Assembly (NCBI RefSeq): GCF_016464385.1
Contig: NZ_JADMLH010000009.1
Coordinates: 200,775 to 264,774, forward strand
Length of the DNA stretch: 64,000 nucleotides
From: Nucisporomicrobium flavum
GTDB lineage: Bacteria > Actinomycetota > Actinomycetes > Mycobacteriales > Micromonosporaceae
Direction: 5' to 3'
The notes under the pieces are model-generated. The model was not told the origin of the DNA and did no database searches. It worked only from the letters and a program-made list of their open reading frames with translations. Both the position numbers and the translations under genes were made by a program. Shown piece by piece: positions 1-64,000 of the stretch (position 1 is the stretch's first letter; each line of letters begins with the position of its first letter).

Positions 1-2
1 GT

Positions 3-26
3 TTGGGCGGGGGGGCTCCCCCCCAA
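3..26. terminator. G/C hairpin at window edge
   Basis: A run TTGGG, then seven G, then CTC and C-rich sequence ending CCCAA can fold into a G/C stem-loop. It precedes the first promoter and probably ends a gene lying left of the window. There is no T-run, as is common in high-GC actinobacteria. Confidence 0.4.
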
Positions 27-27
27 G

Positions 28-60
28 GTTGACAGCGCCGACCTGTCAACGTAAGTTGAC
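28..60 (+). promoter_or_regulatory. Palindromic promoter/operator, probably leaderless
   Basis: GTTGACAG (28-35) and CTGTCAAC (43-50) form a perfect 8-bp inverted repeat with a 7-nt centre. TTGACA at 29-34 is a consensus -35; 17 nt later TAAGTT (52-57) fits a -10, and the ATG at 64 lies where transcription should begin. A third half-site GTTGAC occupies 55-60. The palindrome covers the -35 and spacer, so a repressor bound there would block transcription. The downstream HTH protein is the obvious candidate, by inference. Confidence 0.6.
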
Positions 61-63
61 ACC

Positions 64-300
64 ATGACCGAAGCAACCGATCTGGCCGCCGCGGCGGGCA
101 GCGCCGACCCGAGGGTCGGGCTGCGCGCGGTCGTGGCGCTGCGCCGCCTCCTGGAGGGCCTCGAGCACCTCCAGGTGGCAAACGCCCGCCGGAAGGGCTG
201 GTCCTGGCAGGAGATCGCCGACGCCCTCGAGGTGACCCGCCAGGGCGTGCACAAGAAGCACGCGAACCGGATGCCGATGCACGACCCACGGGAGGACTGA
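64..300 (+). CDS. Small helix-turn-helix regulator paired with a Clp-N protein
   Basis: 78 aa. A helix-turn-helix is visible at about residues 45-68 (WSWQEIADALEVTRQGVHKK), the type found in small actinobacterial 'Clp regulator-like' proteins. It probably binds DNA in the cytoplasm. The ATG lies 7 nt after a -10-like TAAGTT with no Shine-Dalgarno, so the message is probably leaderless. The next gene, encoding a Clp N-terminal-domain protein, starts 2 nt after its stop, so the two are co-transcribed. Autoregulation through the upstream GTTGAC palindrome is inferred, not shown. Confidence 0.75.
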   Translation: MTEATDLAAAAGSADPRVGLRAVVALRRLLEGLEHLQVANARRKGWSWQEIADALEVTRQGVHKKHANRMPMHDPRED

Positions 301-301
301 G

Positions 302-916
302 ATGCTGGAGCGATTCACCCAGGCCGCGCGCGACGCGGTCATCGGCGCCCAGGAAGCGGCGCGCGACCTGCGACAGTCCCCGATCGGGACGGAACATGTC
401 CTGCTCGCGATGCTCTCCGCCACGGACGGCCCGATCGCCACCGCCGCCGCCCTGCGCGAGAAGGAGGTGGATGCCCGCTCCTTCCGCGCGGAGATCCTGC
501 GCCGGGTCGGGCCCGGGACCGCCCCGGCGGACCCGCTGCCGGACGCCGACGCCGAGGACAAGGCGGCGCTCAAGTCCATCGGGATCGACCTCGACGCCGT
601 CCGGCGCGCGATCGAGGACACCTTCGGGCCGGGATCGCTGCACCTGCCCCGCGAGACGCCCCGCCGCAAAGGCCTGTTCGGCCGCTTCTACGGCAGCGGG
701 CACATCCCCTTCTCCCCGCGGGCCAAGAAGGTCCTCGAGCTGGCGCTGCGCGAGGCGATCCGGCTCAAGCACCGCTTCATCGCGCCGGAGCACCTCATGC
801 TGGGGATGATCCGCGACGACGGTGGACTGGCGATGCAGATCCTCGCCGAGCGCGGGGTCGACCTGACGGAACTGGGTGCCGAGATGGCGCGCTCGCTGAA
901 GTCGCAGGCCGCCTGA
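302..916 (+). CDS. Clp N-terminal domain protein (ClpC-N-like, no ATPase)
   Basis: 204 aa. It has two Clp_N-type repeats: one at about residues 1-75 (ERFTQAARDAV, GTEHVLLAML) and one at about 130-200 (FSPRAKKVLELALREA, IAPEHLMLGMI). They are separated by an acidic and then Arg/Lys-rich linker. In ClpC/ClpA this domain binds adaptors or substrates; the AAA+ modules are absent here, so this is a stand-alone adaptor-like or damage-sensing protein. A GGGAGGA Shine-Dalgarno sits in the end of the preceding HTH gene. The exact client is unknown. Confidence 0.8.
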   Translation: MLERFTQAARDAVIGAQEAARDLRQSPIGTEHVLLAMLSATDGPIATAAALREKEVDARSFRAEILRRVGPGTAPADPLPDADAEDKAALKSIGIDLDAVRRAIEDTFGPGSLHLPRETPRRKGLFGRFYGSGHIPFSPRAKKVLELALREAIRLKHRFIAPEHLMLGMIRDDGGLAMQILAERGVDLTELGAEMARSLKSQAA

Positions 917-943
917 CCAGGTCTACTTTGAGTCGCCGCGGGG

Positions 944-949
944 TACAGG
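944..949 (+). promoter_or_regulatory. -10-like box for a leaderless start
   Basis: TACAGG ends 7 nt before the ATG at 957 and no ribosome-binding site lies between them. The last base deviates from TANNNT. Confidence 0.35.
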
Positions 950-956
950 CACGCCC

Positions 957-1379
957 ATGACGTACCGGGTCGAGTACAACGGCGACGACATCGAGCTCGC
1001 CACCCTGGACGCCGCCCTGGACAACGCCAAGCACGCGATCGCCGACGACGTGGGCCCGGTCAGCGGCTGGGCCGTCGAGCACGACGAGACGATCAACGAC
1101 TGGTTCGTCCAGGGCGTCCGCGACGGCCGGGCCGTCGGGCCGACCGCGGTGGTCACCGGGCCGGAGCCGACCATGGCGGCGCAGACGTTCCCGCGACACG
1201 CCCCCGCGGCGGCCGAGGATTCGGCCCGGCGCATGACGTTCACCGGCAAGACGCCGGCGGAGGCCCTGGAGATGGCCGCGGGCTGGCTCGCCGGCCGCCC
1301 CGAGGTGGTCGACGTCGACGACGTGGGCTGGCATCCCACGCGCACCGGATATGAGGTACGCGTCTACTACCGGATCTGA
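957..1379 (+). CDS. Hypothetical protein
   Basis: 140 aa, soluble and acidic, with no signal peptide or membrane segment. The N-terminal part (MTYRVEYNGDDIELATLDAA) resembles small actinobacterial proteins of unknown function. The C-terminal part (residues about 90-140) looks like an alpha/beta segment ending in VRVYYRI. I do not recognise a family. It stands alone between the Clp-N gene and a nucleotidyltransferase, with its own -10-like box close to the ATG. Confidence 0.6.
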   Translation: MTYRVEYNGDDIELATLDAALDNAKHAIADDVGPVSGWAVEHDETINDWFVQGVRDGRAVGPTAVVTGPEPTMAAQTFPRHAPAAAEDSARRMTFTGKTPAEALEMAAGWLAGRPEVVDVDDVGWHPTRTGYEVRVYYRI

Positions 1380-1380
1380 C

Positions 1381-1386
1381 TACCCT
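1381..1386 (+). promoter_or_regulatory. -10 box for a leaderless GTG start
   Basis: TACCCT ends 6 nt before the GTG at 1393. This spacing puts the transcription start on or next to the start codon and supports that GTG over an in-frame ATG at 1351, which would overlap the previous gene. Confidence 0.45.
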
Positions 1387-1392
1387 GCCCAT

Positions 1393-2061
1393 GTGACGGA
1401 TTACGCCCGCTTCGTCGCCGCCGCCTCCGCCGACCCCGGCGTGCTCGGCATGATCCTCACCGGCTCGCACGCCCGGGGCACGGCGACCGTCCATTCCGAC
1501 CACGACGTCGTGCTCGTCGCGGCGGACGGCCACGAACCTCGGCGTACGGCCACGCTCGACGTCGCGGTCTGCACGGTCGAGGCTCTCGCCGACACCTCGG
1601 TCCTGTGGCCCCGGTACGGCTTCCGCGGCGCGAAGGTGCTGCTGGACCGGCTCGACGGCCGGATAGCGGAGCTGGTGTCCCGGCAGGCGACGCCCACGCC
1701 CGACGAGGCGGCACAGTGGGCTCGCGAGGGCCTCGACGGGTACGTCAACTTCCTCTACCGGGCCGCGAAGAGCCGCCGCGACGGAGACCCGGTGGCCGCG
1801 CGCCTGGACGAGGCGGAGAGCGTGTCGTGGCTGCTGACCACGGTGTTCGCGCTGCACGGGCGGCTGCGGCCGTACAACAAGTACCTGCGGTGGGAGCTGG
1901 AGACGTACCCGCTGGCACCGCCGTGGGATGCGACGCTGCCTGAGCGGGTGGCCGCGGATCCCGCTTCGCTGTTCCCCGACGTGGCGCGGCTCGCGCGGGA
2001 TCGCGGCCACGGCGACGTCCTCGACGGATGGGGAGACGACCTCACGCTTATACTCCCCTGA
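1393..2061 (+). CDS. Nucleotidyltransferase-domain protein
   Basis: 222 aa from the GTG at 1393. The nucleotidyltransferase signature is clear near the N-terminus: TGSHARGTATVHSDHDVVLV contains the GSxxxG...DxD pattern that binds Mg-NTP. The C-terminal half is helical (WLLTTVFALHGRLRPYNKYL), as in DUF4037/kanamycin-nucleotidyltransferase-like proteins, where this region binds substrate. The substrate cannot be told. The DxD is intact, so it is probably active. The HAD gene follows 20 nt after the stop and may be co-transcribed. Confidence 0.75.
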   Translation: MTDYARFVAAASADPGVLGMILTGSHARGTATVHSDHDVVLVAADGHEPRRTATLDVAVCTVEALADTSVLWPRYGFRGAKVLLDRLDGRIAELVSRQATPTPDEAAQWAREGLDGYVNFLYRAAKSRRDGDPVAARLDEAESVSWLLTTVFALHGRLRPYNKYLRWELETYPLAPPWDATLPERVAADPASLFPDVARLARDRGHGDVLDGWGDDLTLILP

Positions 2062-2081
2062 AGAGGAAAACTGGGGGACGC

Positions 2082-2687
2082 GTGGATCCGACCACCATCG
2101 AGGCCGTGCTGTTCGACATGGACGGCACCCTCGTCGACTCCGACGCCGCCGTGGAACGGGCCTGGCGGGTGTGGGCGCGCGAGCACGGAGCAGACCCGGC
2201 GGCGGTGCTGGAGATCGCCCATGGCGCGCCGGCCGAGCGTACGGTCCGCCTCATCCGCCCCGACCTGGACGAGGCCGGGGTGACCGCCGCCGCGGCCCGC
2301 CAGCTGGAGCTGCAGTACGACGACCTGTCCGACGTCGTGGCCACGCCCGGGGCTCATGAGCTGCTGGCCGCTCTGACGCTGCCATGGGCGGTCGTGACCA
2401 GCGCCGACGTACGCCTCGCGAAGGCCCGGCTCGGCGCGGCGGGGATCGCGGCACCGGTGCTGGTCACCGTCGAGGACATCACCGCCGGAAAACCCGACCC
2501 CGAGGGATACGTACGCGGCGCCGAGCTGCTGGGCGTGGCACCGTCGCGGTGCCTGGTGGTCGAGGACGCCGAGGTGGGCGTGACGGCCGGCCGGGCCGCG
2601 GGGGCGACCGTGGCGGCGCTCAAGGGAGTGGACGGGGACCTCGCGATCCGGGACCTGCACGAGCTGGCCCGGCTGCTCGGCGTGTGA
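2082..2687 (+). CDS. HAD-superfamily phosphatase (phosphoglycolate phosphatase-like)
   Basis: 201 aa from GTG 2082, preceded by GGGGGA; a longer frame begins at 2028 but overlaps the previous gene. HAD motifs are in order: motif I DMDGTLVDSD with both catalytic aspartates, motif II TSAD, motif III around TAGKPDPEGY, and motif IV VVEDAEVGV. The cap is the small helical type between motifs I and II, typical of sugar- or glycolate-phosphate phosphatases. A cytoplasmic hydrolase; its substrate cannot be read from sequence. Confidence 0.85.
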   Translation: MDPTTIEAVLFDMDGTLVDSDAAVERAWRVWAREHGADPAAVLEIAHGAPAERTVRLIRPDLDEAGVTAAAARQLELQYDDLSDVVATPGAHELLAALTLPWAVVTSADVRLAKARLGAAGIAAPVLVTVEDITAGKPDPEGYVRGAELLGVAPSRCLVVEDAEVGVTAGRAAGATVAALKGVDGDLAIRDLHELARLLGV

Positions 2688-2727
2688 CCGGGGTCCCGTA
2701 CCCCTGGTATTTCAGATTTTAAAGAGT

Positions 2728-2733
2728 TAGCGT
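2728..2733 (+). promoter_or_regulatory. -10 box for leaderless marR transcript
   Basis: TAGCGT ends 6 nt before the ATG at 2740. The 30 bp upstream are unusually A/T-rich for this region (GGTATTTCAGATTTTAAAGA), consistent with a promoter and perhaps a MarR operator, though no clean palindrome is visible. Confidence 0.45.
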
Positions 2734-2739
2734 CGGGGC

Positions 2740-3348
2740 ATGGCCGAACCGCTCGACGCCGCACAGCAGGCTTGCTGGCGCGCCTACATCGAGAGCAGCT
2801 GGGCGCTGCAGACCCGACTCGAGGACGACCTGCGCGCCGCCACCGGCCTCAGCATGGCCGACTACCACGTTCTCGTGGTGCTCTCCGAGGCATCGGGACG
2901 CCGGCTCCGCATGGGCGAGCTCGCCAGCCGGATGGTCTTCTCGCCCAGCCGTGTCACGTACCAGATCACCTCCATGATCAAACGCGGCCTGGTCCGCAAA
3001 CAGAGCTGCCCGGCCGACGGCCGCGGCCAGGAGGCCGTGCTGACCGACGCCGGCATGGCGGCGCTCGTCGCCGCGGCGCCGCTGCACCTGGCCACCGTGC
3101 GGGACAGCTTCATCGACGACCTCGACGACACGGAGATCGCCGTCCTCGCGGAGGTGTTCTCCCGGCTCGGCGCGCGGCTCCGGCCCGGCACGGCCGCCTC
3201 GACCTCCGCTGCGGCTTCGCCTTCCTCCGGCCGCACTCCCCCGGCGGCTCCTTCCTCCGGCCGCGCCTCGCCTGCTTCTTCTTCCGGCCGCACCTCATCC
3301 GCTGCTTCTTCTTCCGGCCGCATCTCGCGGTCGTCAACCACCGCCTGA
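2740..3348 (+). CDS. MarR-family transcriptional regulator with Ser/Ala-rich tail
   Basis: 202 aa. Residues about 1-145 form a MarR winged-helix dimer: DYHVLVVLSEA, the recognition helix SRVTYQITSMIKRGLVRKQ and the wing CPADGRGQEAVLTDAG. A cysteine in the wing (QSCPADG) is in the position where many actinobacterial MarR proteins carry a residue near DNA. The last 55 residues are low-complexity SSGR-type repeats outside the fold. The pirin gene follows 11 nt downstream, a common actinobacterial pair, and is the likely target together with this gene itself. Confidence 0.85.
   Translation: MAEPLDAAQQACWRAYIESSWALQTRLEDDLRAATGLSMADYHVLVVLSEASGRRLRMGELASRMVFSPSRVTYQITSMIKRGLVRKQSCPADGRGQEAVLTDAGMAALVAAAPLHLATVRDSFIDDLDDTEIAVLAEVFSRLGARLRPGTAASTSAAASPSSGRTPPAAPSSGRASPASSSGRTSSAASSSGRISRSSTTA
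3221..3330 (+). repeat. 27-30 bp degenerate tandem repeat in the marR 3' end
   Basis: CTTCCTCCGG or CTTCTTCCGG followed by CCGC recurs at 3221, 3251, 3278 and 3308. The four units encode the (A/P)SSSGR(T/A/I) tail. Unit length differs by multiples of three, so the frame is preserved. Confidence 0.8.
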
Positions 3349-3359
3349 AGGGGGCTGTC

Positions 3360-4331
3360 ATGCCCGCGATCACCGTCGACGACGTCCTCGTCCTCCCCCG
3401 CCTGCCGCGGCTCGACGAGGCCACCACCCGCTACCGCCCGCTCCGCCGCCTCACCACCGCGCCCACCGGCTACGAAGGCGAGGGCTTCCCGGTCCGTCGC
3501 GCGTTCGCCGGCGTACCGCTGAGCGAGCTGGACCCGTTCATCCACCTCGACCAGATGGGCGAGGTCGACTACGCGCCGGGCGAGCCGAAGGGCACCCCGT
3601 GGCACCCGCACCGCGGCTTCGAGACCGTCACGTACATGATCGACGGCACGATGGACCACCAGGACTCCAACGGGGGCGGCGGCACCATCACCAACGGCGA
3701 CACCCAGTGGATGACAGCGGGCGCGGGCATCCTGCACATCGAGGCCCCGCCGGAACGCCTCGTCATGAGCGGCGGCCTCTTCCACGGCCTGCAGCTGTGG
3801 GTGAACCTCCCCCGCACGGCCAAGATGATCGCCCCGAAATACCAGGACATCCGCGGCCGCGAGGCGGCGCTCCTGACCACCCCGGACGGCGGCAGCCTCA
3901 TCCGAGTCATCGCCGGCACGGTCGCGGGCCACGACGGCCCCGGCTCCACCCACACCCCGATCAACCTCGCCCACGTGACCCTCCAGCCCGGCGCGCAACT
4001 CGACCTGCCCTGGCAACCGGACTACAACGCCCTCGTGTACGTCCTCGCCGGCCGCGGCACGATCGGCACGGACCGCCGCCCCCTGCAATCCGGCCAGCTC
4101 GCCGCCCTCTCCGCCGGCGACGCGATCCGGGTGACGGCGGACGCGGACCAGGACAGCAACACCCCGGCGATGGAGCTGTTCATCCTGGGTGGACGCCCGA
4201 TCCGCGAACCGGTGGCGCACTACGGGCCGTTCGTGATGAACACGCGGGAAGAGCTGATGCAGGCGTTCGAGGACTACCAGAAGGGGCGGCTGGGGGTCAT
4301 CCCGGCGGAACGGCTCCCGCACACGAGCTGA
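3360..4331 (+). CDS. Pirin family protein
   Basis: 323 aa from ATG 3360. It is a bicupin of the pirin/YhhW group: the N-terminal cupin carries the metal-site region (WHPHRGFETVTYMIDG, then HIEAPPE), followed by Pirin_C at about residues 180-290. Pirins bind Fe2+ or another metal; some have quercetinase activity and others act as redox-dependent regulators. It follows a MarR gene by 11 nt and is probably controlled by it. The reaction in this organism is unknown. Confidence 0.9.
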   Translation: MPAITVDDVLVLPRLPRLDEATTRYRPLRRLTTAPTGYEGEGFPVRRAFAGVPLSELDPFIHLDQMGEVDYAPGEPKGTPWHPHRGFETVTYMIDGTMDHQDSNGGGGTITNGDTQWMTAGAGILHIEAPPERLVMSGGLFHGLQLWVNLPRTAKMIAPKYQDIRGREAALLTTPDGGSLIRVIAGTVAGHDGPGSTHTPINLAHVTLQPGAQLDLPWQPDYNALVYVLAGRGTIGTDRRPLQSGQLAALSAGDAIRVTADADQDSNTPAMELFILGGRPIREPVAHYGPFVMNTREELMQAFEDYQKGRLGVIPAERLPHTS

Positions 4332-4443
4332 GCGGGGCCGGTCCTGACGTGGTGTGCGGCGCCGGGCCACCTCGCGGTACTCGGCGCCGGCTCGCCGCGC
4401 CGTCGCACGGGGGTGGGCCGGGCGGGTCGCGTTGCGCGGAACC

Positions 4444-4473
4444 GGCTCGCCTACCTTGCGCGGGAGGCGAGCC
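4444..4473. terminator. Inverted repeat downstream of the pirin gene
   Basis: GGCTCGCCT (4444-4452) pairs perfectly with AGGCGAGCC (4465-4473) across a 12-nt loop, in the 208-bp gap between two + strand genes. It may end the marR-pirin transcript. No T-run follows. Confidence 0.35.
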
Positions 4474-4526
4474 GCGTCGCGTTCCGGCGCGTTCGTGAGG
4501 CCCGCGGTTTTGTCGGTGGTCGCCGA

Positions 4527-4532
4527 TAGCCT
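4527..4532 (+). promoter_or_regulatory. -10 box for a leaderless start
   Basis: TAGCCT ends 7 nt before ATG 4540, with no Shine-Dalgarno between. Confidence 0.45.
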
Positions 4533-4539
4533 GCGGGGC

Positions 4540-5238
4540 ATGGCTGTGGACATCGGCGAAATGCTGGATCGGCTCCTGACCGAGGGCGCGCGACACTCCG
4601 ACGACGCCCACGACTACGAGCTGACCATGGTCCCGCTCGGCGACGTGACCCTCCCGACGGGCCGCGTCGTCGCGTGCGACCCCCTTGCCCGCACCGGCGA
4701 GGCGCTGCCCTTCACCGTCAGCGTGCCCCCGGGGCGCTACCCGCTTCGCGCGTGGGTCGCCGTCGCGTACCTGGCCGTGAGCGGGCTCATGCCTTGTCGC
4801 AGCCTCGCGACCGTCCCGGCCGCCCCCGGGCCACTGTGGCTCAACCGGGTGGAGGCGGACCGGCGCACGGCGGCTCTCCACCTCGTCATCCGCGACGAGC
4901 CGATCACATCCTGGGAGCCGGCGCTCGTCACGGGTCCGGCCGAGCTGGACGAGGACGGCTTCGTCGTGCACCCGGTCGACACGGGCCTCGCCACGCTCGC
5001 CGACGAGCGCGCGCTGGAGGCGCTGTCCACATGGGACTATGCGGATGTCGAGAAGGTCTTCGTGCCGTCCGTCCCGCCCGACACCCCCGGATTGGTGGGC
5101 ACGGTGACCGATCCCGCGACCGGCGCCACCGTGCTGGCGGTCGAGCCGGGGAGCGGCGACGGGGCGTATGCGAGCTTTGTCGGGCGTACGGCGACCGGAG
5201 AGGTGGCCGCCTTCGTCACCGACTTCCGCGTGCTCTGA
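4540..5238 (+). CDS. DUF4241 domain protein
   Basis: 232 aa from ATG 4540. It matches the plan of DUF4241 proteins: an N-terminal LPTGRVVACDPL motif, a central RYPLRAWVAVAY strand pair, and a C-terminal half with DYADVEKVFVPSVP and YASFVGRTATGEVAAFVTDF. Family members are cytoplasmic, of unknown function, often in scattered single genes. It stands alone, convergent with the next gene. The ATG is chosen because a promoter-like TAGCCT sits 7 nt upstream; an in-frame start at 4354 has no support. Confidence 0.75.
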   Translation: MAVDIGEMLDRLLTEGARHSDDAHDYELTMVPLGDVTLPTGRVVACDPLARTGEALPFTVSVPPGRYPLRAWVAVAYLAVSGLMPCRSLATVPAAPGPLWLNRVEADRRTAALHLVIRDEPITSWEPALVTGPAELDEDGFVVHPVDTGLATLADERALEALSTWDYADVEKVFVPSVPPDTPGLVGTVTDPATGATVLAVEPGSGDGAYASFVGRTATGEVAAFVTDFRVL

Positions 5239-5449
5239 CAGCTCCCGGAGCGGCCGCGGCCCATCCGGCCCAGCTCGGGCCGCCGTGCCGTATGCCGACC
5301 AACCGACGGGACGAGGCGGTCGGCCGCGCTGACGCCCCGCCGGTCGGAGAACCGCCACGGACGCAGGCCAGCCGCCCCGAGCCACGCCACGGTCGGGCAA
5401 CCGCACAGAAGGGGAGCGCGGAACAGGCGCCAGACCTCCGCAAGCCGGC

Positions 5450-5640
5450 CGGGAGCAGAAGCCCCGCACGCCGCAGCCCGAGGGCTGAAACCCGCACCCC
5501 ACGAGCCCGGAGGCGGAAACCCGGGAGCAGAAGCCCCGCAAGCCGCAGCCCGAGGGCGGAAACCCGCACCCCGGAAGCGAGAACCCCGACCCCACGAGCC
5601 CGGGGGCGGAACCCCGCACCCCAGACGCCGGAGCTCGGAC
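5450..5640. repeat. About 72-bp degenerate repeat in a convergent intergenic region
   Basis: The 500 bp between 5239 and 5738 contain no gene I can support. Within them CGGGAGCAGAAGCCCC starts at 5450 and again at 5522, each followed by GC(C/A)GCAGCCCGAGGGC and GAAACCCGCACCCC. A partial third unit (CCACGAGCCCGGGGGCGG) lies near 5590-5620. The array sits between two converging genes. Confidence 0.7.
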
Positions 5641-5738
5641 AAGCGCCACCGTCGAACCGAGCCGCCCACCCCGACGCCGGTGCCGGCGCCGCGCCCGCCC
5701 ACCCCGACGCCGGGCGCCGGGCGTCGGAGCGGGAGGGG

Positions 5739-7220
5739 TCAGTTCGGGAAGTTGTTCGGGTCGACGTCGCTTGTTGAGGCGTTGCCGCCGATGATCGGGG
5801 TGAGCGTGATGGTCCAGATCGACGACGAGTACGACGTGGTCGTGAACTTGAACGTGTCGTCGAACTTGCTGAACGCGCAGTCCCGGGTGAAGCCCTTGCC
5901 GGCCTTGTCCCAGTCCTCGCCCGACGCCGAGTAGATGCGGTACGTGCCGTCGCGGATGCCCTTGGCCGTGAACGAGCCGCCGCCGCGGACGTAGACGGTG
6001 AAGATCGGCTTGGGCTTCTTGCCCTTGGCGGGGACCAGCGAGATCGTCGTGTCGTCCGCGCCGTTCTTGATCTTCAGGTGGCCGAGGCCGCCCGTGCTGG
6101 TCCGCTTGATGAACGTCCCCGTCTTGAGGCGGCGGTTCTGTTCCTTGGGGGCGGCCGGCAGGAACGTGCCGAACTTGTACGCAGGGTCGGCGGACGCGAG
6201 CTTGCGTGCGTCGGCGCGCAGGTTGTCCGCCCAGCCGGACTGGAGCACCGACGTGTACGGCGACGCCGCGGGACAGTCCTGCTTGGCGCTCGCGGTCTCC
6301 TCCACCATGTCACCGAGGCTCTGCAGCTCGAGGGCCAGCTGGGCGTGCGCGGCCTCGGCGCCCGGCGGAGGTGTGGTGGCGCGCAGCTTCTGCGCCTCGG
6401 CGCGGATCGTGCCGGCCGCCGCCGGGGCCGCCCTGGCGAACGCGGCGTCGTCCGAGGTGTTGAGCTTGACGAACGTGGCCTTGATCGCGTTGTCCGAGCC
6501 GGCCAGGAGTTGCGCGTACTGCTCCTTGGTCACCGGGCCGGAGGTGGTGGCCCCGGTCGTGACGGTGATCCGCCGGGGGTCGGCCTGCGGGGTGTCGTCG
6601 TCGCCGCTGGTGACGAGACGGATCGCGCCGCAGCAACCGACGATCAGGACCGCCGCGAGCGCGATGCCGATGATCTGGTTGCGCCGGCCCGTGCGCGGGG
6701 TGGCCTGGGGCGGCCCGGCGAAGGCGGGACCGGGACCATAGCCGGGCGGATAGGCACCGGGCGGATACGCGCCAGGCGGATAGGCACCGGGCGGGTAAGC
6801 GCCAGGCGGGTAAGCACCGGGCTGCCCGGGCGGGTAGCCACCGGGCGCCCCCGCAGGGAAAGCGCCGCCGGGCCCGGGAGGGTACGCCCCGGGAGGATAG
6901 GCACCCTGCGGAGAACTCCCGGGCGGAGGGAACCCGCCCGGAACGGGAAAGCCGCTGGAAGGCGCCGGAGGCCCGGACGCAGGCGGCCCGGAAGCCGGGA
7001 ACGGAGGTGGCGGCGTGAACGGCGACGACACCCGGATGGTCACCGCCACCCGGCCGGCCGGCGAGTCGACCCACACCACCGCGCCGTCGACCGTGCCCGG
7101 CGGCACCGTCACGGTGAGCGAGCCGTGGGTGGGCGACCAGAGCGCCCTGGTCGTGCCCGTCGCCGCCTCCGCGGGCGGGACTTCGATCATTGCGCTGCTG
7201 AAAGCCGGCTCCCCCGTCAT
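5739..7220 (-). CDS. Proline-rich single-pass membrane protein, unknown function
   Basis: 493 aa. Residues 1-70 form a small beta-rich cytoplasmic segment; about 70-165 are a P/G/A/Y-rich tract with repeated GAYPP; one transmembrane helix lies at about 176-196 (QIIGIALAAVLIVGCCG). The remaining 300 residues are extracytoplasmic: a helical part containing a cysteine (KQDCPAASPY) and a C-terminal beta domain that may form a disulfide with a second cysteine (TRDCAFSKFDD). The layout resembles actinobacterial membrane proteins with PPG-rich cytosolic tails. No enzyme motif is visible. Confidence 0.7.
   Translation of the reverse strand: MTGEPAFSSAMIEVPPAEAATGTTRALWSPTHGSLTVTVPPGTVDGAVVWVDSPAGRVAVTIRVSSPFTPPPPFPASGPPASGPPAPSSGFPVPGGFPPPGSSPQGAYPPGAYPPGPGGAFPAGAPGGYPPGQPGAYPPGAYPPGAYPPGAYPPGAYPPGYGPGPAFAGPPQATPRTGRRNQIIGIALAAVLIVGCCGAIRLVTSGDDDTPQADPRRITVTTGATTSGPVTKEQYAQLLAGSDNAIKATFVKLNTSDDAAFARAAPAAAGTIRAEAQKLRATTPPPGAEAAHAQLALELQSLGDMVEETASAKQDCPAASPYTSVLQSGWADNLRADARKLASADPAYKFGTFLPAAPKEQNRRLKTGTFIKRTSTGGLGHLKIKNGADDTTISLVPAKGKKPKPIFTVYVRGGGSFTAKGIRDGTYRIYSASGEDWDKAGKGFTRDCAFSKFDDTFKFTTTSYSSSIWTITLTPIIGGNASTSDVDPNNFPN
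6735..6905 (-). repeat. 15-bp tandem repeat encoding GAYPP units
   Basis: On the minus strand GGTGCCTATCCGCCC-like units recur with a 15-bp period and few synonymous changes, encoding repeated GAYPP pentapeptides of the preceding membrane protein. Copy number is likely to vary between strains. Confidence 0.7.
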
Positions 7221-7354
7221 GACGACGAGTATGGATGACCCGTACGACAGAATGCTGCCCGGTTCCCGTCAGCCGGGTCGCGCCGCGGGACAAGCCGGGC
7301 GCTTCGGATCACCCGGCTCCCGGAAAACCCTCCTGGGTGATCAAGAGCACAGCG

Positions 7355-7483
7355 TCAGGACATCAGGAACATGGCTCCGACGCCCAGGACGACCAGGAGC
7401 AGCATCGCGATCAGCAGGCCGCGCTCGGAAGCGGCGGCGGCGTCGGTCGGGGTGGCGGTGGTGGCGAGGGGTTCGCTGCTCAT
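7355..7483 (-). CDS. Small single-pass membrane protein
   Basis: 42 aa. A Thr/Ala-rich N-terminus (MSSEPLATTATPTDAAAASE) is followed by one hydrophobic helix (GLLIAMLLLVVLGVGAMFLM) reaching almost to the C-terminus. AAGGA lies 7 nt before the ATG, a good ribosome-binding site. It lies between the proline-rich membrane protein and the divergently transcribed phospholipase D gene. The function is unknown. Confidence rests on the RBS and the clean TM segment, since no homologue is recognised. Confidence 0.5.
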   Translation of the reverse strand: MSSEPLATTATPTDAAAASERGLLIAMLLLVVLGVGAMFLMS

Positions 7484-7581
7484 GAGGGGTCCTTAACAAG
7501 GGGATTACCTGCGGCTCAGGGTGCGGGCGGCCGTCAAGGGGCCTACCGTGAGGGCGTCGTCGACCTCGGAAGGGCTGCCCC

Positions 7582-9159
7582 GTGTCACTGGAGGACTGGC
7601 TTCTGACTGCGGACGAGCGCGGCAACCCGGACTCACAGATACCCACCTGGTGCCGGGGAAACACCGCCGAACCGCTGTTTCACGGCGCAACGTATTTCGA
7701 CCGTCTGGCGACCGAGGTGGAAACGCTGGGTGACGGCGACCATCTGTTCTTCACCGACTGGCGTGGCGACCCGGACGAGCGGCTGCGCGACGAGGGACCC
7801 ACCATCGCCGAGCTGTTCTCGGCCGCCGCCAAGCGCGGCGTCGTCGTCAAGGGCCTGCTGTGGCGCTCGCATCTCGACAAGATGCAGTACAGCGAGGAGG
7901 AGAACCGCAACCTCGGCGAGGAGGTCGAGGCCGCGGGTGGCGAGGTGCTGCTCGATCAACGGGTACGACGGGGCGGCTCGCACCACCAGAAGGTGGTGAT
8001 TCTGCGTCACCCGAACGCACCGGAGCGTGATATCGCGTTCGCCGGCGGCATCGACCTGTGTCACAGCCGGCGGGACGACGCCGACCACCGTGGTGACCCG
8101 CAGGCGGTGAGCATGTCGTCCGCGTACGGCAAAAATCCGCCCTGGCACGACGTGCAGCTGGCGTTGCGCGGCCCGGTGGTCGGCGCGCTGGATCTGGCGT
8201 TCCGTGAACGCTGGAACGATCCCACGCCGCTCGACCAGCACGGCCCGATCTCGACGCTGACCGACAAGCTCAAGCATGCCGACCTGCGCGCCGACCGGTT
8301 GCCGCCGCAGCCGCCGGACCCGCCGGAGTGCGGGCCGCACGACATCCAGGTGCTGCGGACCTATCCGGCGATGCGCCCGCCGTACCAGTTCGCGAAGCTG
8401 GGCGAGCAGAGCATCGCGCGCGGCTACACCAAGGCGATCAAGCGGGCGCGGCGGTTGATCTACCTCGAGGACCAGTACCTGTGGTCCAGGGAGGTCGCGC
8501 AGCTGTTCGCCGACGCGCTCAACGACAACCCCGGGCTGCACCTGATCGCGGTGGTGCCGCGGCATCCGGACGTGGACGGGCGCTTCGCGCTGCCGCCCAA
8601 CATGGTCGGTCGGGAGGAGGCGATCTCGCTGTGCCGCCGGGCCGCTCCGGACCGGGTGCACGTCTTCGACGTGGAGAACCACGAGGGCACGCCGGTGTAC
8701 GTGCACGCGAAGGTCTGCGTCGTGGACGACGTGTGGGCCAGCGTGGGCAGTGACAACTTCAACCGTCGTTCGTGGACACACGACAGTGAGCTCTCGTGCG
8801 CGGTGCTCGACCGTACGCGTGACGAGCGCTCCCCCACCGATCCCGCCGGTCTCGGCGACGGTGCGCGCGTCTACGCGCGCGATCTGCGGCTCGCGCTGCT
8901 GCGCGAGCACCTGGACCGGTCCGACGACCAGGACCTTCTCGACCCCGATTCCGTCGTACGGGCGGTGAACGCGTCCGCCGATGCGCTGCGTGACTGGCAC
9001 CGTGACGGCGAGAAGGGTCCCCGCCCGCCGGGGCGCCTGGTGCCCCACGAGACCGAGCGGCTCCCGTGGTACCAACGGCTGTGGGCGATCCCGGCGTACC
9101 GGTTGATGTACGACCCGGACGGGCGTCCCTGGCGGGCCCGTCGCGCCGGCACCTGGTAG
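7582..9159 (+). CDS. Phospholipase D-family protein
   Basis: 525 aa from GTG 7582, with GGAAGGGC upstream. Two HKD-type half-sites are visible: SHHQKVVIL (H135, K137) followed by FAGGIDLCHSRRDD, and YVHAKVCVVDDVWASVGSDN (H375, K377) followed by FNRRSWTHDSE. This is the phospholipase D/cardiolipin-synthase superfamily, which forms a covalent phospho-His intermediate. There is no signal peptide or TM segment, so it acts in or on the inner face of the cell. Length and single-chain form fit PLD-like enzymes rather than nucleases. The substrate is unknown. Confidence 0.88.
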   Translation: MSLEDWLLTADERGNPDSQIPTWCRGNTAEPLFHGATYFDRLATEVETLGDGDHLFFTDWRGDPDERLRDEGPTIAELFSAAAKRGVVVKGLLWRSHLDKMQYSEEENRNLGEEVEAAGGEVLLDQRVRRGGSHHQKVVILRHPNAPERDIAFAGGIDLCHSRRDDADHRGDPQAVSMSSAYGKNPPWHDVQLALRGPVVGALDLAFRERWNDPTPLDQHGPISTLTDKLKHADLRADRLPPQPPDPPECGPHDIQVLRTYPAMRPPYQFAKLGEQSIARGYTKAIKRARRLIYLEDQYLWSREVAQLFADALNDNPGLHLIAVVPRHPDVDGRFALPPNMVGREEAISLCRRAAPDRVHVFDVENHEGTPVYVHAKVCVVDDVWASVGSDNFNRRSWTHDSELSCAVLDRTRDERSPTDPAGLGDGARVYARDLRLALLREHLDRSDDQDLLDPDSVVRAVNASADALRDWHRDGEKGPRPPGRLVPHETERLPWYQRLWAIPAYRLMYDPDGRPWRARRAGTW

Positions 9160-9218
9160 AGCTGGGTATACCCCGGAAGCTATGCCTGGTGGGCTGGGGT
9201 CATCCACCCCCGGCTGCC

Positions 9219-9224
9219 TACGGT
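9219..9224 (+). promoter_or_regulatory. -10 box for leaderless histidine kinase transcript
   Basis: TACGGT ends 6 nt before GTG 9231. This decides the start: a longer frame from 9066 would overlap the PLD gene. Confidence 0.5.
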
Positions 9225-9230
9225 GACCGG

Positions 9231-10580
9231 GTGACCACGCCAGAAGCTCCGCTCCGAGCCGTCCTGAACCGCCGCTACCTCGCCTCGGCAGGTCCCTGGC
9301 GGGCCCTCGTCTACGTCCTGACCACGCTGCCGATCGCCGCGCCGGTGAGCGCGGCCATGGCGGTACTGGTCCTGCCGTGGCTGGCCGCGCTCTCCCGGCT
9401 CATCGACGGCAACCTCCCGACCCGCACCGTCTTCATCCTCATGACCGTTTCGCTGCTGCTCTTCACCGGGCTCGGCCCGCTGGCCGCCGTCCCGCTGGCC
9501 ATGATCGAGCGGGCCCGCCTCGCCCTCATCGACCCCCGGCCGCTGCCATCGGCGCACGCGCCGGCGCCGCAGGACCCCTTCCGATGGGTACGGACGCGCT
9601 ACGCCGAGACGGCCACGTGGCGTGAGCTCCTGTACGCCGCCTTCCTCGGCCTGATCGTCCCCGCGGTGTACGGCACGTACGCGCTGCTCGTCCTGTTCGA
9701 CGTGGCGTTCGTGCTGAGCCCGTTCTTCGCGAGCACCGGCACGGCCACCTGGACGTTCGGCGCGTTCACCGTGCACTCCGCCGCCGAGGCGACGCCGTTC
9801 GCGATCCTCGGCGTGCTGTTCGCGCCGGTCCTCGCGTACCTGTTCGGACTGATCGGAGCCGGTCAGGCTGCGACCGCCCGCGCGCTGCTGGGCGACCGTA
9901 CCGGCATCGCCCTGCGCGAGGTGGCCCAGTCCCGCGCCCGCCTGGTGGACGCGTTCGACCTGGAACGGCGGCGCATCGAACGCGACCTGCACGACGGGGC
10001 GCAGCACCGGCTGACCAGCCTCACCCTGCAGCTCGGCATGGCGCGGCTGGACGTACCCGAGGACTCACCCGCCGCCGGGCCGCTCGGCCAGGCCCACGAC
10101 CAGGCCAAGGACCTGATGGTCGTGCTGCGTGACCTGATCTACGGCATCCGCCCGCAGGAACTGACCGACCTCGGACTCCCGGCCGCCCTGCGCGAACTCG
10201 CGGGCCGGTCACCCCTGCCGGTCGCCGTCACGGTCGCCGACGGCGTTCCCCGCCCCGCCGAGCAGATCGAGGGCACGGCGTACTTCGCCGCGTCCGAGGC
10301 GCTCGCGAACGTGGTCAAGCACAGTGGCGCGACCAGGGCGGACATCCTCCTGGCCCGGGCCGGCGACGTCCTCGTCGTGGAGATCCGCGACGACGGCCAG
10401 GGCGGCGCGGACCCGGCACGCGGTACGGGATTGACCGGGCTGGCCGACCGGGTCGCGGCTGTGGGCGGCCGGCTGCTGGTGTCCAGCCCCGCGGGCGGCC
10501 CGACGCTGCTGCGCGTGGAGTTGCCGTGGCGTTCGCCCGGGCTGGTGCTGCCTGCCGCAACCACCCCGGGACAGGCATGA
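9231..10580 (+). CDS. Sensor histidine kinase (HisKA_3 type)
   Basis: 449 aa. The N-terminal half is a membrane sensor with about five hydrophobic segments (for example VYVLTTLPIAAPVSAAMAVL, TVFILMTVSLLLFTGLG and the segment around VPAVYGTYALLVLFDVAFVL). Next come the dimerisation/phosphoacceptor helix RRIERDLHDGAQHR with H254, and an HATPase domain (ALANVVKHSGAT, EIRDDGQGG, GTGLTGLADRVAAVGG). This is the NarX/DesK-like class that phosphorylates LuxR-type regulators. The regulator gene overlaps its stop codon by ATGA, so the pair is translationally coupled. The signal is unknown. Confidence 0.92.
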   Translation: MTTPEAPLRAVLNRRYLASAGPWRALVYVLTTLPIAAPVSAAMAVLVLPWLAALSRLIDGNLPTRTVFILMTVSLLLFTGLGPLAAVPLAMIERARLALIDPRPLPSAHAPAPQDPFRWVRTRYAETATWRELLYAAFLGLIVPAVYGTYALLVLFDVAFVLSPFFASTGTATWTFGAFTVHSAAEATPFAILGVLFAPVLAYLFGLIGAGQAATARALLGDRTGIALREVAQSRARLVDAFDLERRRIERDLHDGAQHRLTSLTLQLGMARLDVPEDSPAAGPLGQAHDQAKDLMVVLRDLIYGIRPQELTDLGLPAALRELAGRSPLPVAVTVADGVPRPAEQIEGTAYFAASEALANVVKHSGATRADILLARAGDVLVVEIRDDGQGGADPARGTGLTGLADRVAAVGGRLLVSSPAGGPTLLRVELPWRSPGLVLPAATTPGQA

Positions 10581-11293
10581 CCAGCGGCGCGGCCGCGGGC
10601 GGGACCGGCGGCGCGGCCGCGGGCGGGACCGGCGGCGCGGCCGCAGGTGGGATCCGGGTCGTGCTGGCGGAGGACGGGATCCTGCTGCGGGAGGGTCTGC
10701 TCGGGGTGCTGTCGCGGTTCGGCTTCGAGGTCGTCGCCGCCGTCGGGGACGCCGAGGAACTGGTCGCGGTGGTCGCCGAGCACGCACCCGACCTCGTGAT
10801 CACGGACATCCGCATGCCGCCGGGCTTCCAGGATGAGGGCCTGCGCGCGGCGGTCGCGATGCGCCGGGTGCGCCCGGACCTCCCGGTCGTCGTGCTCAGC
10901 CAGTACGTGCAGGACGAGTACGCGGCGGCGCTGCTGGACAGCGGCGACGGGCGGGCGGTCGGCTACCTGCTCAAGGACCGGGTCGCCGACGTACGGGACT
11001 TCGTCGCGGCGCTGCGTACGGTGGCCGAGGGCGGCACAGTCGTCGACCCGGACGTGATCCGCCGCCTCCTGCAGCGCCCCAAGGATCCCCTCGCGGCCCT
11101 GTCGGGGCGGGAACGCGAGGTGCTGTCCCTGGTCGCCGAGGGCCACTCCAACTCGGCGATCGCGGCCCGCCTGTACGTGACGGAGGCGGCGGTGGGCAAG
11201 CATGTGGGCAGCATCCTGGCGAAGCTAAACCTGCCACCGGCCGAGGACACGAACCGGCGGGTGCTGGCGGTGCTCGCCTACCTGCGGGCCTGA
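10577..11293 (+). CDS. LuxR/NarL-family response regulator
   Basis: 238 aa. After a repetitive Gly/Ala/Thr leader (about residues 2-25) comes a receiver domain ([16 protein letters not shown]) with phospho-acceptor D77 in [11 protein letters not shown] and the conserved Lys in GYLLKDRV. A LuxR-type HTH ends the protein ([20 protein letters not shown], then [18 protein letters not shown]). It is the partner of the upstream kinase, sharing an ATGA overlap. The ATG at 10577 is the coupled start; the true first residue could be after the repeats, but no other start codon gives an intact receiver. Targets are not evident. Confidence 0.92.
10586..10651 (+). repeat. 24-bp in-frame tandem repeat at the response regulator 5' end
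   Basis: GGCGCGGCCGCGGGCGGGACC plus GGC repeats at 10586, 10610 and, in part, 10634. It encodes GGAAAGGT octapeptides just ahead of the receiver domain. Confidence 0.85.
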
Positions 11294-11310
11294 AACGACG
11301 CGTCCCCCGG

Positions 11311-11575
11311 CGGACCGGTGCCCGGCCACCGCAGGCCACGGCGGACCGGTGCCCGCCCAGCCCGGCCAAAGGCGGACCGGTGCCCGCCCACCCCGGCCAA
11401 GGCGAACCGGCGCCCGCCCACCCCGGCCAAGGCGAACCGGCGCCCGCCCACCCCGGCCAAGGCGGACCGGCGCCCGCCCACCCCGGCCAAGGCGGACCGG
11501 TGCCCGCCCACCGCGGCCCATGGCGGACCGGTGCCCGGCCACCGCGGGCTACGGCGGACCGGTGTCCGGGCCGGC
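11311..11575. repeat. 30/31-bp minisatellite, nine units
   Basis: CGGACCGGTGCCCG or CGAACCGGCGCCCG followed by CCCACCCCGGCCAAGG starts at 11311, 11342, 11373, 11403, 11433, 11463, 11493, 11524 and 11555; the last is cut short. Units are nearly identical in the middle and diverge at both ends. The array lies between two converging genes, and its right end supplies the last codons of the methyltransferase. All reading frames are open through it, so frames seen here are artefacts. Confidence 0.92.
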
Positions 11576-12796
11576 TCGGGGTACGTCGAGGGTCCAGCCG
11601 GCCGGGCACCAGATCGGCGCGCCCGGGTCGCCGGCGAGGGCGAGGGTGATGCGCCACGCCTGCATCGGCGGGCGGCCCGCCGCCTCCCAGCGGTCGGCGA
11701 TCCCGGCGGCCTCCGCGGCGTACCGGCCCGCCTGCGAACCGCCGGCGGCGACCGCGCCGTCGGGCAGGATCGCCGCGCCGCCCGTGCCGGTCTCGTCGAG
11801 CAGGACGAGCGTGCTGCCGTTGTGGCCGATCACCGGGGCGTGGGTGGCTCGGGTGCTCCAGACCCCGGCCGCGTACCAGAGGTCCCGGTAACCCAGCGAG
11901 CCCAGCGGCCGCGCCCAGCGCGCGGGAGCTACCAGCGCGAAGTCGGCGAGTGCGCCCGGCGGCGAGGCCGGGTGGGTGCGCGGATGGCCGGCGGCGAGCG
12001 GACCGGCGGCGCTCATGAAACCCGAGGGGCACACCACGGACGCGGTGACCGGGCCGTCCGGGTGACCCCGCACGGCCAGCACCGGGTGGGTCCCGGCATG
12101 CTCCACCGGTACGACGATCAGCCCTCCGGCCTCGGACCCGGGCCGCCCCGGCGCGGCCTCCTGAGACGTCTCCCTGGCGCTGCCCGGGCCCGCCGGCGCG
12201 GCGTCCTGAGACGTTTCGCCGGGGGTGCCCGGGGCCGCCGGCGCGGGTGGCTGAACTTGGCGGAGCCAGTGCGGGGACACGCCGGCCACGCCGACCGTGA
12301 CGATGACCCGGTCGAAGTGTTCGCCCGGGGCTCCCGCGTAGCCGTCGCCGGCGTGGACGCGTACGGCATGGACGCCCGCCCGGGCGAGCGCCGCACGGGC
12401 TCGCTCCGCCACGTCGGGCTGGACGTCGATGCTGGTGACGTCCGCGCCGAGCGCGCTGAGCAGTGCGGCGTTGTAGCCGGTGCCGGCGCCGATCTCGAGG
12501 ACGCGGTGTCCCGGCCGTACGTCCAGCGCCGCCAGCATGATCGCCATGAGGGACGGCTGGCTGGAGGAGCTGACCGGCGTTCCGCCGTCGACCTTGGTGA
12601 CCAGCACGTCGTCGCGGTAGACGACCTCGAGGAAGTCGGCCGCGCCCGGGGTGGCCCACGTGCCGTCCCGCCGCTGGAAGCCGTCCGCCACGAACGCCTC
12701 CCGCGGCACCGTCCCGAACGCCGCCGCCAGCTCCGGGGTCAGCGGCGCGCCGTCGTGGCGGAGCTGCTCGACGAAGCGGCGGCGCAGGTCAGTCAC
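11549..12796 (-). CDS. PIMT-like SAM-dependent methyltransferase
   Basis: 415 aa from GTG 12796, 6 nt after TACGGT. The core is a protein-L-isoaspartate O-methyltransferase fold: substrate-side [23 protein letters not shown] motif [16 protein letters not shown] (residues 99-113), acidic TSIDVQPDV and post-motif DRVIVTVGV. Classical PIMTs are about 220 aa; this one has a C-terminal extension (about 230-415) as in actinobacterial PIMT-related proteins that methylate peptides. A Pro/Ala/Gly insert at residues 183-225 interrupts the fold after motif III. The stop codon lies inside the minisatellite. Confidence 0.85.
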
Positions 12797-12802
12797 GCTC
12801 TC

Positions 12803-12808
12803 ACCGTA
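12803..12808 (-). promoter_or_regulatory. -10 box for leaderless methyltransferase transcript
   Basis: On the minus strand TACGGT (complement of 12803-12808) ends 6 nt before GTG 12796. Confidence 0.45.
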
Positions 12809-12887
12809 GGTCCTTCCCGCGCCGGCCGCCCGCGCACGGTCCCGCCGACCACCGCCCGCGGACCGCCATCAGCTCCGACCACGGCCC

Positions 12888-14102
12888 TCACCCGACCCGC
12901 GCGGCCGCGACCGCCGCGGTCAGCTGCTCCGGGACGTCCGCCTCGTGGTACGGCCGTTCGGAGTCCTCGATGTGGTCGAGGAAGTTCTGGTAGACCGCCG
13001 CCGCCCGCAGCGCCGCGATCGGCCGGATCAGCGCCACCGCGGTCTGCGGGTCGCAGCCCGGCACGCTGCGCCGCCAGCGGCCCGCCCACTGCTCGATCAG
13101 CGCGGCTGCCTCCGTCTCCGGGAGGTGGCCGGTCAGGCGGAGGATGTCGTACGCCGGGTGCGCCACGCTCGCGTCCCCCCAGTCGACGATGACCCGTCCC
13201 GCCGCGGATTCCCGCACGTTGCCGGGGTGCAGGTCGCCGTGCGCGAGGGTGTCGGGGAGGCCGCACGCGTCGATCGCCGTCAGCCGGGCGGGGAGTTCGT
13301 CCATCAGCTCGGCGAGGCCGTCGATCGTGTCCAGCCAGGGTGCGGCCACACGGGCGATGCGGTCGAGTTCGAAGCGCCGGTCGGGCACGCCCGCGGCGAG
13401 CAGATCGCCCGTCCGGGTGACGTAGTGCTCCTGGATCTGGTGGATGTCACGGGCGACATCGGCGCAGAAACCGGCGTCGGCGCCGTAGCGGTCCTCCCCC
13501 GGCACGTGGGCGAGCAGCATGCGCCCGGCGTCCCCCGCGGCCAGCACGGTGGGGGTGAGCCCGGGCGCGGCGGTGGGCAGCAGCCGGAGCAGCGGCGCCT
13601 CGTGGGCGAAGAAGACGGGGACCTGTTTGAGCCAGGCCACCGGTTCGCCGCCCGCGTCGAGGCGCCAGATGGCCGACAGGTTCCAGGTGCGCTGCTGCAC
13701 CGCCACGGCGCCGTCGCGGCCGAGCTCCTTGAGGGCCCAGGCGACGGACGCGGCCGGGCCGCCCGGCACCGCCCACGGCGCCCGCCGCGGCTCCGGCGCC
13801 GATTCCCCATCGAGACCGGAGAACGACGCCGCGGGGCCGAACGGTGGGGCCGGGTCGAGCGCGAGCGGCGCTGCGACGGGCCCGAGGACCTCGGCGGCGT
13901 ACGTGACGTGGCCGCCGGGTTGGGCGGGTTTCTCGGTGTGCATGAGGCGCAACACCGTCACGTCGATCCCGTGCCGGTCGCGGACGGCCGCGACGATGTC
14001 GCTGACCTCCGGCCACCACGGCACTTCCACATCGAACGGCGGCAGCGCGCCGAGCACGCCGCCCCGCCCGTCCACGAGCACGAGAGTCACAGTTCTGCCC
14101 AC
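12888..14102 (-). CDS. Aminoglycoside phosphotransferase-like kinase with N-terminal Nudix-like domain
   Basis: 404 aa from GTG 14102. Residues about 1-110 look like a Nudix-type beta-alpha fold (TLVLVDGRGGVLGALP, then VTYAAEVLGPV) but without a Nudix box. The C-terminal half is an APH-type kinase: LAHGDLHPGNV is the catalytic Brenner motif (HGDxxxxN) and VIVDWGDAS the metal-binding DFG equivalent. These kinases phosphorylate small hydroxyl substrates such as choline, homoserine or antibiotics. The substrate is unknown. The start is chosen because TACGGT lies 7 nt upstream; GTG 14090 is possible. Confidence 0.75.
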   Translation of the reverse strand: MGRTVTLVLVDGRGGVLGALPPFDVEVPWWPEVSDIVAAVRDRHGIDVTVLRLMHTEKPAQPGGHVTYAAEVLGPVAAPLALDPAPPFGPAASFSGLDGESAPEPRRAPWAVPGGPAASVAWALKELGRDGAVAVQQRTWNLSAIWRLDAGGEPVAWLKQVPVFFAHEAPLLRLLPTAAPGLTPTVLAAGDAGRMLLAHVPGEDRYGADAGFCADVARDIHQIQEHYVTRTGDLLAAGVPDRRFELDRIARVAAPWLDTIDGLAELMDELPARLTAIDACGLPDTLAHGDLHPGNVRESAAGRVIVDWGDASVAHPAYDILRLTGHLPETEAAALIEQWAGRWRRSVPGCDPQTAVALIRPIAALRAAAVYQNFLDHIEDSERPYHEADVPEQLTAAVAAARVG

Positions 14103-14109
14103 GCGAGGA

Positions 14110-14115
14110 ACCGTA
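14110..14115 (-). promoter_or_regulatory. -10 box for leaderless APH-type gene
   Basis: Minus-strand TACGGT ends 7 nt before GTG 14102; no ribosome-binding site is present. Confidence 0.45.
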
Positions 14116-14213
14116 GCCCGATCGGCCCAGCCGCCGCGGAAGGCTGTGGACAACTTGCTACAAGCCGACCGCGACCCGCTGCCAGGGGAGGCAGCCGATC
14201 TGGACCGCCGCTG

Positions 14214-15215
14214 TCACGTCGTCGCCTCGTAGCGGGCGCGCAGGGCCGCCATGTCCGGGCGGCCGTGCAGGCGCAGCCGGGCCATGCCGCCGTCCGGGAA
14301 GATGTCGAGCCGCACGTGCGTCGCGACCGGGACGACCGGGACCGGGAAGCGGTGCCGGGTGTCCGGGCTCAGCCGGATCTGGGGCAGCAGCTCGAACCAG
14401 TCGGCGGGGTCGTCGAGCAGGCCGGTGCGGGTGTCGATGCCGCGCAGGGTGGCGCTGCCGGGCGCGTTGCCCTTGAAGTGGCTGGTGTCCAGTTCGGCCA
14501 GTTCGACGACCGCCGGCGCGGCGAGCTGCAGCAGAACCCAGTCGTTGCCGTCGTCGCGGCGGCGGGCCGTCTCCCAGCCGTCGCCCATCGAGCGGGCCAG
14601 GCCCGGGTGGATCAGGTTCTGCGGGTGGCCGTAGAACATGTTGCTGCAGCCGGCGATGCGGGCACCGTGCTCGGCGGCCGCCACGTCGAAGACGCTCGGC
14701 AGCAGCCTCGGGTCGGGCACGATCTCGCCGTGGACGCGCAGCCGGGCGACGCCACCGTCGGGGTAGATCGTCAGGCGTACGTGGGTGAAGCGCTGCCGTG
14801 AGTCCACTGTGAACAGATTCTGGCTGTCCCCGGCGAGCGGCGAACGCGGCACCAGCGGCACCCAGGGCGCCTCGGCGAGCTGGATCGGGTCCGGGTAGCC
14901 CTGGACGGCGCAGCCCTCGACGGAGGCGTACGGCGGGTAGTTGCCGGTGAAGAACGCCGTGTCGATGTCGATGCCGTGGACGACGCCGGGGGCGCCGAGC
15001 CGCACGATCGCCGTGTCGTGGCCGGGTTCGCGCCGCCGCCGGGTCTCCCAGCCGTCGTACACCTGGCCCTTCTGCCCGAAGGTCCGGGGCGCGAAGACCG
15101 GCGCCGCCGGCTCGACCAGGTGGTCGGCCGCGGCGAAGAACTCGTCGTTGGCGGCCATCACCCCGCCGCCGAACGTGCGCGACGCCAGGTCGGGCAGGAG
15201 CGTGAAATCTTCCAT
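14214..15215 (-). CDS. alc: Allantoicase
   Basis: 333 aa, the normal length. It hydrolyses allantoate to ureidoglycolate and urea. It consists of two allantoicase repeats of about 150 residues, each a jelly-roll: the first with DGWETRRRREPGHDTAIVRL and DIDTAFFTGNYPPYASVEGC, the second with DGWETARRRDDGNDWVLLQL and ELDTSHFKGNAPGSATLRG. Both repeats end in TH-VRL-I-PDGG-ARLR. It starts 16 nt after allantoinase and is surely co-transcribed with it. With malate synthase upstream, the ureide carbon is directed to glyoxylate and malate. Confidence 0.95.
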   Translation of the reverse strand: MEDFTLLPDLASRTFGGGVMAANDEFFAAADHLVEPAAPVFAPRTFGQKGQVYDGWETRRRREPGHDTAIVRLGAPGVVHGIDIDTAFFTGNYPPYASVEGCAVQGYPDPIQLAEAPWVPLVPRSPLAGDSQNLFTVDSRQRFTHVRLTIYPDGGVARLRVHGEIVPDPRLLPSVFDVAAAEHGARIAGCSNMFYGHPQNLIHPGLARSMGDGWETARRRDDGNDWVLLQLAAPAVVELAELDTSHFKGNAPGSATLRGIDTRTGLLDDPADWFELLPQIRLSPDTRHRFPVPVVPVATHVRLDIFPDGGMARLRLHGRPDMAALRARYEATT

Positions 15216-15231
15216 CAGCGGACCTCCGGTG

Positions 15232-16539
15232 TCACGAACGGGTCAGGAAACGGCCCTGCCGGGCCTCACCGGTCACCGTGCGCCCGCGCAGCCAGGTCGT
15301 GCGGACCACTCCGGTCAGGGTCTTTCCGGCGTACGGCGTGACGGGGTTGCGGTGGTGCAGCCGCCCCGGGTCGACGACGAACGTGGCGTCCGGGTCGAGG
15401 GCGACCAGGTCGGCGTCGGCGCCCACGGCGATGCGGCCCTTGCCGGTGAGCCCGACGAGGTCGGCGGGGCGCCGGGCCATCCAGTCGGCCACGTCGGCGA
15501 GGGTGTGCCCGCGCTCGCGGGCGGCCGTCCAGATCACCGGGAGGCCGAGCTGGACGGACGCGATGCCGCCCCACGCCGCGGCGAAGTCGCCGGTGTCGCG
15601 GCGCTTGAGGTCGGGGGTGCACGGCGAGTGGTCGCTGACGATGCAGGTGATGAGGCCGTCGGCGAGCGCCGACCAGAGCCGGTCGCGGTTGGCCGCGTCG
15701 CGGATCGGCGGGCAGCACTTGAACTCGGTGGCGCCCGCGGGGATCTCACCGGCGTCGAGGGTCAGGTAGTGCGGGCACGTCTCGGCGGTGACCCGGACGC
15801 CGTCGGCGCGGGCGGCGGCGATCAGCGGCAGGGCGCCCGCCGCGGACAGGTGCAGGATGTGGACGCGGGCACCGGCGGCCCGGGCGGCCTCGATCGCGGT
15901 GGCCACGGCGGCGTGCTCGGCCTCGGGCGGCCGGGAGGCCAGGAAGTCCGCGTACGCCGGGGAGGAGGCGGCCGCGTGCAGGTGGGCGGGGTCCTCGGCG
16001 TGGATGACGAACAGCGCGTCGACGGCGGCGAGCGCCTCGGCGAGTTGCCCCGGGTCCAGCGGCGGGAACTCGGGCACGCCGGAGTCGGCGAGGAAGGCCT
16101 TGAAGCCGAACACGCCGGCGGCGTCCAGGGCGGGCAGGTCGGCGGCGTTGCCGGGGACCGCGCCACCCCAGAAGCCGACGTCGATGTGGAGCTGCCCGGC
16201 GGCCGCGCGCTGCTTGACCGCCAGGGCGTCCGCGGAGACGGTCGGCGGGAGGCTGTTCAGCGGCATGTCCACGATGGCGGTCACCCCGCCGGCGGCGGCC
16301 GCCCGGGTGGCGGTGGCGAAGCCCTCCCATTCCGTACGGCCGGGCTCGTTGACGTGCACGTGGGTGTCGACCAGCCCGGGCAGCAGCGCGAGGTCGCCCA
16401 GGTCGGTGTCCTCGGCGGCCGGCACGTCGGCGTCGTACCCGTCGACGGCGACGATGCGCCCGCCCGCGACCGACACGGCGGCGGGCCGCTCGCCGCCGGC
16501 GGTGACGGTACGGCGGGACCGCACCACGAGATCCACCAT
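15232..16539 (-). CDS. allB: Allantoinase
   Basis: 435 aa. A cyclic amidohydrolase that opens the hydantoin ring of allantoin to give allantoate. The binuclear metal site is visible: [15 protein letters not shown], the lysine to be carboxylated in [10 protein letters not shown], the histidines in VIHAEDPAH and ILHLSAAG, and the aspartate in VSDHSPC. A promoter-like TAGGCT ends 6 nt before the ATG, so this gene and allantoicase probably form their own transcript even though all neighbours run the same way. Confidence 0.95.
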
Positions 16540-16545
16540 GGCCCG

Positions 16546-16551
16546 AGCCTA
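16546..16551 (-). promoter_or_regulatory. -10 box for leaderless allantoinase transcript
   Basis: Minus-strand TAGGCT ends 6 nt before ATG 16539, in the 71-bp gap after the aldolase gene. It suggests independent control of allB-alc. Confidence 0.45.
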
Positions 16552-16610
16552 ACCGCCCGGCGTGATCGGACGGTTACGCCGCGCAAAGCCGTCCGAAGAT
16601 GCGAGGGTGC

Positions 16611-17765
16611 TCAGGCCAGCTCGTGCAGCCGCTCACGGGGGAACCCGACGGCGGCGGGTTCCAGCGCGCCGCAGTCCAGCCCGCGCAGCAGGTAACCGGC
16701 GAGGGCACGCGCGGTGGCCGGCTCGTCGAGGATGCCGCCGGCCTGCCGTTCGAGGTAGCGCCGTAGCCGCAGCACCGCCGCGTCGACACCGTCGGCGAAG
16801 AACGCGTACGTCGCCGCGAAGCGGGTGGGCAGCTGGGCGGGGTGCAGGTCCCAGCCCTGGTAGTAGCCGCGTTCGAGGGAGCGCCGGACGAGCCGGTGGT
16901 GCAGCGCCCACGCCTCGTGCACCGCGACGCCGGAGCCGACCGGGAGGATGTTGGTGGAGCCGTCGGACAGGCGTACGCCCGTGCCGGCCGCGGCCGCCTG
17001 CATGACCGCCTTCGCGTAGTCGGCCGCCGGGTGGTCCATGGCCTGGTACGCCGCCGCCACTCCGGCCGCCGCGCTGTAGTCGTACGTGCCGTAGTGCAGT
17101 CCCGCGCAGCGCCCCTCGGCGGCGGTGATGAGCCGGGCGACCGTGGCCGTGCCGTCGGCACCGAGCACGGCGGCCGGCAGCTCGATCTGGATCTCGAAGC
17201 GCAGCGTGCCCTCCGGCAGCGCGTACGCGCACTCGAGCCGCCGGCACAGCTCGGCCATCGCCGTGACCTGGTCGGGCCCGCTCACCTTGGGCAGCGTGAC
17301 GACGAACGGGTGCTGGTAGTGCGCCAGCCACAGGTCGAGCGTGCGCAGCGCCCGCCGCCGGGTGGGCTCCTCCAGCGACTTGATCCGTACGCCCACGAAC
17401 GGCGGGCGGGGACCGTCCAGCAGCACCGCCGCGGCGTCCCGGACGGCTGCGTCCTCCTGGTCGTCGCCGCGGACGCCGTAGCCGTCCTCGAAGTCGACGC
17501 GCAGGTCCTCGATCGGCTCGGTGCCGAGCTTGGCGCGGACCCGCTCCTCCAGCGCGGCGGGGAACGGCAGGGGTGGGTGCTCGTCGAGCGCGGTGAGCGC
17601 CTGCCGCCCCCAGTCGCGGAACCCCGCCACCCGGTCGGCGGGGACGTAGACGGTGTGCACCGGCTGCCGCCCGGCGCGTTCGCCCGGGTAGCGGGCCTTG
17701 AGGAACGCGTCGTGGGCGGCGAGCCGGTGCTCGAGCGCGGCGTAGTCGTCGTCGCTGAGCCGCAC
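16611..17765 (-). CDS. CitE/HpcH-like aldolase-fold protein (DUF6986-type)
   Basis: 384 aa from GTG 17765, 2 nt after the malate synthase stop. It has the TIM-barrel lyase pattern of HpcH/CitE proteins: DLRVDFEDGYGVRGDD resembles the acidic metal/substrate loop, RFEIQIELPAAVLG carries the metal-binding glutamate strand, and GLHYGTYDYSAAAG is a further conserved loop. CitE-like enzymes cleave or form beta-hydroxy acyl-CoA or malyl-type bonds. Its tight coupling to malate synthase suggests a role with glyoxylate or malyl-CoA, but that is inference. No other start codon has better spacing. Confidence 0.75.
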   Translation of the reverse strand: MRLSDDDYAALEHRLAAHDAFLKARYPGERAGRQPVHTVYVPADRVAGFRDWGRQALTALDEHPPLPFPAALEERVRAKLGTEPIEDLRVDFEDGYGVRGDDQEDAAVRDAAAVLLDGPRPPFVGVRIKSLEEPTRRRALRTLDLWLAHYQHPFVVTLPKVSGPDQVTAMAELCRRLECAYALPEGTLRFEIQIELPAAVLGADGTATVARLITAAEGRCAGLHYGTYDYSAAAGVAAAYQAMDHPAADYAKAVMQAAAAGTGVRLSDGSTNILPVGSGVAVHEAWALHHRLVRRSLERGYYQGWDLHPAQLPTRFAATYAFFADGVDAAVLRLRRYLERQAGGILDEPATARALAGYLLRGLDCGALEPAAVGFPRERLHELA

Positions 17766-17767
17766 GG

Positions 17768-19315
17768 TCAGTCGATGGAGTCGTAGGCGGCGGTGGTGAG
17801 GAAGTCGGCGAAGTCGTCGGCGAGCGCGACGCGTTCGAACAGCTTGCGGGCGTCGTCGAAGCGGCCGGCGGCCCACACCTCGTCGCCCACCGCCTCGCGG
17901 ATCTTCGCCAGCTCCTCGTCCTCGATGCGCCCGACGAGGTCGGCGGTGATCGGCGTGCCGTCCTCGAGGCGTACGTCGTTGTGGATCCACTGCCAGACCT
18001 GCGACCGGGAGATCTCGGCGGTGGCGGCGTCCTCCATGAGGTTGAAGATCGCGACCGCACCGTTGCCGCGCAGCCAGGCCTCCAGGTACTGCAGGGCGAC
18101 GGAGACGTTGTTGCGCAGGCCCGTCTCGGTCACCGCACTCCCGGTGGCCGCCACGTTGAGCAGGTCCTCGGCCGCCACGTCGACGTCGGGGCGCTGCTTG
18201 CCGAGCTGGTTGGGCCGGTCGCCGAGCACCCGGTCGAAGATCTCCCGGCAGACCGGCACGAGGTCGGGGTGCGCCACCCAGGAGCCGTCGAAGCCGTCCC
18301 CGGCCTCGCGCTCCTTGTCCTCGCGGACCTTGGCGAGCGCGACCTCGTTGACGGCCGGGTCGCGCCGGCTGGGGATGAACGCCGCCATGCCGCCCATCGC
18401 GAAGGCGCCGCGCCGGTGGCAGGTGGCCACCAGAAGTTCCGTGTACGCCCGCATGAACGGCGCCGTCATCGTGACCGCCGCCCGGTCCGGCAGCACCATC
18501 GAGGGGTTGTCGCGGAAATACTTGATGATGCTGAACAGGTAGTCCCAGCGGCCGGCGTTGAGCCCGGAGATGTGTGGGCGCAGCGCCCACAGGATCTCGT
18601 CCATCTCGAACGCGGCGGGGATCGTCTCGATGAGCACGGTCGCCCGGATCGTGCCCACCGGGATGCCGAGCGCCTCCTGCGCGTAGGTGAAGACGTCGTT
18701 CCACAGGGCGGCCTCGTGGTGCGACTCCATCTTGGGCAGGTAGAGGTAGGGCCCGCTGCCACGGGAGAGCAGCTCGGCGGCGTTGTGGAAGAAGTAGAGG
18801 CCGAAGTCGACGAGGGCGCCGACGGCCGGCTCGCCGTCGACGGGCAGGTGCCGCTCGTCGAGGTGCCAGCCGCGCGGGCGCATGACGATCGTCGGGTACG
18901 GCCCCGGGCCGAGCTCGTAGGTCTTGGCGTCGGTCTTGAGCGTGATGGTGCGCCGGATGGCGTCGAACAGGTTCTGCTGACCGTCGACCACGTTGGCCCA
19001 GTGCGGGGTGTTCGCGTCCTCCATGTCGGCCAGCCATACCTTCGCGCCGGAGTTGAGCGCGTTGATGGTCATCTTGCGCTCGGTCGGGCCGGTGATCTCG
19101 ACCCGCCGGTCGGTGAGGTCGGCGGGCGCGGGCGGCACGGTCCAGTCCCCGGCGCGGATCTCGGCGGTCTCGGGCAGGAAGCCCAGCGTGCCGCCGGCGG
19201 CGATCTCGGCGCGGCGCTCGGCACGGCGGGCCAGCAGCTCGTTGCGGCGAGGACGGAAGCGGCGGTTCAGCTCGGCGACGAACGCCAGGGCCTCGTCGGA
19301 CAGGATCTCGGTCAC
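17768..19315 (-). CDS. aceB: Malate synthase A
   Basis: 515 aa, the length of isoform A. It condenses glyoxylate with acetyl-CoA to malate. Signatures include [17 protein letters not shown], the metal-site stretch [17 protein letters not shown] and the class signature [15 protein letters not shown]. The GTG start has a GAAGGGAG ribosome-binding site 9 nt upstream. No isocitrate lyase is nearby; allantoin genes are, so here it probably serves ureide-derived glyoxylate rather than acetate growth. It is coupled to the downstream CitE-like gene. Confidence 0.95.
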
Positions 19316-19414
19316 GGGCGGCGACTCCCTTCAACGGCGAAGGCTTTCCCGTACCGTATCGGTCCGCGGACCCACCCGCTCCCGGGCTGTGGACAACGTC
19401 TCGCCGGGACGGGC

Positions 19415-19448
19415 GCAGCGGCCCCCGCGGGGAACCGAGGGCCGCTGC
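19415..19448. terminator. Perfect 10-bp stem hairpin
   Basis: GCAGCGGCCC (19415-19424) pairs with GGGCCGCTGC (19439-19448) across 14 nt. It lies between the stop of the DUF1996 gene (19486) and the start of malate synthase (19315), so it probably ends the DUF1996 transcript. CTTTAT follows on the + strand only. Confidence 0.55.
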
Positions 19449-19485
19449 CTTTATCACCCCTCCGGCTGGGGATGACCGGAAGAGG

Positions 19486-20877
19486 TCAGAAGTTGCCGAA
19501 CGAGTCGCACTTGGCCTTCTGGGTGATGCAGTTGCGTACCCGCTGGGCCAGCGGCTTGGTCTCCCAGGCGTTCATGAAGTCGCCGTGCATCGACGACGCC
19601 ATGCCGCTGGAGAGCTGGAAGCCGGCGCTGCTGCCGCTGGTCGGGTAGCCGATCACGAACGAGATCGACGGGATCGCGACCGGGAACCTGCCGCTGGCGC
19701 AGGTGCCGTCCGGGCCGGTCGGGCCGACGTGCGACTTGTGGTCGGGGCTGTCCAGGTGCACGCCGTCCCAGCAGTCCGGGAACGTCAGCTGGTACGTCAG
19801 CTCCGCGGTCTTCGCGCACACCGGCCAGTTGCCGTCGGCGCTGCGGCCCGTCTCGCCGCCCGCACCGGCGCACCAGAACTGTGCGGGGGCGCCCTTGCCG
19901 GTGGCGACCTGCTTCTTGGCGTCGCCGGTGATCATCCGGAAGCCCTCCGGGAACGGCACGGTCTTCGTCGGGTCCTTCAGCCGGGAGCCGTAGTAGACGG
20001 TGACGCCGTGCGGGTCGACCGGCTTGCCGTTCTCCAGCAGCGTGGGGATCCAGTACGCCGACCGGTCCTCCTTCGGCTCGCAGCTGGTCTCCAGGCCGGC
20101 GAACAACGACGCGTTGGTCGAGGCGGCGCTGGTGCTCTTGTTGCCCATGAAGGTGTGCAGGTGCGAGGCGCCGGCCATGCCGGGGAAGACGATGGGGTCG
20201 TCGGACAGGCGGTGGCTCACCTTGCAGCTGGCGTTGAACTCGGGCACCCGCACATTGCCGGCCGGCACGGGCTTCGCCACGGTCGCGTTGTACTCGGCGA
20301 GCTGCTTGTCCCACTTCGCCTTGTCAACAGGCACCCAGCCGTCCCCCGTGGGTACCGAGGGAGCTGGAGCCGGCGCCGCAGCACCGCCGAGGGTGAACCA
20401 GTTGAGGTTCACGAAGTCGCTCTTCTGCGCGCTCTTCATGACGGCGAACACGGTCTGCGCGCCCGCAGGCACGGACTTCGCCGTCGCGGTGACCGTGGTC
20501 CACTTCTGCCAGCCGCCCGTACGCGCCACCGGGAACGTCGCGAGCAGCGTGCCGGTCTGCGAGCCGAGGTGCAGCTCCACCGACCCGCCGGCGCTGTTGT
20601 CGGAGGCGATCCGGGCGGACAGCGCCGTACCCGTGACCGCCACGCCGTCGAAGCGCAGCCAGTCGCCGTCCGCGAGCCAGCCCACGTTCTTGCCGCCGTC
20701 GGCGTCGCCGGTGCCCTCGGTCTGCGCGCCCGACTGCGCGGCGTACGACTCGGCCTGCAGGCGGCCCGCGACGGTGGTCTCGTCGGCGCTGGCGCCCGCG
20801 ATGTAGACACCGCTGGCGCCGAGGGCGGCGGTCACCGCGCCGGCCAGCACGATATGGGTGAGGCGTCGACGCTTCAT
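19486..20877 (-). CDS. Secreted CBM6-DUF1996 protein
   Basis: 463 aa from ATG 20877, with GAAGGA 6 nt upstream. A signal peptide (MKRRRLTHIVLAGAVTAALG, cleaved near ASA-DE) is followed by a carbohydrate-binding family 6-like domain at about 33-165 (LQAESYAAQSGAQTEGTGD, WLRFDGVAV). A short Pro/Ala linker leads to DUF1996 at about 195-463, with FPGMAGASHLHTFMGNKSTS and GRFPVAIPSISFVIGYP. DUF1996 proteins are secreted by actinobacteria and fungi and are often linked to polysaccharide degradation; the reaction is unknown. It interrupts two groups of purine catabolic genes but has no clear link to them. Confidence 0.88.
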   Translation of the reverse strand: MKRRRLTHIVLAGAVTAALGASGVYIAGASADETTVAGRLQAESYAAQSGAQTEGTGDADGGKNVGWLADGDWLRFDGVAVTGTALSARIASDNSAGGSVELHLGSQTGTLLATFPVARTGGWQKWTTVTATAKSVPAGAQTVFAVMKSAQKSDFVNLNWFTLGGAAAPAPAPSVPTGDGWVPVDKAKWDKQLAEYNATVAKPVPAGNVRVPEFNASCKVSHRLSDDPIVFPGMAGASHLHTFMGNKSTSAASTNASLFAGLETSCEPKEDRSAYWIPTLLENGKPVDPHGVTVYYGSRLKDPTKTVPFPEGFRMITGDAKKQVATGKGAPAQFWCAGAGGETGRSADGNWPVCAKTAELTYQLTFPDCWDGVHLDSPDHKSHVGPTGPDGTCASGRFPVAIPSISFVIGYPTSGSSAGFQLSSGMASSMHGDFMNAWETKPLAQRVRNCITQKAKCDSFGNF

Positions 20878-21035
20878 CACAATTCCTTCGCTTCGGCAGA
20901 GCGTTTCCGCGAAGGAGTATGCGCAGCTCACATGGCTTGCATCAAGGCGCGAAAGAAGATTTCAGAATGGGCCGGAGAAGCGTCGCTGGTCGCCGCCGTA
21001 CCGTTTCCCGATAACATTTTTCCCGGGCCTGAACC

Positions 21036-22385
21036 TTAATTCTTCCTTAACCGGGAAGCCGCCCGGCGGGCCCCCCGCGCCAGCGCCTCGGCGTCCGCGT
21101 GGACCAGCTCGCCGCGCTCCACCACCGGGCGGCCGCCGACCAGCGCCAGCTCCACCGGCGCCGCCGGGCCGAACACCAGCGCCGCCACCTTGTCGGCGAT
21201 GCCCTCGTGGCCGAGCCCGTCGAGGCGCCACAGCACGAGGTCCGCGAGCTTACCGGCCTCCAGCGAGCCGAGGTCGTCCTGCCGGCCCAGGCAGCGCGCC
21301 CCGCCGATTGTGCCCATCCGCAACGACTCCCGCGCCGTCAGCGCCGCCGGGCCGCCGCGCAGCCGGGCCACGTACAGCGCCTGGCGCAGCTCCTCGCCGA
21401 GGTGCGCGGCCTCCTGCGACGCCGAGCCGTCCACGCCCAGCCCCACCGGCACGCCGGCGTCCAGCAGGTCCCGCACGCGGGCCAGGCCGGCGCCCAGGCG
21501 GGCGTTCGAGCTGGGACAGTGCGCCACCCCGGTGCCGGTCGCGCCGAGCCGTGCCACGGCCGCGTCGTCCAGGTGTACGCCGTGAGCCAGCCACACGTCG
21601 TCACCGAGCCAGCCGAGGCTCTCCGCGTACTCCACCGGGGTGCAGCCGAACTTCTCCCGGCAGAAGTCCTCCTCGTCGGCGGTCTCGGCGAGGTGGGTGT
21701 GCAGGCGTACGCCCCTGCGACGGGCCAGGTCGGCGGCCTCGCGCATCAGCCGCGACGTCACGGAGAACGGCGAGCACGGCGCGACGCCGACCCGTAGCAG
21801 CGACTCCGGCGACGGGTCGTGCCAGCGGTCGATGGCGGCCTCGGTGGCGGCCAGCGCGGCGTCGGTCTCCTCGACCACGTGGTCCGGCGGCAGCCCGCCC
21901 TGCGACTCCCCCAGGTCCATGGAACCGCGCGTCGGATGGAACCGCAGGCCGATCCGCTGGGCCGCCTCGATCTCCGCGGCGAGCACGTCACCGCCGTCGC
22001 GCGGGAACACGTAGTGGTGGTCCAGGCTGGTCGTACAGCCCGACAACGCCAGCCAGCCCAGTCCCGCGCCCGCCGCCGCGCCGACCGTCTCGGCGTCGAT
22101 GCGGCCCCAGATCGGGTACAGCATGGTGAGCCAGCCGAACAGCGTCTCGTCCTGCGCCAGGCCCCGCGTCGCCCACTGGTACAGGTGGTGGTGCGTGTTG
22201 ATCAGGCCCGGCGTCACCAGGCAGCCGGTGCCGTCGACGCGGCGTACCGAGCCGTGGAACCGGCCCGCGTGGCCGGACCCGACCGTCACGATCCGGCCGT
22301 CGTCGCCGACCACCACGTGCCCGTCGGCGTACTCGGTGCCGGCCGCGTCGACCGTGGCCACCGCCGCGTTCTCGATGAGGATCAC
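21036..22385 (-). CDS. Amidohydrolase, probable 8-oxoguanine deaminase
   Basis: 449 aa from GTG 22385, whose GTGA overlaps the urate oxidase stop. It is a class III amidohydrolase with the metal site visible: PGLINTHHHLYQWATRG, HTHLAET (with EEDFCREKFG after it), WLAHGVHLDD and GVDGSASQEAAH. This set fits the 8-oxoguanine/guanine/TrzN-like deaminases; 8-oxoguanine deamination yields urate, which matches its coupling to urate oxidase. Guanine itself or another purine cannot be excluded. The terminal region (LRKN) lies next to an A/T-richer gap. Confidence 0.8.
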   Translation of the reverse strand: MILIENAAVATVDAAGTEYADGHVVVGDDGRIVTVGSGHAGRFHGSVRRVDGTGCLVTPGLINTHHHLYQWATRGLAQDETLFGWLTMLYPIWGRIDAETVGAAAGAGLGWLALSGCTTSLDHHYVFPRDGGDVLAAEIEAAQRIGLRFHPTRGSMDLGESQGGLPPDHVVEETDAALAATEAAIDRWHDPSPESLLRVGVAPCSPFSVTSRLMREAADLARRRGVRLHTHLAETADEEDFCREKFGCTPVEYAESLGWLGDDVWLAHGVHLDDAAVARLGATGTGVAHCPSSNARLGAGLARVRDLLDAGVPVGLGVDGSASQEAAHLGEELRQALYVARLRGGPAALTARESLRMGTIGGARCLGRQDDLGSLEAGKLADLVLWRLDGLGHEGIADKVAALVFGPAAPVELALVGGRPVVERGELVHADAEALARGARRAASRLRKN

Positions 22386-23242
22386 AGGTACCACTCCGCG
22401 CGGGCCGGCGGCGCGTCGTCGCGGGTCACCGTGCCCTCGATCAGGCCGTACGGCCGGTCCCCGGCGATGAACACCTCCCCCGGGTTCGCCAGGTCGAACG
22501 GCGACAGGTCGGCGAGGTAGTGGTGCCTGTTCGGCAGCGCCAGCCGGATCTCCGCGATCTCGGGGCGGCTCTCCAGCACCCGGCTGCCCATCGAGAACAG
22601 CGTCTGCTGCAGCGAAAGGCTGTACGTGTTGACGAACGCGTTCACCATCGCGTCCTTGGCCTTCTCGAACGACTCCGCCCAGTCCGTGGTGTCGGACAGG
22701 TGCCGCCAGCGCGCGTCGACCTCGGTGGCGAGGATGCGGTCGGTGGTCTCGGCCAGCGTCGTGTAGCGGTCGCGGCGGAACCCGTGGAACTCCGACGCCG
22801 TCGAGTTCAGCACCACGAGATCCTTCAGGCCGGACACGACCTGCGTGAAGCTCTCCTCCACGGTGACGACGCACAGGCGCGTGAAGTCGCCCTTGCGGCG
22901 GAACGAGTGCGGGCCCAGCCGCTCCCAGCCGGTTGCCTCGATCGTCACCCGGGCGCGGACCACCTGCGGCTGGGTGCCGACGAAGTGCCGGGCCAGCAGC
23001 AGCGCGAACGCCTCGGGCTGCCCGGCGCCGTGCTGCTTCGCGAACGCGTACACCGTGTTCTTCATCGTGTCGGTCGGCAGGACGCCCGCGTTGTCGCCGG
23101 TCAGGTGGGTCGCCGTCAGGTCACCGGACAGCGCGGTGCCCACCGTGAACTCGGTCAGCCCGTGCGTGTCGCCGTCCCGGGTGACCTGCACGAGCCGGGT
23201 CTCCGCCTTGCCGTAACGGTTGGGTCCCAGCACGATCGCCAC
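22382..23242 (-). CDS. uox: Urate oxidase (uricase)
   Basis: 286 aa, full length for a cofactor-free uricase of two T-fold repeats. It oxidises urate with O2 to 5-hydroxyisourate. Catalytic region residues are visible: NRYGKAETRLVQV (Lys of the Lys-Thr dyad), LPTDTMKNTVYAFAK (Thr) and NRHHYLADLSPF (His). It starts 3 nt after the HIU hydrolase stop and shares a GTGA overlap with the deaminase gene. Cytoplasmic; the H2O2 produced would need a catalase, which is not in the cluster. Confidence 0.96.
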   Translation of the reverse strand: MAIVLGPNRYGKAETRLVQVTRDGDTHGLTEFTVGTALSGDLTATHLTGDNAGVLPTDTMKNTVYAFAKQHGAGQPEAFALLLARHFVGTQPQVVRARVTIEATGWERLGPHSFRRKGDFTRLCVVTVEESFTQVVSGLKDLVVLNSTASEFHGFRRDRYTTLAETTDRILATEVDARWRHLSDTTDWAESFEKAKDAMVNAFVNTYSLSLQQTLFSMGSRVLESRPEIAEIRLALPNRHHYLADLSPFDLANPGEVFIAGDRPYGLIEGTVTRDDAPPARAEWYL

Positions 23243-23245
23243 GCG

Positions 23246-23608
23246 TCAGCTCCCTCGGTAGGTGGTGTAGCCGTACCGGCTCAGCAGCAGCGGCACGTGG
23301 TAGTTCCGGTCCGGGTCGTGCACCTGGAACGCCACGGTGATCTCCGGGAAGAACACCTCGCCGCCCAGGTACGGCTCCACATAGAACACCAGCCGGTAGC
23401 CGCCGGCCTGCCAGTCGTGCACCGGCAGGCGGTGCTTCAGCCGGCCGTCGTCATCCGTACGCCCCTCAGCGAGCAGCCGCCACCCGTCCGAGTCGCGGCG
23501 CTCGAGGCGCACGTACACGTCGCGGGCGGGCTCGCCCGACACCGTGTCCAGGATGTGCGTGGAGATGCGTGCCCGGGTCTCCGCCGCGAACCGCTCACCC
23601 GAGCTCAT
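23246..23608 (-). CDS. uraH: 5-Hydroxyisourate hydrolase
   Basis: 120 aa, a transthyretin-like protein ending in the diagnostic YRGS. It hydrolyses 5-hydroxyisourate to OHCU. The N-terminal ISTHILDTVSGEPARDVYV carries the conserved histidine, and GRLKHRLPV and YHVPLLLSRYGYTTYRGS complete the site. The start overlaps the end of uraD by 14 nt, so translation is coupled. The gene sits between uraD and uox in pathway order. Confidence 0.96.
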   Translation of the reverse strand: MSSGERFAAETRARISTHILDTVSGEPARDVYVRLERRDSDGWRLLAEGRTDDDGRLKHRLPVHDWQAGGYRLVFYVEPYLGGEVFFPEITVAFQVHDPDRNYHVPLLLSRYGYTTYRGS

Positions 23609-24089
23609 CGAGCAGCCTCTCCAGCCGCAGCAGCGCGATCCGGCGCAGCTGGTCGGCGACGATGGGCCGCTCGGCCGCCTCGTCGTTGCCGAGCCGCTCC
23701 CGGGCGGCCGCGAGGATCTCCGCCCGGCTCCGGCCGCTCGCGAAGATCAAAAACACGTGCCCGAACTTCTCCTCGTACGCCCGGTTGGCCGCGATCAGCG
23801 CCTCCGCCGTGGCCTCGTCCGCGTCGGCCGCCGCGGACTGCTCCCGGCGCGACCAGGCTGCCTCCTTCGAGTCGCCCGCGGCGCGCTCCCCGATGCGCGG
23901 GTGCGCGGACAGCGCCGCCAGCACGTCGGGCCGGCCCAGGTCGCGCAGCGCGGCGTCCGCCGCCGCCACGATCGCCTGCCGGGACGGGTACGGGCGCCCC
24001 GCGATCATCGCGGCGACCCAGCCCGGAGCCGCGCACACGGCGGACAGCTCACCCGCGGGCAGGGAGTTGAACGCCTCGACGCCGCCCAC
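23595..24089 (-). CDS. uraD: OHCU decarboxylase
   Basis: 164 aa. It decarboxylates 2-oxo-4-hydroxy-4-carboxy-5-ureidoimidazoline to S-allantoin. Signature residues are in AHPRIGERA (catalytic His), SKEAAWSRREQSA and the helix EEKFGHVFLIFASGRS. It is first in the uraD-uraH-uox-deaminase operon. The GTG at 24089 is preceded by GGGGGT. The 68 bp before it are shared with the divergent helicase gene and must hold both promoters; no operator was recognised. Confidence 0.93.
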   Translation of the reverse strand: MGGVEAFNSLPAGELSAVCAAPGWVAAMIAGRPYPSRQAIVAAADAALRDLGRPDVLAALSAHPRIGERAAGDSKEAAWSRREQSAAADADEATAEALIAANRAYEEKFGHVFLIFASGRSRAEILAAARERLGNDEAAERPIVADQLRRIALLRLERLLDELG

Positions 24090-24157
24090 CGATCACCCCC
24101 TGGATCTCCGCCGACAGTCAATCACAGCCGCCGCGGCCCGTACGCCAGACTTGTCCG

Positions 24158-26626
24158 GTGCTGATCCCCGCAGACGCCCTGCCGGACCTCCCCGTCCGTA
24201 CGGCCGTCCCCGACGTGACCGCCGCGCTCGCCGACCGCGGCGCGGCGGTGCTCGTGGCGCCGCCGGGCACCGGCAAGACCACCGTGGTTCCGCTGACGCT
24301 GGCCGAGCCGGGCGGCGGCCGCGTGATCGTGGCCGAGCCCCGCCGGGTCGCCGCCCGGGCCGCCGCCCGCCGCATGGCCGCGCTGCTCGGGGAGCAGGTC
24401 GGCGCCCGGGTCGGCTACACCGTGCGGGGTGACCGGAAGGTCTCCCGCGACACCCGCGTCGAGGTGGTCACCACCGGCGTCCTCGTCCGCCGCCTGCAAC
24501 GCGACCCGGAGCTCGCCGGCACGGCCACCGTGATCCTCGACGAGTGCCACGAGCGGCACCTCGACTCCGACCTCGCCCTCGCCTTCCTCGTCGAGGTACG
24601 CGCCGCCCTGCGCCCCGATTTGCACGTGCTCGCGACCTCCGCGACGGCCGAGGCGCAGCGCCTGTCCGAGGTGCTCGGCGACGCGCCCGTGGTCGTGGCA
24701 TCCGCCGCCCTGCACCCGGTCGAGGTGCACTGGTGCCCGCCGACGCAACCGGTCGCTCCACCGCACGGGTTGCGGGTCGACCCGCGGCTGCTCGACCACG
24801 TCGCCGCCACGACCCGGCGGGCCCTGACCGACGGCGACGGCGACGTCCTGGTGTTCCTGCCGGGCGCCCGCGAGATCGCGACGGTCGCCGGGCGCCTGGG
24901 CGGGGCGGGGGTGGACGTCGTCACGCTGCACGGTCGCCTGTCCGGATCCGAGCAGGACGCCGCGCTGCGCCCGGGCTCCGCGCGCCGGATCGTGCTCGCC
25001 ACCGCGGTGGCCGAGAGCAGCCTCACCGTCCCCGGCGTCCGCGCGGTCGTCGACGCGGGGCTCAGCCGGGTCCCGCGCATGGACCACAACCGCGGCCTGG
25101 GCGCGCTGGTGACCGTGCCGGTCTCCCGGGCGGCCGCCGTGCAGCGCGCCGGCCGGGCCGGGCGGGAGGCGCCCGGGCGCGTGTACCGCTGCTGGTCACA
25201 GGCGCAGCACGACCGCCTCCCGGCCCAGCCGGAGCCGGAGGTGGCCGCCGCCGACCTGACCTCGTTCGCCCTGGACCTCGCGTTGTGGGGGCATCCCGAC
25301 GGCAGCGGCCTGGCCCTGCCCGACGCACCTCCCGCGGGCGCGCTCCAGGCGGCCACGGGCACGCTGCGGGCCCTCGGCGCGATCGGCGCCGACGGCCGGG
25401 TCACGCCCCGGGGACGCCTGCTCGCCGACGCCGGGCTGCACCCGCGGCTGGCCCGCGCGCTGCTCGACGGCGCCCCGCTCGTCGGCGGCCGCCGCGCGGC
25501 GGAGATCGTCGCCCTGCTGGACTCCGACCGGCTCGCCGACGACCTGATCGCGGCGTGGCGCCGGGCCCGCTCGGGCGACAGCGCCTGGCGGACCGAGGTA
25601 CGCCGGCTGTCGGCCGTGCTGGACCGGGCGCGGCCGGAGCCGTCCGGCCGGCCGATCACCGACGACCTGGCGGCCGGGCTCGTCGTGGGCCTCGCGTACC
25701 CGGAAAGGGTCGCGCGGGCACGGCGGCCCGGCTCCCCGGCGTACCTGATGACGGGCGGGACCGAGGCTGAGCTGGCCGGCGGCAGCGGGCTGGCGGGGAC
25801 GACCTGGCTGGCCGTCGCGGACGCCGACCGGGCACCGGGCGCACGGTCCGCGCGTATCCGCAGCGCCGCCCCGCTGGACGAGGCGACCGCCCGCGAGGCG
25901 GCGGCGACGCTGGCCGCCACCGCGACGGAGATCGGCTGGATCGACGGCGACGTGGTGGCCCGCCGGGTGGAGCGGCTCGGCGCGCTTCCGCTGGCCGAGC
26001 GGCGCCTCGACGACCCCGACCCGGCCCTGGTCCGGGCGGCGCTGCGCGAGGGCCTGCGCCGGGAGGGCCTCGGCCTGCTCACCTGGACGCGGACCGCGAC
26101 GGAGGTACGGCACCGGATGGCGTTCGCGCACGCGGCGCTGGGCGACCCGTGGCCGGACGTGTCGGACGACGCGCTGGCCGCGGCGGACTGGCCGCACCTG
26201 GGCAGCGCCCGCCGCCGCGCCGACCTCGCCCGCATCGACGTGGCCGCCGCCCTGCGCGAGCTGCTGCCGTGGCAGGTCGCGGGCCGGCTCGACGAGGTGG
26301 CGCCCGAGCGGCTGCCGGTGCCGACCGGCTCCCGGATCCGCGTCGACTACACCGACCCGGCCGCGCCGGTCCTCGCGGTGAAACTGCAGGAGACGTTCGG
26401 CTGGCAGGACACGCCGAAGCTGGCGGACGGGCGGGTGCCGGTGGTGCTGCACCTGCTGTCGCCGGCCGGGCGGCCACTGGCCGTGACGGGCGACCTGGCG
26501 TCCTTCTGGACCAACGTCTACCCGCAGGTACGCGCCGAGATGCGGGGCCGCTACCCGCGCCATCCGTGGCCTGAGGACCCGCTGATCGCCGAGCCGACGA
26601 AGCGGACGAACCGCCGCGCCCGGTGA
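24158..26626 (+). CDS. hrpB: ATP-dependent helicase HrpB
   Basis: 822 aa from GTG 24158. It is a DEAH-type RNA helicase: Walker A APPGTGKTTVV, motif Ia AEPRRVAARAAA, motif II ILDECHERHLDSDL (DECH), motif III ATSATAEA and motif VI QRAGRAGREAPGRVYR. Helicase-associated domains follow, then the C-terminal HrpB domain (ending near FWTNVYPQVRAEMRGRYPRH). The length is normal. The physiological RNA is unknown; E. coli hrpB mutants have mild phenotypes. It converges with the GGDEF-EAL gene, 27 bp apart. Confidence 0.95.
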   Translation: MLIPADALPDLPVRTAVPDVTAALADRGAAVLVAPPGTGKTTVVPLTLAEPGGGRVIVAEPRRVAARAAARRMAALLGEQVGARVGYTVRGDRKVSRDTRVEVVTTGVLVRRLQRDPELAGTATVILDECHERHLDSDLALAFLVEVRAALRPDLHVLATSATAEAQRLSEVLGDAPVVVASAALHPVEVHWCPPTQPVAPPHGLRVDPRLLDHVAATTRRALTDGDGDVLVFLPGAREIATVAGRLGGAGVDVVTLHGRLSGSEQDAALRPGSARRIVLATAVAESSLTVPGVRAVVDAGLSRVPRMDHNRGLGALVTVPVSRAAAVQRAGRAGREAPGRVYRCWSQAQHDRLPAQPEPEVAAADLTSFALDLALWGHPDGSGLALPDAPPAGALQAATGTLRALGAIGADGRVTPRGRLLADAGLHPRLARALLDGAPLVGGRRAAEIVALLDSDRLADDLIAAWRRARSGDSAWRTEVRRLSAVLDRARPEPSGRPITDDLAAGLVVGLAYPERVARARRPGSPAYLMTGGTEAELAGGSGLAGTTWLAVADADRAPGARSARIRSAAPLDEATAREAAATLAATATEIGWIDGDVVARRVERLGALPLAERRLDDPDPALVRAALREGLRREGLGLLTWTRTATEVRHRMAFAHAALGDPWPDVSDDALAAADWPHLGSARRRADLARIDVAAALRELLPWQVAGRLDEVAPERLPVPTGSRIRVDYTDPAAPVLAVKLQETFGWQDTPKLADGRVPVVLHLLSPAGRPLAVTGDLASFWTNVYPQVRAEMRGRYPRHPWPEDPLIAEPTKRTNRRAR

Positions 26627-26653
26627 GCCCGGCGGCACGGCCCCTCCAGCGTC

Positions 26654-28987
26654 CTAGGAGGCTAGGTGTGCGGTCGTCGCCGGGCCCGGCTGGGCCGGGA
26701 TGCCGAGTCCCCGCGCCGGCCCCGGCTGCCCGAACAGATACCCCTGCCCGAACCGGCATCCGAGCCCGGCCAGGGCGGCGGACCGCGCCGGCGTCTCGAT
26801 CCCCTCGGCGATCACCGCGATCCCGAGGTCGGCGCAGATCCGCAGCACCGAGCGGCACAGGTCGCCGGCACGCTCCGCCACGTCCACATCGGTCAGCGAG
26901 GAGTCGAGCTTGACGATGTCCACCGGCAGCGAGTGCAGCTGGGCCAGCGCGTTCCAGCCGCTGCCGAAGTCGTCCAGGGCCACGCGTACGCCCCGGCGGC
27001 GCAGGTGCTCCAGCACCTCCACGGCGCGCGGGAGGTCCGGGATGCGCAACGTCTCGGTGATCTCCACGACGAGGCGGGACGGGCGTACGGCGTGCCGCTC
27101 CAGCGCCTGCAGCACCGACTCCTGCAGCCCGTGCCGGCCGAGCCGGGCGGCGGAGACGTTGACGTGCACGTCGATCGGGCGCCCGTACGCGTTGGCCAGC
27201 GCCGCCGCATCCGCGCACGCCCGCTCCAGCACGAAGTCGTCGATGCCCGCGACCAGTCCGGTGCGTTCGGCGACGGTCACGAACACGTCGGGGTCGACCG
27301 GCCCCGCCACCGGGTCGGTCCACCGGGCGAGCGCCTCCACGGCCACCACCGCGCCGTCGGTGAGCCGCACGATGGGCTGGTAGTGCACCTCGAAGCCGTG
27401 CTCGGCGGGATCGCCGGACAGCGCGCGGGTCAGCAGGTGCGGCAGGTCGGCGTTGGGGCCGCCGTCCGCCGCCCCGGAGTAGCGGGCGAGGTCGTTCTTG
27501 CCCCGGCGCTTGCTCACGTACATCGCGGCGTCCGCCCGGCGCAGCAGGACGTCCGCCGACAGCTCCTCGTCGCCCGGCTCGGGCAGCACCAGGCCGAGGC
27601 TGGCGCTCGCACCGACCGTGTGGCCGTCGAGCTCGTACGGCTCCCGCAGCGCCGCCAGGATCCGCCGCCCGGCCTCCTCCGCCTCCGGCCCGCGCCGCTG
27701 GAGCAGCACCGCGAACTCGTCGCCGCCCAGCCGCGCCACCACGTCCTCGGGCCCGACGCAGGCGAGCAGGCGTTCCGCGACCCCGCGCAGCAGCCGGTCG
27801 CCCACGGCATGGCCGAAGCCGTCGTTGATGAGCTTGAAGTCGTCGAGGTCGGCGAAGAGCAGCGCCACCGGCACGCCCTTGAACCGGTACGCGTCCAGCG
27901 CCAGCACCAGCCGCTCGCGGAACAGCGCCCGGTTGGCCAGGCCGGTCAGCGGGTCGTGGTACGCCTGGTGGTGCAGCCGCTGGCGCCCCTCGGACACCCG
28001 CGCGAGCAGCACGGTGTTGTCCACGATGGTGAACATCTGCCGGGCCACGACCAGCCCGAGGCCCAGCCAGCCCAGGTACGCCTCGTACGAGGTGAGCTGC
28101 CCGCCGGTGCCGGTGCGGACGGCGATCACGATGCCGGTGGCGACCACGGGCACGTACGGCAGCAGCAGGTGCAGCCACTCCGCGTCGGACCGGTCCGGGG
28201 CCGCCGTCTCGCCCAGCCCGGTGTTGCTCCACGCGGCCAGCGCCAGCAGCGCGGGTCCGGCCAGGTAGCCGGCGGACTCGATCGGGTCCGGCCCGCCGGC
28301 GCTGAGGTGCAGCAGCCGCAGCGTGTCCGACCAGCCCAGCGCGGCCATGGCGAGCACCATGAGGCGCAGCGGCACCCGCCCGGCGCGCGACGACGGCCGG
28401 GTGGTGAGCAGCAGCAGCCCGGCAACGATGATCACCAGGTCCACGACCGGGTACGCCGCGGCCACGCCCACGACCCACGGGTTCTGCCCGGCCTCGTCGA
28501 AGAGCCGCCCGGGCACCGCCGACCAGACGAGCGCGAGCAGCGAGCCGCCGATGAGCACGCTGTCGATGAGCAGCACGACGCGGTCGCGGCGCAGCGAGGA
28601 CTGGGCCGGCCGGGGCAGCGCCATCGATCCGGCCAGCAGCGCGGCGAGCGTGAACAGCGGCAGCGTCAGCAGGCCGATGTCGGCGATCGTGGCGGTCGCG
28701 CCCCACTCCGGCCGGAACACGTCGCGGATCGTCCACCACAGCCGGGCGAGCGCCCACGTCGCCAGGCCCACGCCGAGCAGCAGCCGCCAGCGCGCCCGCG
28801 GCCCGGCCCGGTCCCGGGCGGCGGTGAGGCAGGCGTACGCGGCCAGCGCCCCGGCCGCGAACTGGGCGGCGTCGCCGTACAACCGCTGTGCGGAGCCGGG
28901 CGGTACGGCGTACGCGCCGACGGCCGTGACGGCGGCGACGAGCGCCAGCGCCACGGCCAACCGCACGGACAGCCGTCCCGTCGTCAT
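26654..28987 (-). CDS. Membrane GGDEF-EAL protein (c-di-GMP turnover)
   Basis: 777 aa from ATG 28987. The N-terminal 330 residues contain about nine hydrophobic segments (such as VRLAVALALVAAVTAVGAYA and VVDLVIIVAGLLLLTT). They resemble a polytopic sensor. Next comes GGDEF with an intact RLGGDEFAVLL, then EAL with EALARW, NVSAARL, EITET, DDFGSGW and AEGIE. Both catalytic motifs appear intact, so it may make and break cyclic-di-GMP. In actinobacteria this messenger controls development through BldD. The signal is unknown. Confidence 0.9.
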   Translation of the reverse strand: MTTGRLSVRLAVALALVAAVTAVGAYAVPPGSAQRLYGDAAQFAAGALAAYACLTAARDRAGPRARWRLLLGVGLATWALARLWWTIRDVFRPEWGATATIADIGLLTLPLFTLAALLAGSMALPRPAQSSLRRDRVVLLIDSVLIGGSLLALVWSAVPGRLFDEAGQNPWVVGVAAAYPVVDLVIIVAGLLLLTTRPSSRAGRVPLRLMVLAMAALGWSDTLRLLHLSAGGPDPIESAGYLAGPALLALAAWSNTGLGETAAPDRSDAEWLHLLLPYVPVVATGIVIAVRTGTGGQLTSYEAYLGWLGLGLVVARQMFTIVDNTVLLARVSEGRQRLHHQAYHDPLTGLANRALFRERLVLALDAYRFKGVPVALLFADLDDFKLINDGFGHAVGDRLLRGVAERLLACVGPEDVVARLGGDEFAVLLQRRGPEAEEAGRRILAALREPYELDGHTVGASASLGLVLPEPGDEELSADVLLRRADAAMYVSKRRGKNDLARYSGAADGGPNADLPHLLTRALSGDPAEHGFEVHYQPIVRLTDGAVVAVEALARWTDPVAGPVDPDVFVTVAERTGLVAGIDDFVLERACADAAALANAYGRPIDVHVNVSAARLGRHGLQESVLQALERHAVRPSRLVVEITETLRIPDLPRAVEVLEHLRRRGVRVALDDFGSGWNALAQLHSLPVDIVKLDSSLTDVDVAERAGDLCRSVLRICADLGIAVIAEGIETPARSAALAGLGCRFGQGYLFGQPGPARGLGIPAQPGPATTAHLAS

Positions 28988-29109
28988 CACCACCTGCTGC
29001 GCACCGTTGTTCGAGCCGATCGCGGCCGGCCCGCCGACGCACGATCGCAGTAAGGTACCGCAGCCCCGGCCACCTGCAAGAAGGATGAGCCGCGCGGCTC
29101 GCGTCCGGG

Positions 29110-29832
29110 TCAGTCCCCGAGCGCGAGATCGGCGACGATCACCGTGACGTTGTCCGGGCCGCCGCCCTGCAGCGCGAGGTCGACGAGGCGCTCGGCGCAG
29201 CTTTGCGGGCCGTCGCAGGCGAGCAGCTCGGCCTCTATGCCCTCGGCCGGCACGACCGTGGTCAGGCCGTCGCTGCACAGCAGCCAGCGGTCGCCGGGCT
29301 CGGGCTCCACGATCACGTACGACGGGCTGACCGGCTCGCCCTGCAGCGCCTGGGTCACCACCGCGCGCCGCGGGTGGCTGCCCGCCTCCTCGGGCCGGAT
29401 CAGCCCCTGGTCGACAAGCATCTGGACGTACGTGTCGTCCTTGGTCAGCTGGTTGAGCCGGCCGTCGCGCAGCAGGTACGCCCGGCTGTCGCCGACGTGG
29501 GCGAGGGCGGCCCGGTCGCCGGAGAAGATCACGGCGGTGAGCGTGGTGCCCATGCCCTGCAGGGCCGCGTCGCCGGCGACGGTCTCGGCGATCCGCCCGT
29601 TGGCGACCTCGAGCGCCTTGTGCAGGGCGTCCATCTGGTGGTCGTTGTCGATCGGCACGTCGAGCGACGCCATGGCCTCGACGGCGATGCGGCTCGCCAC
29701 GTCACCGGCGGCCATTCCGCCCATGCCGTCGGCCACGACCAGCAACCGGTCACCGGCGTAGTAGCAGTCCTGATTGCTGCTTCGCACGTGGCCTCTATCG
29801 GTGACGGCCGCCCACCGCAGGTGCAAGGTCAT
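29110..29832 (-). CDS. PP2C-type protein phosphatase (PstP-like)
   Basis: 240 aa from ATG 29832. All PP2C metal motifs are present: SSNQDCYYAG, VVADGMGGMAAGDVAS, GTTLTAVIFSG, HVGDSRAYLLRDGRL, LCSDGLT and GGPDNVTVIV. It is a soluble Ser/Thr phosphatase that reverses Hanks-type kinase phosphorylation. There is no TM tail, unlike PstP of the cell-division locus. The neighbour genes (membrane protein and binding protein) run the same way, 91 bp upstream, but no kinase gene is present in the window. Confidence 0.93.
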   Translation of the reverse strand: MTLHLRWAAVTDRGHVRSSNQDCYYAGDRLLVVADGMGGMAAGDVASRIAVEAMASLDVPIDNDHQMDALHKALEVANGRIAETVAGDAALQGMGTTLTAVIFSGDRAALAHVGDSRAYLLRDGRLNQLTKDDTYVQMLVDQGLIRPEEAGSHPRRAVVTQALQGEPVSPSYVIVEPEPGDRWLLCSDGLTTVVPAEGIEAELLACDGPQSCAERLVDLALQGGGPDNVTVIVADLALGD

Positions 29833-29923
29833 GGCGTGCAGCCTGCCAGGTCGGGTCCAGCCTGTCTGCACGTGGTCGGCGGCGCGCCGCCACAAGTGCT
29901 CACCAACTGCGAAAACGCCACCG

Positions 29924-30949
29924 TCAACGGGGGTTCAGCGGCCGGCCGAGGCAGCGCGGGTCGACGCCGGTCACCGGCCGGGTCGGCGCGGCCCACCCCA
30001 GCGCCGACTGGTCGACGGGCCATCCTCGTACGGTGATCCGGCTCTGCTGGGGGCGTACCGGCTCGGGGCACAGCGTCTTGGAGAGCACCTGCGCGTTGGG
30101 GATGAACACCACCTCGCCGCCGCGCTGCAGCATCGTGGTGGCGGTGTCGTCGACGGTGATCAGCTGCCCGCGGACCACCTGGACCGCCGCGGTGCCGTCC
30201 CGGATCTCGACGGCGCTGTTCGGCAGCACCGGCGCCCGGAGGAACACCACGCCGATGACGAACGGGGCGACCAGCGCCGCGCCGACGGCCGGCCAGTGCG
30301 TCGCGAGGCGGGCGGCGCGCGGCGGCACCGGCCCGGTGAGCAGCCAGCCGAGCAGCGGGGGCACGCCCAGCAGCACCGCCGTGCCCGTCTCCCCCACCGA
30401 CAGCGCCGCGCGGATGCCGGGCCAGACCCACAGCAGCACGAGCAGGCCGATCGCGGCGGGCACCACGAGTGTCGTGAAGGTGAGCATCCGGCGCTCGCCC
30501 GGGTACCGCTGCACGGCGGTCAGCCCGAGGATCGCCACGACCAGCATCAGCAGGGCGGGCAGCATCCGCATCTGCCACGTGAAGCCCGCCAGGCCGATGG
30601 CCAGCAGCACCACCCAGTCGGGCATCCGCAACGCGGTCAGCGCGAGCAGGGAGCGCCGCGCGGCCTCGTCCGGGTCGGCGGAGCTGACGAGCAGGATGCC
30701 ACCGAGCGTACGCAGCACCAGGACCACCGCCGGCACGGTCCAGATCAGCGTGATGACCAGCGCGCTGATCATGCCGAGCGGGCTGATGTACTGCACCAGC
30801 AGCAGCATCGTGGGCAGGTCCTGGCGGCTCAGGTACCAGAGCCGGAGCACGAGCAGCACCAGCGGAAAGGCCGGCAGCGCGGTGAACAGCCAGTTCAACT
30901 GCGTCCGCCGCAGCCGCGGCCGGCGGTTGACAATCTGCACGGCGGTCAT
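29924..30949 (-). CDS. Polytopic membrane protein, unknown function
   Basis: 341 aa with about seven membrane segments, for example LFTALPAFPLVLLVLRLWYL, ISALVITLIWTVPAVVLVL and WVVLLAIGLAGF. The C-terminal 110 residues are extracytoplasmic and beta-rich (AVEIRDGTAAVQVVRGQLIT). Its ATG overlaps the stop of the binding-protein gene by 4 nt, so the two are translated together. The arrangement recalls the GlnX/GlnH pair that senses amino acids for PknG in mycobacteria, but this protein has more membrane segments than GlnX and I see no direct similarity. Confidence 0.75.
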   Translation of the reverse strand: MTAVQIVNRRPRLRRTQLNWLFTALPAFPLVLLVLRLWYLSRQDLPTMLLLVQYISPLGMISALVITLIWTVPAVVLVLRTLGGILLVSSADPDEAARRSLLALTALRMPDWVVLLAIGLAGFTWQMRMLPALLMLVVAILGLTAVQRYPGERRMLTFTTLVVPAAIGLLVLLWVWPGIRAALSVGETGTAVLLGVPPLLGWLLTGPVPPRAARLATHWPAVGAALVAPFVIGVVFLRAPVLPNSAVEIRDGTAAVQVVRGQLITVDDTATTMLQRGGEVVFIPNAQVLSKTLCPEPVRPQQSRITVRGWPVDQSALGWAAPTRPVTGVDPRCLGRPLNPR

Positions 30950-32130
30950 GGGGTGAGGTTCTCCCAGGGCAGTTCACGCACGTCGGGCCGCGACGTGAAC
31001 GGCTGCTGCGGGCGTGCGAGCGGGACCCGCTTGTTCTCCGGATCCACGTTCGCGGCGAGCTCGGGCCGGATGTTGTTCTCGTAGGCCAGCTCCCAGCGGG
31101 AGTCCTTCGGGTCGGCGTAGGACCGGTAGAGCGTGAGGTCGACCAACTTCTTCAACGCCACGTTGTCACCGACGTTGACACCCCAGGCCTCGGTCTTGTC
31201 GTAGCCGAGATCCCAGTGGTCGTACTTGCCCGGGTCCTTCGCCTTGTACCCGCCGAGGATCGCGGCGTCGGTGCTCACCGCGTCGGCCGTTCCCTTGTCC
31301 AGCTCGGCGAAGCATTGCGACACCCGGTTGCGCCCCATCAGCTTCGCGCCGGACGCCGCAGCGGTCTTCGCGCTGGTCGAGGCCGACAGCGTGCAGACCG
31401 TCTTGTCACGGAACTCCTCGAGGCTTGCCACCTTGGCGTGACCTTTGAGAGTGATCACCGACTGCTCGGTGTGCAGATACGACTGCGAGAACGTGACGTT
31501 GGGCTCGTCCTCGCGTTCCTTGGTGATGCTGTAGCTGGCGATCACCATCTTCACCGGCACCGGCTCGCCCTTGAGGTCCGCGGCCTCCATCCGGGCGCGG
31601 TCCTCGCTCTCGATGCCGTAGAACTGCACCTCCTCGCGGCGGAACCCGAGATCCTCGGCGATCATGTACGCGATGTCGATGTCGAACCCGCTCCAGCTGC
31701 CGTCCGGCTTGCGGTACGCGATCCCGGGCTGGTCGTCCTTGACGCCGATCGGCAGCGTCCGCCATTCGTCGACGCCGGACGCCCGGCGCAGGTCCTCGAC
31801 CGACGACGACCCCACGTGGAACAGCCCCACCCACGAGAACGCGAGCACCAGGGCGATCACGACGCCGACCGCCCCCAGCCGCCATGGCGCGAGCGAGGCG
31901 CCCCACGTCCGGAGCACCTCGTCAGGGCGCGCGAAGGTGCGCCGCAGGCGGGTCAGGGCCCGTTCGCCGCGCCGCTCCCGGGCACCCAGCGAGCGCCTCG
32001 GTGTGCTCCGCTGCCGCGGCGGGCGGCGTACGACCACCTTGCGGACCCCCGCCGCCTGCTCCCCCGCCGGGCCCCCGCCCAGCGCTTCACCGCGGCCGTC
32101 ACCCGCGTGCGCGTCGTCCATCGTCGACAC
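30946..32130 (-). CDS. Membrane-anchored glutamate-type substrate-binding protein
   Basis: 394 aa from GTG 32130, with GGGAG 4 nt upstream; ATG 32121 is an alternative. A basic cytoplasmic N-terminus (about 1-90) leads to one TM helix (RLGAVGVVIALVLAFSWVGL), then an extracytoplasmic SBP_bac_3 domain (GVKDDQPGIAYRKPDGSW, FDIDIAYMIAEDLGF, and hinge KTVCTLSASTSAKTA). Such domains bind glutamate, glutamine or aspartate. No ABC permease is linked; instead it is coupled to a membrane protein and lies near a PP2C phosphatase, so it is probably a sensor in the GlnH style. Inferred role. Confidence 0.8.
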   Translation of the reverse strand: MSTMDDAHAGDGRGEALGGGPAGEQAAGVRKVVVRRPPRQRSTPRRSLGARERRGERALTRLRRTFARPDEVLRTWGASLAPWRLGAVGVVIALVLAFSWVGLFHVGSSSVEDLRRASGVDEWRTLPIGVKDDQPGIAYRKPDGSWSGFDIDIAYMIAEDLGFRREEVQFYGIESEDRARMEAADLKGEPVPVKMVIASYSITKEREDEPNVTFSQSYLHTEQSVITLKGHAKVASLEEFRDKTVCTLSASTSAKTAAASGAKLMGRNRVSQCFAELDKGTADAVSTDAAILGGYKAKDPGKYDHWDLGYDKTEAWGVNVGDNVALKKLVDLTLYRSYADPKDSRWELAYENNIRPELAANVDPENKRVPLARPQQPFTSRPDVRELPWENLTP

Positions 32131-32176
32131 AGAACTCCCGTCCCCATTCCGGAGCGACCATCGTGCCGGAGGAAGG

Positions 32177-32551
32177 TCACGGAACGGGGTCGGCGGTCCC
32201 GTACGCGACACCGGGCCGGCACCGGCTCAGCCGCCCGGCGGTCAGCCGCAGCCCCCGGCGCGTGCCGTACCGCCGGACCGCCTCCAGACCGTACGCGCTG
32301 CAGGTCGGCGTGTAGCGGCAGCGGGTGGGCAGCCGCGGGGACACCCGGCGGTACCCGCGGATCGCGGCGCTCACGGCCCGCGCGGACGCCGAGCCGGGCG
32401 CCTCCTCCGGCCGCCCGAAACGGGCGACGAGCAGCAGCATCGAACTGATCAGACCGAAGTCGCAGAACGGGAGATCACAGACATCGCAGATGGCGCAATC
32501 GCAGCCGTCGTACCACTTGTTGCGCTTGTTGCGCTTTTTCCGCCCCCACAT
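32177..32551 (-). CDS. yidD: YidD-like membrane insertion efficiency factor with Cys-rich N-terminus
   Basis: 124 aa from ATG 32551 (ATG 32560 and 32581 are in-frame options; none has a good RBS). The C-terminal half is YidD: PTRCRYTPTCSAYGLEAVRRYG and LTAGRLSRCRPG. YidD helps YidC/Sec insert membrane proteins. Ahead of it is a basic KKRNKRNK and a cysteine cluster at residues 17-30 (CDCAICDVC), then a hydrophobic helix (LISSMLLLVARF). Canonical YidD lacks the cysteine cluster and is about 80 aa. It is not beside rpmH or rnpA here, so it may be a second copy. Confidence 0.8.
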   Translation of the reverse strand: MWGRKKRNKRNKWYDGCDCAICDVCDLPFCDFGLISSMLLLVARFGRPEEAPGSASARAVSAAIRGYRRVSPRLPTRCRYTPTCSAYGLEAVRRYGTRRGLRLTAGRLSRCRPGVAYGTADPVP

Positions 32552-32601
32552 GATGACCATGGTGGCGCATGGCTGCGACAAGTTCGGGTACCCCCGCCCG
32601 C

Positions 32602-33351
32602 ATGAGGATCGGGCGTGCAGTGGCGGCGGCAGGCGCGGTCGCCGTCGGGGTCCGGATCGCGCACTCGCGGACCCGCCGTTTCCTGCATCCGGACGGCCGG
32701 TCGTTCACCGGCGAGCTCGAGGTGTGGGGCCTGGGGGCGCCGGCCGGTGCCGCGCTGCTCGACCGTCCGGGCCGGCACCCCGTGACGCTGCGGATCTCGA
32801 AGGGCGCCGGCACGCCACCGGGCTACCCGGACGTGCTGGGCGTCGCCGTGCGGGTGCACGGGCCGGTCGCCGGTCACCGCTGCGACCTGCTGTTCTCGAC
32901 GGCCGGGCGGGGACGGTGGCTGCGGCACGTGCCGACGCTGCGGCGCAGCTTCGACACCGTGTACGGCACGATCGTCGCGTACCGTACGGCCACCGGACGC
33001 AAGCTGTACCTGAGCGTCCAGCCGGACCTCGACGGCGCGGCTCTGGGCCGTACGCTCGAATCGGTCGTCGCCGCGGCGGACGGAGACGGCGCGCAGCTGC
33101 TGCTCGGCGCGGCCGACGGCGACGCGGCGGTCCGGCTCTTCGGCCGCGTCCGGTTCGGGCAGGAGCTCGCCGCCCGCGCGGACGCCGAGCTGGCGTTCGA
33201 CCCGGTCCGCAACGCACCGCGCGACCTGCACCCCACCGGCTTCATCCACGCCTCCCGGGCGGTGGCCTACCGGCTCGGGCAGAAATGGCGCGGTGCGCGC
33301 CCCGCGGACTCGAACCCGGCCGCGGTGGCGCGCACCAGCGCGCACAGGTAA
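32602..33351 (+). CDS. Catalase-like (heme-catalase fold) protein, putative
   Basis: 249 aa from ATG 32602, with TACCCC 7 nt upstream. The sequence has the beta-barrel rhythm of catalase-like proteins (FLHPDGRSFTGELEVWG, VTLRISKGAGTPPGYPDVLG), but I do not see the distal-His and proximal-Tyr signatures of true catalases. It may be a heme-binding or structural relative. The first helix has basic residues followed by a hydrophobic stretch, so membrane attachment is possible. Its stop codon abuts the stop of treZ on the opposite strand. Confidence 0.45.
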   Translation: MRIGRAVAAAGAVAVGVRIAHSRTRRFLHPDGRSFTGELEVWGLGAPAGAALLDRPGRHPVTLRISKGAGTPPGYPDVLGVAVRVHGPVAGHRCDLLFSTAGRGRWLRHVPTLRRSFDTVYGTIVAYRTATGRKLYLSVQPDLDGAALGRTLESVVAAADGDGAQLLLGAADGDAAVRLFGRVRFGQELAARADAELAFDPVRNAPRDLHPTGFIHASRAVAYRLGQKWRGARPADSNPAAVARTSAHR

Positions 33352-35085
33352 TTACCTCGCGTAGACCACCGCGGCGGTCTCGGCCGGGAGCTCGATGCGG
33401 TCGCGCTGCAGCACCACGCCCTGCTCGGTGGCCAGCAGCACCCGGCTCGGCACCGACCGCAGGCTGACCGTCTGCGGCACGCCGGCCAGGTTCGCCGCCA
33501 CGATGCAGCGGCCGCGGCGCATGACCACGTACTGGTCGCCGTGCCAGACCTCGACCCGGTCCAGGCGCGGGTCGGACAGGTCGGCGTGCTCGCGGCGCAG
33601 CGCGATCAGCCGCTTGTGCAGGTCGAGGATCTCCGCGTGGCCCGGCTTGTCCCGTTCCGCCCAGTCCAGCTTGGAGCGCTCGAAGGTCGCCGGGTCCTGC
33701 GGGTCCGGCACCTCCGCCTCGGCCCAGCCGTGCTCGGCGAACTCCCGCCGGCGCCCGGTCTGCACCGCCTGGGCCAGCTCGGGCTCCGGGTGGCTGGTGA
33801 AGAACTGCCACGGGTTGCTCGCCGCCCATTCCTCGCCCATGAACAGCATGGGCGTGAACGGCGAGGTCAGCAGCAGCGTCGCCCCGACCCGGAGCAGGCC
33901 CGGCGACAGCGTCGCCGAGAGCCGGTCGCCGACCGCGCGGTTGCCGATCTGGTCATGGTTCTGCAGGTACGCGACGAAGCGGTGCCCCGGGACCCGGGCG
34001 CGGTCCACCGGCCGGCCGTGGTGGCGCCGGCGGAAGCTCGACCACGTGTTCGCGTGGAAGAACGCGCCGGTCAGCACCGTCTCCAGGCACTCGAGCGAGC
34101 CGAAGTCACCGTAGTAGCCCTGCCGCTCGCCGGTCAGCAGCGTGTGCAGGGCGTGGTGCACGTCGTCGTCCCACTGCGCCTGCAGGCCGTACCCGCCGGC
34201 CTCCCGCGGGGTGATCAGCGTGGGGTCGTTGAGGTCGGACTCGGCGATCAGCGACAGCGGCCGGCCGAGGTGCGTCGACAGGCTCTCCACCTCGGCGGCC
34301 AGCTGCTCGAGCAGGTGCACCGCGTTGTGGTCGACCAGGGCGTGCACAGCGTCCAGGCGCAGGCCGTCGATGTGGTAGTCGCGCAGCCAGGAGAGCACGC
34401 TGTCGATGATGTAGCGGCGTACCTCGTCGGACAGCGGGCCGTCCAGGTTGACCGAGGCGCCCCACGGGTTCGCGCCGGCCGTGCTCAGGTACGGCGCGAA
34501 CATCGGCGCGTACGCCCCGCTCGGTCCGAAGTGGTTGTAGACGACGTCCAGCACGACGCCGAGCCCCTTGGCGTGGGCCGCGTCGACGAAGCGCTTCAGC
34601 CCGTCCGGGCCGCCGTACGCCTCGTGCGGCGCGTACCAGCAGACGCCGTCGTAGCCCCAGTTGTACTCGCCGTTGAAGGAGTTCACCGGCAGCAGCTCGA
34701 CCAGGTCGACGCCGAGCTCGACGAGATGGTCCAGCCGCTCGATGGCGGCGTCGAACGTGCCCTCCGGCGTGAACGTGCCGACGTGCAGCTCGTACAGGAC
34801 CGAGCCGGGCAGCTGACGGCCGGTCCAGGCGCCGTCCGACCACCCGAAGGCCGAGTGGTCGTAGACCCGGCTGGGGCCGTGCACGCCCTCCGGCTGCCAC
34901 CGCGACCGCGGGTCGGGCAACGGGGTGTCGTGGTCCGCGAGCACGTACGCGTAGTCGGTCCCGTGCCCGGCGTCGGGCACGTCGAGCCGCCACCACCCGT
35001 CGTCGCCGCGTTCCATGTCGCGATCAGTCCCGCCGATGCGCAGTTTGACCGTCTTCTCGGGGACCCACACCTCGAAGAGACTCAT
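33352..35085 (-). CDS. treZ: Maltooligosyltrehalose trehalohydrolase
   Basis: 577 aa from ATG 35085, 2 nt after the treY stop. It is a GH13 enzyme that releases trehalose from maltooligosyl trehalose. An N-terminal E-set/CBM48 domain (FEVWVPEKTVKLRIGG, WWRLDVPDAGHG) precedes the barrel: ELLPVNSFNGEYNWGYDGV, GLRLDAVHALVDHN (nucleophile Asp), SLIAESDLNDP (acid Glu) and YLQNHDQIGNRA. It is last of the treX-treY-treZ operon, and its mRNA end runs into the convergent catalase-like gene. Confidence 0.96.
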   Translation of the reverse strand: MSLFEVWVPEKTVKLRIGGTDRDMERGDDGWWRLDVPDAGHGTDYAYVLADHDTPLPDPRSRWQPEGVHGPSRVYDHSAFGWSDGAWTGRQLPGSVLYELHVGTFTPEGTFDAAIERLDHLVELGVDLVELLPVNSFNGEYNWGYDGVCWYAPHEAYGGPDGLKRFVDAAHAKGLGVVLDVVYNHFGPSGAYAPMFAPYLSTAGANPWGASVNLDGPLSDEVRRYIIDSVLSWLRDYHIDGLRLDAVHALVDHNAVHLLEQLAAEVESLSTHLGRPLSLIAESDLNDPTLITPREAGGYGLQAQWDDDVHHALHTLLTGERQGYYGDFGSLECLETVLTGAFFHANTWSSFRRRHHGRPVDRARVPGHRFVAYLQNHDQIGNRAVGDRLSATLSPGLLRVGATLLLTSPFTPMLFMGEEWAASNPWQFFTSHPEPELAQAVQTGRRREFAEHGWAEAEVPDPQDPATFERSKLDWAERDKPGHAEILDLHKRLIALRREHADLSDPRLDRVEVWHGDQYVVMRRGRCIVAANLAGVPQTVSLRSVPSRVLLATEQGVVLQRDRIELPAETAAVVYAR

Positions 35086-35087
35086 GC

Positions 35088-37355
35088 TCACTCTTTCACC
35101 AGCAGGGCGACGGGGTACGTGCGAAGCAGCTCCGCCACGGACAGGCGGTTCCCGCCGTAGCTGGTGTTCGTGAAGACTTCCGTCCACGTGTGGCCGTCGA
35201 GTGTCAGTGTGGTGTCGTGCCAGCCGCCGTGGCGTGACAATCCGACCGGGAGCCGGGTGGCGACCGCCACCACGCCGCCGCGGTCGAAGGCGAGCACGTG
35301 CTCGCCGACGCGGCCCTCCGCGAACAGCGGACGGTAGCCGGTGAACAGCTCCGGGCGTTGCCGGCGCAGGCGCAGCGTCCGGCTGGTCACGAGCAGCTTG
35401 GCGGCGCCGCTCGCGTCGACGGGCGGCTGCCAGCCGTCATCGAGGCGGGCCAGCAGCTCGCGGCGGGCGGCGAAATCGACCGGCCGCCGGTTGTCCGGGT
35501 CGACCAGCGAGTAGTCCCACAGCTCGGTGCCCTGGTAGACATCGGGCACGCCGGGCATGGTCAGCTGCACCAGCTTCTGCCCGAGCGAGTTGGACCAGCC
35601 GGGCGCGGTGATGGACTCGGCGAAGGCGGCGACCTCCCCGTGCAGCGCCGGGTCGTCGTAGATCCGGTCGACCATCTGCCGCAGCGCCGCCTCGAACTTC
35701 TCGTCCGGGCGGGTCCAGGAGGTGCCTACGCCGCTCTCCCGGGCCGACTTCAGCGCGTACGCGTGCAGCCGCTCGCGGTCGAGCGGCCAGGCACCGACGG
35801 CGGCCTGCCAGATCAGGTGGGCCATGGCCGGGTCGGGCAGCGGCGCGACGCGCACCCAGCGGCGGACCACCTCGGTCCAGTCGCCGGGCAGCTCGGAGAG
35901 CACGGCGAGCCGCGCCCGCACGTCCTCGCTGCGCTTGGTGTCGTGGGTGGACAGCGAGGTCATGCCCGCCGGCCACCGCCGCTGGCGCTCCTGCGTGGTG
36001 TCGTGGAACTCGTCGAGGTTCACGCCGAACTTCGACGGGTCGTTGCCCACCTCGTTGCGCGCCGTGAAGCGCGTGTAGCGGTAGAACGCGGTGTCCTCGA
36101 CGCCCTTCGCCATCACCGCGCCGGTGTACTGCTGGAAGCGCAGGGCCAGCTCGTCGGCGGGGTTGCGCAGCCGGGCGGTGACCCGGTCCAGCGCCGGGAT
36201 CAGCCCCGGCCGCCGGCGGCCCGCCTCGGAGCGGGCCTTGGCCAGGTGCCGGGCGCCGAACGGCAGGTACGAGCGGTAGACCGGGAAGCAGGCCGCCAGC
36301 TCCGCGAGCGCCTCACCGGCCCCCTCGACCTCCGGGATCAGGCGGCACATGCGCGCGTTCTCGGCGGCGAGCTGCGTGGTGGCCAGGTGGTGCTTGGTCC
36401 GGTGGACGAGGTCCTGCCAGCTCGTCTCGCCGCCGGTCAGGTGGTGGTCCAGGGTGTCGAAGAACGCCTCGGTGGTGGGGTCGACGAAGACGCCGCACAC
36501 ATCGGCCATCGCGTCGTAGCCGGTGGTGCCGGCGACCGGCCAGTCGGGCATCTCCTCCCCCGGCTCGACGATCTTCTCGACCACCAGCCAGGCGTCCGGG
36601 GCGGCCTCGTGCAGCCGCTGCAGGTACTCGCCCGGGTCTCGCAGGCCGTCCGGGTGGTCGACGCGAAGACCCTGGACGGCGCCCTCGGCGTACCAGCGCA
36701 GGATCTCGCGGTGGGTGGCCTCGAAGACCTCCGGGTCCTCGACGCGCAGCCCGGCGAGGTCCACGATCGCGAAGAAGCGCCGATAGGTCAGCTCGGCGTC
36801 GCCGCGGGTCCAGTTGACCAGCTCGTAGTGCTGCCGGTCGTGCACCTCCCGCGGCGTGCCCTCGCCGGTGCCGTCCGCGATCGGGTACCGCTTGTCGAAG
36901 TAGTGCAGCTCGCCGTCCTCGACCCGCAGCTGGTCCAGCGCGTCCGGCTCGTCGGCCAGCACCGGGATCAGCAGCCGGCCGCGCGACCAGTCGATGTCGT
37001 AGAAGGTGGCGTACGCGGAGTCCTGGCCGTTCTTCAGCACGTCCCACCACGTCGGGTTGGCGGCCGGCACGGCCACGCCCGCGTGGTTGGGCACGATGTC
37101 GACCACCAGTCCCAGGCCCGCCGCGTCAAGCGCGGCCTTGAGCGCCTGCCGGCCCTCCTCGCCGCCCAGCGCGGGACTCACCCGGGTGTGGTCGACCACG
37201 TCGTAGCCGTGCTCCGAGCCGGGCGCGGCGGCGAGGATCGGCGCGACGTAGAGATGGCTGACCCCCAGGTCGGCCAGGTAGTCGGCGAGATCGGCGGTGT
37301 CCTTGAAGCCGAAATCGGGACGAATCTGGACTCTGTAGGTACCAGAAGGGGTCAT
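35088..37355 (-). CDS. treY: Maltooligosyltrehalose synthase
   Basis: 755 aa from ATG 37355, overlapping the treX stop as TGATG. It isomerises the reducing-end alpha-1,4 bond of a maltodextrin to alpha,alpha-1,1. GH13 motifs are VVDIVPNHAGVAV, QGLRVDHPDGLRDPGEYL (nucleophile Asp), WLVVEKIVEPGEEMP (acid Glu) and SLSTHDTKRSEDVRAR. The length fits the long TreY barrel with its extra inserts. It works with TreX, which supplies linear maltodextrin, and TreZ, which liberates trehalose. Confidence 0.97.
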   Translation of the reverse strand: MTPSGTYRVQIRPDFGFKDTADLADYLADLGVSHLYVAPILAAAPGSEHGYDVVDHTRVSPALGGEEGRQALKAALDAAGLGLVVDIVPNHAGVAVPAANPTWWDVLKNGQDSAYATFYDIDWSRGRLLIPVLADEPDALDQLRVEDGELHYFDKRYPIADGTGEGTPREVHDRQHYELVNWTRGDAELTYRRFFAIVDLAGLRVEDPEVFEATHREILRWYAEGAVQGLRVDHPDGLRDPGEYLQRLHEAAPDAWLVVEKIVEPGEEMPDWPVAGTTGYDAMADVCGVFVDPTTEAFFDTLDHHLTGGETSWQDLVHRTKHHLATTQLAAENARMCRLIPEVEGAGEALAELAACFPVYRSYLPFGARHLAKARSEAGRRRPGLIPALDRVTARLRNPADELALRFQQYTGAVMAKGVEDTAFYRYTRFTARNEVGNDPSKFGVNLDEFHDTTQERQRRWPAGMTSLSTHDTKRSEDVRARLAVLSELPGDWTEVVRRWVRVAPLPDPAMAHLIWQAAVGAWPLDRERLHAYALKSARESGVGTSWTRPDEKFEAALRQMVDRIYDDPALHGEVAAFAESITAPGWSNSLGQKLVQLTMPGVPDVYQGTELWDYSLVDPDNRRPVDFAARRELLARLDDGWQPPVDASGAAKLLVTSRTLRLRRQRPELFTGYRPLFAEGRVGEHVLAFDRGGVVAVATRLPVGLSRHGGWHDTTLTLDGHTWTEVFTNTSYGGNRLSVAELLRTYPVALLVKE

Positions 37356-39466
37356 CAAACCTTCCTGTCCAACACGATGAGCGAGCGGTCCGGCACGAGG
37401 ATCGTGTTGCCGGCCTCCACCACGGGGCTGCGGTCGGGCGACGGTTCGGCCGTCTCGATGACCACTTCCCACTTCTCACCGTATTCAGTCGGTGGCGTGG
37501 CGAATTCGATGGGCGCATCGTGGGCGTTGAAGAACAACAGGAACGAGCTGTCGACGTGGCGCTGGCCGTACTGGCCGCGCTCGCGGATGCCCTCGCCGTT
37601 GACGAACAGCGCGACCGCGCGGCCGAAGTCGTTGCCCCAGTCGTCGCCGGCCATCTGCCGCCCGTCCGGGGTGAACCACTCCAGGTCGGGCAGCGGGTCG
37701 CCGCCGCCGCGGGCGGTCACCGGCAGGCCGGTGAAGAACCGCCGGCGCTGGAACACCTGGTGCCGGTGCCGGAAGGCGACCAGCTTGCGGGTGAACTCCA
37801 GCAGCGTCTCGTCGGCGTTGTCCCAGTCGATCCAGCTGAGCTCGTTGTCCTGGCAGTACGCGTTGTTGTTGCCCTGCTGGGTGCGGCCCAGCTCGTCGCC
37901 GTGCGAGATCATCGGCACGCCCTGGCTGAGCATCAGCGTGGCCAGGAAGTTGCGCCGCTGCTTGGCCCGGAGCGCGAGCACCGCCTTGTCGTCGCTCGGG
38001 CCCTCCACACCGCAGTTCCAGGACCGGTTGTGGCCCTCGCCGTCGCGGTTCTCCTCGCCGTTGGCCTCGTTGTGCTTGTCGTTGTACGAGACCAGGTCGT
38101 TGAGCGTGAACCCGTCGTGCGCGGTCACGAAGTTGATGGAGTGGAAGGGCTTGCGGCCGTCGTCCTGGTAGAGGTCGGCCGACCCGGTGATGCGGCTGGC
38201 GAACTCGGCAAGCGTCGCCGGCTCGCCGCGCCAGAAGTCGCGCACGGTGTCGCGGTACTTGCCGTTCCACTCGGTCCAGTTCGGCGGGAAGTTGCCGACC
38301 TGGTACCCGCCGGGGCCGACGTCCCACGGCTCGGCGATGAGCTTGACCTGGCCGACCACCGGGTCCTGCTGGACCACCTCGAAGAAGGTGGAGAGGCGGT
38401 CGACGTCGTAGAACTCGCGGGCCAGCGTGGACGCGAGGTCGAAGCGGAAGCCGTCCACGTGCATCTCGGTCACCCAGTACCGCAGGGAGTCCATGATCAG
38501 CTGGAGGCTCTGCGGGCTGCGGACGTTGAGGCTGTTACCGGTGCCCGTGTAGTCCATGTAGAAGTTGGGCTGGTCGTCGACGAGCCGGTAGTACGTCCGG
38601 TTGTCGATGCCCTTGAGGCTCATCGTGGGCCCGAGGTGGTTGCCCTCCGCCGTGTGGTTGTAGACGACGTCGAGGATGACCTCCATGCCGGCGGCGTGCA
38701 GCGCCTTGACCATGCCCCGGAATTCCTGGGTCTGCTGGCCGAGCGAGCCCATCGCCGAGTAGCCGTGGTACGGCGCGAAGAACCCGAGCGTGTTGTAGCC
38801 CCAGTAGTTGCGCAGCCCCAGGTCGGACAGGCGGTTGTCGTGCACGAACTGGTGCACCGGCATCAGCTCGACCGCGGTGACGCCCAGCTTCGCCAGGTGC
38901 TCGATCACGGCCGGGTGACCGATCGCCGCGTACGTGCCGCGCATGTCCTTGGGCACCTCGGGGTGGCGCTCGGTGAGCCCCTTGACGTGCGTCTCGTAGA
39001 TGACCGAGTGGTGGTACGGGATGTCCGGCCGCCGGTCGTTGCCCCAGTCGAAGTACGGGTTGACGACCACGCCCTTCGCCATGTGCGGGGCCGAGTCGAG
39101 ATCGGACATCCGGTCGGGGTTGTCGAAGTCGTACGCGTACAGGCTGGGGTGCCAGTCGATGTCCGAGTCCACCGCGCGGGCGTACGGGTCCAGCAGCAGC
39201 TTGTGCGGGTTGCAGCGCAGGCCCCGCGCCGGGTCGTACGGGCCGTACACGCGGTAGCCGTACCGCTGCCCCGGCTCGACACCCGGCAGGTAGGCGTGCC
39301 ACACGAAGGCGTCCTGCTCGTGCAACTGGACCTTGCGCTCGTTGCCGGACGCGTCGAACAGGCACAGCTCGACCGCCTCGGCAACCTCCGAGAAGATCGC
39401 GAAGTTGGTGCCCGTGCCGTCGTACGTCGCGCCCAGTGGATACCGGTGACCCGGCCACACCTGCAT
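37355..39466 (-). CDS. treX: Glycogen debranching enzyme (isoamylase type)
   Basis: 703 aa from ATG 39466, with GGGAG in the leader. It cleaves alpha-1,6 branches of glycogen. CBM48 at the N-terminus (GHRYPLGATYDGTGTNFAIF) precedes the GH13 barrel: DVVYNHTAEGNHLGPT, FRFDLASTLAREFY (nucleophile), LIAEPWDVGPGGYQVG (acid) and FVTAHDGFTLNDLVSYN. First gene of treX-treY-treZ; GlgX is an equivalent name, but linkage to treY-treZ favours TreX. Divergent from a GDE-type enzyme, so both glucan branches are controlled from the same 318-bp gap. Confidence 0.95.
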   Translation of the reverse strand: MQVWPGHRYPLGATYDGTGTNFAIFSEVAEAVELCLFDASGNERKVQLHEQDAFVWHAYLPGVEPGQRYGYRVYGPYDPARGLRCNPHKLLLDPYARAVDSDIDWHPSLYAYDFDNPDRMSDLDSAPHMAKGVVVNPYFDWGNDRRPDIPYHHSVIYETHVKGLTERHPEVPKDMRGTYAAIGHPAVIEHLAKLGVTAVELMPVHQFVHDNRLSDLGLRNYWGYNTLGFFAPYHGYSAMGSLGQQTQEFRGMVKALHAAGMEVILDVVYNHTAEGNHLGPTMSLKGIDNRTYYRLVDDQPNFYMDYTGTGNSLNVRSPQSLQLIMDSLRYWVTEMHVDGFRFDLASTLAREFYDVDRLSTFFEVVQQDPVVGQVKLIAEPWDVGPGGYQVGNFPPNWTEWNGKYRDTVRDFWRGEPATLAEFASRITGSADLYQDDGRKPFHSINFVTAHDGFTLNDLVSYNDKHNEANGEENRDGEGHNRSWNCGVEGPSDDKAVLALRAKQRRNFLATLMLSQGVPMISHGDELGRTQQGNNNAYCQDNELSWIDWDNADETLLEFTRKLVAFRHRHQVFQRRRFFTGLPVTARGGGDPLPDLEWFTPDGRQMAGDDWGNDFGRAVALFVNGEGIRERGQYGQRHVDSSFLLFFNAHDAPIEFATPPTEYGEKWEVVIETAEPSPDRSPVVEAGNTILVPDRSLIVLDRKV

Positions 39467-39678
39467 CTGTTGCTCCCACCCTCGACCGTCGGTGCCCGCG
39501 GCCGCGAGGGTCCTCGCCGCGGGCGGGGCACGTGTGCCCATCCCCCGGAAGGTTCAATCCTCATCGCCGCGTCAGCGGCAATTCTCACCGATCCCGCTGA
39601 TAACGTCTGCGCGACTGTCCGGTTACCCGCAGATACTTCTCGTCGAGCCTGTGCGAACGATCACCGGTCCGGGTGGTT

Positions 39679-39706
39679 TGACGCATTCCTGTTCGAGCAT
39701 AGAGGG
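39679..39706 (+). promoter_or_regulatory. Candidate promoter for the glucosidase-glycosyltransferase operon
   Basis: TTGACG (39679-39684), a 16-nt spacer and TAGAGG (39701-39706) lie 78 nt before ATG 39785, inside the 318-bp divergent gap (39467-39784). No other gene is supported in that gap, and the treX promoter must also lie there. Confidence 0.4.
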
Positions 39707-39784
39707 CACCGTGCCGCTGACAGAGCCGTTCCCGTCCCTCCCTGCGGACCCTCAGCGCGCCGCGCGGCCCCGGGACGCCCGGAC

Positions 39785-41734
39785 ATGACGCTGCCGATCG
39801 TCCTCGGCCCGCAGACCTGCGGTTCCCTGTCGCCCGACGGCGGCGCCCAGCACGAATGGCTCGTCACCGACGGGCTCGGCGGATACGCGACGGGCACGGT
39901 GGCCGGCCTGCGGACGCGGCGCTACCACGCGTTGCTCGCGGTCGCCGACCCCGCCACGGCCGTACGCCGCGTGGCGCTGGCCGCGCTGGACCTGACCCTC
40001 ACGCTGCCCTCCGGCGCCCACGTACCGCTCTACACCCACGAGTGGCAGTCCGGTGCGGTCGCGCCGGAAGGCCACCGGCACCTGGAGACGTTCGCCCTGG
40101 TCGACGGCCTGCCGCGGTGGCGCTGGCGGGTCGGTGACATCGTCGTGGAGCGCGAGCTGGCTCTGGCGTACGGGCGACCCGCGCTCGCCGTGGTGCACCG
40201 AGTGCTGTCCGCGCCCGGGCCGGTCGGGCTCGCCGTGGCAGCCATGTGCACCTGGCGCGACGCGCACGCCGAACGGTACGCGACCGACGGCGAGCCGCAC
40301 GTCCACCACGTCGCCGACGGGGCGGTGGTGGAGGACGCGTACCGGCTCAGCGGGCCGGGGTGGCAGCCCGGCGGCGGATGGCACCTGGGGGCGTACCAGC
40401 GCGAGGAGGCCGCACGCGGGCTGCCCGCCACCGAGGACCTGTGGCTGGCCGGCACGTTCGTCGACCGGCTCGGGCCCGGCGACGCCATGGAGATCAGCGC
40501 GTGGGCCGGCGTGCTCGACGACCGGCCGCCCGCCGCCCCCGTCGTGATCGCTGCCGCCCGTGAGCGTGCGCACGCGCTGATCACCGCCGCGAAGGCCGAC
40601 GATCAGACGGGCACGCTGGTGCTGGCCGCCGACCGGTTCGTCGTCCACGACACCGACGGGCCCGACGTGGTCGCCGGCTACCCGTGGTTCGGCAGCTACC
40701 TCGGCGACACGATGACGGCGTACGAGGGGCTTTTCCTCGAGACCGGGCGGGCCGAGGAGGGCCGGGAGCTGCTGCTGGCCCGTACCAGGTCGGCGACCCG
40801 GGCGGCCCGGGAGGCGGGCGGGGCGTGGGGACCGCACGGCTCCCTGGACGCGCCGCTGTGGCTGGTGCACGCGGTCGACCGGCACGTACGGCGTACCGGC
40901 GACAGCGACCTGGCCGCCTCGCTCGTCAGCCCGCTCAGCCGGCTGCTGCGCGGCCACCTCGACGGCAAGGGCGCGCTCTCCGTCGACCCCGCCGACGAGC
41001 TGGTCCGGCTCGACGCGCACGCGGGCAGCTGGATGAACGCGTACACCGAGGACGGGCCGGTCACCCCGAGGGTGGGCAAGCCCGTGGAGATCAACGCGCT
41101 CTGGGTGAACGCCCTGGCCGCGCTCGCCGGCCTGCTCGAGGAGGCCGGGCGGGACGGCGCCGACCTGCGCGCCCGGCACGCCAGGGCGCGGGCGTCGTTC
41201 GCCGCGCGGTTCCGGGCGCCGGACGGCTGGCTCTACGACGTGGTCGACGGGCCGGCGACGACGTACCCGCTGGGCGCCGGCGCCTTCAACGACGACCCCT
41301 CGCTGCGGCCCAACCAGCTCTTCGCCTGGTCGCTGCCGTACGCGCCGCTCGCCGGGCCCGACGACGCCGACCGCGACCGCGCCGCCGTCCGCGCCGCCGG
41401 CAGCGCCCTGCTCACCCCGCTCGGGCTGCGCACGCTCGCCCCCAGCGAGTACGGCTATCAGGGCGTGCACCGCGGCGGCCGGGACGAGCGGGACATCGCG
41501 TACCACCAGGGCACGGTCTGGCCCTGGCTGATCGGCCCGTACGCGGACGCCTGCGCCGCCATGGGCCTGCCCACCGAGGGACTGCTGACCGGCCTGGAGG
41601 CGCACGTGCGCGAATGGGGAGTGGGATCGTTGAGCGAGACGGCCGACGGCGATCCGCCGCACCGGGCCACGGGCAGCCCGTTCTGCGCCCGCTCGGTCGC
41701 CGAGGTCCTGCGGGTACGGGGGTACGCGTCATGA
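39785..41734 (+). CDS. Amylo-alpha-1,6-glucosidase (GDE family)
   Basis: 649 aa from ATG 39785. An N-terminal GDE_N domain (EWLVTDGLGGYATGTVAGLR, TRRYHALLVA-like) precedes the GH133-type C-terminal barrel (AGYPWFGSYLGDTMTAYEGL, SWMNAYTEDGPVTPRVGKPVEI truncated here to key parts, APSEYGYQGVHRGG, YHQGTVWPWLIGPYADA). These enzymes remove alpha-1,6-linked glucose from limit dextrin. It overlaps the next glycosyltransferase by ATGA. The long frame that reads into it from upstream is antisense to treX and not part of the gene. Confidence 0.92.
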   Translation: MTLPIVLGPQTCGSLSPDGGAQHEWLVTDGLGGYATGTVAGLRTRRYHALLAVADPATAVRRVALAALDLTLTLPSGAHVPLYTHEWQSGAVAPEGHRHLETFALVDGLPRWRWRVGDIVVERELALAYGRPALAVVHRVLSAPGPVGLAVAAMCTWRDAHAERYATDGEPHVHHVADGAVVEDAYRLSGPGWQPGGGWHLGAYQREEAARGLPATEDLWLAGTFVDRLGPGDAMEISAWAGVLDDRPPAAPVVIAAARERAHALITAAKADDQTGTLVLAADRFVVHDTDGPDVVAGYPWFGSYLGDTMTAYEGLFLETGRAEEGRELLLARTRSATRAAREAGGAWGPHGSLDAPLWLVHAVDRHVRRTGDSDLAASLVSPLSRLLRGHLDGKGALSVDPADELVRLDAHAGSWMNAYTEDGPVTPRVGKPVEINALWVNALAALAGLLEEAGRDGADLRARHARARASFAARFRAPDGWLYDVVDGPATTYPLGAGAFNDDPSLRPNQLFAWSLPYAPLAGPDDADRDRAAVRAAGSALLTPLGLRTLAPSEYGYQGVHRGGRDERDIAYHQGTVWPWLIGPYADACAAMGLPTEGLLTGLEAHVREWGVGSLSETADGDPPHRATGSPFCARSVAEVLRVRGYAS

Positions 41735-42957
41735 GCCGCATCCTGATGCTGAGCTGGGAATACCCGCCGCTGCTGGTGGGCGGGCTCGGGCGGCACGTGC
41801 ACGCGCTGGCCACCTCGCTGGTGGCGGCCGGGCACGAGGTCACGGTGGTCACCCGGCACTCCCCCGGCGCCCTGCGCGAGGAGTACGCCGAGGGCGTGCA
41901 CATCGTCCGCGCCCCCGACGACCCGCCCGCGTACCCGGTGGAGGACGGCAACCTCGTCGGCTGGACGACCGCGTTCAACCACACCCTCACCCGGGCCGCC
42001 CTGCGCGCCGCCCGCACCGCCCGCTACGACGTCGTCCACGCCCACGACTGGCTGGTCGCGCACGCCGCGGTGACCCTGCGCGAGCACCTCGACGTGCCGC
42101 TGGTCGCCACGATCCACGCGACGGAGGCCGGGCGGCACCAGGGCTGGCTGCCGCACCCGCACAACCGCACCATCGACGACGTCGAGCGCTGGCTGGCCGC
42201 CGAGGCCGCCCGGGTCATCGTCTGCTCCGAGTACATGCGCGCCGAGGTGATCCGCCAGTTCGGGGTGCCGGCCGGCCGGACCGACGTCGTGCACAACGGC
42301 GTCGACGTGCTGCGCTGGTACGCCCGCCCCCGCGCGATCGCCGCGGCCCGCCGCCGTTTCGCCGGGAACGCGCCGCTGGTGTCGTTCGCCGGCCGGCTCG
42401 TGTACGAGAAGGGCGTCCAGCACCTCCTGGCCGCCGTGCCCGCGCTGCAGGCGGTCAGCTCCGGGCTGCGCGTGGTGATCGCCGGCGACGGCCCGTACCG
42501 TGCGGACCTGGAGGCCATGGCCCCGCCCGGCGTGACGTTCGCGGGGTTCCTGGGCGGCCACCACCTGACCGCGCTGATGGGCGCGTCGGACTGCTACGTC
42601 GTGCCGAGCATCTACGAGCCGTTCGGCATGGTCGCGCTGGAGGCGGCCGCGGCGGGCACCCCGGTCGCGGTGTCGGCCACGGGCGGCCTGGCGGAGATCA
42701 TCGACGACGGTGTCACCGGCGTGACCTTCACCCCGCAGGACCCGGATTCGCTGGCGGCCTCGGTCGCCACGGTGCTCACCGACCGCGAGTACGCCCGTAC
42801 GCTGGCCCGCCGAGGCCGCCGCCGCGTCCGTGAGGACTTCGCCTGGCCGGAGATCGCAGCCCGCACCCTCGCCGTGTACGCCGCGGCACACTCCCCCGGC
42901 GGCGTCACCCGCGAGGCCGAGAACGTGCTCGCCGGCGACCGCCTGCAGCGCGCATGA
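41731..42957 (+). CDS. GT4 glycosyltransferase (glycogen/maltodextrin-type)
   Basis: 408 aa, ATGA-coupled to the glucosidase. It has the GT-B fold: the N-terminal domain has LMLSWEYPPLLVGGLGRHVH, HAHDWLVAHAAV, and the C-terminal has FAGRLVYEKGVQHLL, VIAGDGPYRADLE and the catalytic E-x7-E motif in PSIYEPFGMVALEAAAAGTP. It resembles mycobacterial alpha-glucosyltransferases of the Rv3032/GlgM kind, which build alpha-1,4-glucan. Coupling to a debranching enzyme supports a glucan substrate. The donor (ADP- or UDP-glucose) cannot be read. Confidence 0.9.
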   Translation: MSRILMLSWEYPPLLVGGLGRHVHALATSLVAAGHEVTVVTRHSPGALREEYAEGVHIVRAPDDPPAYPVEDGNLVGWTTAFNHTLTRAALRAARTARYDVVHAHDWLVAHAAVTLREHLDVPLVATIHATEAGRHQGWLPHPHNRTIDDVERWLAAEAARVIVCSEYMRAEVIRQFGVPAGRTDVVHNGVDVLRWYARPRAIAAARRRFAGNAPLVSFAGRLVYEKGVQHLLAAVPALQAVSSGLRVVIAGDGPYRADLEAMAPPGVTFAGFLGGHHLTALMGASDCYVVPSIYEPFGMVALEAAAAGTPVAVSATGGLAEIIDDGVTGVTFTPQDPDSLAASVATVLTDREYARTLARRGRRRVREDFAWPEIAARTLAVYAAAHSPGGVTREAENVLAGDRLQRA

Positions 42958-43775
42958 GGGCCCTCGTCCTGGGCGGCGGCGGCATCACGGGCATCGCCTG
43001 GGAACTCGGCCTCCTCGCGGGCCTCCGCCGCCACGGCACCGATCTCGCCAAGGCGGACCTCATCGTCGGCACGTCGGCAGGCGCCTACGTCGGAGCCCTC
43101 CTCGCCACGGGCGTGGACCTCGACGAAGCGGTCGCCTCGGCCGCCCGCATCGAGATCGAATTCACCGCCCGCCTCGACCCGATGCTGCTGGCCCAGGGCT
43201 TCATGCTCCTCAACGACACCTCCCTGAGCCCCCGAGACATCCGAGCCCGCCTGGGCACCCTGGCCCGCCAGGCCCCGGTCGGCGACGACACCCCGCACGT
43301 GGCCCGCTTCGCCGAGCAACTCCCCACCCACACCTGGCCGACCACCCCCCGCCTGATCATCACGGCCGTCGACACCACCACCGGGGACCCGACAGCCTGG
43401 GACGCATCCTCGGCCGTCCCCCTCCCGGCAGCGGTCGCGGCCAGCTGCGCCCTCCCCGGCGTCTTCCCCCCGGTACGCCTGGAAGAAGGCTGGTACATGG
43501 ACGGCGGCGTCAACTCGGTGACCAACGCCAACCTCGCCGCCGGCGCAGACGCGGTGGTGGTCCTGGCACCGAGCGGCGGCATGTTCCGCGCATCGCCGGC
43601 CTCGGAGGTGGCCGAGCTCAGAATCGACCGCAGCCTGCTCATCGCCCCGGACGACGCCACGCGGGCGGCGATAGGCGGCAACATCCTGGACCCGCGCCGC
43701 CGAGGCCCAGCGCTGGCAGCGGGTGCGGCCCAGGCGGAGAAGGTGGCTGCAGCAGTCGCCGACGTCTGGGACTGA
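42954..43775 (+). CDS. Patatin-like phospholipase
   Basis: 273 aa, overlapping the GT4 stop by ATGA. The patatin catalytic set is complete: oxyanion LVLGGGGITGIAWELG, nucleophile serine GTSAGAYVGA and the aspartate of WYMDGGVNSV. These enzymes are serine lipid acyl hydrolases with a Ser-Asp dyad. No signal peptide. The coupling to glucan genes is unexpected and may simply be operon hitch-hiking, or it may point to an acylated glucan (as in methylglucose lipopolysaccharides); inference only. Confidence 0.9.
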   Translation: MRALVLGGGGITGIAWELGLLAGLRRHGTDLAKADLIVGTSAGAYVGALLATGVDLDEAVASAARIEIEFTARLDPMLLAQGFMLLNDTSLSPRDIRARLGTLARQAPVGDDTPHVARFAEQLPTHTWPTTPRLIITAVDTTTGDPTAWDASSAVPLPAAVAASCALPGVFPPVRLEEGWYMDGGVNSVTNANLAAGADAVVVLAPSGGMFRASPASEVAELRIDRSLLIAPDDATRAAIGGNILDPRRRGPALAAGAAQAEKVAAAVADVWD

Positions 43776-44338
43776 CGCGCACGCCAACCGACATCGGCGT
43801 GGAGGCCGCGGCAAGATCGCGACCGCTCTGGCTTTTGCGTTGGCTTTGGCCCTCGGCGGGTCTTCGTGGAATGCCAGGCGGCGCCGTTCGGCCTCACCGT
43901 CATCGACGATGTCGCCGGCTCCTCCGAGACAACGCCCGCCGCCGGCTCGGCCGCGGCAACGCTCGCAATGACCGCCGGTTTCGCCCTCGCAACGCCCGCA
44001 ACCACCGCCGGCTCCCCCACCACGACGCCCGCCAGCTCGCCCGCCGGCCCGACCACGGCAACGCCCGCCGGCCCGACCACCGCAACGCCCGCCGGCCCGA
44101 CCACGGCAACGCCCGCCAGCTCCGCCACCGAAACGCCCGGGACCGCCGCCGGCTCGGGCGGGCCGCAGTCGGCGTGCAAGCGGCGCAGCTTCCTGGCGTG
44201 CCGCTGCGCCAGCCCCCATACCCGGTGCCGTGCGTGCTCCCGGCGAAAGCGTTCCCGCTCCGCGGAATAGCGACGCGACGCGGTCGGGTCACGCATCGCG
44301 GCCAATTCCGCCGTCGAGAACAATTGCAGCTGCCGCAT
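43085..44338 (-). CDS. Small basic protein with repeat tail; 3' end uncertain
   Basis: The first about 60 residues look genuine (MRQLQLFSTAELAAMRD, then YSAERERFRREHARHRVWGL): a charged helical protein of a kind common in Micromonosporaceae, function unknown. Then a VAVVGPAG-type repeat tail follows. The frame stays open to 43085, but residues after about 145 are antisense to the patatin gene, so the true product is probably far shorter and has lost its original stop, or the call is spurious beyond 43,800. A decayed second copy of its 5' region lies at 44,522-44,650. Confidence 0.35.
   Translation of the reverse strand: MRQLQLFSTAELAAMRDPTASRRYSAERERFRREHARHRVWGLAQRHARKLRRLHADCGPPEPAAVPGVSVAELAGVAVVGPAGVAVVGPAGVAVVGPAGELAGVVVGEPAVVAGVARAKPAVIASVAAAEPAAGVVSEEPATSSMTVRPNGAAWHSTKTRRGPKPTQKPERSRSCRGLHADVGWRARQSQTSATAAATFSAWAAPAASAGPRRRGSRMLPPIAARVASSGAMSRLRSILSSATSEAGDARNMPPLGARTTTASAPAARLALVTELTPPSMYQPSSRRTGGKTPGRAQLAATAAGRGTAEDASQAVGSPVVVSTAVMIRRGVVGQVWVGSCSAKRATCGVSSPTGAWRARVPRRARMSRGLREVSLRSMKPWASSIGSRRAVNSISMRAAEATASSRSTPVARRAPT
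43980..44135. repeat. 24-bp tandem repeats
   Basis: GGCCCGACCAC(G/C)GCAACGCC units with a 24-bp period start near 44046, 44070 and 44094; weaker relatives flank them from 43980 to 44135. On the minus strand they encode VAVVGPAG octapeptides. The 43,776-44,665 region has no other confident gene. Confidence 0.8.
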
Positions 44339-44521
44339 GGATTAATTGTTCCGCATCCCACCCGTACCGCGGAAATAAACGATCACCCCAAAAAAGCGAC
44401 AACCGCCACAGCACATTTATCAACCGTCGGCGAAGACGCGCGGGTCGCATCTCGACGCGACCGTGACCACGTGACGCCGACCAGGTGGAGAGTGCTGAAC
44501 CCGCCCTGGGCTAGTCCTTAC

Positions 44522-44650
44522 ACGCTCCTGACGAAAGCGCTCCCGCGATGCGGAATAGCCATGCGCTTCCGTCCCATATCGCGGGCCAATAAGGGACCGG
44601 GGCGCACAACAGAACTAAATGATCACACCAAAGAACGGGGGACAATCACA
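44522..44650 (-). pseudogene. Decayed duplicate of the small basic-protein gene
   Basis: Reading leftwards, 44600-44522 matches the coding start of the gene at 44338: CGAAAGCG(C/T)TCCCGC, GCGGAATAGC and TCGCGG(G)CCAAT are shared with 44,233-44,315. Both copies also share an upstream GTGATC(G/A)TTTA on the minus strand, near 44,380 and 44,620. Copy two has lost its ATG, acquired frameshifting indels and an early stop. It sits between the parent gene and the reductase gene. Confidence 0.6.
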
Positions 44651-44665
44651 GCGCGCGTGCCGGGT

Positions 44666-45580
44666 CTATCGGTGGGCGGAGTAGATCGAGAGGTTGGTCC
44701 AGGCTGCTGAGATCAACGGCGCCGGGACCTTGTGCCGCTCGGCGTGGGTGACCAGGTCGCCCACGATCGCTTCGGCTTCCACCGGGCCGCCCGCCGCCAT
44801 GTCGCGGTACATCGAGGATGTCGTCGGCACGTCGCGGGCCGTCAGGGAGGCTCGCAGGAAGCCGATCGCCGCCTCGCGGGGTGGGTGGCCCGCCGCCGAT
44901 GCGATCGCGATGGCCTCGTCGGCGACCGCCGACGCGAATGCGATGCCGCCCGGCGCCGCCGTGATGTCGCCGACCGTCGCTCGCATCAGGGTCGTCACCA
45001 CGCCCAGGCCGGCCAGGAAGACCCATTTCTCCCACATCTCCTGGACGATCTCCGTGGACGGCTGCGACTCGAACTCCGCGCCCGACAACGCCTCGGCGAC
45101 CGCTGCCAGCCGGTCGTCGCGGGTGCCGTCGAGGGGGCCGTACAGGAGGCGGTGCAGGCCGGTCAGCTGCACCACGTCGCCCTCGTCGGTGAGGGTGCCG
45201 GCGATCATGCAGACGCCGCCGTACACGTGGTCGGCGCCGAAGTGGCCGACCAGGGTGTCGATGTGGCGCATGCCGTTGAGCAGAGGCACGATCACCGTCC
45301 CGGTGCCGATCGCCGGGCTGATGTCGGCGAGGGCCTGCTGCAGGTGGTAGCTCTTCACCGCGAGGACGATCACGTCGTACGGCCTGTCGAGCTTGTCGGC
45401 GGTGACCGTGCGGGCCGGGACCACGCTCTCCCCGGCGGGCGCGTGGATCCGCAGGCCGCGTTCGGCGAGTTCGGCGGCCCGGCGGGCGCGGACCAGGAAC
45501 GTGATGTCACGGCCGGCCTCAGCCAGGCGGCCGCCGAAGTATCCGCCGGTGGCGCCCGCTCCCACGACCAGGGTGCGCAT
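44666..45580 (-). CDS. Ketopantoate reductase family protein
   Basis: 304 aa. A Rossmann NADP site at the N-terminus (RTLVVGAGATGGYFGGRLAE) and the ApbA_C helical domain (about 175-300) identify the PanE/ApbA family, whose classic reaction reduces 2-dehydropantoate to pantoate. The Lys/Asn/Glu catalytic set fits in part (VKSYHL, LLNGM, WEKWVFLAG). Its ATG abuts the TAG of the zinc-finger gene. Many actinobacteria have several family members of unknown substrate, so panE itself is not certain. Confidence 0.85.
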   Translation of the reverse strand: MRTLVVGAGATGGYFGGRLAEAGRDITFLVRARRAAELAERGLRIHAPAGESVVPARTVTADKLDRPYDVIVLAVKSYHLQQALADISPAIGTGTVIVPLLNGMRHIDTLVGHFGADHVYGGVCMIAGTLTDEGDVVQLTGLHRLLYGPLDGTRDDRLAAVAEALSGAEFESQPSTEIVQEMWEKWVFLAGLGVVTTLMRATVGDITAAPGGIAFASAVADEAIAIASAAGHPPREAAIGFLRASLTARDVPTTSSMYRDMAAGGPVEAEAIVGDLVTHAERHKVPAPLISAAWTNLSIYSAHR

Positions 45581-45847
45581 CTAGGCGCCCAGCAGCTCGT
45601 CGACGAAGCACCAGCGCCAGTTCTCACCCGGCTCGTACGAGCGCATCACCGGATGCCCGGTCTCCTCGTGGTGGCGCGACATGTGCCGCCGCGGCGAGGA
45701 ATCGCAGCAGGCCACGTAGCCGCAGTCCAGGCACAGGCGCAGGTGCACCCAGTCCTCGAAGCCGCCCGCCACGCATTCGGGGCAGCCGCCGTCGTACGGC
45801 GCCCGCGGCGTCGGCTCGGTCGCTTCCTTCAGGTGCTGGCAGGTCAA
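45581..45847 (-). CDS. UBP-type zinc finger protein
   Basis: 88 aa. Nearly the whole protein is a ZnF-UBP: CQHL, GGCPECVAGG, HLRLCLDCGYVACCDSSPRR, HMSRHHEETGHPVM. Eukaryotic UBP fingers bind the C-terminus of ubiquitin; bacterial ones have no known ligand. Cys/His spacing is intact for zinc. Its ATG overlaps the antiporter stop by 4 nt and it directly abuts the reductase gene, making a tight three-gene operon. A role as partner of the antiporter C-terminus is inference. Confidence 0.9.
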   Translation of the reverse strand: MTCQHLKEATEPTPRAPYDGGCPECVAGGFEDWVHLRLCLDCGYVACCDSSPRRHMSRHHEETGHPVMRSYEPGENWRWCFVDELLGA

Positions 45848-47418
45848 TCGTCACTCCGGTGCAGTTGGGACTCTTCCAGGTCGAGCTCGCGCTGGGCGCG
45901 GTTGAGCACCTCCTCGGGGATCCGCCCCTCGTTACGGGCGATCTTGAAGACGTGCCGCTCGGCGGTAATCATCTCCCGGCGCAGCCGGCCGTACGCGGCG
46001 GAGGGGGTTTCCTGCTCCTGGTTGCCCAGCCGTTCCCACGCGCCGTTGGAGCGGCTGTCGGTGAGCGCGCGCAGCCGTTCGACCACCGAGGCGGGCGCCC
46101 CGTCCGCGGTGGCCTCGAGCCGTTCACGCGCCGCACGGCTGGCGGCGTGCTGGACGCTGGCCTCCGCGAGCGCGTCCTCGGCGCTGGTGTCCTCGCTGAC
46201 CCCGAGCCGGCGGGCCAGCACCGGCAGCGTGGTCCCCTGCACCAGCAGGGTCAGCACGATGATCGCGAAGGCGACGAACACGAACAGCTCGCGGGGGTAG
46301 TCGGCGCTGGCCACGTCCTCGTTCGGGGGCAGGGTGAGCGCCGCGGCGAGCGTCACCACGCCGCGCATGCCGGCCCAGGCGATCACCGTGGGCACGGTGG
46401 GGGGCGGGCGTTCCTCGCGGGCACGGACCCGCGGGATGAGCCGGGCCAGGTACGTCGCCGGGTACATCCACACGAAGCGGACGACGACCAGGGTGAGGAA
46501 GACCGCCAGGGTGACCCGCACGGTGGTGGCCATGCTGGTCTCGATGTTGCCGATCAGCTCGCGCAGCTGCAGGCCGACGAGGAGGAATACCACGCCCTCG
46601 AGCAGGAACGTGATCAGCCGCCACACCGCGTCCATCTGCAGCCGCGAGGTCGCCGACAGCAGGTACGGGATGCGGTGCCCCAGGTAGAGGCCCGTCACCA
46701 CGACCGCGACGATGCTCGACGTCTTCGCTTCCTCGGCGACGATGACCACGACGAACGGTGTCAGCACCGACACGGCGTCGTCGAGCAGCGGGTCGGTGAT
46801 GCGTTTGTGCAGCCAGGCGGCGCCGAACGCGAAGGCCAGGCCGAACAGGACCCCGCCGCCGGCCTTGAGCGCGACCTCGCCGGCGATCTCCCAGAACCCG
46901 ACGGCGGAGCCGAGCAGCGTGCCGACCGCGACCCGCACCAGCACCAGCGCGGTCGCGTCGTTGAGCAGGCTCTCGCCCTCGAGGATGGTGACCACCCGCC
47001 GGGGCAGCCCGATGCGCCGGGCGATGGCCGTCGCGGACACGGCGTCGGGCGGCGCCACCACCGCGCCCAGCGCCACGCAGGCCGCCAGCGGCACGTCGGG
47101 CAGCAGCGCGTGCAGCACGAAGCCGACCGCGAACGCGGTGAGCACCACGAGGACGACCGCCAGCAGCAGGATGGGCCGCAGGGCGCGGCGGAACGCGACG
47201 AGGTTGGTCTGCAGCGCCGCCACGTACAGCAGGGGCGGCAGGATGCCGATGAGCACCAGCTCGGGCTCGATGTGCACCTCGGGGACGCCCGGCACGTACG
47301 ACAGTCCCAGCCCGGCGACGAGCAGGACCAGCGGCGCGATGAAGCCCAGCCGCCGCGCGAGGGCGGCACCGAGCACCGAGATGGCCACGATGACGACCGT
47401 GTCGACGATGCTCTCCAT
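45844..47418 (-). CDS. Na+/H+ antiporter (CPA1 family)
   Basis: 524 aa from ATG 47418. About 12 TM segments (VDTVVIVAISVLGAALARRL, PLVLLVAGLGLSYVPG) carry the CPA1 signature GAVVAPPDAVSATAIARRIG and the ion-binding SLLNDATALVLVRVAV. A charged cytoplasmic C-terminus of about 130 residues (from RRLGVSEDTSAEDALAE to HRSDD) follows. It exchanges Na+ or K+ for H+ in the plasma membrane. TAAGCT lies 8 nt before the ATG. It heads an operon with a UBP zinc finger gene. Confidence 0.93.
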   Translation of the reverse strand: MESIVDTVVIVAISVLGAALARRLGFIAPLVLLVAGLGLSYVPGVPEVHIEPELVLIGILPPLLYVAALQTNLVAFRRALRPILLLAVVLVVLTAFAVGFVLHALLPDVPLAACVALGAVVAPPDAVSATAIARRIGLPRRVVTILEGESLLNDATALVLVRVAVGTLLGSAVGFWEIAGEVALKAGGGVLFGLAFAFGAAWLHKRITDPLLDDAVSVLTPFVVVIVAEEAKTSSIVAVVVTGLYLGHRIPYLLSATSRLQMDAVWRLITFLLEGVVFLLVGLQLRELIGNIETSMATTVRVTLAVFLTLVVVRFVWMYPATYLARLIPRVRAREERPPPTVPTVIAWAGMRGVVTLAAALTLPPNEDVASADYPRELFVFVAFAIIVLTLLVQGTTLPVLARRLGVSEDTSAEDALAEASVQHAASRAARERLEATADGAPASVVERLRALTDSRSNGAWERLGNQEQETPSAAYGRLRREMITAERHVFKIARNEGRIPEEVLNRAQRELDLEESQLHRSDD

Positions 47419-47567
47419 GGGAGGAGAGCTTAGAGACCTCGGGGCCGGTCCCGCCTGTGGCGCGACCCACGGTCGCGGCCGCCGGCCGTCATGAGTCCGC
47501 GGGGCCGGGTCAGAATGAGCCGTTCTACTCACGCCGGGGACGCCGGCCATGATGCAGGCTGGCGCCC

Positions 47568-48578
47568 ATGACCTTGACCGTTGCCCGCGTGGGCATCACC
47601 GCGGTGGCGAGTTCCCTGCCCGAGCGGGAGGTGACCACCGCCGACCTGCAGGCACGCGTCGCCGCCGCGAGCGGCCTCCCGCTGCCCGCGGGGACCTTCG
47701 CGCAGACGACCGGCATCGATCGGCGCCGGGTCGCCGCCGACGACGAGTACGCCTCCGACCTGGCCATCACCGCCGCGCGGCGGGTCCTCGCCGACGCGGA
47801 CCTGGACGCCCTCGACATCGACCTGCTGCTGTACGCCTCGGCCACCCGCGACATGGTGGAACCGGCCACGGCGCACGTCGTCCAGGCGGCCCTGGGCAGC
47901 CGGGCGCACGCCCTCGACGTGACGAACGCCTGCAACAGCTTCCTCAACGGCATCGACCTCGCCCGCTCGATGATCCTGGCGGGCCGGGCCAGGCGGGCGC
48001 TGGTGGTCACCGGCGAGACGCCCACCCGGTCGATGCGGCCGCGGCTGGACGGCATGGCTCAGGCCCGTACGGCGTTCGCCGGGTTCACGTTCGGCGATGC
48101 GGGGGCCGCGGTGCTGGTGGAGCCGGTGGAGGCCGGCGGGATCGTGGACGTCGACAGCGAGACGTATTCGGAGCACTGGGCGGTCGGCGGCATCTTCGGT
48201 GGCGGCTCGCGGCACCCGCGCGGCGACGAGCACACGTACTTCACCGGCAACGGGCACAAGCTGCGCGGCGTCTTCGAGAAGATCGGGCTGGGGCTGCTGG
48301 AGCGGGTCGCGTACCGCACGGGGTTCGGCTGGGACGACTACGCGAAGGTGCTGGTGCACCAGGTGACCGTGCCGTACCTGCAGCGTTTCGTGGAGGTGGC
48401 CGGGGTGCCGGCCGGCAAGCTCGAGCCCACCCTGCCCGAGCTCGGCAACGTTGCCAGCGCCACGCTCGGCGTCCAGCTCGACCGGGTCCGGCCGGGCCTC
48501 GCCCCCGGCGACCGGGTGCTGTTCGTGGGGCTCGGCGGCGGGGTCAGCCTCATGACCATGGTCTGGGAGGTCTCGTGA
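47568..48578 (+). CDS. Thiolase-fold condensing enzyme, KAS III/OleA-like
   Basis: 336 aa. The Cys-His-Asn triad is complete: DVTNACNSFLNGIDLA (Cys), VLVHQVTVPYL (His) and LGNVASATLG (Asn). Canonical FabH has a different Cys-site context (AACAGF); the NAC-x-FLNG pattern is closer to OleA, which joins two fatty acyl-CoAs head to head. It opens a six-gene cluster in which every junction overlaps. The ATG has no RBS; AGGCTG lies 6 nt upstream, so a leaderless message is possible. The product would be a beta-keto acid; the acyl donors are unknown. Confidence 0.85.
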   Translation: MTLTVARVGITAVASSLPEREVTTADLQARVAAASGLPLPAGTFAQTTGIDRRRVAADDEYASDLAITAARRVLADADLDALDIDLLLYASATRDMVEPATAHVVQAALGSRAHALDVTNACNSFLNGIDLARSMILAGRARRALVVTGETPTRSMRPRLDGMAQARTAFAGFTFGDAGAAVLVEPVEAGGIVDVDSETYSEHWAVGGIFGGGSRHPRGDEHTYFTGNGHKLRGVFEKIGLGLLERVAYRTGFGWDDYAKVLVHQVTVPYLQRFVEVAGVPAGKLEPTLPELGNVASATLGVQLDRVRPGLAPGDRVLFVGLGGGVSLMTMVWEVS

Positions 48579-49306
48579 CGCAGCTGTGGGTGATCGTGCC
48601 GGCGTACGACGAGGCGGCGCGGATCCAGCAGACGCTCGACGCGCTCGCCGCGCAGACCGACACCGGCTTCGAGCTGCTGGTCGTGGACAACGGTTCGACC
48701 GACGGCACCGCGGACATCGCGCGGGCGTTCCGGGCGCCGTTCCCGGTCCACGTCCTGGTGGAGACCGAGAAGGGCGTCGGCTGCGCCGTCGACACCGGTT
48801 TCCGGTACGCGATCGCGCACGGCGCGCGGCTGCTGGCGCGTACGGACGCCGACTGCCTGCCCCGCCCGGGCTGGGTGGCGGCGGCGCGGGCCGGGCTCAC
48901 CGGCGGCGCCGGGCTGGTGTGCGGGCGGATCACGGCGCGCCGCGACGAGCACGGGCTCCTGGGGCGGGCGTTCTTCTCGGGCCTCGTGGCCGTCGCCGCC
49001 GCGTTCGGCAGGCTGCGCCCGGCGCACCGCGGGAGCGGCTACAAGGCGCCGTACCGGATGCACGCGGGCAACAACATGGCCATCACCGCGGAGCTGTACG
49101 AGGCGTGCGGCGGGATGCCCCGGCGGCCGTCGCCGACCGATCGCACCTTCCTCAACCGCGTACGCCGGACCACCTCGGCCATCCGGCACAGCCGCACGAT
49201 GGTCGTGGAGAACTCGACCCGGCGGCTGGCCGCGTACGGGATAACCGGCACGGCGAAGTGGTATCTCGGCCGCGGCAGCGGCCCGCTGACGGCGGATCCG
49301 CGCTGA
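48575..49306 (+). CDS. GT2 glycosyltransferase, copy A
   Basis: 243 aa, GTGA-coupled to the condensing enzyme. GT-A fold: VIVPAYDEAARIQQTLDALA, LLVVDNGSTDGTADIA, RTDADCLPRPGWVAAAR (DxD-like metal motif) and HAGNNMAITAELYEACGG. It has no obvious TM segments, so it is a soluble or peripheral inverting transferase. It shares much of its sequence with the second GT2 at 50,754 but has a shorter, different end. The acceptor is presumably made by the neighbouring enzymes. Confidence 0.88.
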   Translation: MTQLWVIVPAYDEAARIQQTLDALAAQTDTGFELLVVDNGSTDGTADIARAFRAPFPVHVLVETEKGVGCAVDTGFRYAIAHGARLLARTDADCLPRPGWVAAARAGLTGGAGLVCGRITARRDEHGLLGRAFFSGLVAVAAAFGRLRPAHRGSGYKAPYRMHAGNNMAITAELYEACGGMPRRPSPTDRTFLNRVRRTTSAIRHSRTMVVENSTRRLAAYGITGTAKWYLGRGSGPLTADPR

Positions 49307-50757
49307 TGCTGGGTGATCTGCTGGCGAGCCTGCGCGACGACGATCCACGCCCGGCGGTCCTGGGCTGCGGGCGCACCGGAAGGCCGGTCGTGCGCGCCAC
49401 CCGGGCCGACCTGTCCCGCCTCACCACCGGTTACGCCGCGGCTCTGCACGCCCGCGGCCTCGTTCCCGGTGACACGCTCGGGGTGGCCGTACGCCCCGGC
49501 CCGCGCTCGCTGGCCGTGCTGCTGGCGGCGTACCACCTGGGTCTGCGCGTCGCGGTGCTGGACCCGACCGCCGGCCCGGACGTGCTGCTGGCCCGGCTCG
49601 GGGCGGCCCAGCCGCGGCTCGTGGTTGCCGACGCCGCGGCGCAGGCGGTCGCGGGGTGGGCGGCGCCCCTGGCCCGCCGCGCCCACCTGGCGTTGCCGGA
49701 GCTGGCCGCCCTCGCGCCCACGGTGACCGTCGGCCGGCGCCTGCCCGGCACCGCGCCCGCGTTGCCGCTCGCCCCCGGTCCGCGGCCGCGCGGGTACGAC
49801 GGCGACGGCGACGCGGTGATCGTCTTCACCTCGGGAACGACGAGCCGGCCGCGCGCGGTGGTGCACACCCGGGCGAGCCTGACGGCCGGCATGCGCGCGG
49901 TGCACGACCTGGTCCGCCCGGTGCCGGAGCGGGCCGTGCTGGGCGGGACGTTCTTCGTGCTGGTCCCGTCCCTCGCCGCGGGCGCGGCGGTGGCGCTGCC
50001 GGCCCGGACGCCGCGACGGCTGGTACGGCAGGCGGCCCGGCTCGCTCCGCAGGCGACCTATCTGACGCCGCCGCAGGTGCGGGCCGCCCTGGCAGCGGGC
50101 ATGCGGTTCACCGGCCGCGTCTACAGCGGCTCGGCGCCGGTCAGCGCGGAGCTGCTCGCCCGGGTCCACCGCGCCGGCGCCGACGAGGCCTGGGGCGTGT
50201 ACGCGCTCACCGAGGTCTTCCCCGCCGCCGCGGTCGAATCGACCGCCAAGAGCGCCTTCACCGGCACGGGTGACCTGGTCGGCGAGCTGCTGCCGGGCGT
50301 ACGGGCGCGGACCGCGGCGGACGGGCAGCTGCTGCTCGCGGGGCCGAACGCGGCCGACCGCTACCTCGGCGCCGACCGTACGGAGTGGGTCGAGACCGGG
50401 GACGTCGGCCGGGTCGAGGGCACGCGGGTGGTGCTGGGCGGCCGCCGCAAGGACATGATCCTGCGCGGGGCCGAGAACATCTATCCCGGCCTGTACGAGC
50501 CGGCGCTGCACGTACCGGGCGTCGACCTTGCCGTGATCGTGGGGGTACCGGCCGGCGACGGCGACGAGCGGGTGGTCGCCGTGGTGCAGCCGGCCGCCGG
50601 GGTGCCGGCGGAGGCGGTGCGGGCCGCTCTGCGCGTACCTCTGGATCGGATGGGGTCCGCACGGCCCGACGCGGTCGTCGTTGCGCAGGTCCCGCTGGCG
50701 GGCCGGTCGCGCAAGCCGGACCGGGCCGCGGCGGCGCGGCTGGCGGCGGCGTCGTGA
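49306..50757 (+). CDS. AMP-dependent acyl ligase, OleC-like candidate
   Basis: 483 aa, starting in TGATG with the GT2 stop. Adenylation motifs: FTSGTTSRPRAVVHT (A3), WGVYALTEVFPAAAVES (A5), ETGDVGRVEG (A7), GGRRKDMILRGAENIYP (A8) and AGRSRKPDRA with the C-terminal Lys. It is shorter than most acyl-CoA ligases. The TE-x-x-P context after A5 recalls OleC, which forms beta-lactones from beta-hydroxy acids, but ordinary acyl-CoA or acyl-AMP ligase activity fits equally. No carrier protein is in the cluster, which argues against loading onto an ACP. Confidence 0.82.
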   Translation: MLGDLLASLRDDDPRPAVLGCGRTGRPVVRATRADLSRLTTGYAAALHARGLVPGDTLGVAVRPGPRSLAVLLAAYHLGLRVAVLDPTAGPDVLLARLGAAQPRLVVADAAAQAVAGWAAPLARRAHLALPELAALAPTVTVGRRLPGTAPALPLAPGPRPRGYDGDGDAVIVFTSGTTSRPRAVVHTRASLTAGMRAVHDLVRPVPERAVLGGTFFVLVPSLAAGAAVALPARTPRRLVRQAARLAPQATYLTPPQVRAALAAGMRFTGRVYSGSAPVSAELLARVHRAGADEAWGVYALTEVFPAAAVESTAKSAFTGTGDLVGELLPGVRARTAADGQLLLAGPNAADRYLGADRTEWVETGDVGRVEGTRVVLGGRRKDMILRGAENIYPGLYEPALHVPGVDLAVIVGVPAGDGDERVVAVVQPAAGVPAEAVRAALRVPLDRMGSARPDAVVVAQVPLAGRSRKPDRAAAARLAAAS

Positions 50758-51488
50758 GGGAGCTCGCCGTCGTCGTGCCCGCCTACAACGAGGCGCGGCT
50801 GCTGCCCGGCACGCTGGCCGCCCTCGCCGCCCAGACGGACCGGGACTTCACGCTCGTGGTCGTGGACAACGCCTCCACCGACCCGACCGCCGAGATCGCG
50901 GCCGGTTTTCCCGGCGAGGTCGAGGTGGTCGGCGAGCCCGAGCCGGGCGCGGGCACGGCCGCCGACACCGGATTCCGGTACGCGATCAGCCACGGCGCGA
51001 CGAAGCTGCTGCGCACCGACGCGGACTGCCTGCCGGCGCCGGACTGGGTCGCCGCGGCCCGGTCCCTCCTGGACGCGCACGACCTGGTCTGCGGCCGCAG
51101 CGTGCCGCGCGCCGACGAGCAGCCCGGCTGGGCGCACCGTGTGCTCTACCCGCTGGTGGTCCGGCTGGCCGCCCGGGCCGGCCGGTGGCTGCACCGCTCG
51201 CCGTCGGCGCTGGCGCCGTTCGTGCTGGTCCACGGTCACAACCTGGCCATCACGGCGGCCCTGTACGAGCGCTGCGGCGGCACGCCGAGGGAGGCGCTGG
51301 GTGACGGCGCCGAGGACGTCACGCTGCTCAACCGCGCCCGCCGGCACAGCGCCCGGATCGTCCGGGCCGAGCATCTGGTGGTCGAGACGAGCCTGCGACG
51401 GCTTCGCGCCTGGGGTGGCCTGCGGACGCTGCTGTGGCACTGGGACCGCCGCTACCGGCCCGCGCCGGAGGAGGTGCATGTCCGATGA
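50754..51488 (+). CDS. GT2 glycosyltransferase, copy B
   Basis: 244 aa, GTGA-coupled to the ligase. Motifs match copy A: VVVPAYNEARLLPGTLAALA, LVVVDNASTDPTAEIA, RTDADCLPAPDWVAAAR and HGHNLAITAALYERCGG. A hydrophobic stretch (RVLYPLVVRLAARAG) may bind membrane. The two GT2s differ in acceptor regions and may act in sequence or as a pair. Overlap with the P450 start is ATGA. Confidence 0.88.
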   Translation: MRELAVVVPAYNEARLLPGTLAALAAQTDRDFTLVVVDNASTDPTAEIAAGFPGEVEVVGEPEPGAGTAADTGFRYAISHGATKLLRTDADCLPAPDWVAAARSLLDAHDLVCGRSVPRADEQPGWAHRVLYPLVVRLAARAGRWLHRSPSALAPFVLVHGHNLAITAALYERCGGTPREALGDGAEDVTLLNRARRHSARIVRAEHLVVETSLRRLRAWGGLRTLLWHWDRRYRPAPEEVHVR

Positions 51489-52552
51489 GCGCCCGCAGCC
51501 GGGACCGCCGGGTCTACCTGGGCAGCCATCCGGTGCTGTTCGCGCTGCTCGCGGCGACGCGGCGACGGCCCGTGACGCGGCTGGGCCGGACGCTGCTCAT
51601 CCACGACCGGGAGGCGTTCGTCGCGGGGCTGACGCGGATCCCGCTGGACCGGACCGCGCCCGGCACCACCGGCGGCGCGGCCGGCCGGCTGACCGGCGGT
51701 GACCTGCTGTTCGACCAGCAGGGCGACGACCATCGGCAGACCCGCCGGGCGACCTCCGACGCGCTGGGCGCCACGGGCGTGCAGCGGCTGCGTCCGCTGT
51801 GGACCGGGCTGCTCGACCGGCGGCTCGAGCCGCTCGCCGACGGCGGCCGGGTCGACCTGGTCCCGGTCGCGGCGGAGATCGCCGGGACGACCGCCGCCGC
51901 GCTCGTCGGCGCCGCCGTCGACGGTCCGGAGCTCGCGGACGCGGCCCGGGCGGCGGCAGCGGCGGCGGCCAGGGACCACCTGCCGGGGTTGCGCCGCCGC
52001 GGCACCGCCGACGTGGCCCGGGCCGCCACGGAACGCCTGACCGCGCTGGTCGCGCCGGACGGCGGCTCGGAGGCGGGCCTGGCGACCATGCTGGCGGTCG
52101 CCGCGATCACCACGACGGTCGCCGCGCTGCCGCGGGCCGCGGCCTGGGCCTGCGACGCCGACCTCTGGGCGTACGCGGACAGCCCCGCCCTCGCCGACGA
52201 GCTGCTGCGGGTCACCGCCCCCACGCCCCTGCTGCCCCGGGTGGCGGCGGAGGCGGGCGAGCTGCCCGGCGGCTGCCCGGTCCGCGCCGGTGACCGGATG
52301 CTGCTCGTCGCCCGCCACGCCGTGGACGCGCACCGCGGCGAACCCGACCCCGAGCGGCCCGCGCCGGCCCGTACGGCCCAGCTGGTCTTCGGGGCGGGAC
52401 CGCACGCCTGCCCCGGAGCCCGCCTCGCCCGGGTGCAGGTGGCTGACATGCTGCGGGCGCTGGCGCCGTACCGGCCGGTGGTCGTGCGGGCGCGGGTGGA
52501 CCGGCGCTCAGCGCTGCCGTCCTGGCGGTCCCTGGTGGTGCGGGCGTCGTGA
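51485..52552 (+). CDS. Cytochrome P450, atypical I-helix
   Basis: 355 aa, shorter than usual bacterial P450s (about 400). The heme loop FGAGPHACPGARLAR is intact, as are the K-helix ExxR (ELLRVTAP) and the C-helix HxxxR (DDHRQTRR). The I-helix reads AVAAITTTVAAL, without the acidic residue of AGx(D/E)T, so oxygen activation may be unusual. It starts in ATGA overlap with GT2 copy B. It probably oxidises the acyl chain or a lactone made by the cluster; no ferredoxin gene is adjacent. Confidence 0.85.
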   Translation: MSARSRDRRVYLGSHPVLFALLAATRRRPVTRLGRTLLIHDREAFVAGLTRIPLDRTAPGTTGGAAGRLTGGDLLFDQQGDDHRQTRRATSDALGATGVQRLRPLWTGLLDRRLEPLADGGRVDLVPVAAEIAGTTAAALVGAAVDGPELADAARAAAAAAARDHLPGLRRRGTADVARAATERLTALVAPDGGSEAGLATMLAVAAITTTVAALPRAAAWACDADLWAYADSPALADELLRVTAPTPLLPRVAAEAGELPGGCPVRAGDRMLLVARHAVDAHRGEPDPERPAPARTAQLVFGAGPHACPGARLARVQVADMLRALAPYRPVVVRARVDRRSALPSWRSLVVRAS

Positions 52553-53394
52553 GGCTCGCTGTCACGGGCGCGTCCGGTTTCTGCGGTACGGCAGTCGCCC
52601 GGCTCGCGGCGTCCGCCGGGCACGAGGTGGTCTGCGTGGGCAGGCATCCCGGCCCGGTGGGCGAGCACGTGTTCTGGGACGCCACCGCGGCCCCTCCCGA
52701 CCTGGCCGGCGTCGACGCCGTGGTGCACCTGGCCGCCGCGGTGGGCGATCCACGGCCCGGGCGGGCGGCCGAGGAGGCGTACCGGGCGGTGAACGCCGGC
52801 GGGACGGCGCGGCTGCTCGACGCCGCCCGCGGCCGGCCCGTCGTGTGGGTGAGCAGCGCCAGCGTGTACCGGCCCGGCCCGTACGCCGCCCCGGTGCGCG
52901 AGGATCATCCGGCCGACGGGCAGCGCGGCGCGTACGGGCGGACGAAGGCGGAGGGTGAGCGGCTCGCCCTGGCGGCGGGCGCGGTGGCGTTGCGCCCCCG
53001 GGCCGTGTACGGCGACGGCGACCGGCACCTGCTGCCCCGCCTGCGCCGCGTGGTCCGGGGCGGATACGCCTGGCTGCCCGGACCCGACGTGCGGATGAGC
53101 CTGACCGCCGTGGAGAACCTGGCGGCGGCGTGCCTGGCGGCGCTGGACTGGCCGGGTGGCGCGTACAACATCGCCGACGCGGAGCCGTACGGCCGCGACG
53201 AGGTGCTGTCCCGGGTGCTCGGCGTACCCGTCCGGCACCTGCCCGCCGGCCTGGCGCGCGGGCTCGCGGTGGTCTCGCCGGCGCTGACCCGCTATGCCGT
53301 CGACCAGCTCACCGACGGCATGGTCCTCGATCTCACGCGGGCCCGGGACCAGGGGTACGCGCCGCAGCACAGCGTGGCGGACTACCTCGTGTAG
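52549..53394 (+). CDS. NAD(P)-dependent SDR epimerase/dehydrogenase, OleD-like candidate
   Basis: 281 aa, GTGA-coupled to the P450. Extended-SDR features: LAVTGASGFCGTAVARLA nucleotide site, VVHLAAAVGD, VWVSSASVY and the catalytic YxxxK in YGRTKAEGE. Extended SDRs of the 3-beta-HSD/OleD type reduce a beta-keto acid to the beta-hydroxy acid; sugar epimerases share the same fold. The cluster context favours the reduction, by inference. Its 3' end overlaps the convergent lipoprotein gene by 13 bp. Confidence 0.85.
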   Translation: MRLAVTGASGFCGTAVARLAASAGHEVVCVGRHPGPVGEHVFWDATAAPPDLAGVDAVVHLAAAVGDPRPGRAAEEAYRAVNAGGTARLLDAARGRPVVWVSSASVYRPGPYAAPVREDHPADGQRGAYGRTKAEGERLALAAGAVALRPRAVYGDGDRHLLPRLRRVVRGGYAWLPGPDVRMSLTAVENLAAACLAALDWPGGAYNIADAEPYGRDEVLSRVLGVPVRHLPAGLARGLAVVSPALTRYAVDQLTDGMVLDLTRARDQGYAPQHSVADYLV

Positions 53395-53981
53395 ACGACG
53401 GGCGAACGGTACAGCGTGCCGGCGTGTGTACCGTCGCCGCTGCGCCGGGTGACCACGGCGTCCAGCGAGAAGACGTAGCCGGTCTTCGGATCGAGGTTCT
53501 TGATCGTGGCCGTCATCGGGCCGCAGGCCCGCTGCGGCCTGACCGGCACCCAGCCGACGTCTCGCTGCTTGCCCGGCCGCAGGTCCTGGCTGATCGCGGT
53601 GAGCCGGTACTCGACGAGGTTGTAGCCGCCGACGTTGTACCAGGACGCGGTCGCGCTGGTGGTGCCCGCGACGACGTCGAGCGCCTGGATCCGCGAGAAG
53701 TGCACGGTGTCCGGCGCGCACGTCCGGCTGGGCGCCGGCCGCGGCGTGGTCTTCAGCGGCAGGAAGCCGGTGGCGGTCGGCAGCGGGTACGGCGGCACGC
53801 CGCTGCTGGGCGTGGGCGACGGGGTGGCGCTGCCGCGGGTGACGACGGTCCACGGCGTACCCACGTTGGTGTCCGTAGCCGCTCCCGCCACGCCGGACCC
53901 GGAGGAATCGCCGCCGAGCACGCCGCACCCGGTCAGCACGAGGGGCGCGAAGAGCAGCAGCCACCGGTTGCGCTGGCTCAT
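53382..53981 (-). CDS. Lipoprotein with FN3-like domain
   Basis: 199 aa from ATG 53981, with AAGGAGGGA as a strong ribosome-binding site. Signal peptide and lipobox: RWLLLFAPLVLTGC, so the protein is lipid-anchored on the outer face of the membrane. After a Ser/Thr/Pro-rich linker (about 30-85), the C-terminal about 110 residues have the beta-sandwich character of fibronectin type III (ATASWYNVGGYNLVEYRLTA, ATIKNLDPKTGYVFSLDAVV). The role is unknown. It is convergent with the biosynthetic cluster and is not part of it. Confidence 0.8.
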   Translation of the reverse strand: MSQRNRWLLLFAPLVLTGCGVLGGDSSGSGVAGAATDTNVGTPWTVVTRGSATPSPTPSSGVPPYPLPTATGFLPLKTTPRPAPSRTCAPDTVHFSRIQALDVVAGTTSATASWYNVGGYNLVEYRLTAISQDLRPGKQRDVGWVPVRPQRACGPMTATIKNLDPKTGYVFSLDAVVTRRSGDGTHAGTLYRSPVVYTR

Positions 53982-54051
53982 GCGTCCCTCCTTCCTGACG
54001 TCGCCGGGCATGGGCCTTACCCGGAAAGCATCGTCAGGGCGGGGAGCGACT

Positions 54052-54744
54052 TTAGGATGCGCCGGCCGCGCCGCCGTACAGCTCGCGGGCGCGGCGGGCC
54101 AGGTCCTTGGTCGCCGCCGAGTTCGCCCACGTGCCCAGCACCATCCCGGCGCCCGGCACCACCTTGGCGACCATCCGCTTCGCGGCGCGGACGCCGGCCA
54201 TCTGGGCCAGCTTCACGCCGAGCTTGAGCATGACGCCGGTGAGCGGACGGTCGGCGGAGCCGGCGAAGAGCCGACTGGCGCGTTCCCGGCCGGCGGCCAC
54301 GCCCAGTGCGACGCGGGCGGCCTCGGCGGCCTTGTGCACCCGCTGCAGGACCAGCAGGTCGGTGGCGCGGTCGGGGCCGGTCGGGTCGGCGCCGTACGCG
54401 GCGGCGATGTGCAGCACCATCCGCGCCTGGGTCCAGGCCAGGACGCCGACGTCCACGACCGCGCCGGGCAGGCCGGTGGCGCCGGAGACGGCACCGGAGA
54501 GGCGGGCGTGGTTGAGGAACCGCCGGGCGGCCTGCTGCGCGAGGTCGTCGGCGGAGATGCCGGGGTCCTCCTCCCGCGCCCGCTGGGCCCAGCGCTGGGC
54601 CTGCGGGCCGAGGCGGCGGACCGCTTCCAGCGCGAGGTGCTCGGGGGCGTACTGCGGGTCGGCCTTCATGCGGGCCCAGAGGGTCCCGGGGAGGTCCTCG
54701 TCGTCGGGGGTGGCGGGGGCGGGGGGTACGGCGGGCTCGGTCAC
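54052..54744 (-). CDS. EcsC family protein
   Basis: 230 aa from GTG 54744, with GGAG 7 nt upstream. The EcsC domain covers most of the protein: LNHARLSGAVSGATGLPGAV, VDVGVLAWTQARMVLHIAAA and a C-terminal glycine-rich hydrophobic helix (VVPGAGMVLGTWANSAATK). EcsC proteins influence secretion and transporters in Bacillus, mechanism unknown. An acidic Pro-rich leader (EPAVPPAPATPDDEDLPG) precedes it. Divergent from the GGDEF-EAL gene across a gap with a palindrome. Confidence 0.8.
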   Translation of the reverse strand: MTEPAVPPAPATPDDEDLPGTLWARMKADPQYAPEHLALEAVRRLGPQAQRWAQRAREEDPGISADDLAQQAARRFLNHARLSGAVSGATGLPGAVVDVGVLAWTQARMVLHIAAAYGADPTGPDRATDLLVLQRVHKAAEAARVALGVAAGRERASRLFAGSADRPLTGVMLKLGVKLAQMAGVRAAKRMVAKVVPGAGMVLGTWANSAATKDLARRARELYGGAAGAS

Positions 54745-54798
54745 CGGAACGCTCCGAAGGAAGGGGCGGATGGACGGCTGACGCCATTGTGCCTTGCA

Positions 54799-54812
54799 GA
54801 TGCACGTGCATC
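54799..54812. promoter_or_regulatory. Perfect 14-bp palindrome in a divergent gap
   Basis: GATGCACGTGCATC is a perfect palindrome between the EcsC gene (minus) and the GGDEF-EAL gene (plus). Its position suits an operator controlling one or both genes. The rest of the 203-bp gap (54745-54947) has no gene. Confidence 0.45.
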
Positions 54813-54947
54813 CCATGGATCGGCGAGATCCCACGCTCCGCGGTCGTACAGTGACGCGACAGCCGTGCCGGTTCTGCTCAGGCCGTACCCCGGGGAACCG
54901 ATTAGCCAACCCGGAAGCCAGGCAGACCATCGAGGGGACGACACGGC

Positions 54948-57299
54948 ATGACGGTCGACGAACGGCAGGTGGAGCGGCTCCGGCCCACTCCCATGCTGCT
55001 GACGGCGGCCGCGGTCCTCGTGATCTCGATCGTGCTGTTCGCGGTCAACTACACCGAGCAGCGCACCCAGGTCGTCTGGGGCTGGATGCCGGCGATGCTC
55101 GGCACGGCGGTCGCGGGCTGGTCGTGCTGGCGTACGGCGTTCGCGCCCGGCCTGGACCCGGTCACCGCGCGCATCTGGCGGTCCCTGGCGGTCGTCTGCG
55201 TGCTCATCGTGCTCGGCGTCACCGGCGACGCCCGCCTCTACGTGGTCAATCCCGCCGCCGGCGACCAGGACCACGACGCGCCCACCTCCGCGGCGTACGC
55301 GCTGGCGATGCTCCTGCTGCTGTGGACCCTGCTCCGGCTGCCGATGGCCCGCGGGCGGGAACGCGAACGGGTCATGCTCCGGTTCGTGCTGGACGCCGCC
55401 ACGGTCTCCATCACGCTGGGCATCTTCTCCTGGTACCTGATCACCCGGGTGCTCGACGCCTGGGCGGCCGACAGCTCGGCGGCCGTACCCCTGCTCATGC
55501 TCACCGCCCTGGGCCTGGTCGGCGCGCTGGCCTTCGTCAAGGTCGCGGTCAGCGGCTTCGGCGGCCTGGACCGGGTCGCGCTGCGCCTGCTCGCCGCCGC
55601 GGCGGCCGTCGGCGCGATCGGCGGCGGCCTGCTACCGCTGTTCCTCGAGATGCACCCGGGTCTGAGCGGCTCGATGATGTTCATCCCCGCGACCCTGCTG
55701 TTCGTCGCGCTCGCCGCGGACCGCCAGCGCCGCGCCGCCGGTACGGACGTGCCGGTACGGCGGCGCCGCTCGTTCAGCGTCGTGCCCTACCTGGCGGTGG
55801 CCGCGACCGACGGCCTGCTGCTCATGGTGGGCGGCACGGCCGGGCACGTGGTGCTGACCGTCGCGCTGGCCGCCGTGCTGCTCACCGCGCTCGTGGTGGC
55901 GCGTCAGGTCAACGCGCTGGCGGAGAACGGCCGGCTGCTGCGCCGCGTCGACGCGAACCTGCTCGAGCTCAACCGCTACCAGACCCAGCTCAGCCACCGG
56001 GCCAACCACGACGACCTGACCGACCTGGCGAACCGCGCCCTGTTCGAGCAGCGGACCCAGGAGGCGCTCGCCGAGGCGGAGACCGGCGCCGGGGCCGGGA
56101 CGCTCAGCCTGGCGCTGATCGACCTGGACGACTTCAAGGCGATCAACGACCGGCTCGGCCACGCCGTGGGCGACGCGCTGCTGGTCGTGGTCGCCGACCG
56201 GCTGCGCGAGGCGGTCCGCACCGATGACGTCGTGGCCCGCCTCGGCGGCGACGAGTTCGGCCTGCTCCTGCGCGGGCTGCGCAGCGACGAGGCGACCGAG
56301 GTGCTGGACCGCATCGCCGAGTCGCTGACCCGGCCGGTGCACGCGCTCGGCTACGACCTGCTGGTCAAGGCCAGCATCGGCCTGGCAGAGGTGTGGCCCG
56401 GCGCGAGCCCCCAGGAGCTGCTGCGCCGCGCCGACCTGGCCATGTACGCCGCCAAGGAGCGGGGCAAGGGCCGGCACGCCGTCTACGACGCCCGCCTCGA
56501 GCAGGACCAGGCGGCCGACGCCCAGCTGGGCGCGGAGCTGCGCCGGGCCCTGGACAACGGCGACTTCACGCTGGTCTACCAGCCGATCGTGGCGCTGCCG
56601 GACGGCCGGTGGACCTCGCTGGAGACGCTGATCCGCTGGAAGCACCCCGAGCGCGGCTTCATCGGCCCCGACGTGTTCATCCCGATCGCCGAGCGCACCG
56701 GGCTGATCGTGCCGCTGGGCGACTGGATCCTGCGGACCGCGCTGCGCCAGGCCGCCGAGTGGCAGGACCGCTACGGCACGGCCGCCCCGGGCGAGATCGG
56801 CGTCAACGTCTCCGCCCGCCAGCTGCGCGAGCCGGGCTTCGCCGCGGACGTCCGGGCGGCGCTGGCCGACACCGGCTTCGACCCGGAGAAGCTGGTGGTC
56901 GAGGTGACCGAGACGGCCGTGTTCGACGGCGGCATCGCGCTGGACACCCTGCAGAACCTGGTGACGCTCGGCGTGAAGGTGGCGCTCGACGACTTCGGTA
57001 CCGGGCACTCGTCGCTCGGCCTGCTGCGGACCTGCCCGGCGGACACCCTCAAGGTCGACAAATCGTTCGTCGACGGGATCGGCGGCCGCTCCGAGGAGGC
57101 GGTCATCGCCACCGCGATGATCCAGATCACGAACGGCCTGCACCTGCAGGCGATCGCGGAGGGCGTGGAGACCGCCGAGCAGGCCGAGACCCTCTACCGG
57201 CTCGGGTACCGCTTCGCGCAGGGCTACCACTTCTCGCGGCCCCTGTCCCCGGATCAGGTCGACGCCCAGCTCGCCGCGCACAGCGCGCTCGTGGTGTGA
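54948..57299 (+). CDS. Membrane GGDEF-EAL protein with ETL variant
   Basis: 783 aa with GAGGGG before the ATG. Eight or so hydrophobic segments occupy residues about 15-310, then GGDEF with intact RLGGDEFGLLL, then EAL with NVSARQL, EVTET, DDFGTGHSSLGLL, KVDKSF and AIAEGVE. The EAL signature itself reads ETL (SLETLIRWKHPE); the Glu is kept, so phosphodiesterase activity may persist. It resembles the other GGDEF-EAL protein at 26,654 in overall plan. The next gene is a chemoreceptor 103 bp downstream. Confidence 0.9.
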   Translation: MTVDERQVERLRPTPMLLTAAAVLVISIVLFAVNYTEQRTQVVWGWMPAMLGTAVAGWSCWRTAFAPGLDPVTARIWRSLAVVCVLIVLGVTGDARLYVVNPAAGDQDHDAPTSAAYALAMLLLLWTLLRLPMARGRERERVMLRFVLDAATVSITLGIFSWYLITRVLDAWAADSSAAVPLLMLTALGLVGALAFVKVAVSGFGGLDRVALRLLAAAAAVGAIGGGLLPLFLEMHPGLSGSMMFIPATLLFVALAADRQRRAAGTDVPVRRRRSFSVVPYLAVAATDGLLLMVGGTAGHVVLTVALAAVLLTALVVARQVNALAENGRLLRRVDANLLELNRYQTQLSHRANHDDLTDLANRALFEQRTQEALAEAETGAGAGTLSLALIDLDDFKAINDRLGHAVGDALLVVVADRLREAVRTDDVVARLGGDEFGLLLRGLRSDEATEVLDRIAESLTRPVHALGYDLLVKASIGLAEVWPGASPQELLRRADLAMYAAKERGKGRHAVYDARLEQDQAADAQLGAELRRALDNGDFTLVYQPIVALPDGRWTSLETLIRWKHPERGFIGPDVFIPIAERTGLIVPLGDWILRTALRQAAEWQDRYGTAAPGEIGVNVSARQLREPGFAADVRAALADTGFDPEKLVVEVTETAVFDGGIALDTLQNLVTLGVKVALDDFGTGHSSLGLLRTCPADTLKVDKSFVDGIGGRSEEAVIATAMIQITNGLHLQAIAEGVETAEQAETLYRLGYRFAQGYHFSRPLSPDQVDAQLAAHSALVV

Positions 57300-57402
57300 G
57301 GCCGAACTCCCGGAAACCACCTCAGCGACCACGAACCACAACCGATAGTGAAAAAGGGGACGACTCGCGTCCCCCGCAGCCACCATCGCGAGGTTCGACC
57401 AC

Positions 57403-59040
57403 ATGCCTTCCGTCGCCCGCCCCACGAGGGCAGCATCGAAGTCCGCGCGCAAGCCCCAGTTCAAGAACCCGCTGGGCGACTGGATCGCCGACCGCTCGCT
57501 GAACACGAAGATCATGATCATCGTGGGTGCGATGACGCTCGTCGCGGCCCTGGTGGGCATCGTCGCCCTCGCCCGGCTCGCCGAGGTCAACAACCTGAGC
57601 CGGCAGATCGGCGAGCAGAACTTCGGCGCCTCCCAGGATCTGAACAAGATCATCTCGGACGTCGGGACCATGCACGCGCAGACCCTCACGTACGGCCAGT
57701 CGCCGTCGCCCGACATCCGGGCCCAGGCCAAGGCGCTGGACGCCCTGATCGCCGCCGACTACACGGCGTACCGGGCGAAGACCGTGGACCCGCGGCTGAT
57801 GGACCAGACGATCTTTCTCTGGGACAAGTACAAGACGGCCCGTGACGTGTACCTGACGGCAGCGGACGGGGGCAACCCGGCAGCGACACTGGCCGCGCGC
57901 GACACCCAGCTGACGCCGGCGATCATCCGCGCCAAGTACAACTTGGACAAGCTCGCGGAGGAGGAACAGGCGGCCGCGAAGGCGCGCATCGCCGAGGCCC
58001 AGGACGCGTACAAGTCGGCGCGGACGTTCGTCATCGTCGTGCTCGTGGTCGGCCTGATCCTCGCCACGCTGCTCGGCCTGGCGATCGCGCGGAGCATCGT
58101 GAGCCGGGTCAAGGCGCTGTCGGGGATCATCGACAGCATCGCCGCCGGCGACCTGACCCGTACGGCCGGCATGACGAGCAAGGACGAGGTCGGGCGGATG
58201 GGCGCCCAGCTCGACCGGGCCACGGCGACGCTGCGCAGCACGATCTCGCAGATCACCGGCAGCAGCCGCACCCTCGCGGGCTCCGCCCAGGAGATGACCG
58301 ACGTCAGCGGCCGCATCGCCGTCAACGCCGAGCAGACCAGCTCCCGCGCCGAGCAGGTGTCCGCCGCCGCCGGCACGGTCAGCAGCAACGTGGACACCGT
58401 CGCCGCCGCCAGCGAGCAGATGACGGCGTCCATCCGCGAGATCGCCACGAGCGCGGCCGACGCGGCCGGGGTGGCCCGCGGCGCGGTCGACGTGGCCCAG
58501 TCCGCGAACACCACGGTCGCCAAGCTGGGCGTCTCCTCCGCCGAGGTGGGCAACATCGTCAAGGTGATCACCTCGATCGCCGAGCAGACCAACCTGCTCG
58601 CGCTGAACGCGACGATCGAGGCGGCCCGGGCCGGCGAGGCGGGCAAGGGCTTTGCCGTCGTCGCGTCCGAGGTCAAGGACCTGGCCCAGGAGACCGCGAA
58701 GGCCACAGAGGAGATCTCGAGCCGGATCCAGGCCATCCAGAACGACACGTCCGCCGCCGTCGACGCCATCGGGGAGATCGCCGCGGTCATCGAGCGGATC
58801 AACGCGTACTCGGACACGATCGCCTCGGCGGTCGAGGAGCAGACCGCGACCACGAGCGAGATCGGCCGCAGCGTCTCCGAGGCAGCCGGCGGCTCGACCG
58901 ACATCGCCCGCACCATCGGCGGCGTGGCCGAGGCGGCGCAGAGCACCAACGAGGGCGTCGCCGAGTCCCGCCGTACCGCCCAGGAGCTGTCCCGCCTGGC
59001 CGAGGAGCTGCAGTCGCTGGTGTCGCAGTTCCGCGTCTGA
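57403..59040 (+). CDS. Methyl-accepting chemotaxis protein (transmembrane)
   Basis: 545 aa. TM1 ([20 protein letters not shown]), a periplasmic four-helix-type sensor of about 140 residues, TM2 ([20 protein letters not shown]), HAMP, then the coiled-coil signalling domain with the hairpin tip [20 protein letters not shown]. It signals to CheA/CheW, whose genes are outside the window. The ligand is not predicted. No C-terminal pentapeptide for CheR tethering is seen. A chemoreceptor fits a motile-spore actinobacterium. Confidence 0.93.
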
Positions 59041-59058
59041 TCCCCGCGTACGCCTGAG

Positions 59059-59091
59059 GAACGCCGCGGCCCGCACCGGGCCGCGGCGTTC
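59059..59091. terminator. Terminator after the chemoreceptor
   Basis: A perfect 15-bp stem, GAACGCCGCGGCCCG (59059-59073) and its complement (59077-59091), with a 3-nt loop, begins 18 bp after the stop. Very stable; no T-run follows. Confidence 0.75.
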
Positions 59092-59182
59092 GCCGTGAGC
59101 GGGAATGAACCGTGCCGGGCGTTTGTTCTCTCCTCATCGCCCGCCGGTTGCGCGGGCGTGGACACGAGGAGGTCTGAAGAGC

Positions 59183-60088
59183 GTGCTCGACCCACACGGG
59201 CTCTACGAGTTGGCCGACGACCTGCCCGAGCTGGACGGCGTGGTACTCGTCCAGGCGCTCACGGGGTTCGTCGACGCGGGCAGCGCCGTGCAGCTGTCCC
59301 GCGACCACCTGCTGGAGAACTTCGAGGGGCGGGTGCTGGCGACCTTCGACCTCGACCAGCTCCTGGACTACCGGTCCCGCCGGCCCCCCATGATTTTCGT
59401 CGAGGACCACTGGGAGAGCTATGAGACCCCGGCCCTCGCGCTGCACCTGCTGAAGGACCTGACCGGCACGCCGTTCCTGCTGCTCGCCGGCCCCGAGCCG
59501 GACCTGCAGTGGGAACGCTTCATCGCGGCCATACGCGGGCTCATCGACCGTTTCGGCGTGTCGGTGACCGTCGGCCTCAACGCGATCCCGATGGCCGTGC
59601 CGCACACCCGCCCGCTGAGCGTCACCGCGCACGCCACCGACCGGCGCCTGCTCGGCGAGCACGAGTCCTGGCTGCAGCGGGTGCAGGTACCGGCCAGCGT
59701 CGGCAACCTGCTCGAGTTCCGCCTCGGCGAGGCCGGCCACGACGCGATGGGGTACGCCGCGCACGTCCCCCACTACCTCGCTCAGACGACCTACCCGCCC
59801 GCCGCGGAGCTGCTCGTCGAGTCGGTCGCCAACACCACCGGGCTGGTCCTGCCGACGGCCGCGCTGCACGAGGCCGCCACCGAGGTGCGCGAGGAGATCG
59901 ACAAGCAGGTCGCCGACGACGAGCAGGCCGTACGCCTCGTCGCGTCCCTGGAGGCGCAGTACGACGCGTTCGTCCGCGGCCGCGCGAGCAACCTGCTCGC
60001 CGAGCCGGACAGCGCCCTGCCGAGCGCGGACGAGCTCGGCGCCGAGCTCGAACGGTTCCTCGCCGAGCAGAGCCGGGACTCGGACTGA
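59183..60088 (+). CDS. PAC2 family protein
   Basis: 301 aa from GTG 59183 with GAGGAGG upstream. The PAC2 (proteasome assembly chaperone 2) fold is seen across residues about 15-220: ELDGVVLVQALTGFVDAGSA, ATFDLDQLLDYRSRRP, PFLLLAGPEPDLQWERF. A C-terminal helix-rich part (about 225-301) ends the protein. Actinobacterial homologues are conserved but their task is not known; the eukaryotic relative helps build the proteasome. It lies between two strong hairpins, hence probably a one-gene transcript. Confidence 0.88.
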   Translation: MLDPHGLYELADDLPELDGVVLVQALTGFVDAGSAVQLSRDHLLENFEGRVLATFDLDQLLDYRSRRPPMIFVEDHWESYETPALALHLLKDLTGTPFLLLAGPEPDLQWERFIAAIRGLIDRFGVSVTVGLNAIPMAVPHTRPLSVTAHATDRRLLGEHESWLQRVQVPASVGNLLEFRLGEAGHDAMGYAAHVPHYLAQTTYPPAAELLVESVANTTGLVLPTAALHEAATEVREEIDKQVADDEQAVRLVASLEAQYDAFVRGRASNLLAEPDSALPSADELGAELERFLAEQSRDSD

Positions 60089-60094
60089 GACGCC

Positions 60095-60127
60095 GCTGCT
60101 GCGGCCCCGCGCCCGGGCCGCAGCAGC
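60095..60127. terminator. Terminator after the PAC2 gene
   Basis: GCTGCTGCGGCCC (60095-60107) pairs perfectly with GGGCCGCAGCAGC (60115-60127) across 7 nt, starting 7 bp after the stop codon. Confidence 0.75.
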
Positions 60128-60291
60128 TCCCTCGCCACCGGGCCGGCGCCTGGCCGCGCCGCGCCGCTCCCCCGCCGGGCCGCGCCGTGGCTGCTTCCCC
60201 GCCGCCCGTTTCGCCCAAATCGCCGCCTCGCCGGTGGTGGCTGTCCGATGATGGGTGAACCCAGGGCATAACGAGGGACGGGAGTGCCACG

Positions 60292-61833
60292 GTGGTCTCA
60301 TTTCGTTCGCGCGCGGCCGGAGTCCCGGCGCTGCAGGCCGTGCCGCGTGACGTCGAGAGCCTCGAGAAGCTGATCATGGATCTCGACGGCGTGACGGACG
60401 AGCAGACCGCCTGGCGGGTCACCGTCGACAGCACGGTGGCCTCGCACAACCTCAGCTACGGCGCGGTGTGGCTGCCCGCCGGGGAAGGCCAGGTCGAGGT
60501 CGGCTACGAGACCGGGTCGCTGGTGGACGAGCTGCGGGCGGTGATCGCCGGCAGGCCCGTGCCCATGGACACGGGGCTGGTCGGCCGTGCCGTACGCACC
60601 AAGCTGCCGGTGTACGTCGACGCGATGGACCAGTGCCTGGACTGCCAGCGGTGCCAGGCCGCGGCCCACGCCGGGATGGAAGCCGCCGTGGTCACGCCGG
60701 TGCTGCAGGACGGCCGGGTCATCGCCGTCCTCGAGTACTACTCCCCCGAACCGCTGTACCTGGAGGGTCCGCGCAGCGAGAAGTGGGCCACCATCGCCCG
60801 CATCGCCGAACGGGCCCGGTTCTCCGCGCTGGCTGCCGCCGAGCTGCGCCAGGTCGCCGACGACCGGCTCGCCGTCACCGAGGTCGTCACCGCGCTCGGC
60901 GAGGCCCGCGACGTCCCCTCCACCCTGCGGATCGCGCTCGAGTCGGTCCGCAGGGCGTTCGGCTGGGCGTACGGCTCCTACTGGGAGATCGACGAGGGCG
61001 ACAACCTGCTGAGATTCAAGGTCGAGTCGGGCTCGGCCGGCGACGAGTTCCGCAAGGTCACCCTGGCGGCCACCTTCGCCGAGGGCGTCGGCCTCTCCGG
61101 ACGCGCGTGGCGAGCCCGCGACCTGGTGTTCGTCCGCGACATCGGCGAGCTCACCGACTGCGTGCGCGCCCCCGCCGCGCAGCGCGCCGGCGTCCGCTCC
61201 GGCGTGTGCATGCCGATCTCGAGCCACGGCCGGATCATCGGCACGATGGACTTCTTCACCACCGAGTTCATCGAGCTGTCGGAGTCCCGCGCGTCGGCGC
61301 TGCGCAACGTGACCCAGCTGGTGTCCCAGCGGCTCGACATCGTCCGCGGCAACGAGTACGCGGCGGCAAACTCGCGGTCCCTGCTCGACACCGTCTCCCG
61401 CCTGCGCGCGGCCAGCGACGACGCGACCCGGGTCGCCCAGGACGCGGTCGCCCGCGCCTCCGAGATGACCCAGGAGGTCGAGGCGCTGGGCCAGGCGTCG
61501 GCCGCGATCGGCGACGTTATCAAGATCATCTCGTCGATCGCCGACCAGACCAACCTGCTCGCGCTCAACGCGACGATCGAGGCCGCCCGCGCCGGCGAGG
61601 TCGGCCGCGGCTTCGCCGTCGTCGCCGGGGAGGTCAAGGACCTTGCCCGGGAGACCGCCGAGGCCACCCAGCGGGTGTCGGAACAGATCAACGGCATCCA
61701 GAACAGCACGCGTACGGTCTCCGCCGGCATCCTGACCACCAGCGACACCATCGGGCAGATCAGCGCGGTCCAGGAGCGGATGAACGAGGTGCTCGAGGAG
61801 CAGGCCCGGATGGCGTCGACGCTGCAGACCTAG
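60292..61833 (+). CDS. Soluble GAF-GAF chemoreceptor with CxxCxxC
   Basis: 513 aa from GTG 60292, with GGGAG upstream. There are no TM segments. Two GAF-type domains (about 20-180 and 195-355) precede a short MCP signalling domain with [20 protein letters not shown]. The first GAF contains C115-x2-C118-x2-C121 in [12 protein letters not shown], which may hold a metal, Fe-S cluster or redox disulfide. Such cytoplasmic receptors often sense redox or gases. Its signalling region is shorter than that of the receptor at 57,403, and methylation sites are not evident. Confidence 0.9.
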
Positions 61834-61834
61834 G

Positions 61835-62614
61835 CTAGGTCGTCAGCGGGAGCCAGTCGAGGACGGTCCGGATCTGGGCGTCCCAGTAGCCCCACTCGTG
61901 ATCGCCCGGTCCGAAGGCCGCGTCGACGGCGACCCCGTGGCGGCGGCAGGCGGCGAGGAAGCGCTCGTTCTGCGCGACCAGGTAGTCCTCCGTGCCGCAG
62001 CGCAGCATGAGCTCGGGCAGATCACCGCCGGCCCGCCGCTGCTGCAGCAGGTGCAGCAGGTCGTCGTCCGTGCCGGCGACCGGACGGCCGCCGAACACCC
62101 GGGCCATCAGCTCGCTGATGTGCGGGCGCTTGTCCCACTCCGCCATGTACGCCAGGTCCAGCACGCCCGAGAGGCTCGCGGCGGCGGCGAAGCGCTCGGG
62201 CTGCCGGAGCGCCCATTTGAAGGCGCCGTACCCGCCCATCGAGAGGCCGGCGACGAAGGTGTCCTCGCGCCGGGTGGAGACCCGGAAGAACGACGACACC
62301 ACGGACGGCAGCTCCTCGGAGAGGAACGTCCAGAACTTGAGGCCGTACCGCTCGTCGGCGTAGAAGCTGCGGTGCACCTGCGGCATGACGACGGCCAGGC
62401 CCTTCGCGGCGGCGTACCGCTCGATCGACGTGTACCGCGTCCAGGCGGTGTCGTCGTCGGTGAGGCCGTGCAGCAGATAGAGCACGGGCGGCGCGGCGTC
62501 GGACGCGCGACCGGCGAGACCGATCTGGGTGCTCGCGGTCTGCGGCAGCAGCACTGTCATCGAGGTGCCGAGCGCCAGCACCTCGGACGAGAAGTCACAG
62601 CGGATCAGGGCCAT
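61835..62614 (-). CDS. Esterase of the D/S-formylglutathione hydrolase-like family
   Basis: 259 aa from ATG 62614. Alpha/beta hydrolase with the nucleophile elbow GLSMGGYGAF, an oxyanion loop YLLHGLTDDDTAW and the histidine near the end (GPGDHEWGYWDAQ). It belongs to the esterase-D/trehalose-mycolyltransferase-like clan. There is no signal peptide. The substrate may be small acyl esters. Convergent with the GAF chemoreceptor, with almost no gap; the promoter lies in the 50 bp shared with the next gene. Confidence 0.88.
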   Translation of the reverse strand: MALIRCDFSSEVLALGTSMTVLLPQTASTQIGLAGRASDAAPPVLYLLHGLTDDDTAWTRYTSIERYAAAKGLAVVMPQVHRSFYADERYGLKFWTFLSEELPSVVSSFFRVSTRREDTFVAGLSMGGYGAFKWALRQPERFAAAASLSGVLDLAYMAEWDKRPHISELMARVFGGRPVAGTDDDLLHLLQQRRAGGDLPELMLRCGTEDYLVAQNERFLAACRRHGVAVDAAFGPGDHEWGYWDAQIRTVLDWLPLTT

Positions 62615-62652
62615 GCCCCGAGTATCAGCCATCGATGATCACCCGGCGTTGC

Positions 62653-62658
62653 TACCGT
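62653..62658 (+). promoter_or_regulatory. -10 box for leaderless monooxygenase-like gene
   Basis: TACCGT ends 6 nt before ATG 62665; it decides this start over an in-frame ATG at 62635. Confidence 0.5.
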
Positions 62659-62664
62659 GCCCGC

Positions 62665-62970
62665 ATGCCGTCGTACACCGTGATCGCCCACTACCGCACG
62701 ACCGAAGCCGACGCCCCTACGGTTCGCGAGGTCCTGAGCCGGCACGCCGCGGCGAGCGCGGCCGAGCCGGGGTGCGTGACGTTCACCGCGCACCAGCACG
62801 CGGACGACCCGACCCGCTTCGTGCTCTACGAGGTCTACGCCGACGAGGCAGCCTTCACCGCCCACCGGGCCACCCCGCACTTCCGCGACAACATCGAGGG
62901 GATCGTCGTCCCGCTCCTGCTCGAACGGACCTGGACCGCACTGTCCACGATCGAGCACCGCCCGTCATAG
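62665..62970 (+). CDS. Antibiotic biosynthesis monooxygenase-domain protein (quinol monooxygenase-like)
   Basis: 101 aa, about the normal length for an ABM-fold protein (ferredoxin-like dimer). YTVIAHYRTTEADAPTVREV, EPGCVTFTAHQHADDPTRFV and LYEVYADEAAFTAHRATPHF match YgiN-type quinol monooxygenases. These act without cofactors on quinols or polyketides, or simply bind small aromatics. There is no linked pathway. The neighbouring genes run in the opposite direction. Confidence 0.85.
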   Translation: MPSYTVIAHYRTTEADAPTVREVLSRHAAASAAEPGCVTFTAHQHADDPTRFVLYEVYADEAAFTAHRATPHFRDNIEGIVVPLLLERTWTALSTIEHRPS

Positions 62971-62971
62971 G

Positions 62972-63985
62972 TCACCGGGTTTCCCGGTACCAGGCCTCGA
63001 CAAGCTCCAACGGGCGACGGCGACCGGTGAACACCGCGATCGGGTCACGGACGTCGTAGGTCCGGCGGGCATCGGCGGGCGGAGCCGTGAGTCGGTTGAT
63101 CATGAAGGGTGCCAGCCAGAAGTACTTCGCGGCGCCGGTGAGACGGATCGCGCGCCGAACGGTGGCGGCGTCCACCACGCCGGCGAGGCCGCGGAGATAC
63201 CCGGTGGTGACCCGTTCGACGACCTCGTCGAGCAGCGCCAGATCGACCAGCCCGTCGAAGAACGTGTCGAGGATGAGGTTGGCCGCGTCCTCGCCGAGCG
63301 GTCCGGGGCCGACGAAGCTCCAGTCCAGCAGCACCGGTCCCGAGCCGTCGATGATCACGTTGGTCGGCCACACGTCGTGGTGGCAGAGGGTGCGGGGCAG
63401 CTCGTCCGTGGCACGCAACAGGTCGTGCCGCCGTACCCAGAGATCCCGCAGCCCGGCCCGCAGCCCGGCCGGCCAGGCAGCCGCCGCTGTGGGGTGCTCC
63501 CAGGCAACCGGTGCGGTGACGGGGCGGGTCGTGGTGTAGTCGCGCAGCCAGTCGCGTGACAACCAGGAGGCGCGGTGGCGCCGGCCCAGCCACGCCGCAT
63601 GCCCGGCGCCGAGCCGCTCGGCGAAGTCACCCAGCATCGTGGGCGTGGCTGCAGTGCCGGGGATGCCGGAGACATGCTCCAGCCACAGAGCGATCGAGCC
63701 GTCGGGCCGTTCCGTCCACTCCGCCAGGGCCGGAGCGCGGATGCCCGCCGCCGCGAAGGCCGTCGAGGCCAGTCCGTCGCGGTAGGCCAGGGCTTCCCGC
63801 CGCCAGTAGTTCCAGTGCCCCGGATCGGCGCTCGTCGCCCAGTGTGCGGGCACCCCGTCCCGGCCGGGCGGAGTCACGATCTTCAAGATCACAGTGCGGC
63901 CGTCGCCGTTCACCCGCCAGACACCGCCGGTCGCCCCGTTGAGCGGGTTGTGGGCCAGCAGCTCGGACTCCCACTGCCGGCCCAC
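62972..63985 (-). CDS. APH-family kinase, possibly truncated by the window edge
   Basis: 337 aa as read from GTG 63985, but the frame reaches the window end so the start could lie outside. A choline/aminoglycoside kinase fold: N-lobe strands (VILKIVTPPGRDG, with the ATP-binding Lys), then the Brenner motif LCHHDVWPTNVIIDG and metal-binding VLLDWSFVGPG. The catalytic HxDxxxxN is intact. The substrate is unknown. It is convergent with the ABM gene, 1 bp apart. Confidence 0.8.
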   Translation of the reverse strand: MGRQWESELLAHNPLNGATGGVWRVNGDGRTVILKIVTPPGRDGVPAHWATSADPGHWNYWRREALAYRDGLASTAFAAAGIRAPALAEWTERPDGSIALWLEHVSGIPGTAATPTMLGDFAERLGAGHAAWLGRRHRASWLSRDWLRDYTTTRPVTAPVAWEHPTAAAAWPAGLRAGLRDLWVRRHDLLRATDELPRTLCHHDVWPTNVIIDGSGPVLLDWSFVGPGPLGEDAANLILDTFFDGLVDLALLDEVVERVTTGYLRGLAGVVDAATVRRAIRLTGAAKYFWLAPFMINRLTAPPADARRTYDVRDPIAVFTGRRRPLELVEAWYRETR

Positions 63986-64000
63986 GAGATCGGCAGGCGG

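Follow-up and report, generated by a model that had tools for sequence, protein, structure and literature searches.

What could be made by a gene cluster that sets an OleA-like condensing enzyme, an acyl ligase and a reductase beside two glycosyltransferases and a cytochrome P450? The question is raised by a locus in a stretch of 64,000 nucleotides from Nucisporomicrobium flavum (the window). The ole olefin operon (OleABCD or OleA-OleBC-OleD) resembles this locus in its logic of condensing enzyme, ligase and short-chain dehydrogenase/reductase (SDR) and in the Glu-Pro pair and Cys of OleA. In contrast, the locus in the window is without OleB, carries a P450 and family 2 glycosyltransferases (GT2), and has a ligase outside the OleC clade. 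Taken as a whole, it is best explained as an operon for a glycosylated, oxidised head-to-head lipid, most likely released as a beta-lactone, a reading that we hold with middling confidence.

A related cluster has been described previously. Robinson et al. 2020 (PMC7064751) presented a five-gene OleA-GT-OleC-P450-OleD cluster in Actinoplanes atraurantiacus, for which a glycosylated, hydroxylated beta-lactone was already proposed. In the same study, the A. atraurantiacus OleA was active on a p-nitrophenyl ester and showed no reaction with any acyl-CoA tested, little protein being available. This OleA is presumably the condensing enzyme (KAS) of our locus L124, which is 76% identical to the KAS of the window; the corresponding identities are 76% for the first GT2 (GT2a), 72% for the ligase, 61% for the P450 and 68% for the SDR. 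The A. atraurantiacus cluster shares with the window the orthologous KAS-GT2-ligase-P450-SDR order, the absence of OleB and the predicted product; the window differs from it by an additional GT2 gene that separates the ligase from the P450. An earlier sequence-only reading of the window had suggested a new product class. This type of product had, however, been put forward for A. atraurantiacus in 2020, so that the idea itself is not novel. No report of the cluster's product was found in the literature searched.

Layout and conservation of the cluster

Direct reading of the frames placed six genes on the + strand at 47568-53394, in the order KAS III, GT2a, AMP-dependent ligase, a further GT2 (GT2b), P450 and SDR. 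Their five junctions overlap by 4 or 1 nt (GTGA at 48575, TGATG at 49304-49308, GTGA at 50754, ATGA at 51485 and GTGA at 52549), and all six proteins, including both GT2 and the P450, score above the Pfam cut-off of their own family. The six coupled genes of the sequence-only reading, with two glycosyltransferases and a P450 as additions, are thus confirmed.

Comparative genomics, suggested earlier as a check, strongly bore out the gene order. An unbroken core order was seen in 54 of 58 same-genus loci and in 53 of 80 named loci, two counts that are not independent since the locus sets (L037-L101 and the named L102-L181, which represent 80 of 209 relatives) overlap, as shown by contigs of identical length such as 332020. 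Among the four exceptions in the same-genus set, L068 and L069 are cut by contig ends. A rearranged version of the cluster was found in 13 Actinomadura-type loci. At L089 and L165, the other four proteins (KAS, ligase, P450, SDR) occur with no GT2 match, a point against the favoured reading. GT2a lies immediately 3' of KAS in all 57 same-genus loci in which both are placed, with an overlap of 4 nt in 53 of them and 1 nt in 2. When the genes were compared with those of three relatives, Ka/Ks lay at 0.05-0.40 in each of the 18 comparisons. The low Ka/Ks, the conserved core order and the KAS-GT2a overlap place the cluster beyond chance, and the six genes are best explained as a self-contained biosynthetic operon. 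The ligase is present in 58 of 66 same-genus relatives, common enough to suggest a steady role of the cluster in these bacteria. The flanking genes (a Na+/H+ exchanger, the 53382 gene, an EcsC-like gene and a GGDEF-EAL gene) were rejected as members, the cluster occurring without them in 29 of 58 same-genus loci; this count covers the stretch read per locus, a few being shortened by contig ends. Rows outside set length limits were dropped from the orthologue alignments; for KAS these were L057 (length) and L053 (no placed start).

Condensing enzyme, reductase and OleB

The KAS gene (47568..48578, + strand) encodes 336 aa with C122, H264, N294 and an OleA-type E98-P99. The Glu-Pro pair with Cys, His and Asn was found in 61 of 61 aligned KAS rows, and Glu occupied the OleA Glu position in 0 of 29 other KAS III rows. 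These 29 contain one gene twice (L227, L292), and the same list included L263, the window-type KAS of G021, in which the Glu is present. Among the NCBIfam matches listed, the best was the OleA-type PRK09258 (NF006720), with 165.7 bits against 114.8 for FabH. The cut-off of this model is 285 bits, and a KAS from an ole-type locus reached 388. The proposal of an OleA-like enzyme is thus upheld by the active-site residues and the best HMM match, although the score remains below the family cut-off. The motif given earlier as NAC-x-FLNG is present, but with two residues between its halves (NAC-NS-FLNG) rather than one.

Could the KAS instead be FabH-like, that is, decarboxylative with a malonyl extender? 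The ligase would then only load a fatty acid, and a hydroxylated, glycosylated fatty acyl product would arise with no head-to-head condensation. The window KAS is no nearer to OleA (25.7% identity) than to FabH (25.0%), and its top match in a PDB sequence search, 3row, was only about 3 bits ahead of the next KAS III entries. This entry is listed as a 3-oxoacyl-[ACP] synthase III, and we take it to be Xanthomonas OleA. The distribution of the Glu-Pro pair, the higher score of the OleA-type HMM and the OleC/OleD-type partners at the alternative loci described below all speak against a FabH-like enzyme, which we consider quite unlikely. All three trees of this work are quick trees. That of the KAS, which is unrooted, resolves three groups of rows (window-type, OleA and remaining KAS III), with very long branches for L226 and L220 (the latter, from a genome of the same order, is 'nlt-like' as a label of this analysis). 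Since an unrooted tree cannot tell sister groups and two rows are very long, the KAS assignment rests on residues and HMM scores. Judged from its sequence, the enzyme quite probably performs OleA-type condensation.

The SDR (52549..53394, + strand; 281 aa) carries the extended-SDR marks TGxxGxxG and YxxxK. Its assignment as OleD finds partial support: the OleD model NF042422 is the best NCBIfam match among those listed, but at 76.6 bits it is far below the cut-off of 580. Across the phylum, 296 of 296 genomes matched this model at E 0.001 and 0 of 296 passed its cut-off (top score 445 bits), so the best rows alone were used to seek ole-type loci. The OleD-like loci L216, L219, L221 and L222 had no match to the window KAS query and contributed neither OleA nor OleC rows. 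The absence of OleB claimed for the locus holds among the six cluster genes and the five flanking genes scanned, and genome-wide with one OleB query, for which the best match in the genome itself had an E value of 6.7e-9.

Ligase and P450 in two kinds of loci

The ligase (49306..50757, + strand; 483 aa) is divergent and falls below the cut-offs of the OleC-type and listed acyl-CoA ligase models. It scored 70 bits on the OleC-type NF006754 (cut-off 478) and 77 bits on a general acyl-CoA ligase model, and no OlefBLtnSyn model was among the best 25 of 66 NCBIfam matches. In the quick ligase tree it lies outside the OleC clade, in a clade of its own with Actinomadura-type rows (SH-aLRT 100); this clade stands beside OleC relative to 17 ligases of the same genome (SH-aLRT 92, long branches), these being the frames <760 aa at the 30 loci to which 31 PF00501 matches belong. 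A CoA-ligase-like Asn-x-Tyr-Pro hinge is present, which is absent from all 13 OleC rows, and the C-terminal Lys is conserved. The score, the hinge and the separate clade do not bear out the earlier assignment as OleC. PMC7064751 names the A. atraurantiacus ligase OleC, whereas its orthologue in the window fails the OleC-type model. The TE-x-x-P motif after A5 is indeed there (TEVFP), but it is not diagnostic: TExxP was rejected as an OleC mark, being found in 13 of 13 OleC rows and also in 3 of the 17 further stand-alone ligases that this genome encodes. The ligase is the weak link of the beta-lactone reading. It also offers a test case for the differences between beta-lactone synthetases and CoA ligases.

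The same condensation and reduction could lead to a glycolipid with no lactone, the ligase making an adenylate or CoA thioester of the 2-alkyl-3-hydroxy acid and the product being a mycolate-like ester or glycoside. This would suit the CoA-ligase-type hinge, the conserved C-terminal Lys and the lack of OleC membership, as well as the invariable position of GT2a right behind KAS and an in-frame fusion of GT2b (below). A lactone step is suggested instead by four related loci, in which the same KAS and P450 (the latter 53-59% identical to the window P450) stand beside an OleC-type ligase and there is no GT. The ligases scored above the OleC-type cut-off in 3 of 3 scanned (554, 557 and 500 vs 478 bits). 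Three of the four loci have an OleD-like SDR (that of L135 was scanned, at 215 bits); at L267 no OleD-like gene was found within the 20 kb read. L135, a Micromonospora locus, continues into an AMP-binding/PP-binding (NRPS-type) module. The pairing of KAS and P450 with an OleC-type ligase and no GT, in one case with an NRPS-type module, supports beta-lactone logic with exchangeable decoration. We regard the lactone-free glycolipid as a possible but minority outcome, and the lactone as an end form is evenly poised.

The P450 (51485..52552, + strand; 355 aa) has a weak Pfam match (26.6 bits vs a cut-off of 22.8); ExxR and FGxGxHxCPG are nonetheless present. The heme Cys (C309), ExxR and the I-helix Thr are all kept. 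None of the 59 window-type rows (the window and 58 named loci) has the I-helix acid, which is replaced by N in 48, T in 9 and A in 2; the window has T209 where solved P450s align Glu, and most orthologues have N. Actinomadura-type rows have Glu there in 14 of 14. Two separate matches make up the P450 at L109, L114, L134, L140 and L148, five of the named loci, and at L161/L048 the gene extends into undetermined bases. Because the usual I-helix acid is missing, plain hydroxylation is not assured. The protein might catalyse another heme reaction or act as a glycosyltransferase partner, and the best NCBIfam match of the L135 P450 is a 'P450-derived glycosyltransferase activator' (45 bits vs a cut-off of 343). 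That match is far below cut-off, and the model is not among the matches listed for the window P450. The retained heme Cys, ExxR and Thr, the best fold matches to the fatty-acyl P450BioI and, for a GT partner, the occurrence of the P450 in clusters with no GT at all argue against such roles, which we hold to be unlikely. Comparison of GT-bearing and GT-less versions around one KAS and P450 pair offers a direct route to the step served by the P450.

The two kinds of loci may tentatively be seen as one family of lipid pathways with a modular build. Its constant part, an OleA-like KAS with an acid-less P450, would yield an oxidised head-to-head fatty acid with swappable decoration, either sugar (GT2s and a non-OleC ligase; window type) or amino acid (NRPS-type module and OleC; alternative type). 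The window-type ligase could then represent another, independently shaped kind of beta-lactone synthetase, or else an acyl-transfer ligase.

Glycosyltransferases and the predicted product

GT2a (48575..49306, + strand; 243 aa) has the DxD of GT2 enzymes (TDAD) and a modelled GT-A fold (pLDDT 88.8), GT2a alone having been modelled. A search with this fold returned generic GT-A matches (TM about 0.65), from which no sugar donor was inferred. For GT2b (50754..51488, + strand; 244 aa), 19 of the 58 same-genus loci gave no match, among them L069, which is cut by a contig end. In L143 and L144, GT2b shares its reading frame with a BrkB-type membrane domain, an arrangement that fits a membrane lipid acceptor. 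Some glycosylated lipid is very probably the product, most likely a glycosylated, oxidised head-to-head fatty acid with or without a lactone.

In the proposed pathway, the KAS would condense a pair of activated fatty acyl chains head to head in a non-decarboxylative reaction, and the SDR would reduce the 3-keto group. The P450 may oxidise one chain, and one or both GT2 enzymes would place a sugar on an oxygen. The ligase would then form the adenylate of the 2-alkyl-3-hydroxy acid, followed by release, most likely as a beta-lactone. These reactions and their order are inferred, and so are the lengths of the chains, the sugar and the lactone.

How does such a product compare with known lipids? 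Mycolic acid-type lipids are made by the Pks13 route. They offer an analogous end product, a 2-alkyl-3-hydroxy acid attached to a sugar; in contrast to that route, none of the six genes in the window encodes a PKS or an ACP. According to PMC7064751, the lipstatin (lst) and nocardiolactone (nlt) clusters combine a KAS III, a ligase and an SDR without OleB, as in the window. Lipstatin uses an LstA/LstB pair (PMC12141560), whereas the window has a single KAS. Neither a lipstatin-type second KAS nor an NRPS gene was found among the six genes and five flanking genes scanned; a lipstatin-like NRPS-type module is the one seen in L135. Compared with lst and nlt, the window has sugar enzymes in place of amino acid enzymes, plus a P450. 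Lipstatin is the parent of orlistat. If the product is a glycosylated beta-lactone, it would be a sugar counterpart of lipstatin.

An operon of previously proposed type

The region 47568-53394 lies in a 9.0-Mb genome and holds six genes on one strand, with successive overlaps of 4, 1, 4, 4 and 4 nt. Family calls (Pfam and NCBIfam) give, in gene order, a KAS III condensing enzyme (KAS, 47568-48578), a GT2 glycosyltransferase (GT2a, 48575-49306), an AMP-binding ligase (49306-50757), a second GT2 (GT2b, 50754-51488), a P450 (51485-52552) and an epimerase-type SDR (52549-53394). GT2a and GT2b are paralogues by alignment, both with TDAD, and the matches listed for the GT2a structure model are of GT-A type. 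The flanking genes encode a Na+/H+ exchanger (45844-47463, minus strand), an unassigned small protein (53382-54011, minus), an EcsC-family protein (54052-54930, minus) and a GGDEF-EAL protein (54948-57299, plus).

A related cluster in A. atraurantiacus has been described as OleA, glycosyltransferase, OleC, P450 and OleD, with no oleB, and a hydroxylated, glycosylated β-lactone was proposed as its product (PMC7064751). That OleA was active on a p-nitrophenyl ester; little protein was purified, and no reaction was seen with the acyl-CoAs tried (PMC7064751). The five genes of the A. atraurantiacus locus are orthologous to the window cluster, which differs from it in having one extra glycosyltransferase. 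The window cluster is a real, conserved operon and an orthologue of this published predicted pathway. The Ole-type biosynthetic logic put forward in the sequence-only reading is reasonable, but its new product class is not new, since the same product type appears in PMC7064751. No report of the product was found in the open-access literature, to which the search was largely confined. New in this analysis are how widely the cluster is spread, how far its ligase stands from OleC, the unusual P450 and the alternative loci.

The hydrolase OleB was said to be missing, and this was borne out: none was found among the six cluster genes and five flanking genes scanned. A single query was taken from ole-type locus L209, namely the hydrolase part preceding its ligase, with matches to haloalkane dehalogenase models; its best own-genome match, at E 6.7e-9, was no better than generic hydrolases give.

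Spread and conservation of gene order

The ligase is present in 58 of 66 relatives from the same genus, a grouping that takes in Actinoplanes, Couchioplanes and Pseudosporangium, and in 66 of 150 genomes overall, own genome counted (both at E 1e-40). The gene order noted from the sequence proved to be conserved, with the core KAS-GT2a-ligase-(GT2b)-P450-SDR unbroken in 54 of the 58 same-genus loci; GT2b is matched in 39 and lacks a match in 19. The window's flanking genes recur around the cluster in 29 of these loci, and the other 29 contain neither the Na+/H+ exchanger nor the small protein. This suggests that the cluster is a unit occupying more than one genomic site, at least two. Among the eight same-genus relatives without the ligase, six have KAS matches of only 30-39%, one (G019) has none at E 1e-20, and one (G021) has a 63% KAS with other partner genes. 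Outside the genus, four members of the family also matched the ligase: L054 and L092 carry the core set, L089 lacks a GT2 match, and L098 shows the Actinomadura-type order.

Among 80 named loci, taken as the best 80 of 209 relatives, the core order was found in 53 (39 with one glycosyltransferase, 14 with two), the Actinomadura-type order KAS-GT-P450-ligase-SDR in 13, and an alternative gene set in three from Micromonospora; 11 were incomplete or different, several at contig ends. Genera with loci include Actinoplanes and kin, Micromonospora, Planosporangium, Virgisporangium, Kitasatospora, Streptomyces and Nocardioides. The linear plasmid pKVP2 of Streptomyces viridifaciens carries a complete five-gene version (adjacent KAS, GT2, ligase, P450 and oxidoreductase). 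In an even draw across the phylum, KAS was found at E 1e-45 in three of 396 genomes, own genome counted. All six genes are under purifying selection, as Ka/Ks was 0.05-0.40 in 18 comparisons. Two copies (L097, L094) seem broken or oddly framed, perhaps by decay or assembly error (a stop in the G031 ligase match; GT2a within an 879-aa frame in G005). In Virgisporangium and Planosporangium, the cluster contains a single open frame in which a BrkB-type membrane domain precedes GT2b (L143:10151-11860 and L144:10183-11766).

The condensing enzyme and the ligase

Cys122, His264, Asn294 and the OleA-type Glu98-Pro99 are kept in 61/61 KAS rows, window counted. Glu at this position is the general base of OleA, and only two OleA proteins do not have Pro after it (PMC7064751). 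It occurs in 13/13 OleA rows taken from loci of ole type, in which KAS is followed by about 1 kb, a ligase and an SDR, in 0/29 other KAS III rows (25 from a FabH family search, plus L227 and L264-L266), and in neither of the own-genome KAS rows L225 and L226. The window KAS scored higher on the OleA model (165.7) than on that of FabH (114.8), but below the OleA cut-off of 285. Identity was nearly equal (25.7% to 13 OleA rows, 25.0% to 26 FabH rows), so that percent identity by itself leaves the assignment between OleA and FabH undecided. The enzyme is OleA-like in active site and relative model score.

The OleC label was the weakest point of the sequence-only reading. Adenylation motifs and the C-terminal Lys are conserved in the ligase rows; a general acyl-CoA ligase model gave the window ligase 77 bits, and the OleC-type model, whose cut-off is 478, gave it 70. 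The tree places the window-type ligases in a single clade with those of Actinomadura type, apart from a second clade of OleC rows. Both clades are divided from 17 other own-genome ligases (SH-aLRT 92); the branches are long, so the tree does no more than suggest kinship to OleC. The hinge, GRRKDMILRGAENIYP, resembles that of CoA ligases; its Asn-x-Tyr-Pro occurs in 29/29 window-type and Actinomadura-type rows and 0/13 OleC rows. The TExxP motif, taken earlier as an OleC mark, proved unspecific in the row comparison and was discarded.

Alternative loci and the P450

Three Micromonospora loci (L135, L142, L158) combine a window-type KAS (67-68%) and P450 (58-59%) with a ligase (546-554 aa) placed next to L220 within the OleC clade. 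The two ligases scanned both passed the OleC-type cut-off (L135, 554 bits; L142, 557 bits). These loci also hold an SDR resembling OleD (about 343 aa) and another ligase-like gene (AMP-binding and PP-binding domains in L135; 26-27% matches in L142 and L158), and no glycosyltransferase match. The same-genus G021 locus (L267) has KAS (62%), P450 (53%), an OleC-type ligase above cut-off (500 bits) and an additional ligase-like match; neither an OleD-like nor a glycosyltransferase match was found within the 20 kb read. Adjoining its OleC-type ligase is a 377-aa open frame (L267:6218-7348, minus strand) with no Pfam or PDB sequence match. Because the alternative loci pair KAS and P450 with an OleC-type ligase and no glycosyltransferase, the KAS-P450 pair is the constant part, with the ligase and decoration part varying. 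The P450 would supply the oxygen to which either a sugar or, as in lipstatin, an amino acid is attached. The four alternative loci possibly encode a P450-containing lipstatin-like pathway. A KAS pair has been described for lipstatin (PMC12141560).

The P450 (51485-52552) and its orthologues form a family in which the I-helix acid before the conserved Thr is replaced by N, T, S or A, with the heme Cys and ExxR retained. The position is T in the window, facing Glu of solved P450s in a profile alignment. Across 59 rows of window type, made up of the window's own and those of 58 named loci (alternative loci included), it is N in 48, T in 9 and A in 2; it is N, T or S in 58/58 rows of the relatives' set (L037-L101). 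It is Glu in 14/14 Actinomadura-type rows. The Actinomadura-type P450 looks like a separate recruitment, given its identity of only 27-32% and its different place in the operon. The window P450 model (pLDDT 91.8) matched many P450s, the top match being P450BioI with acyl-ACP, with small differences in rank.
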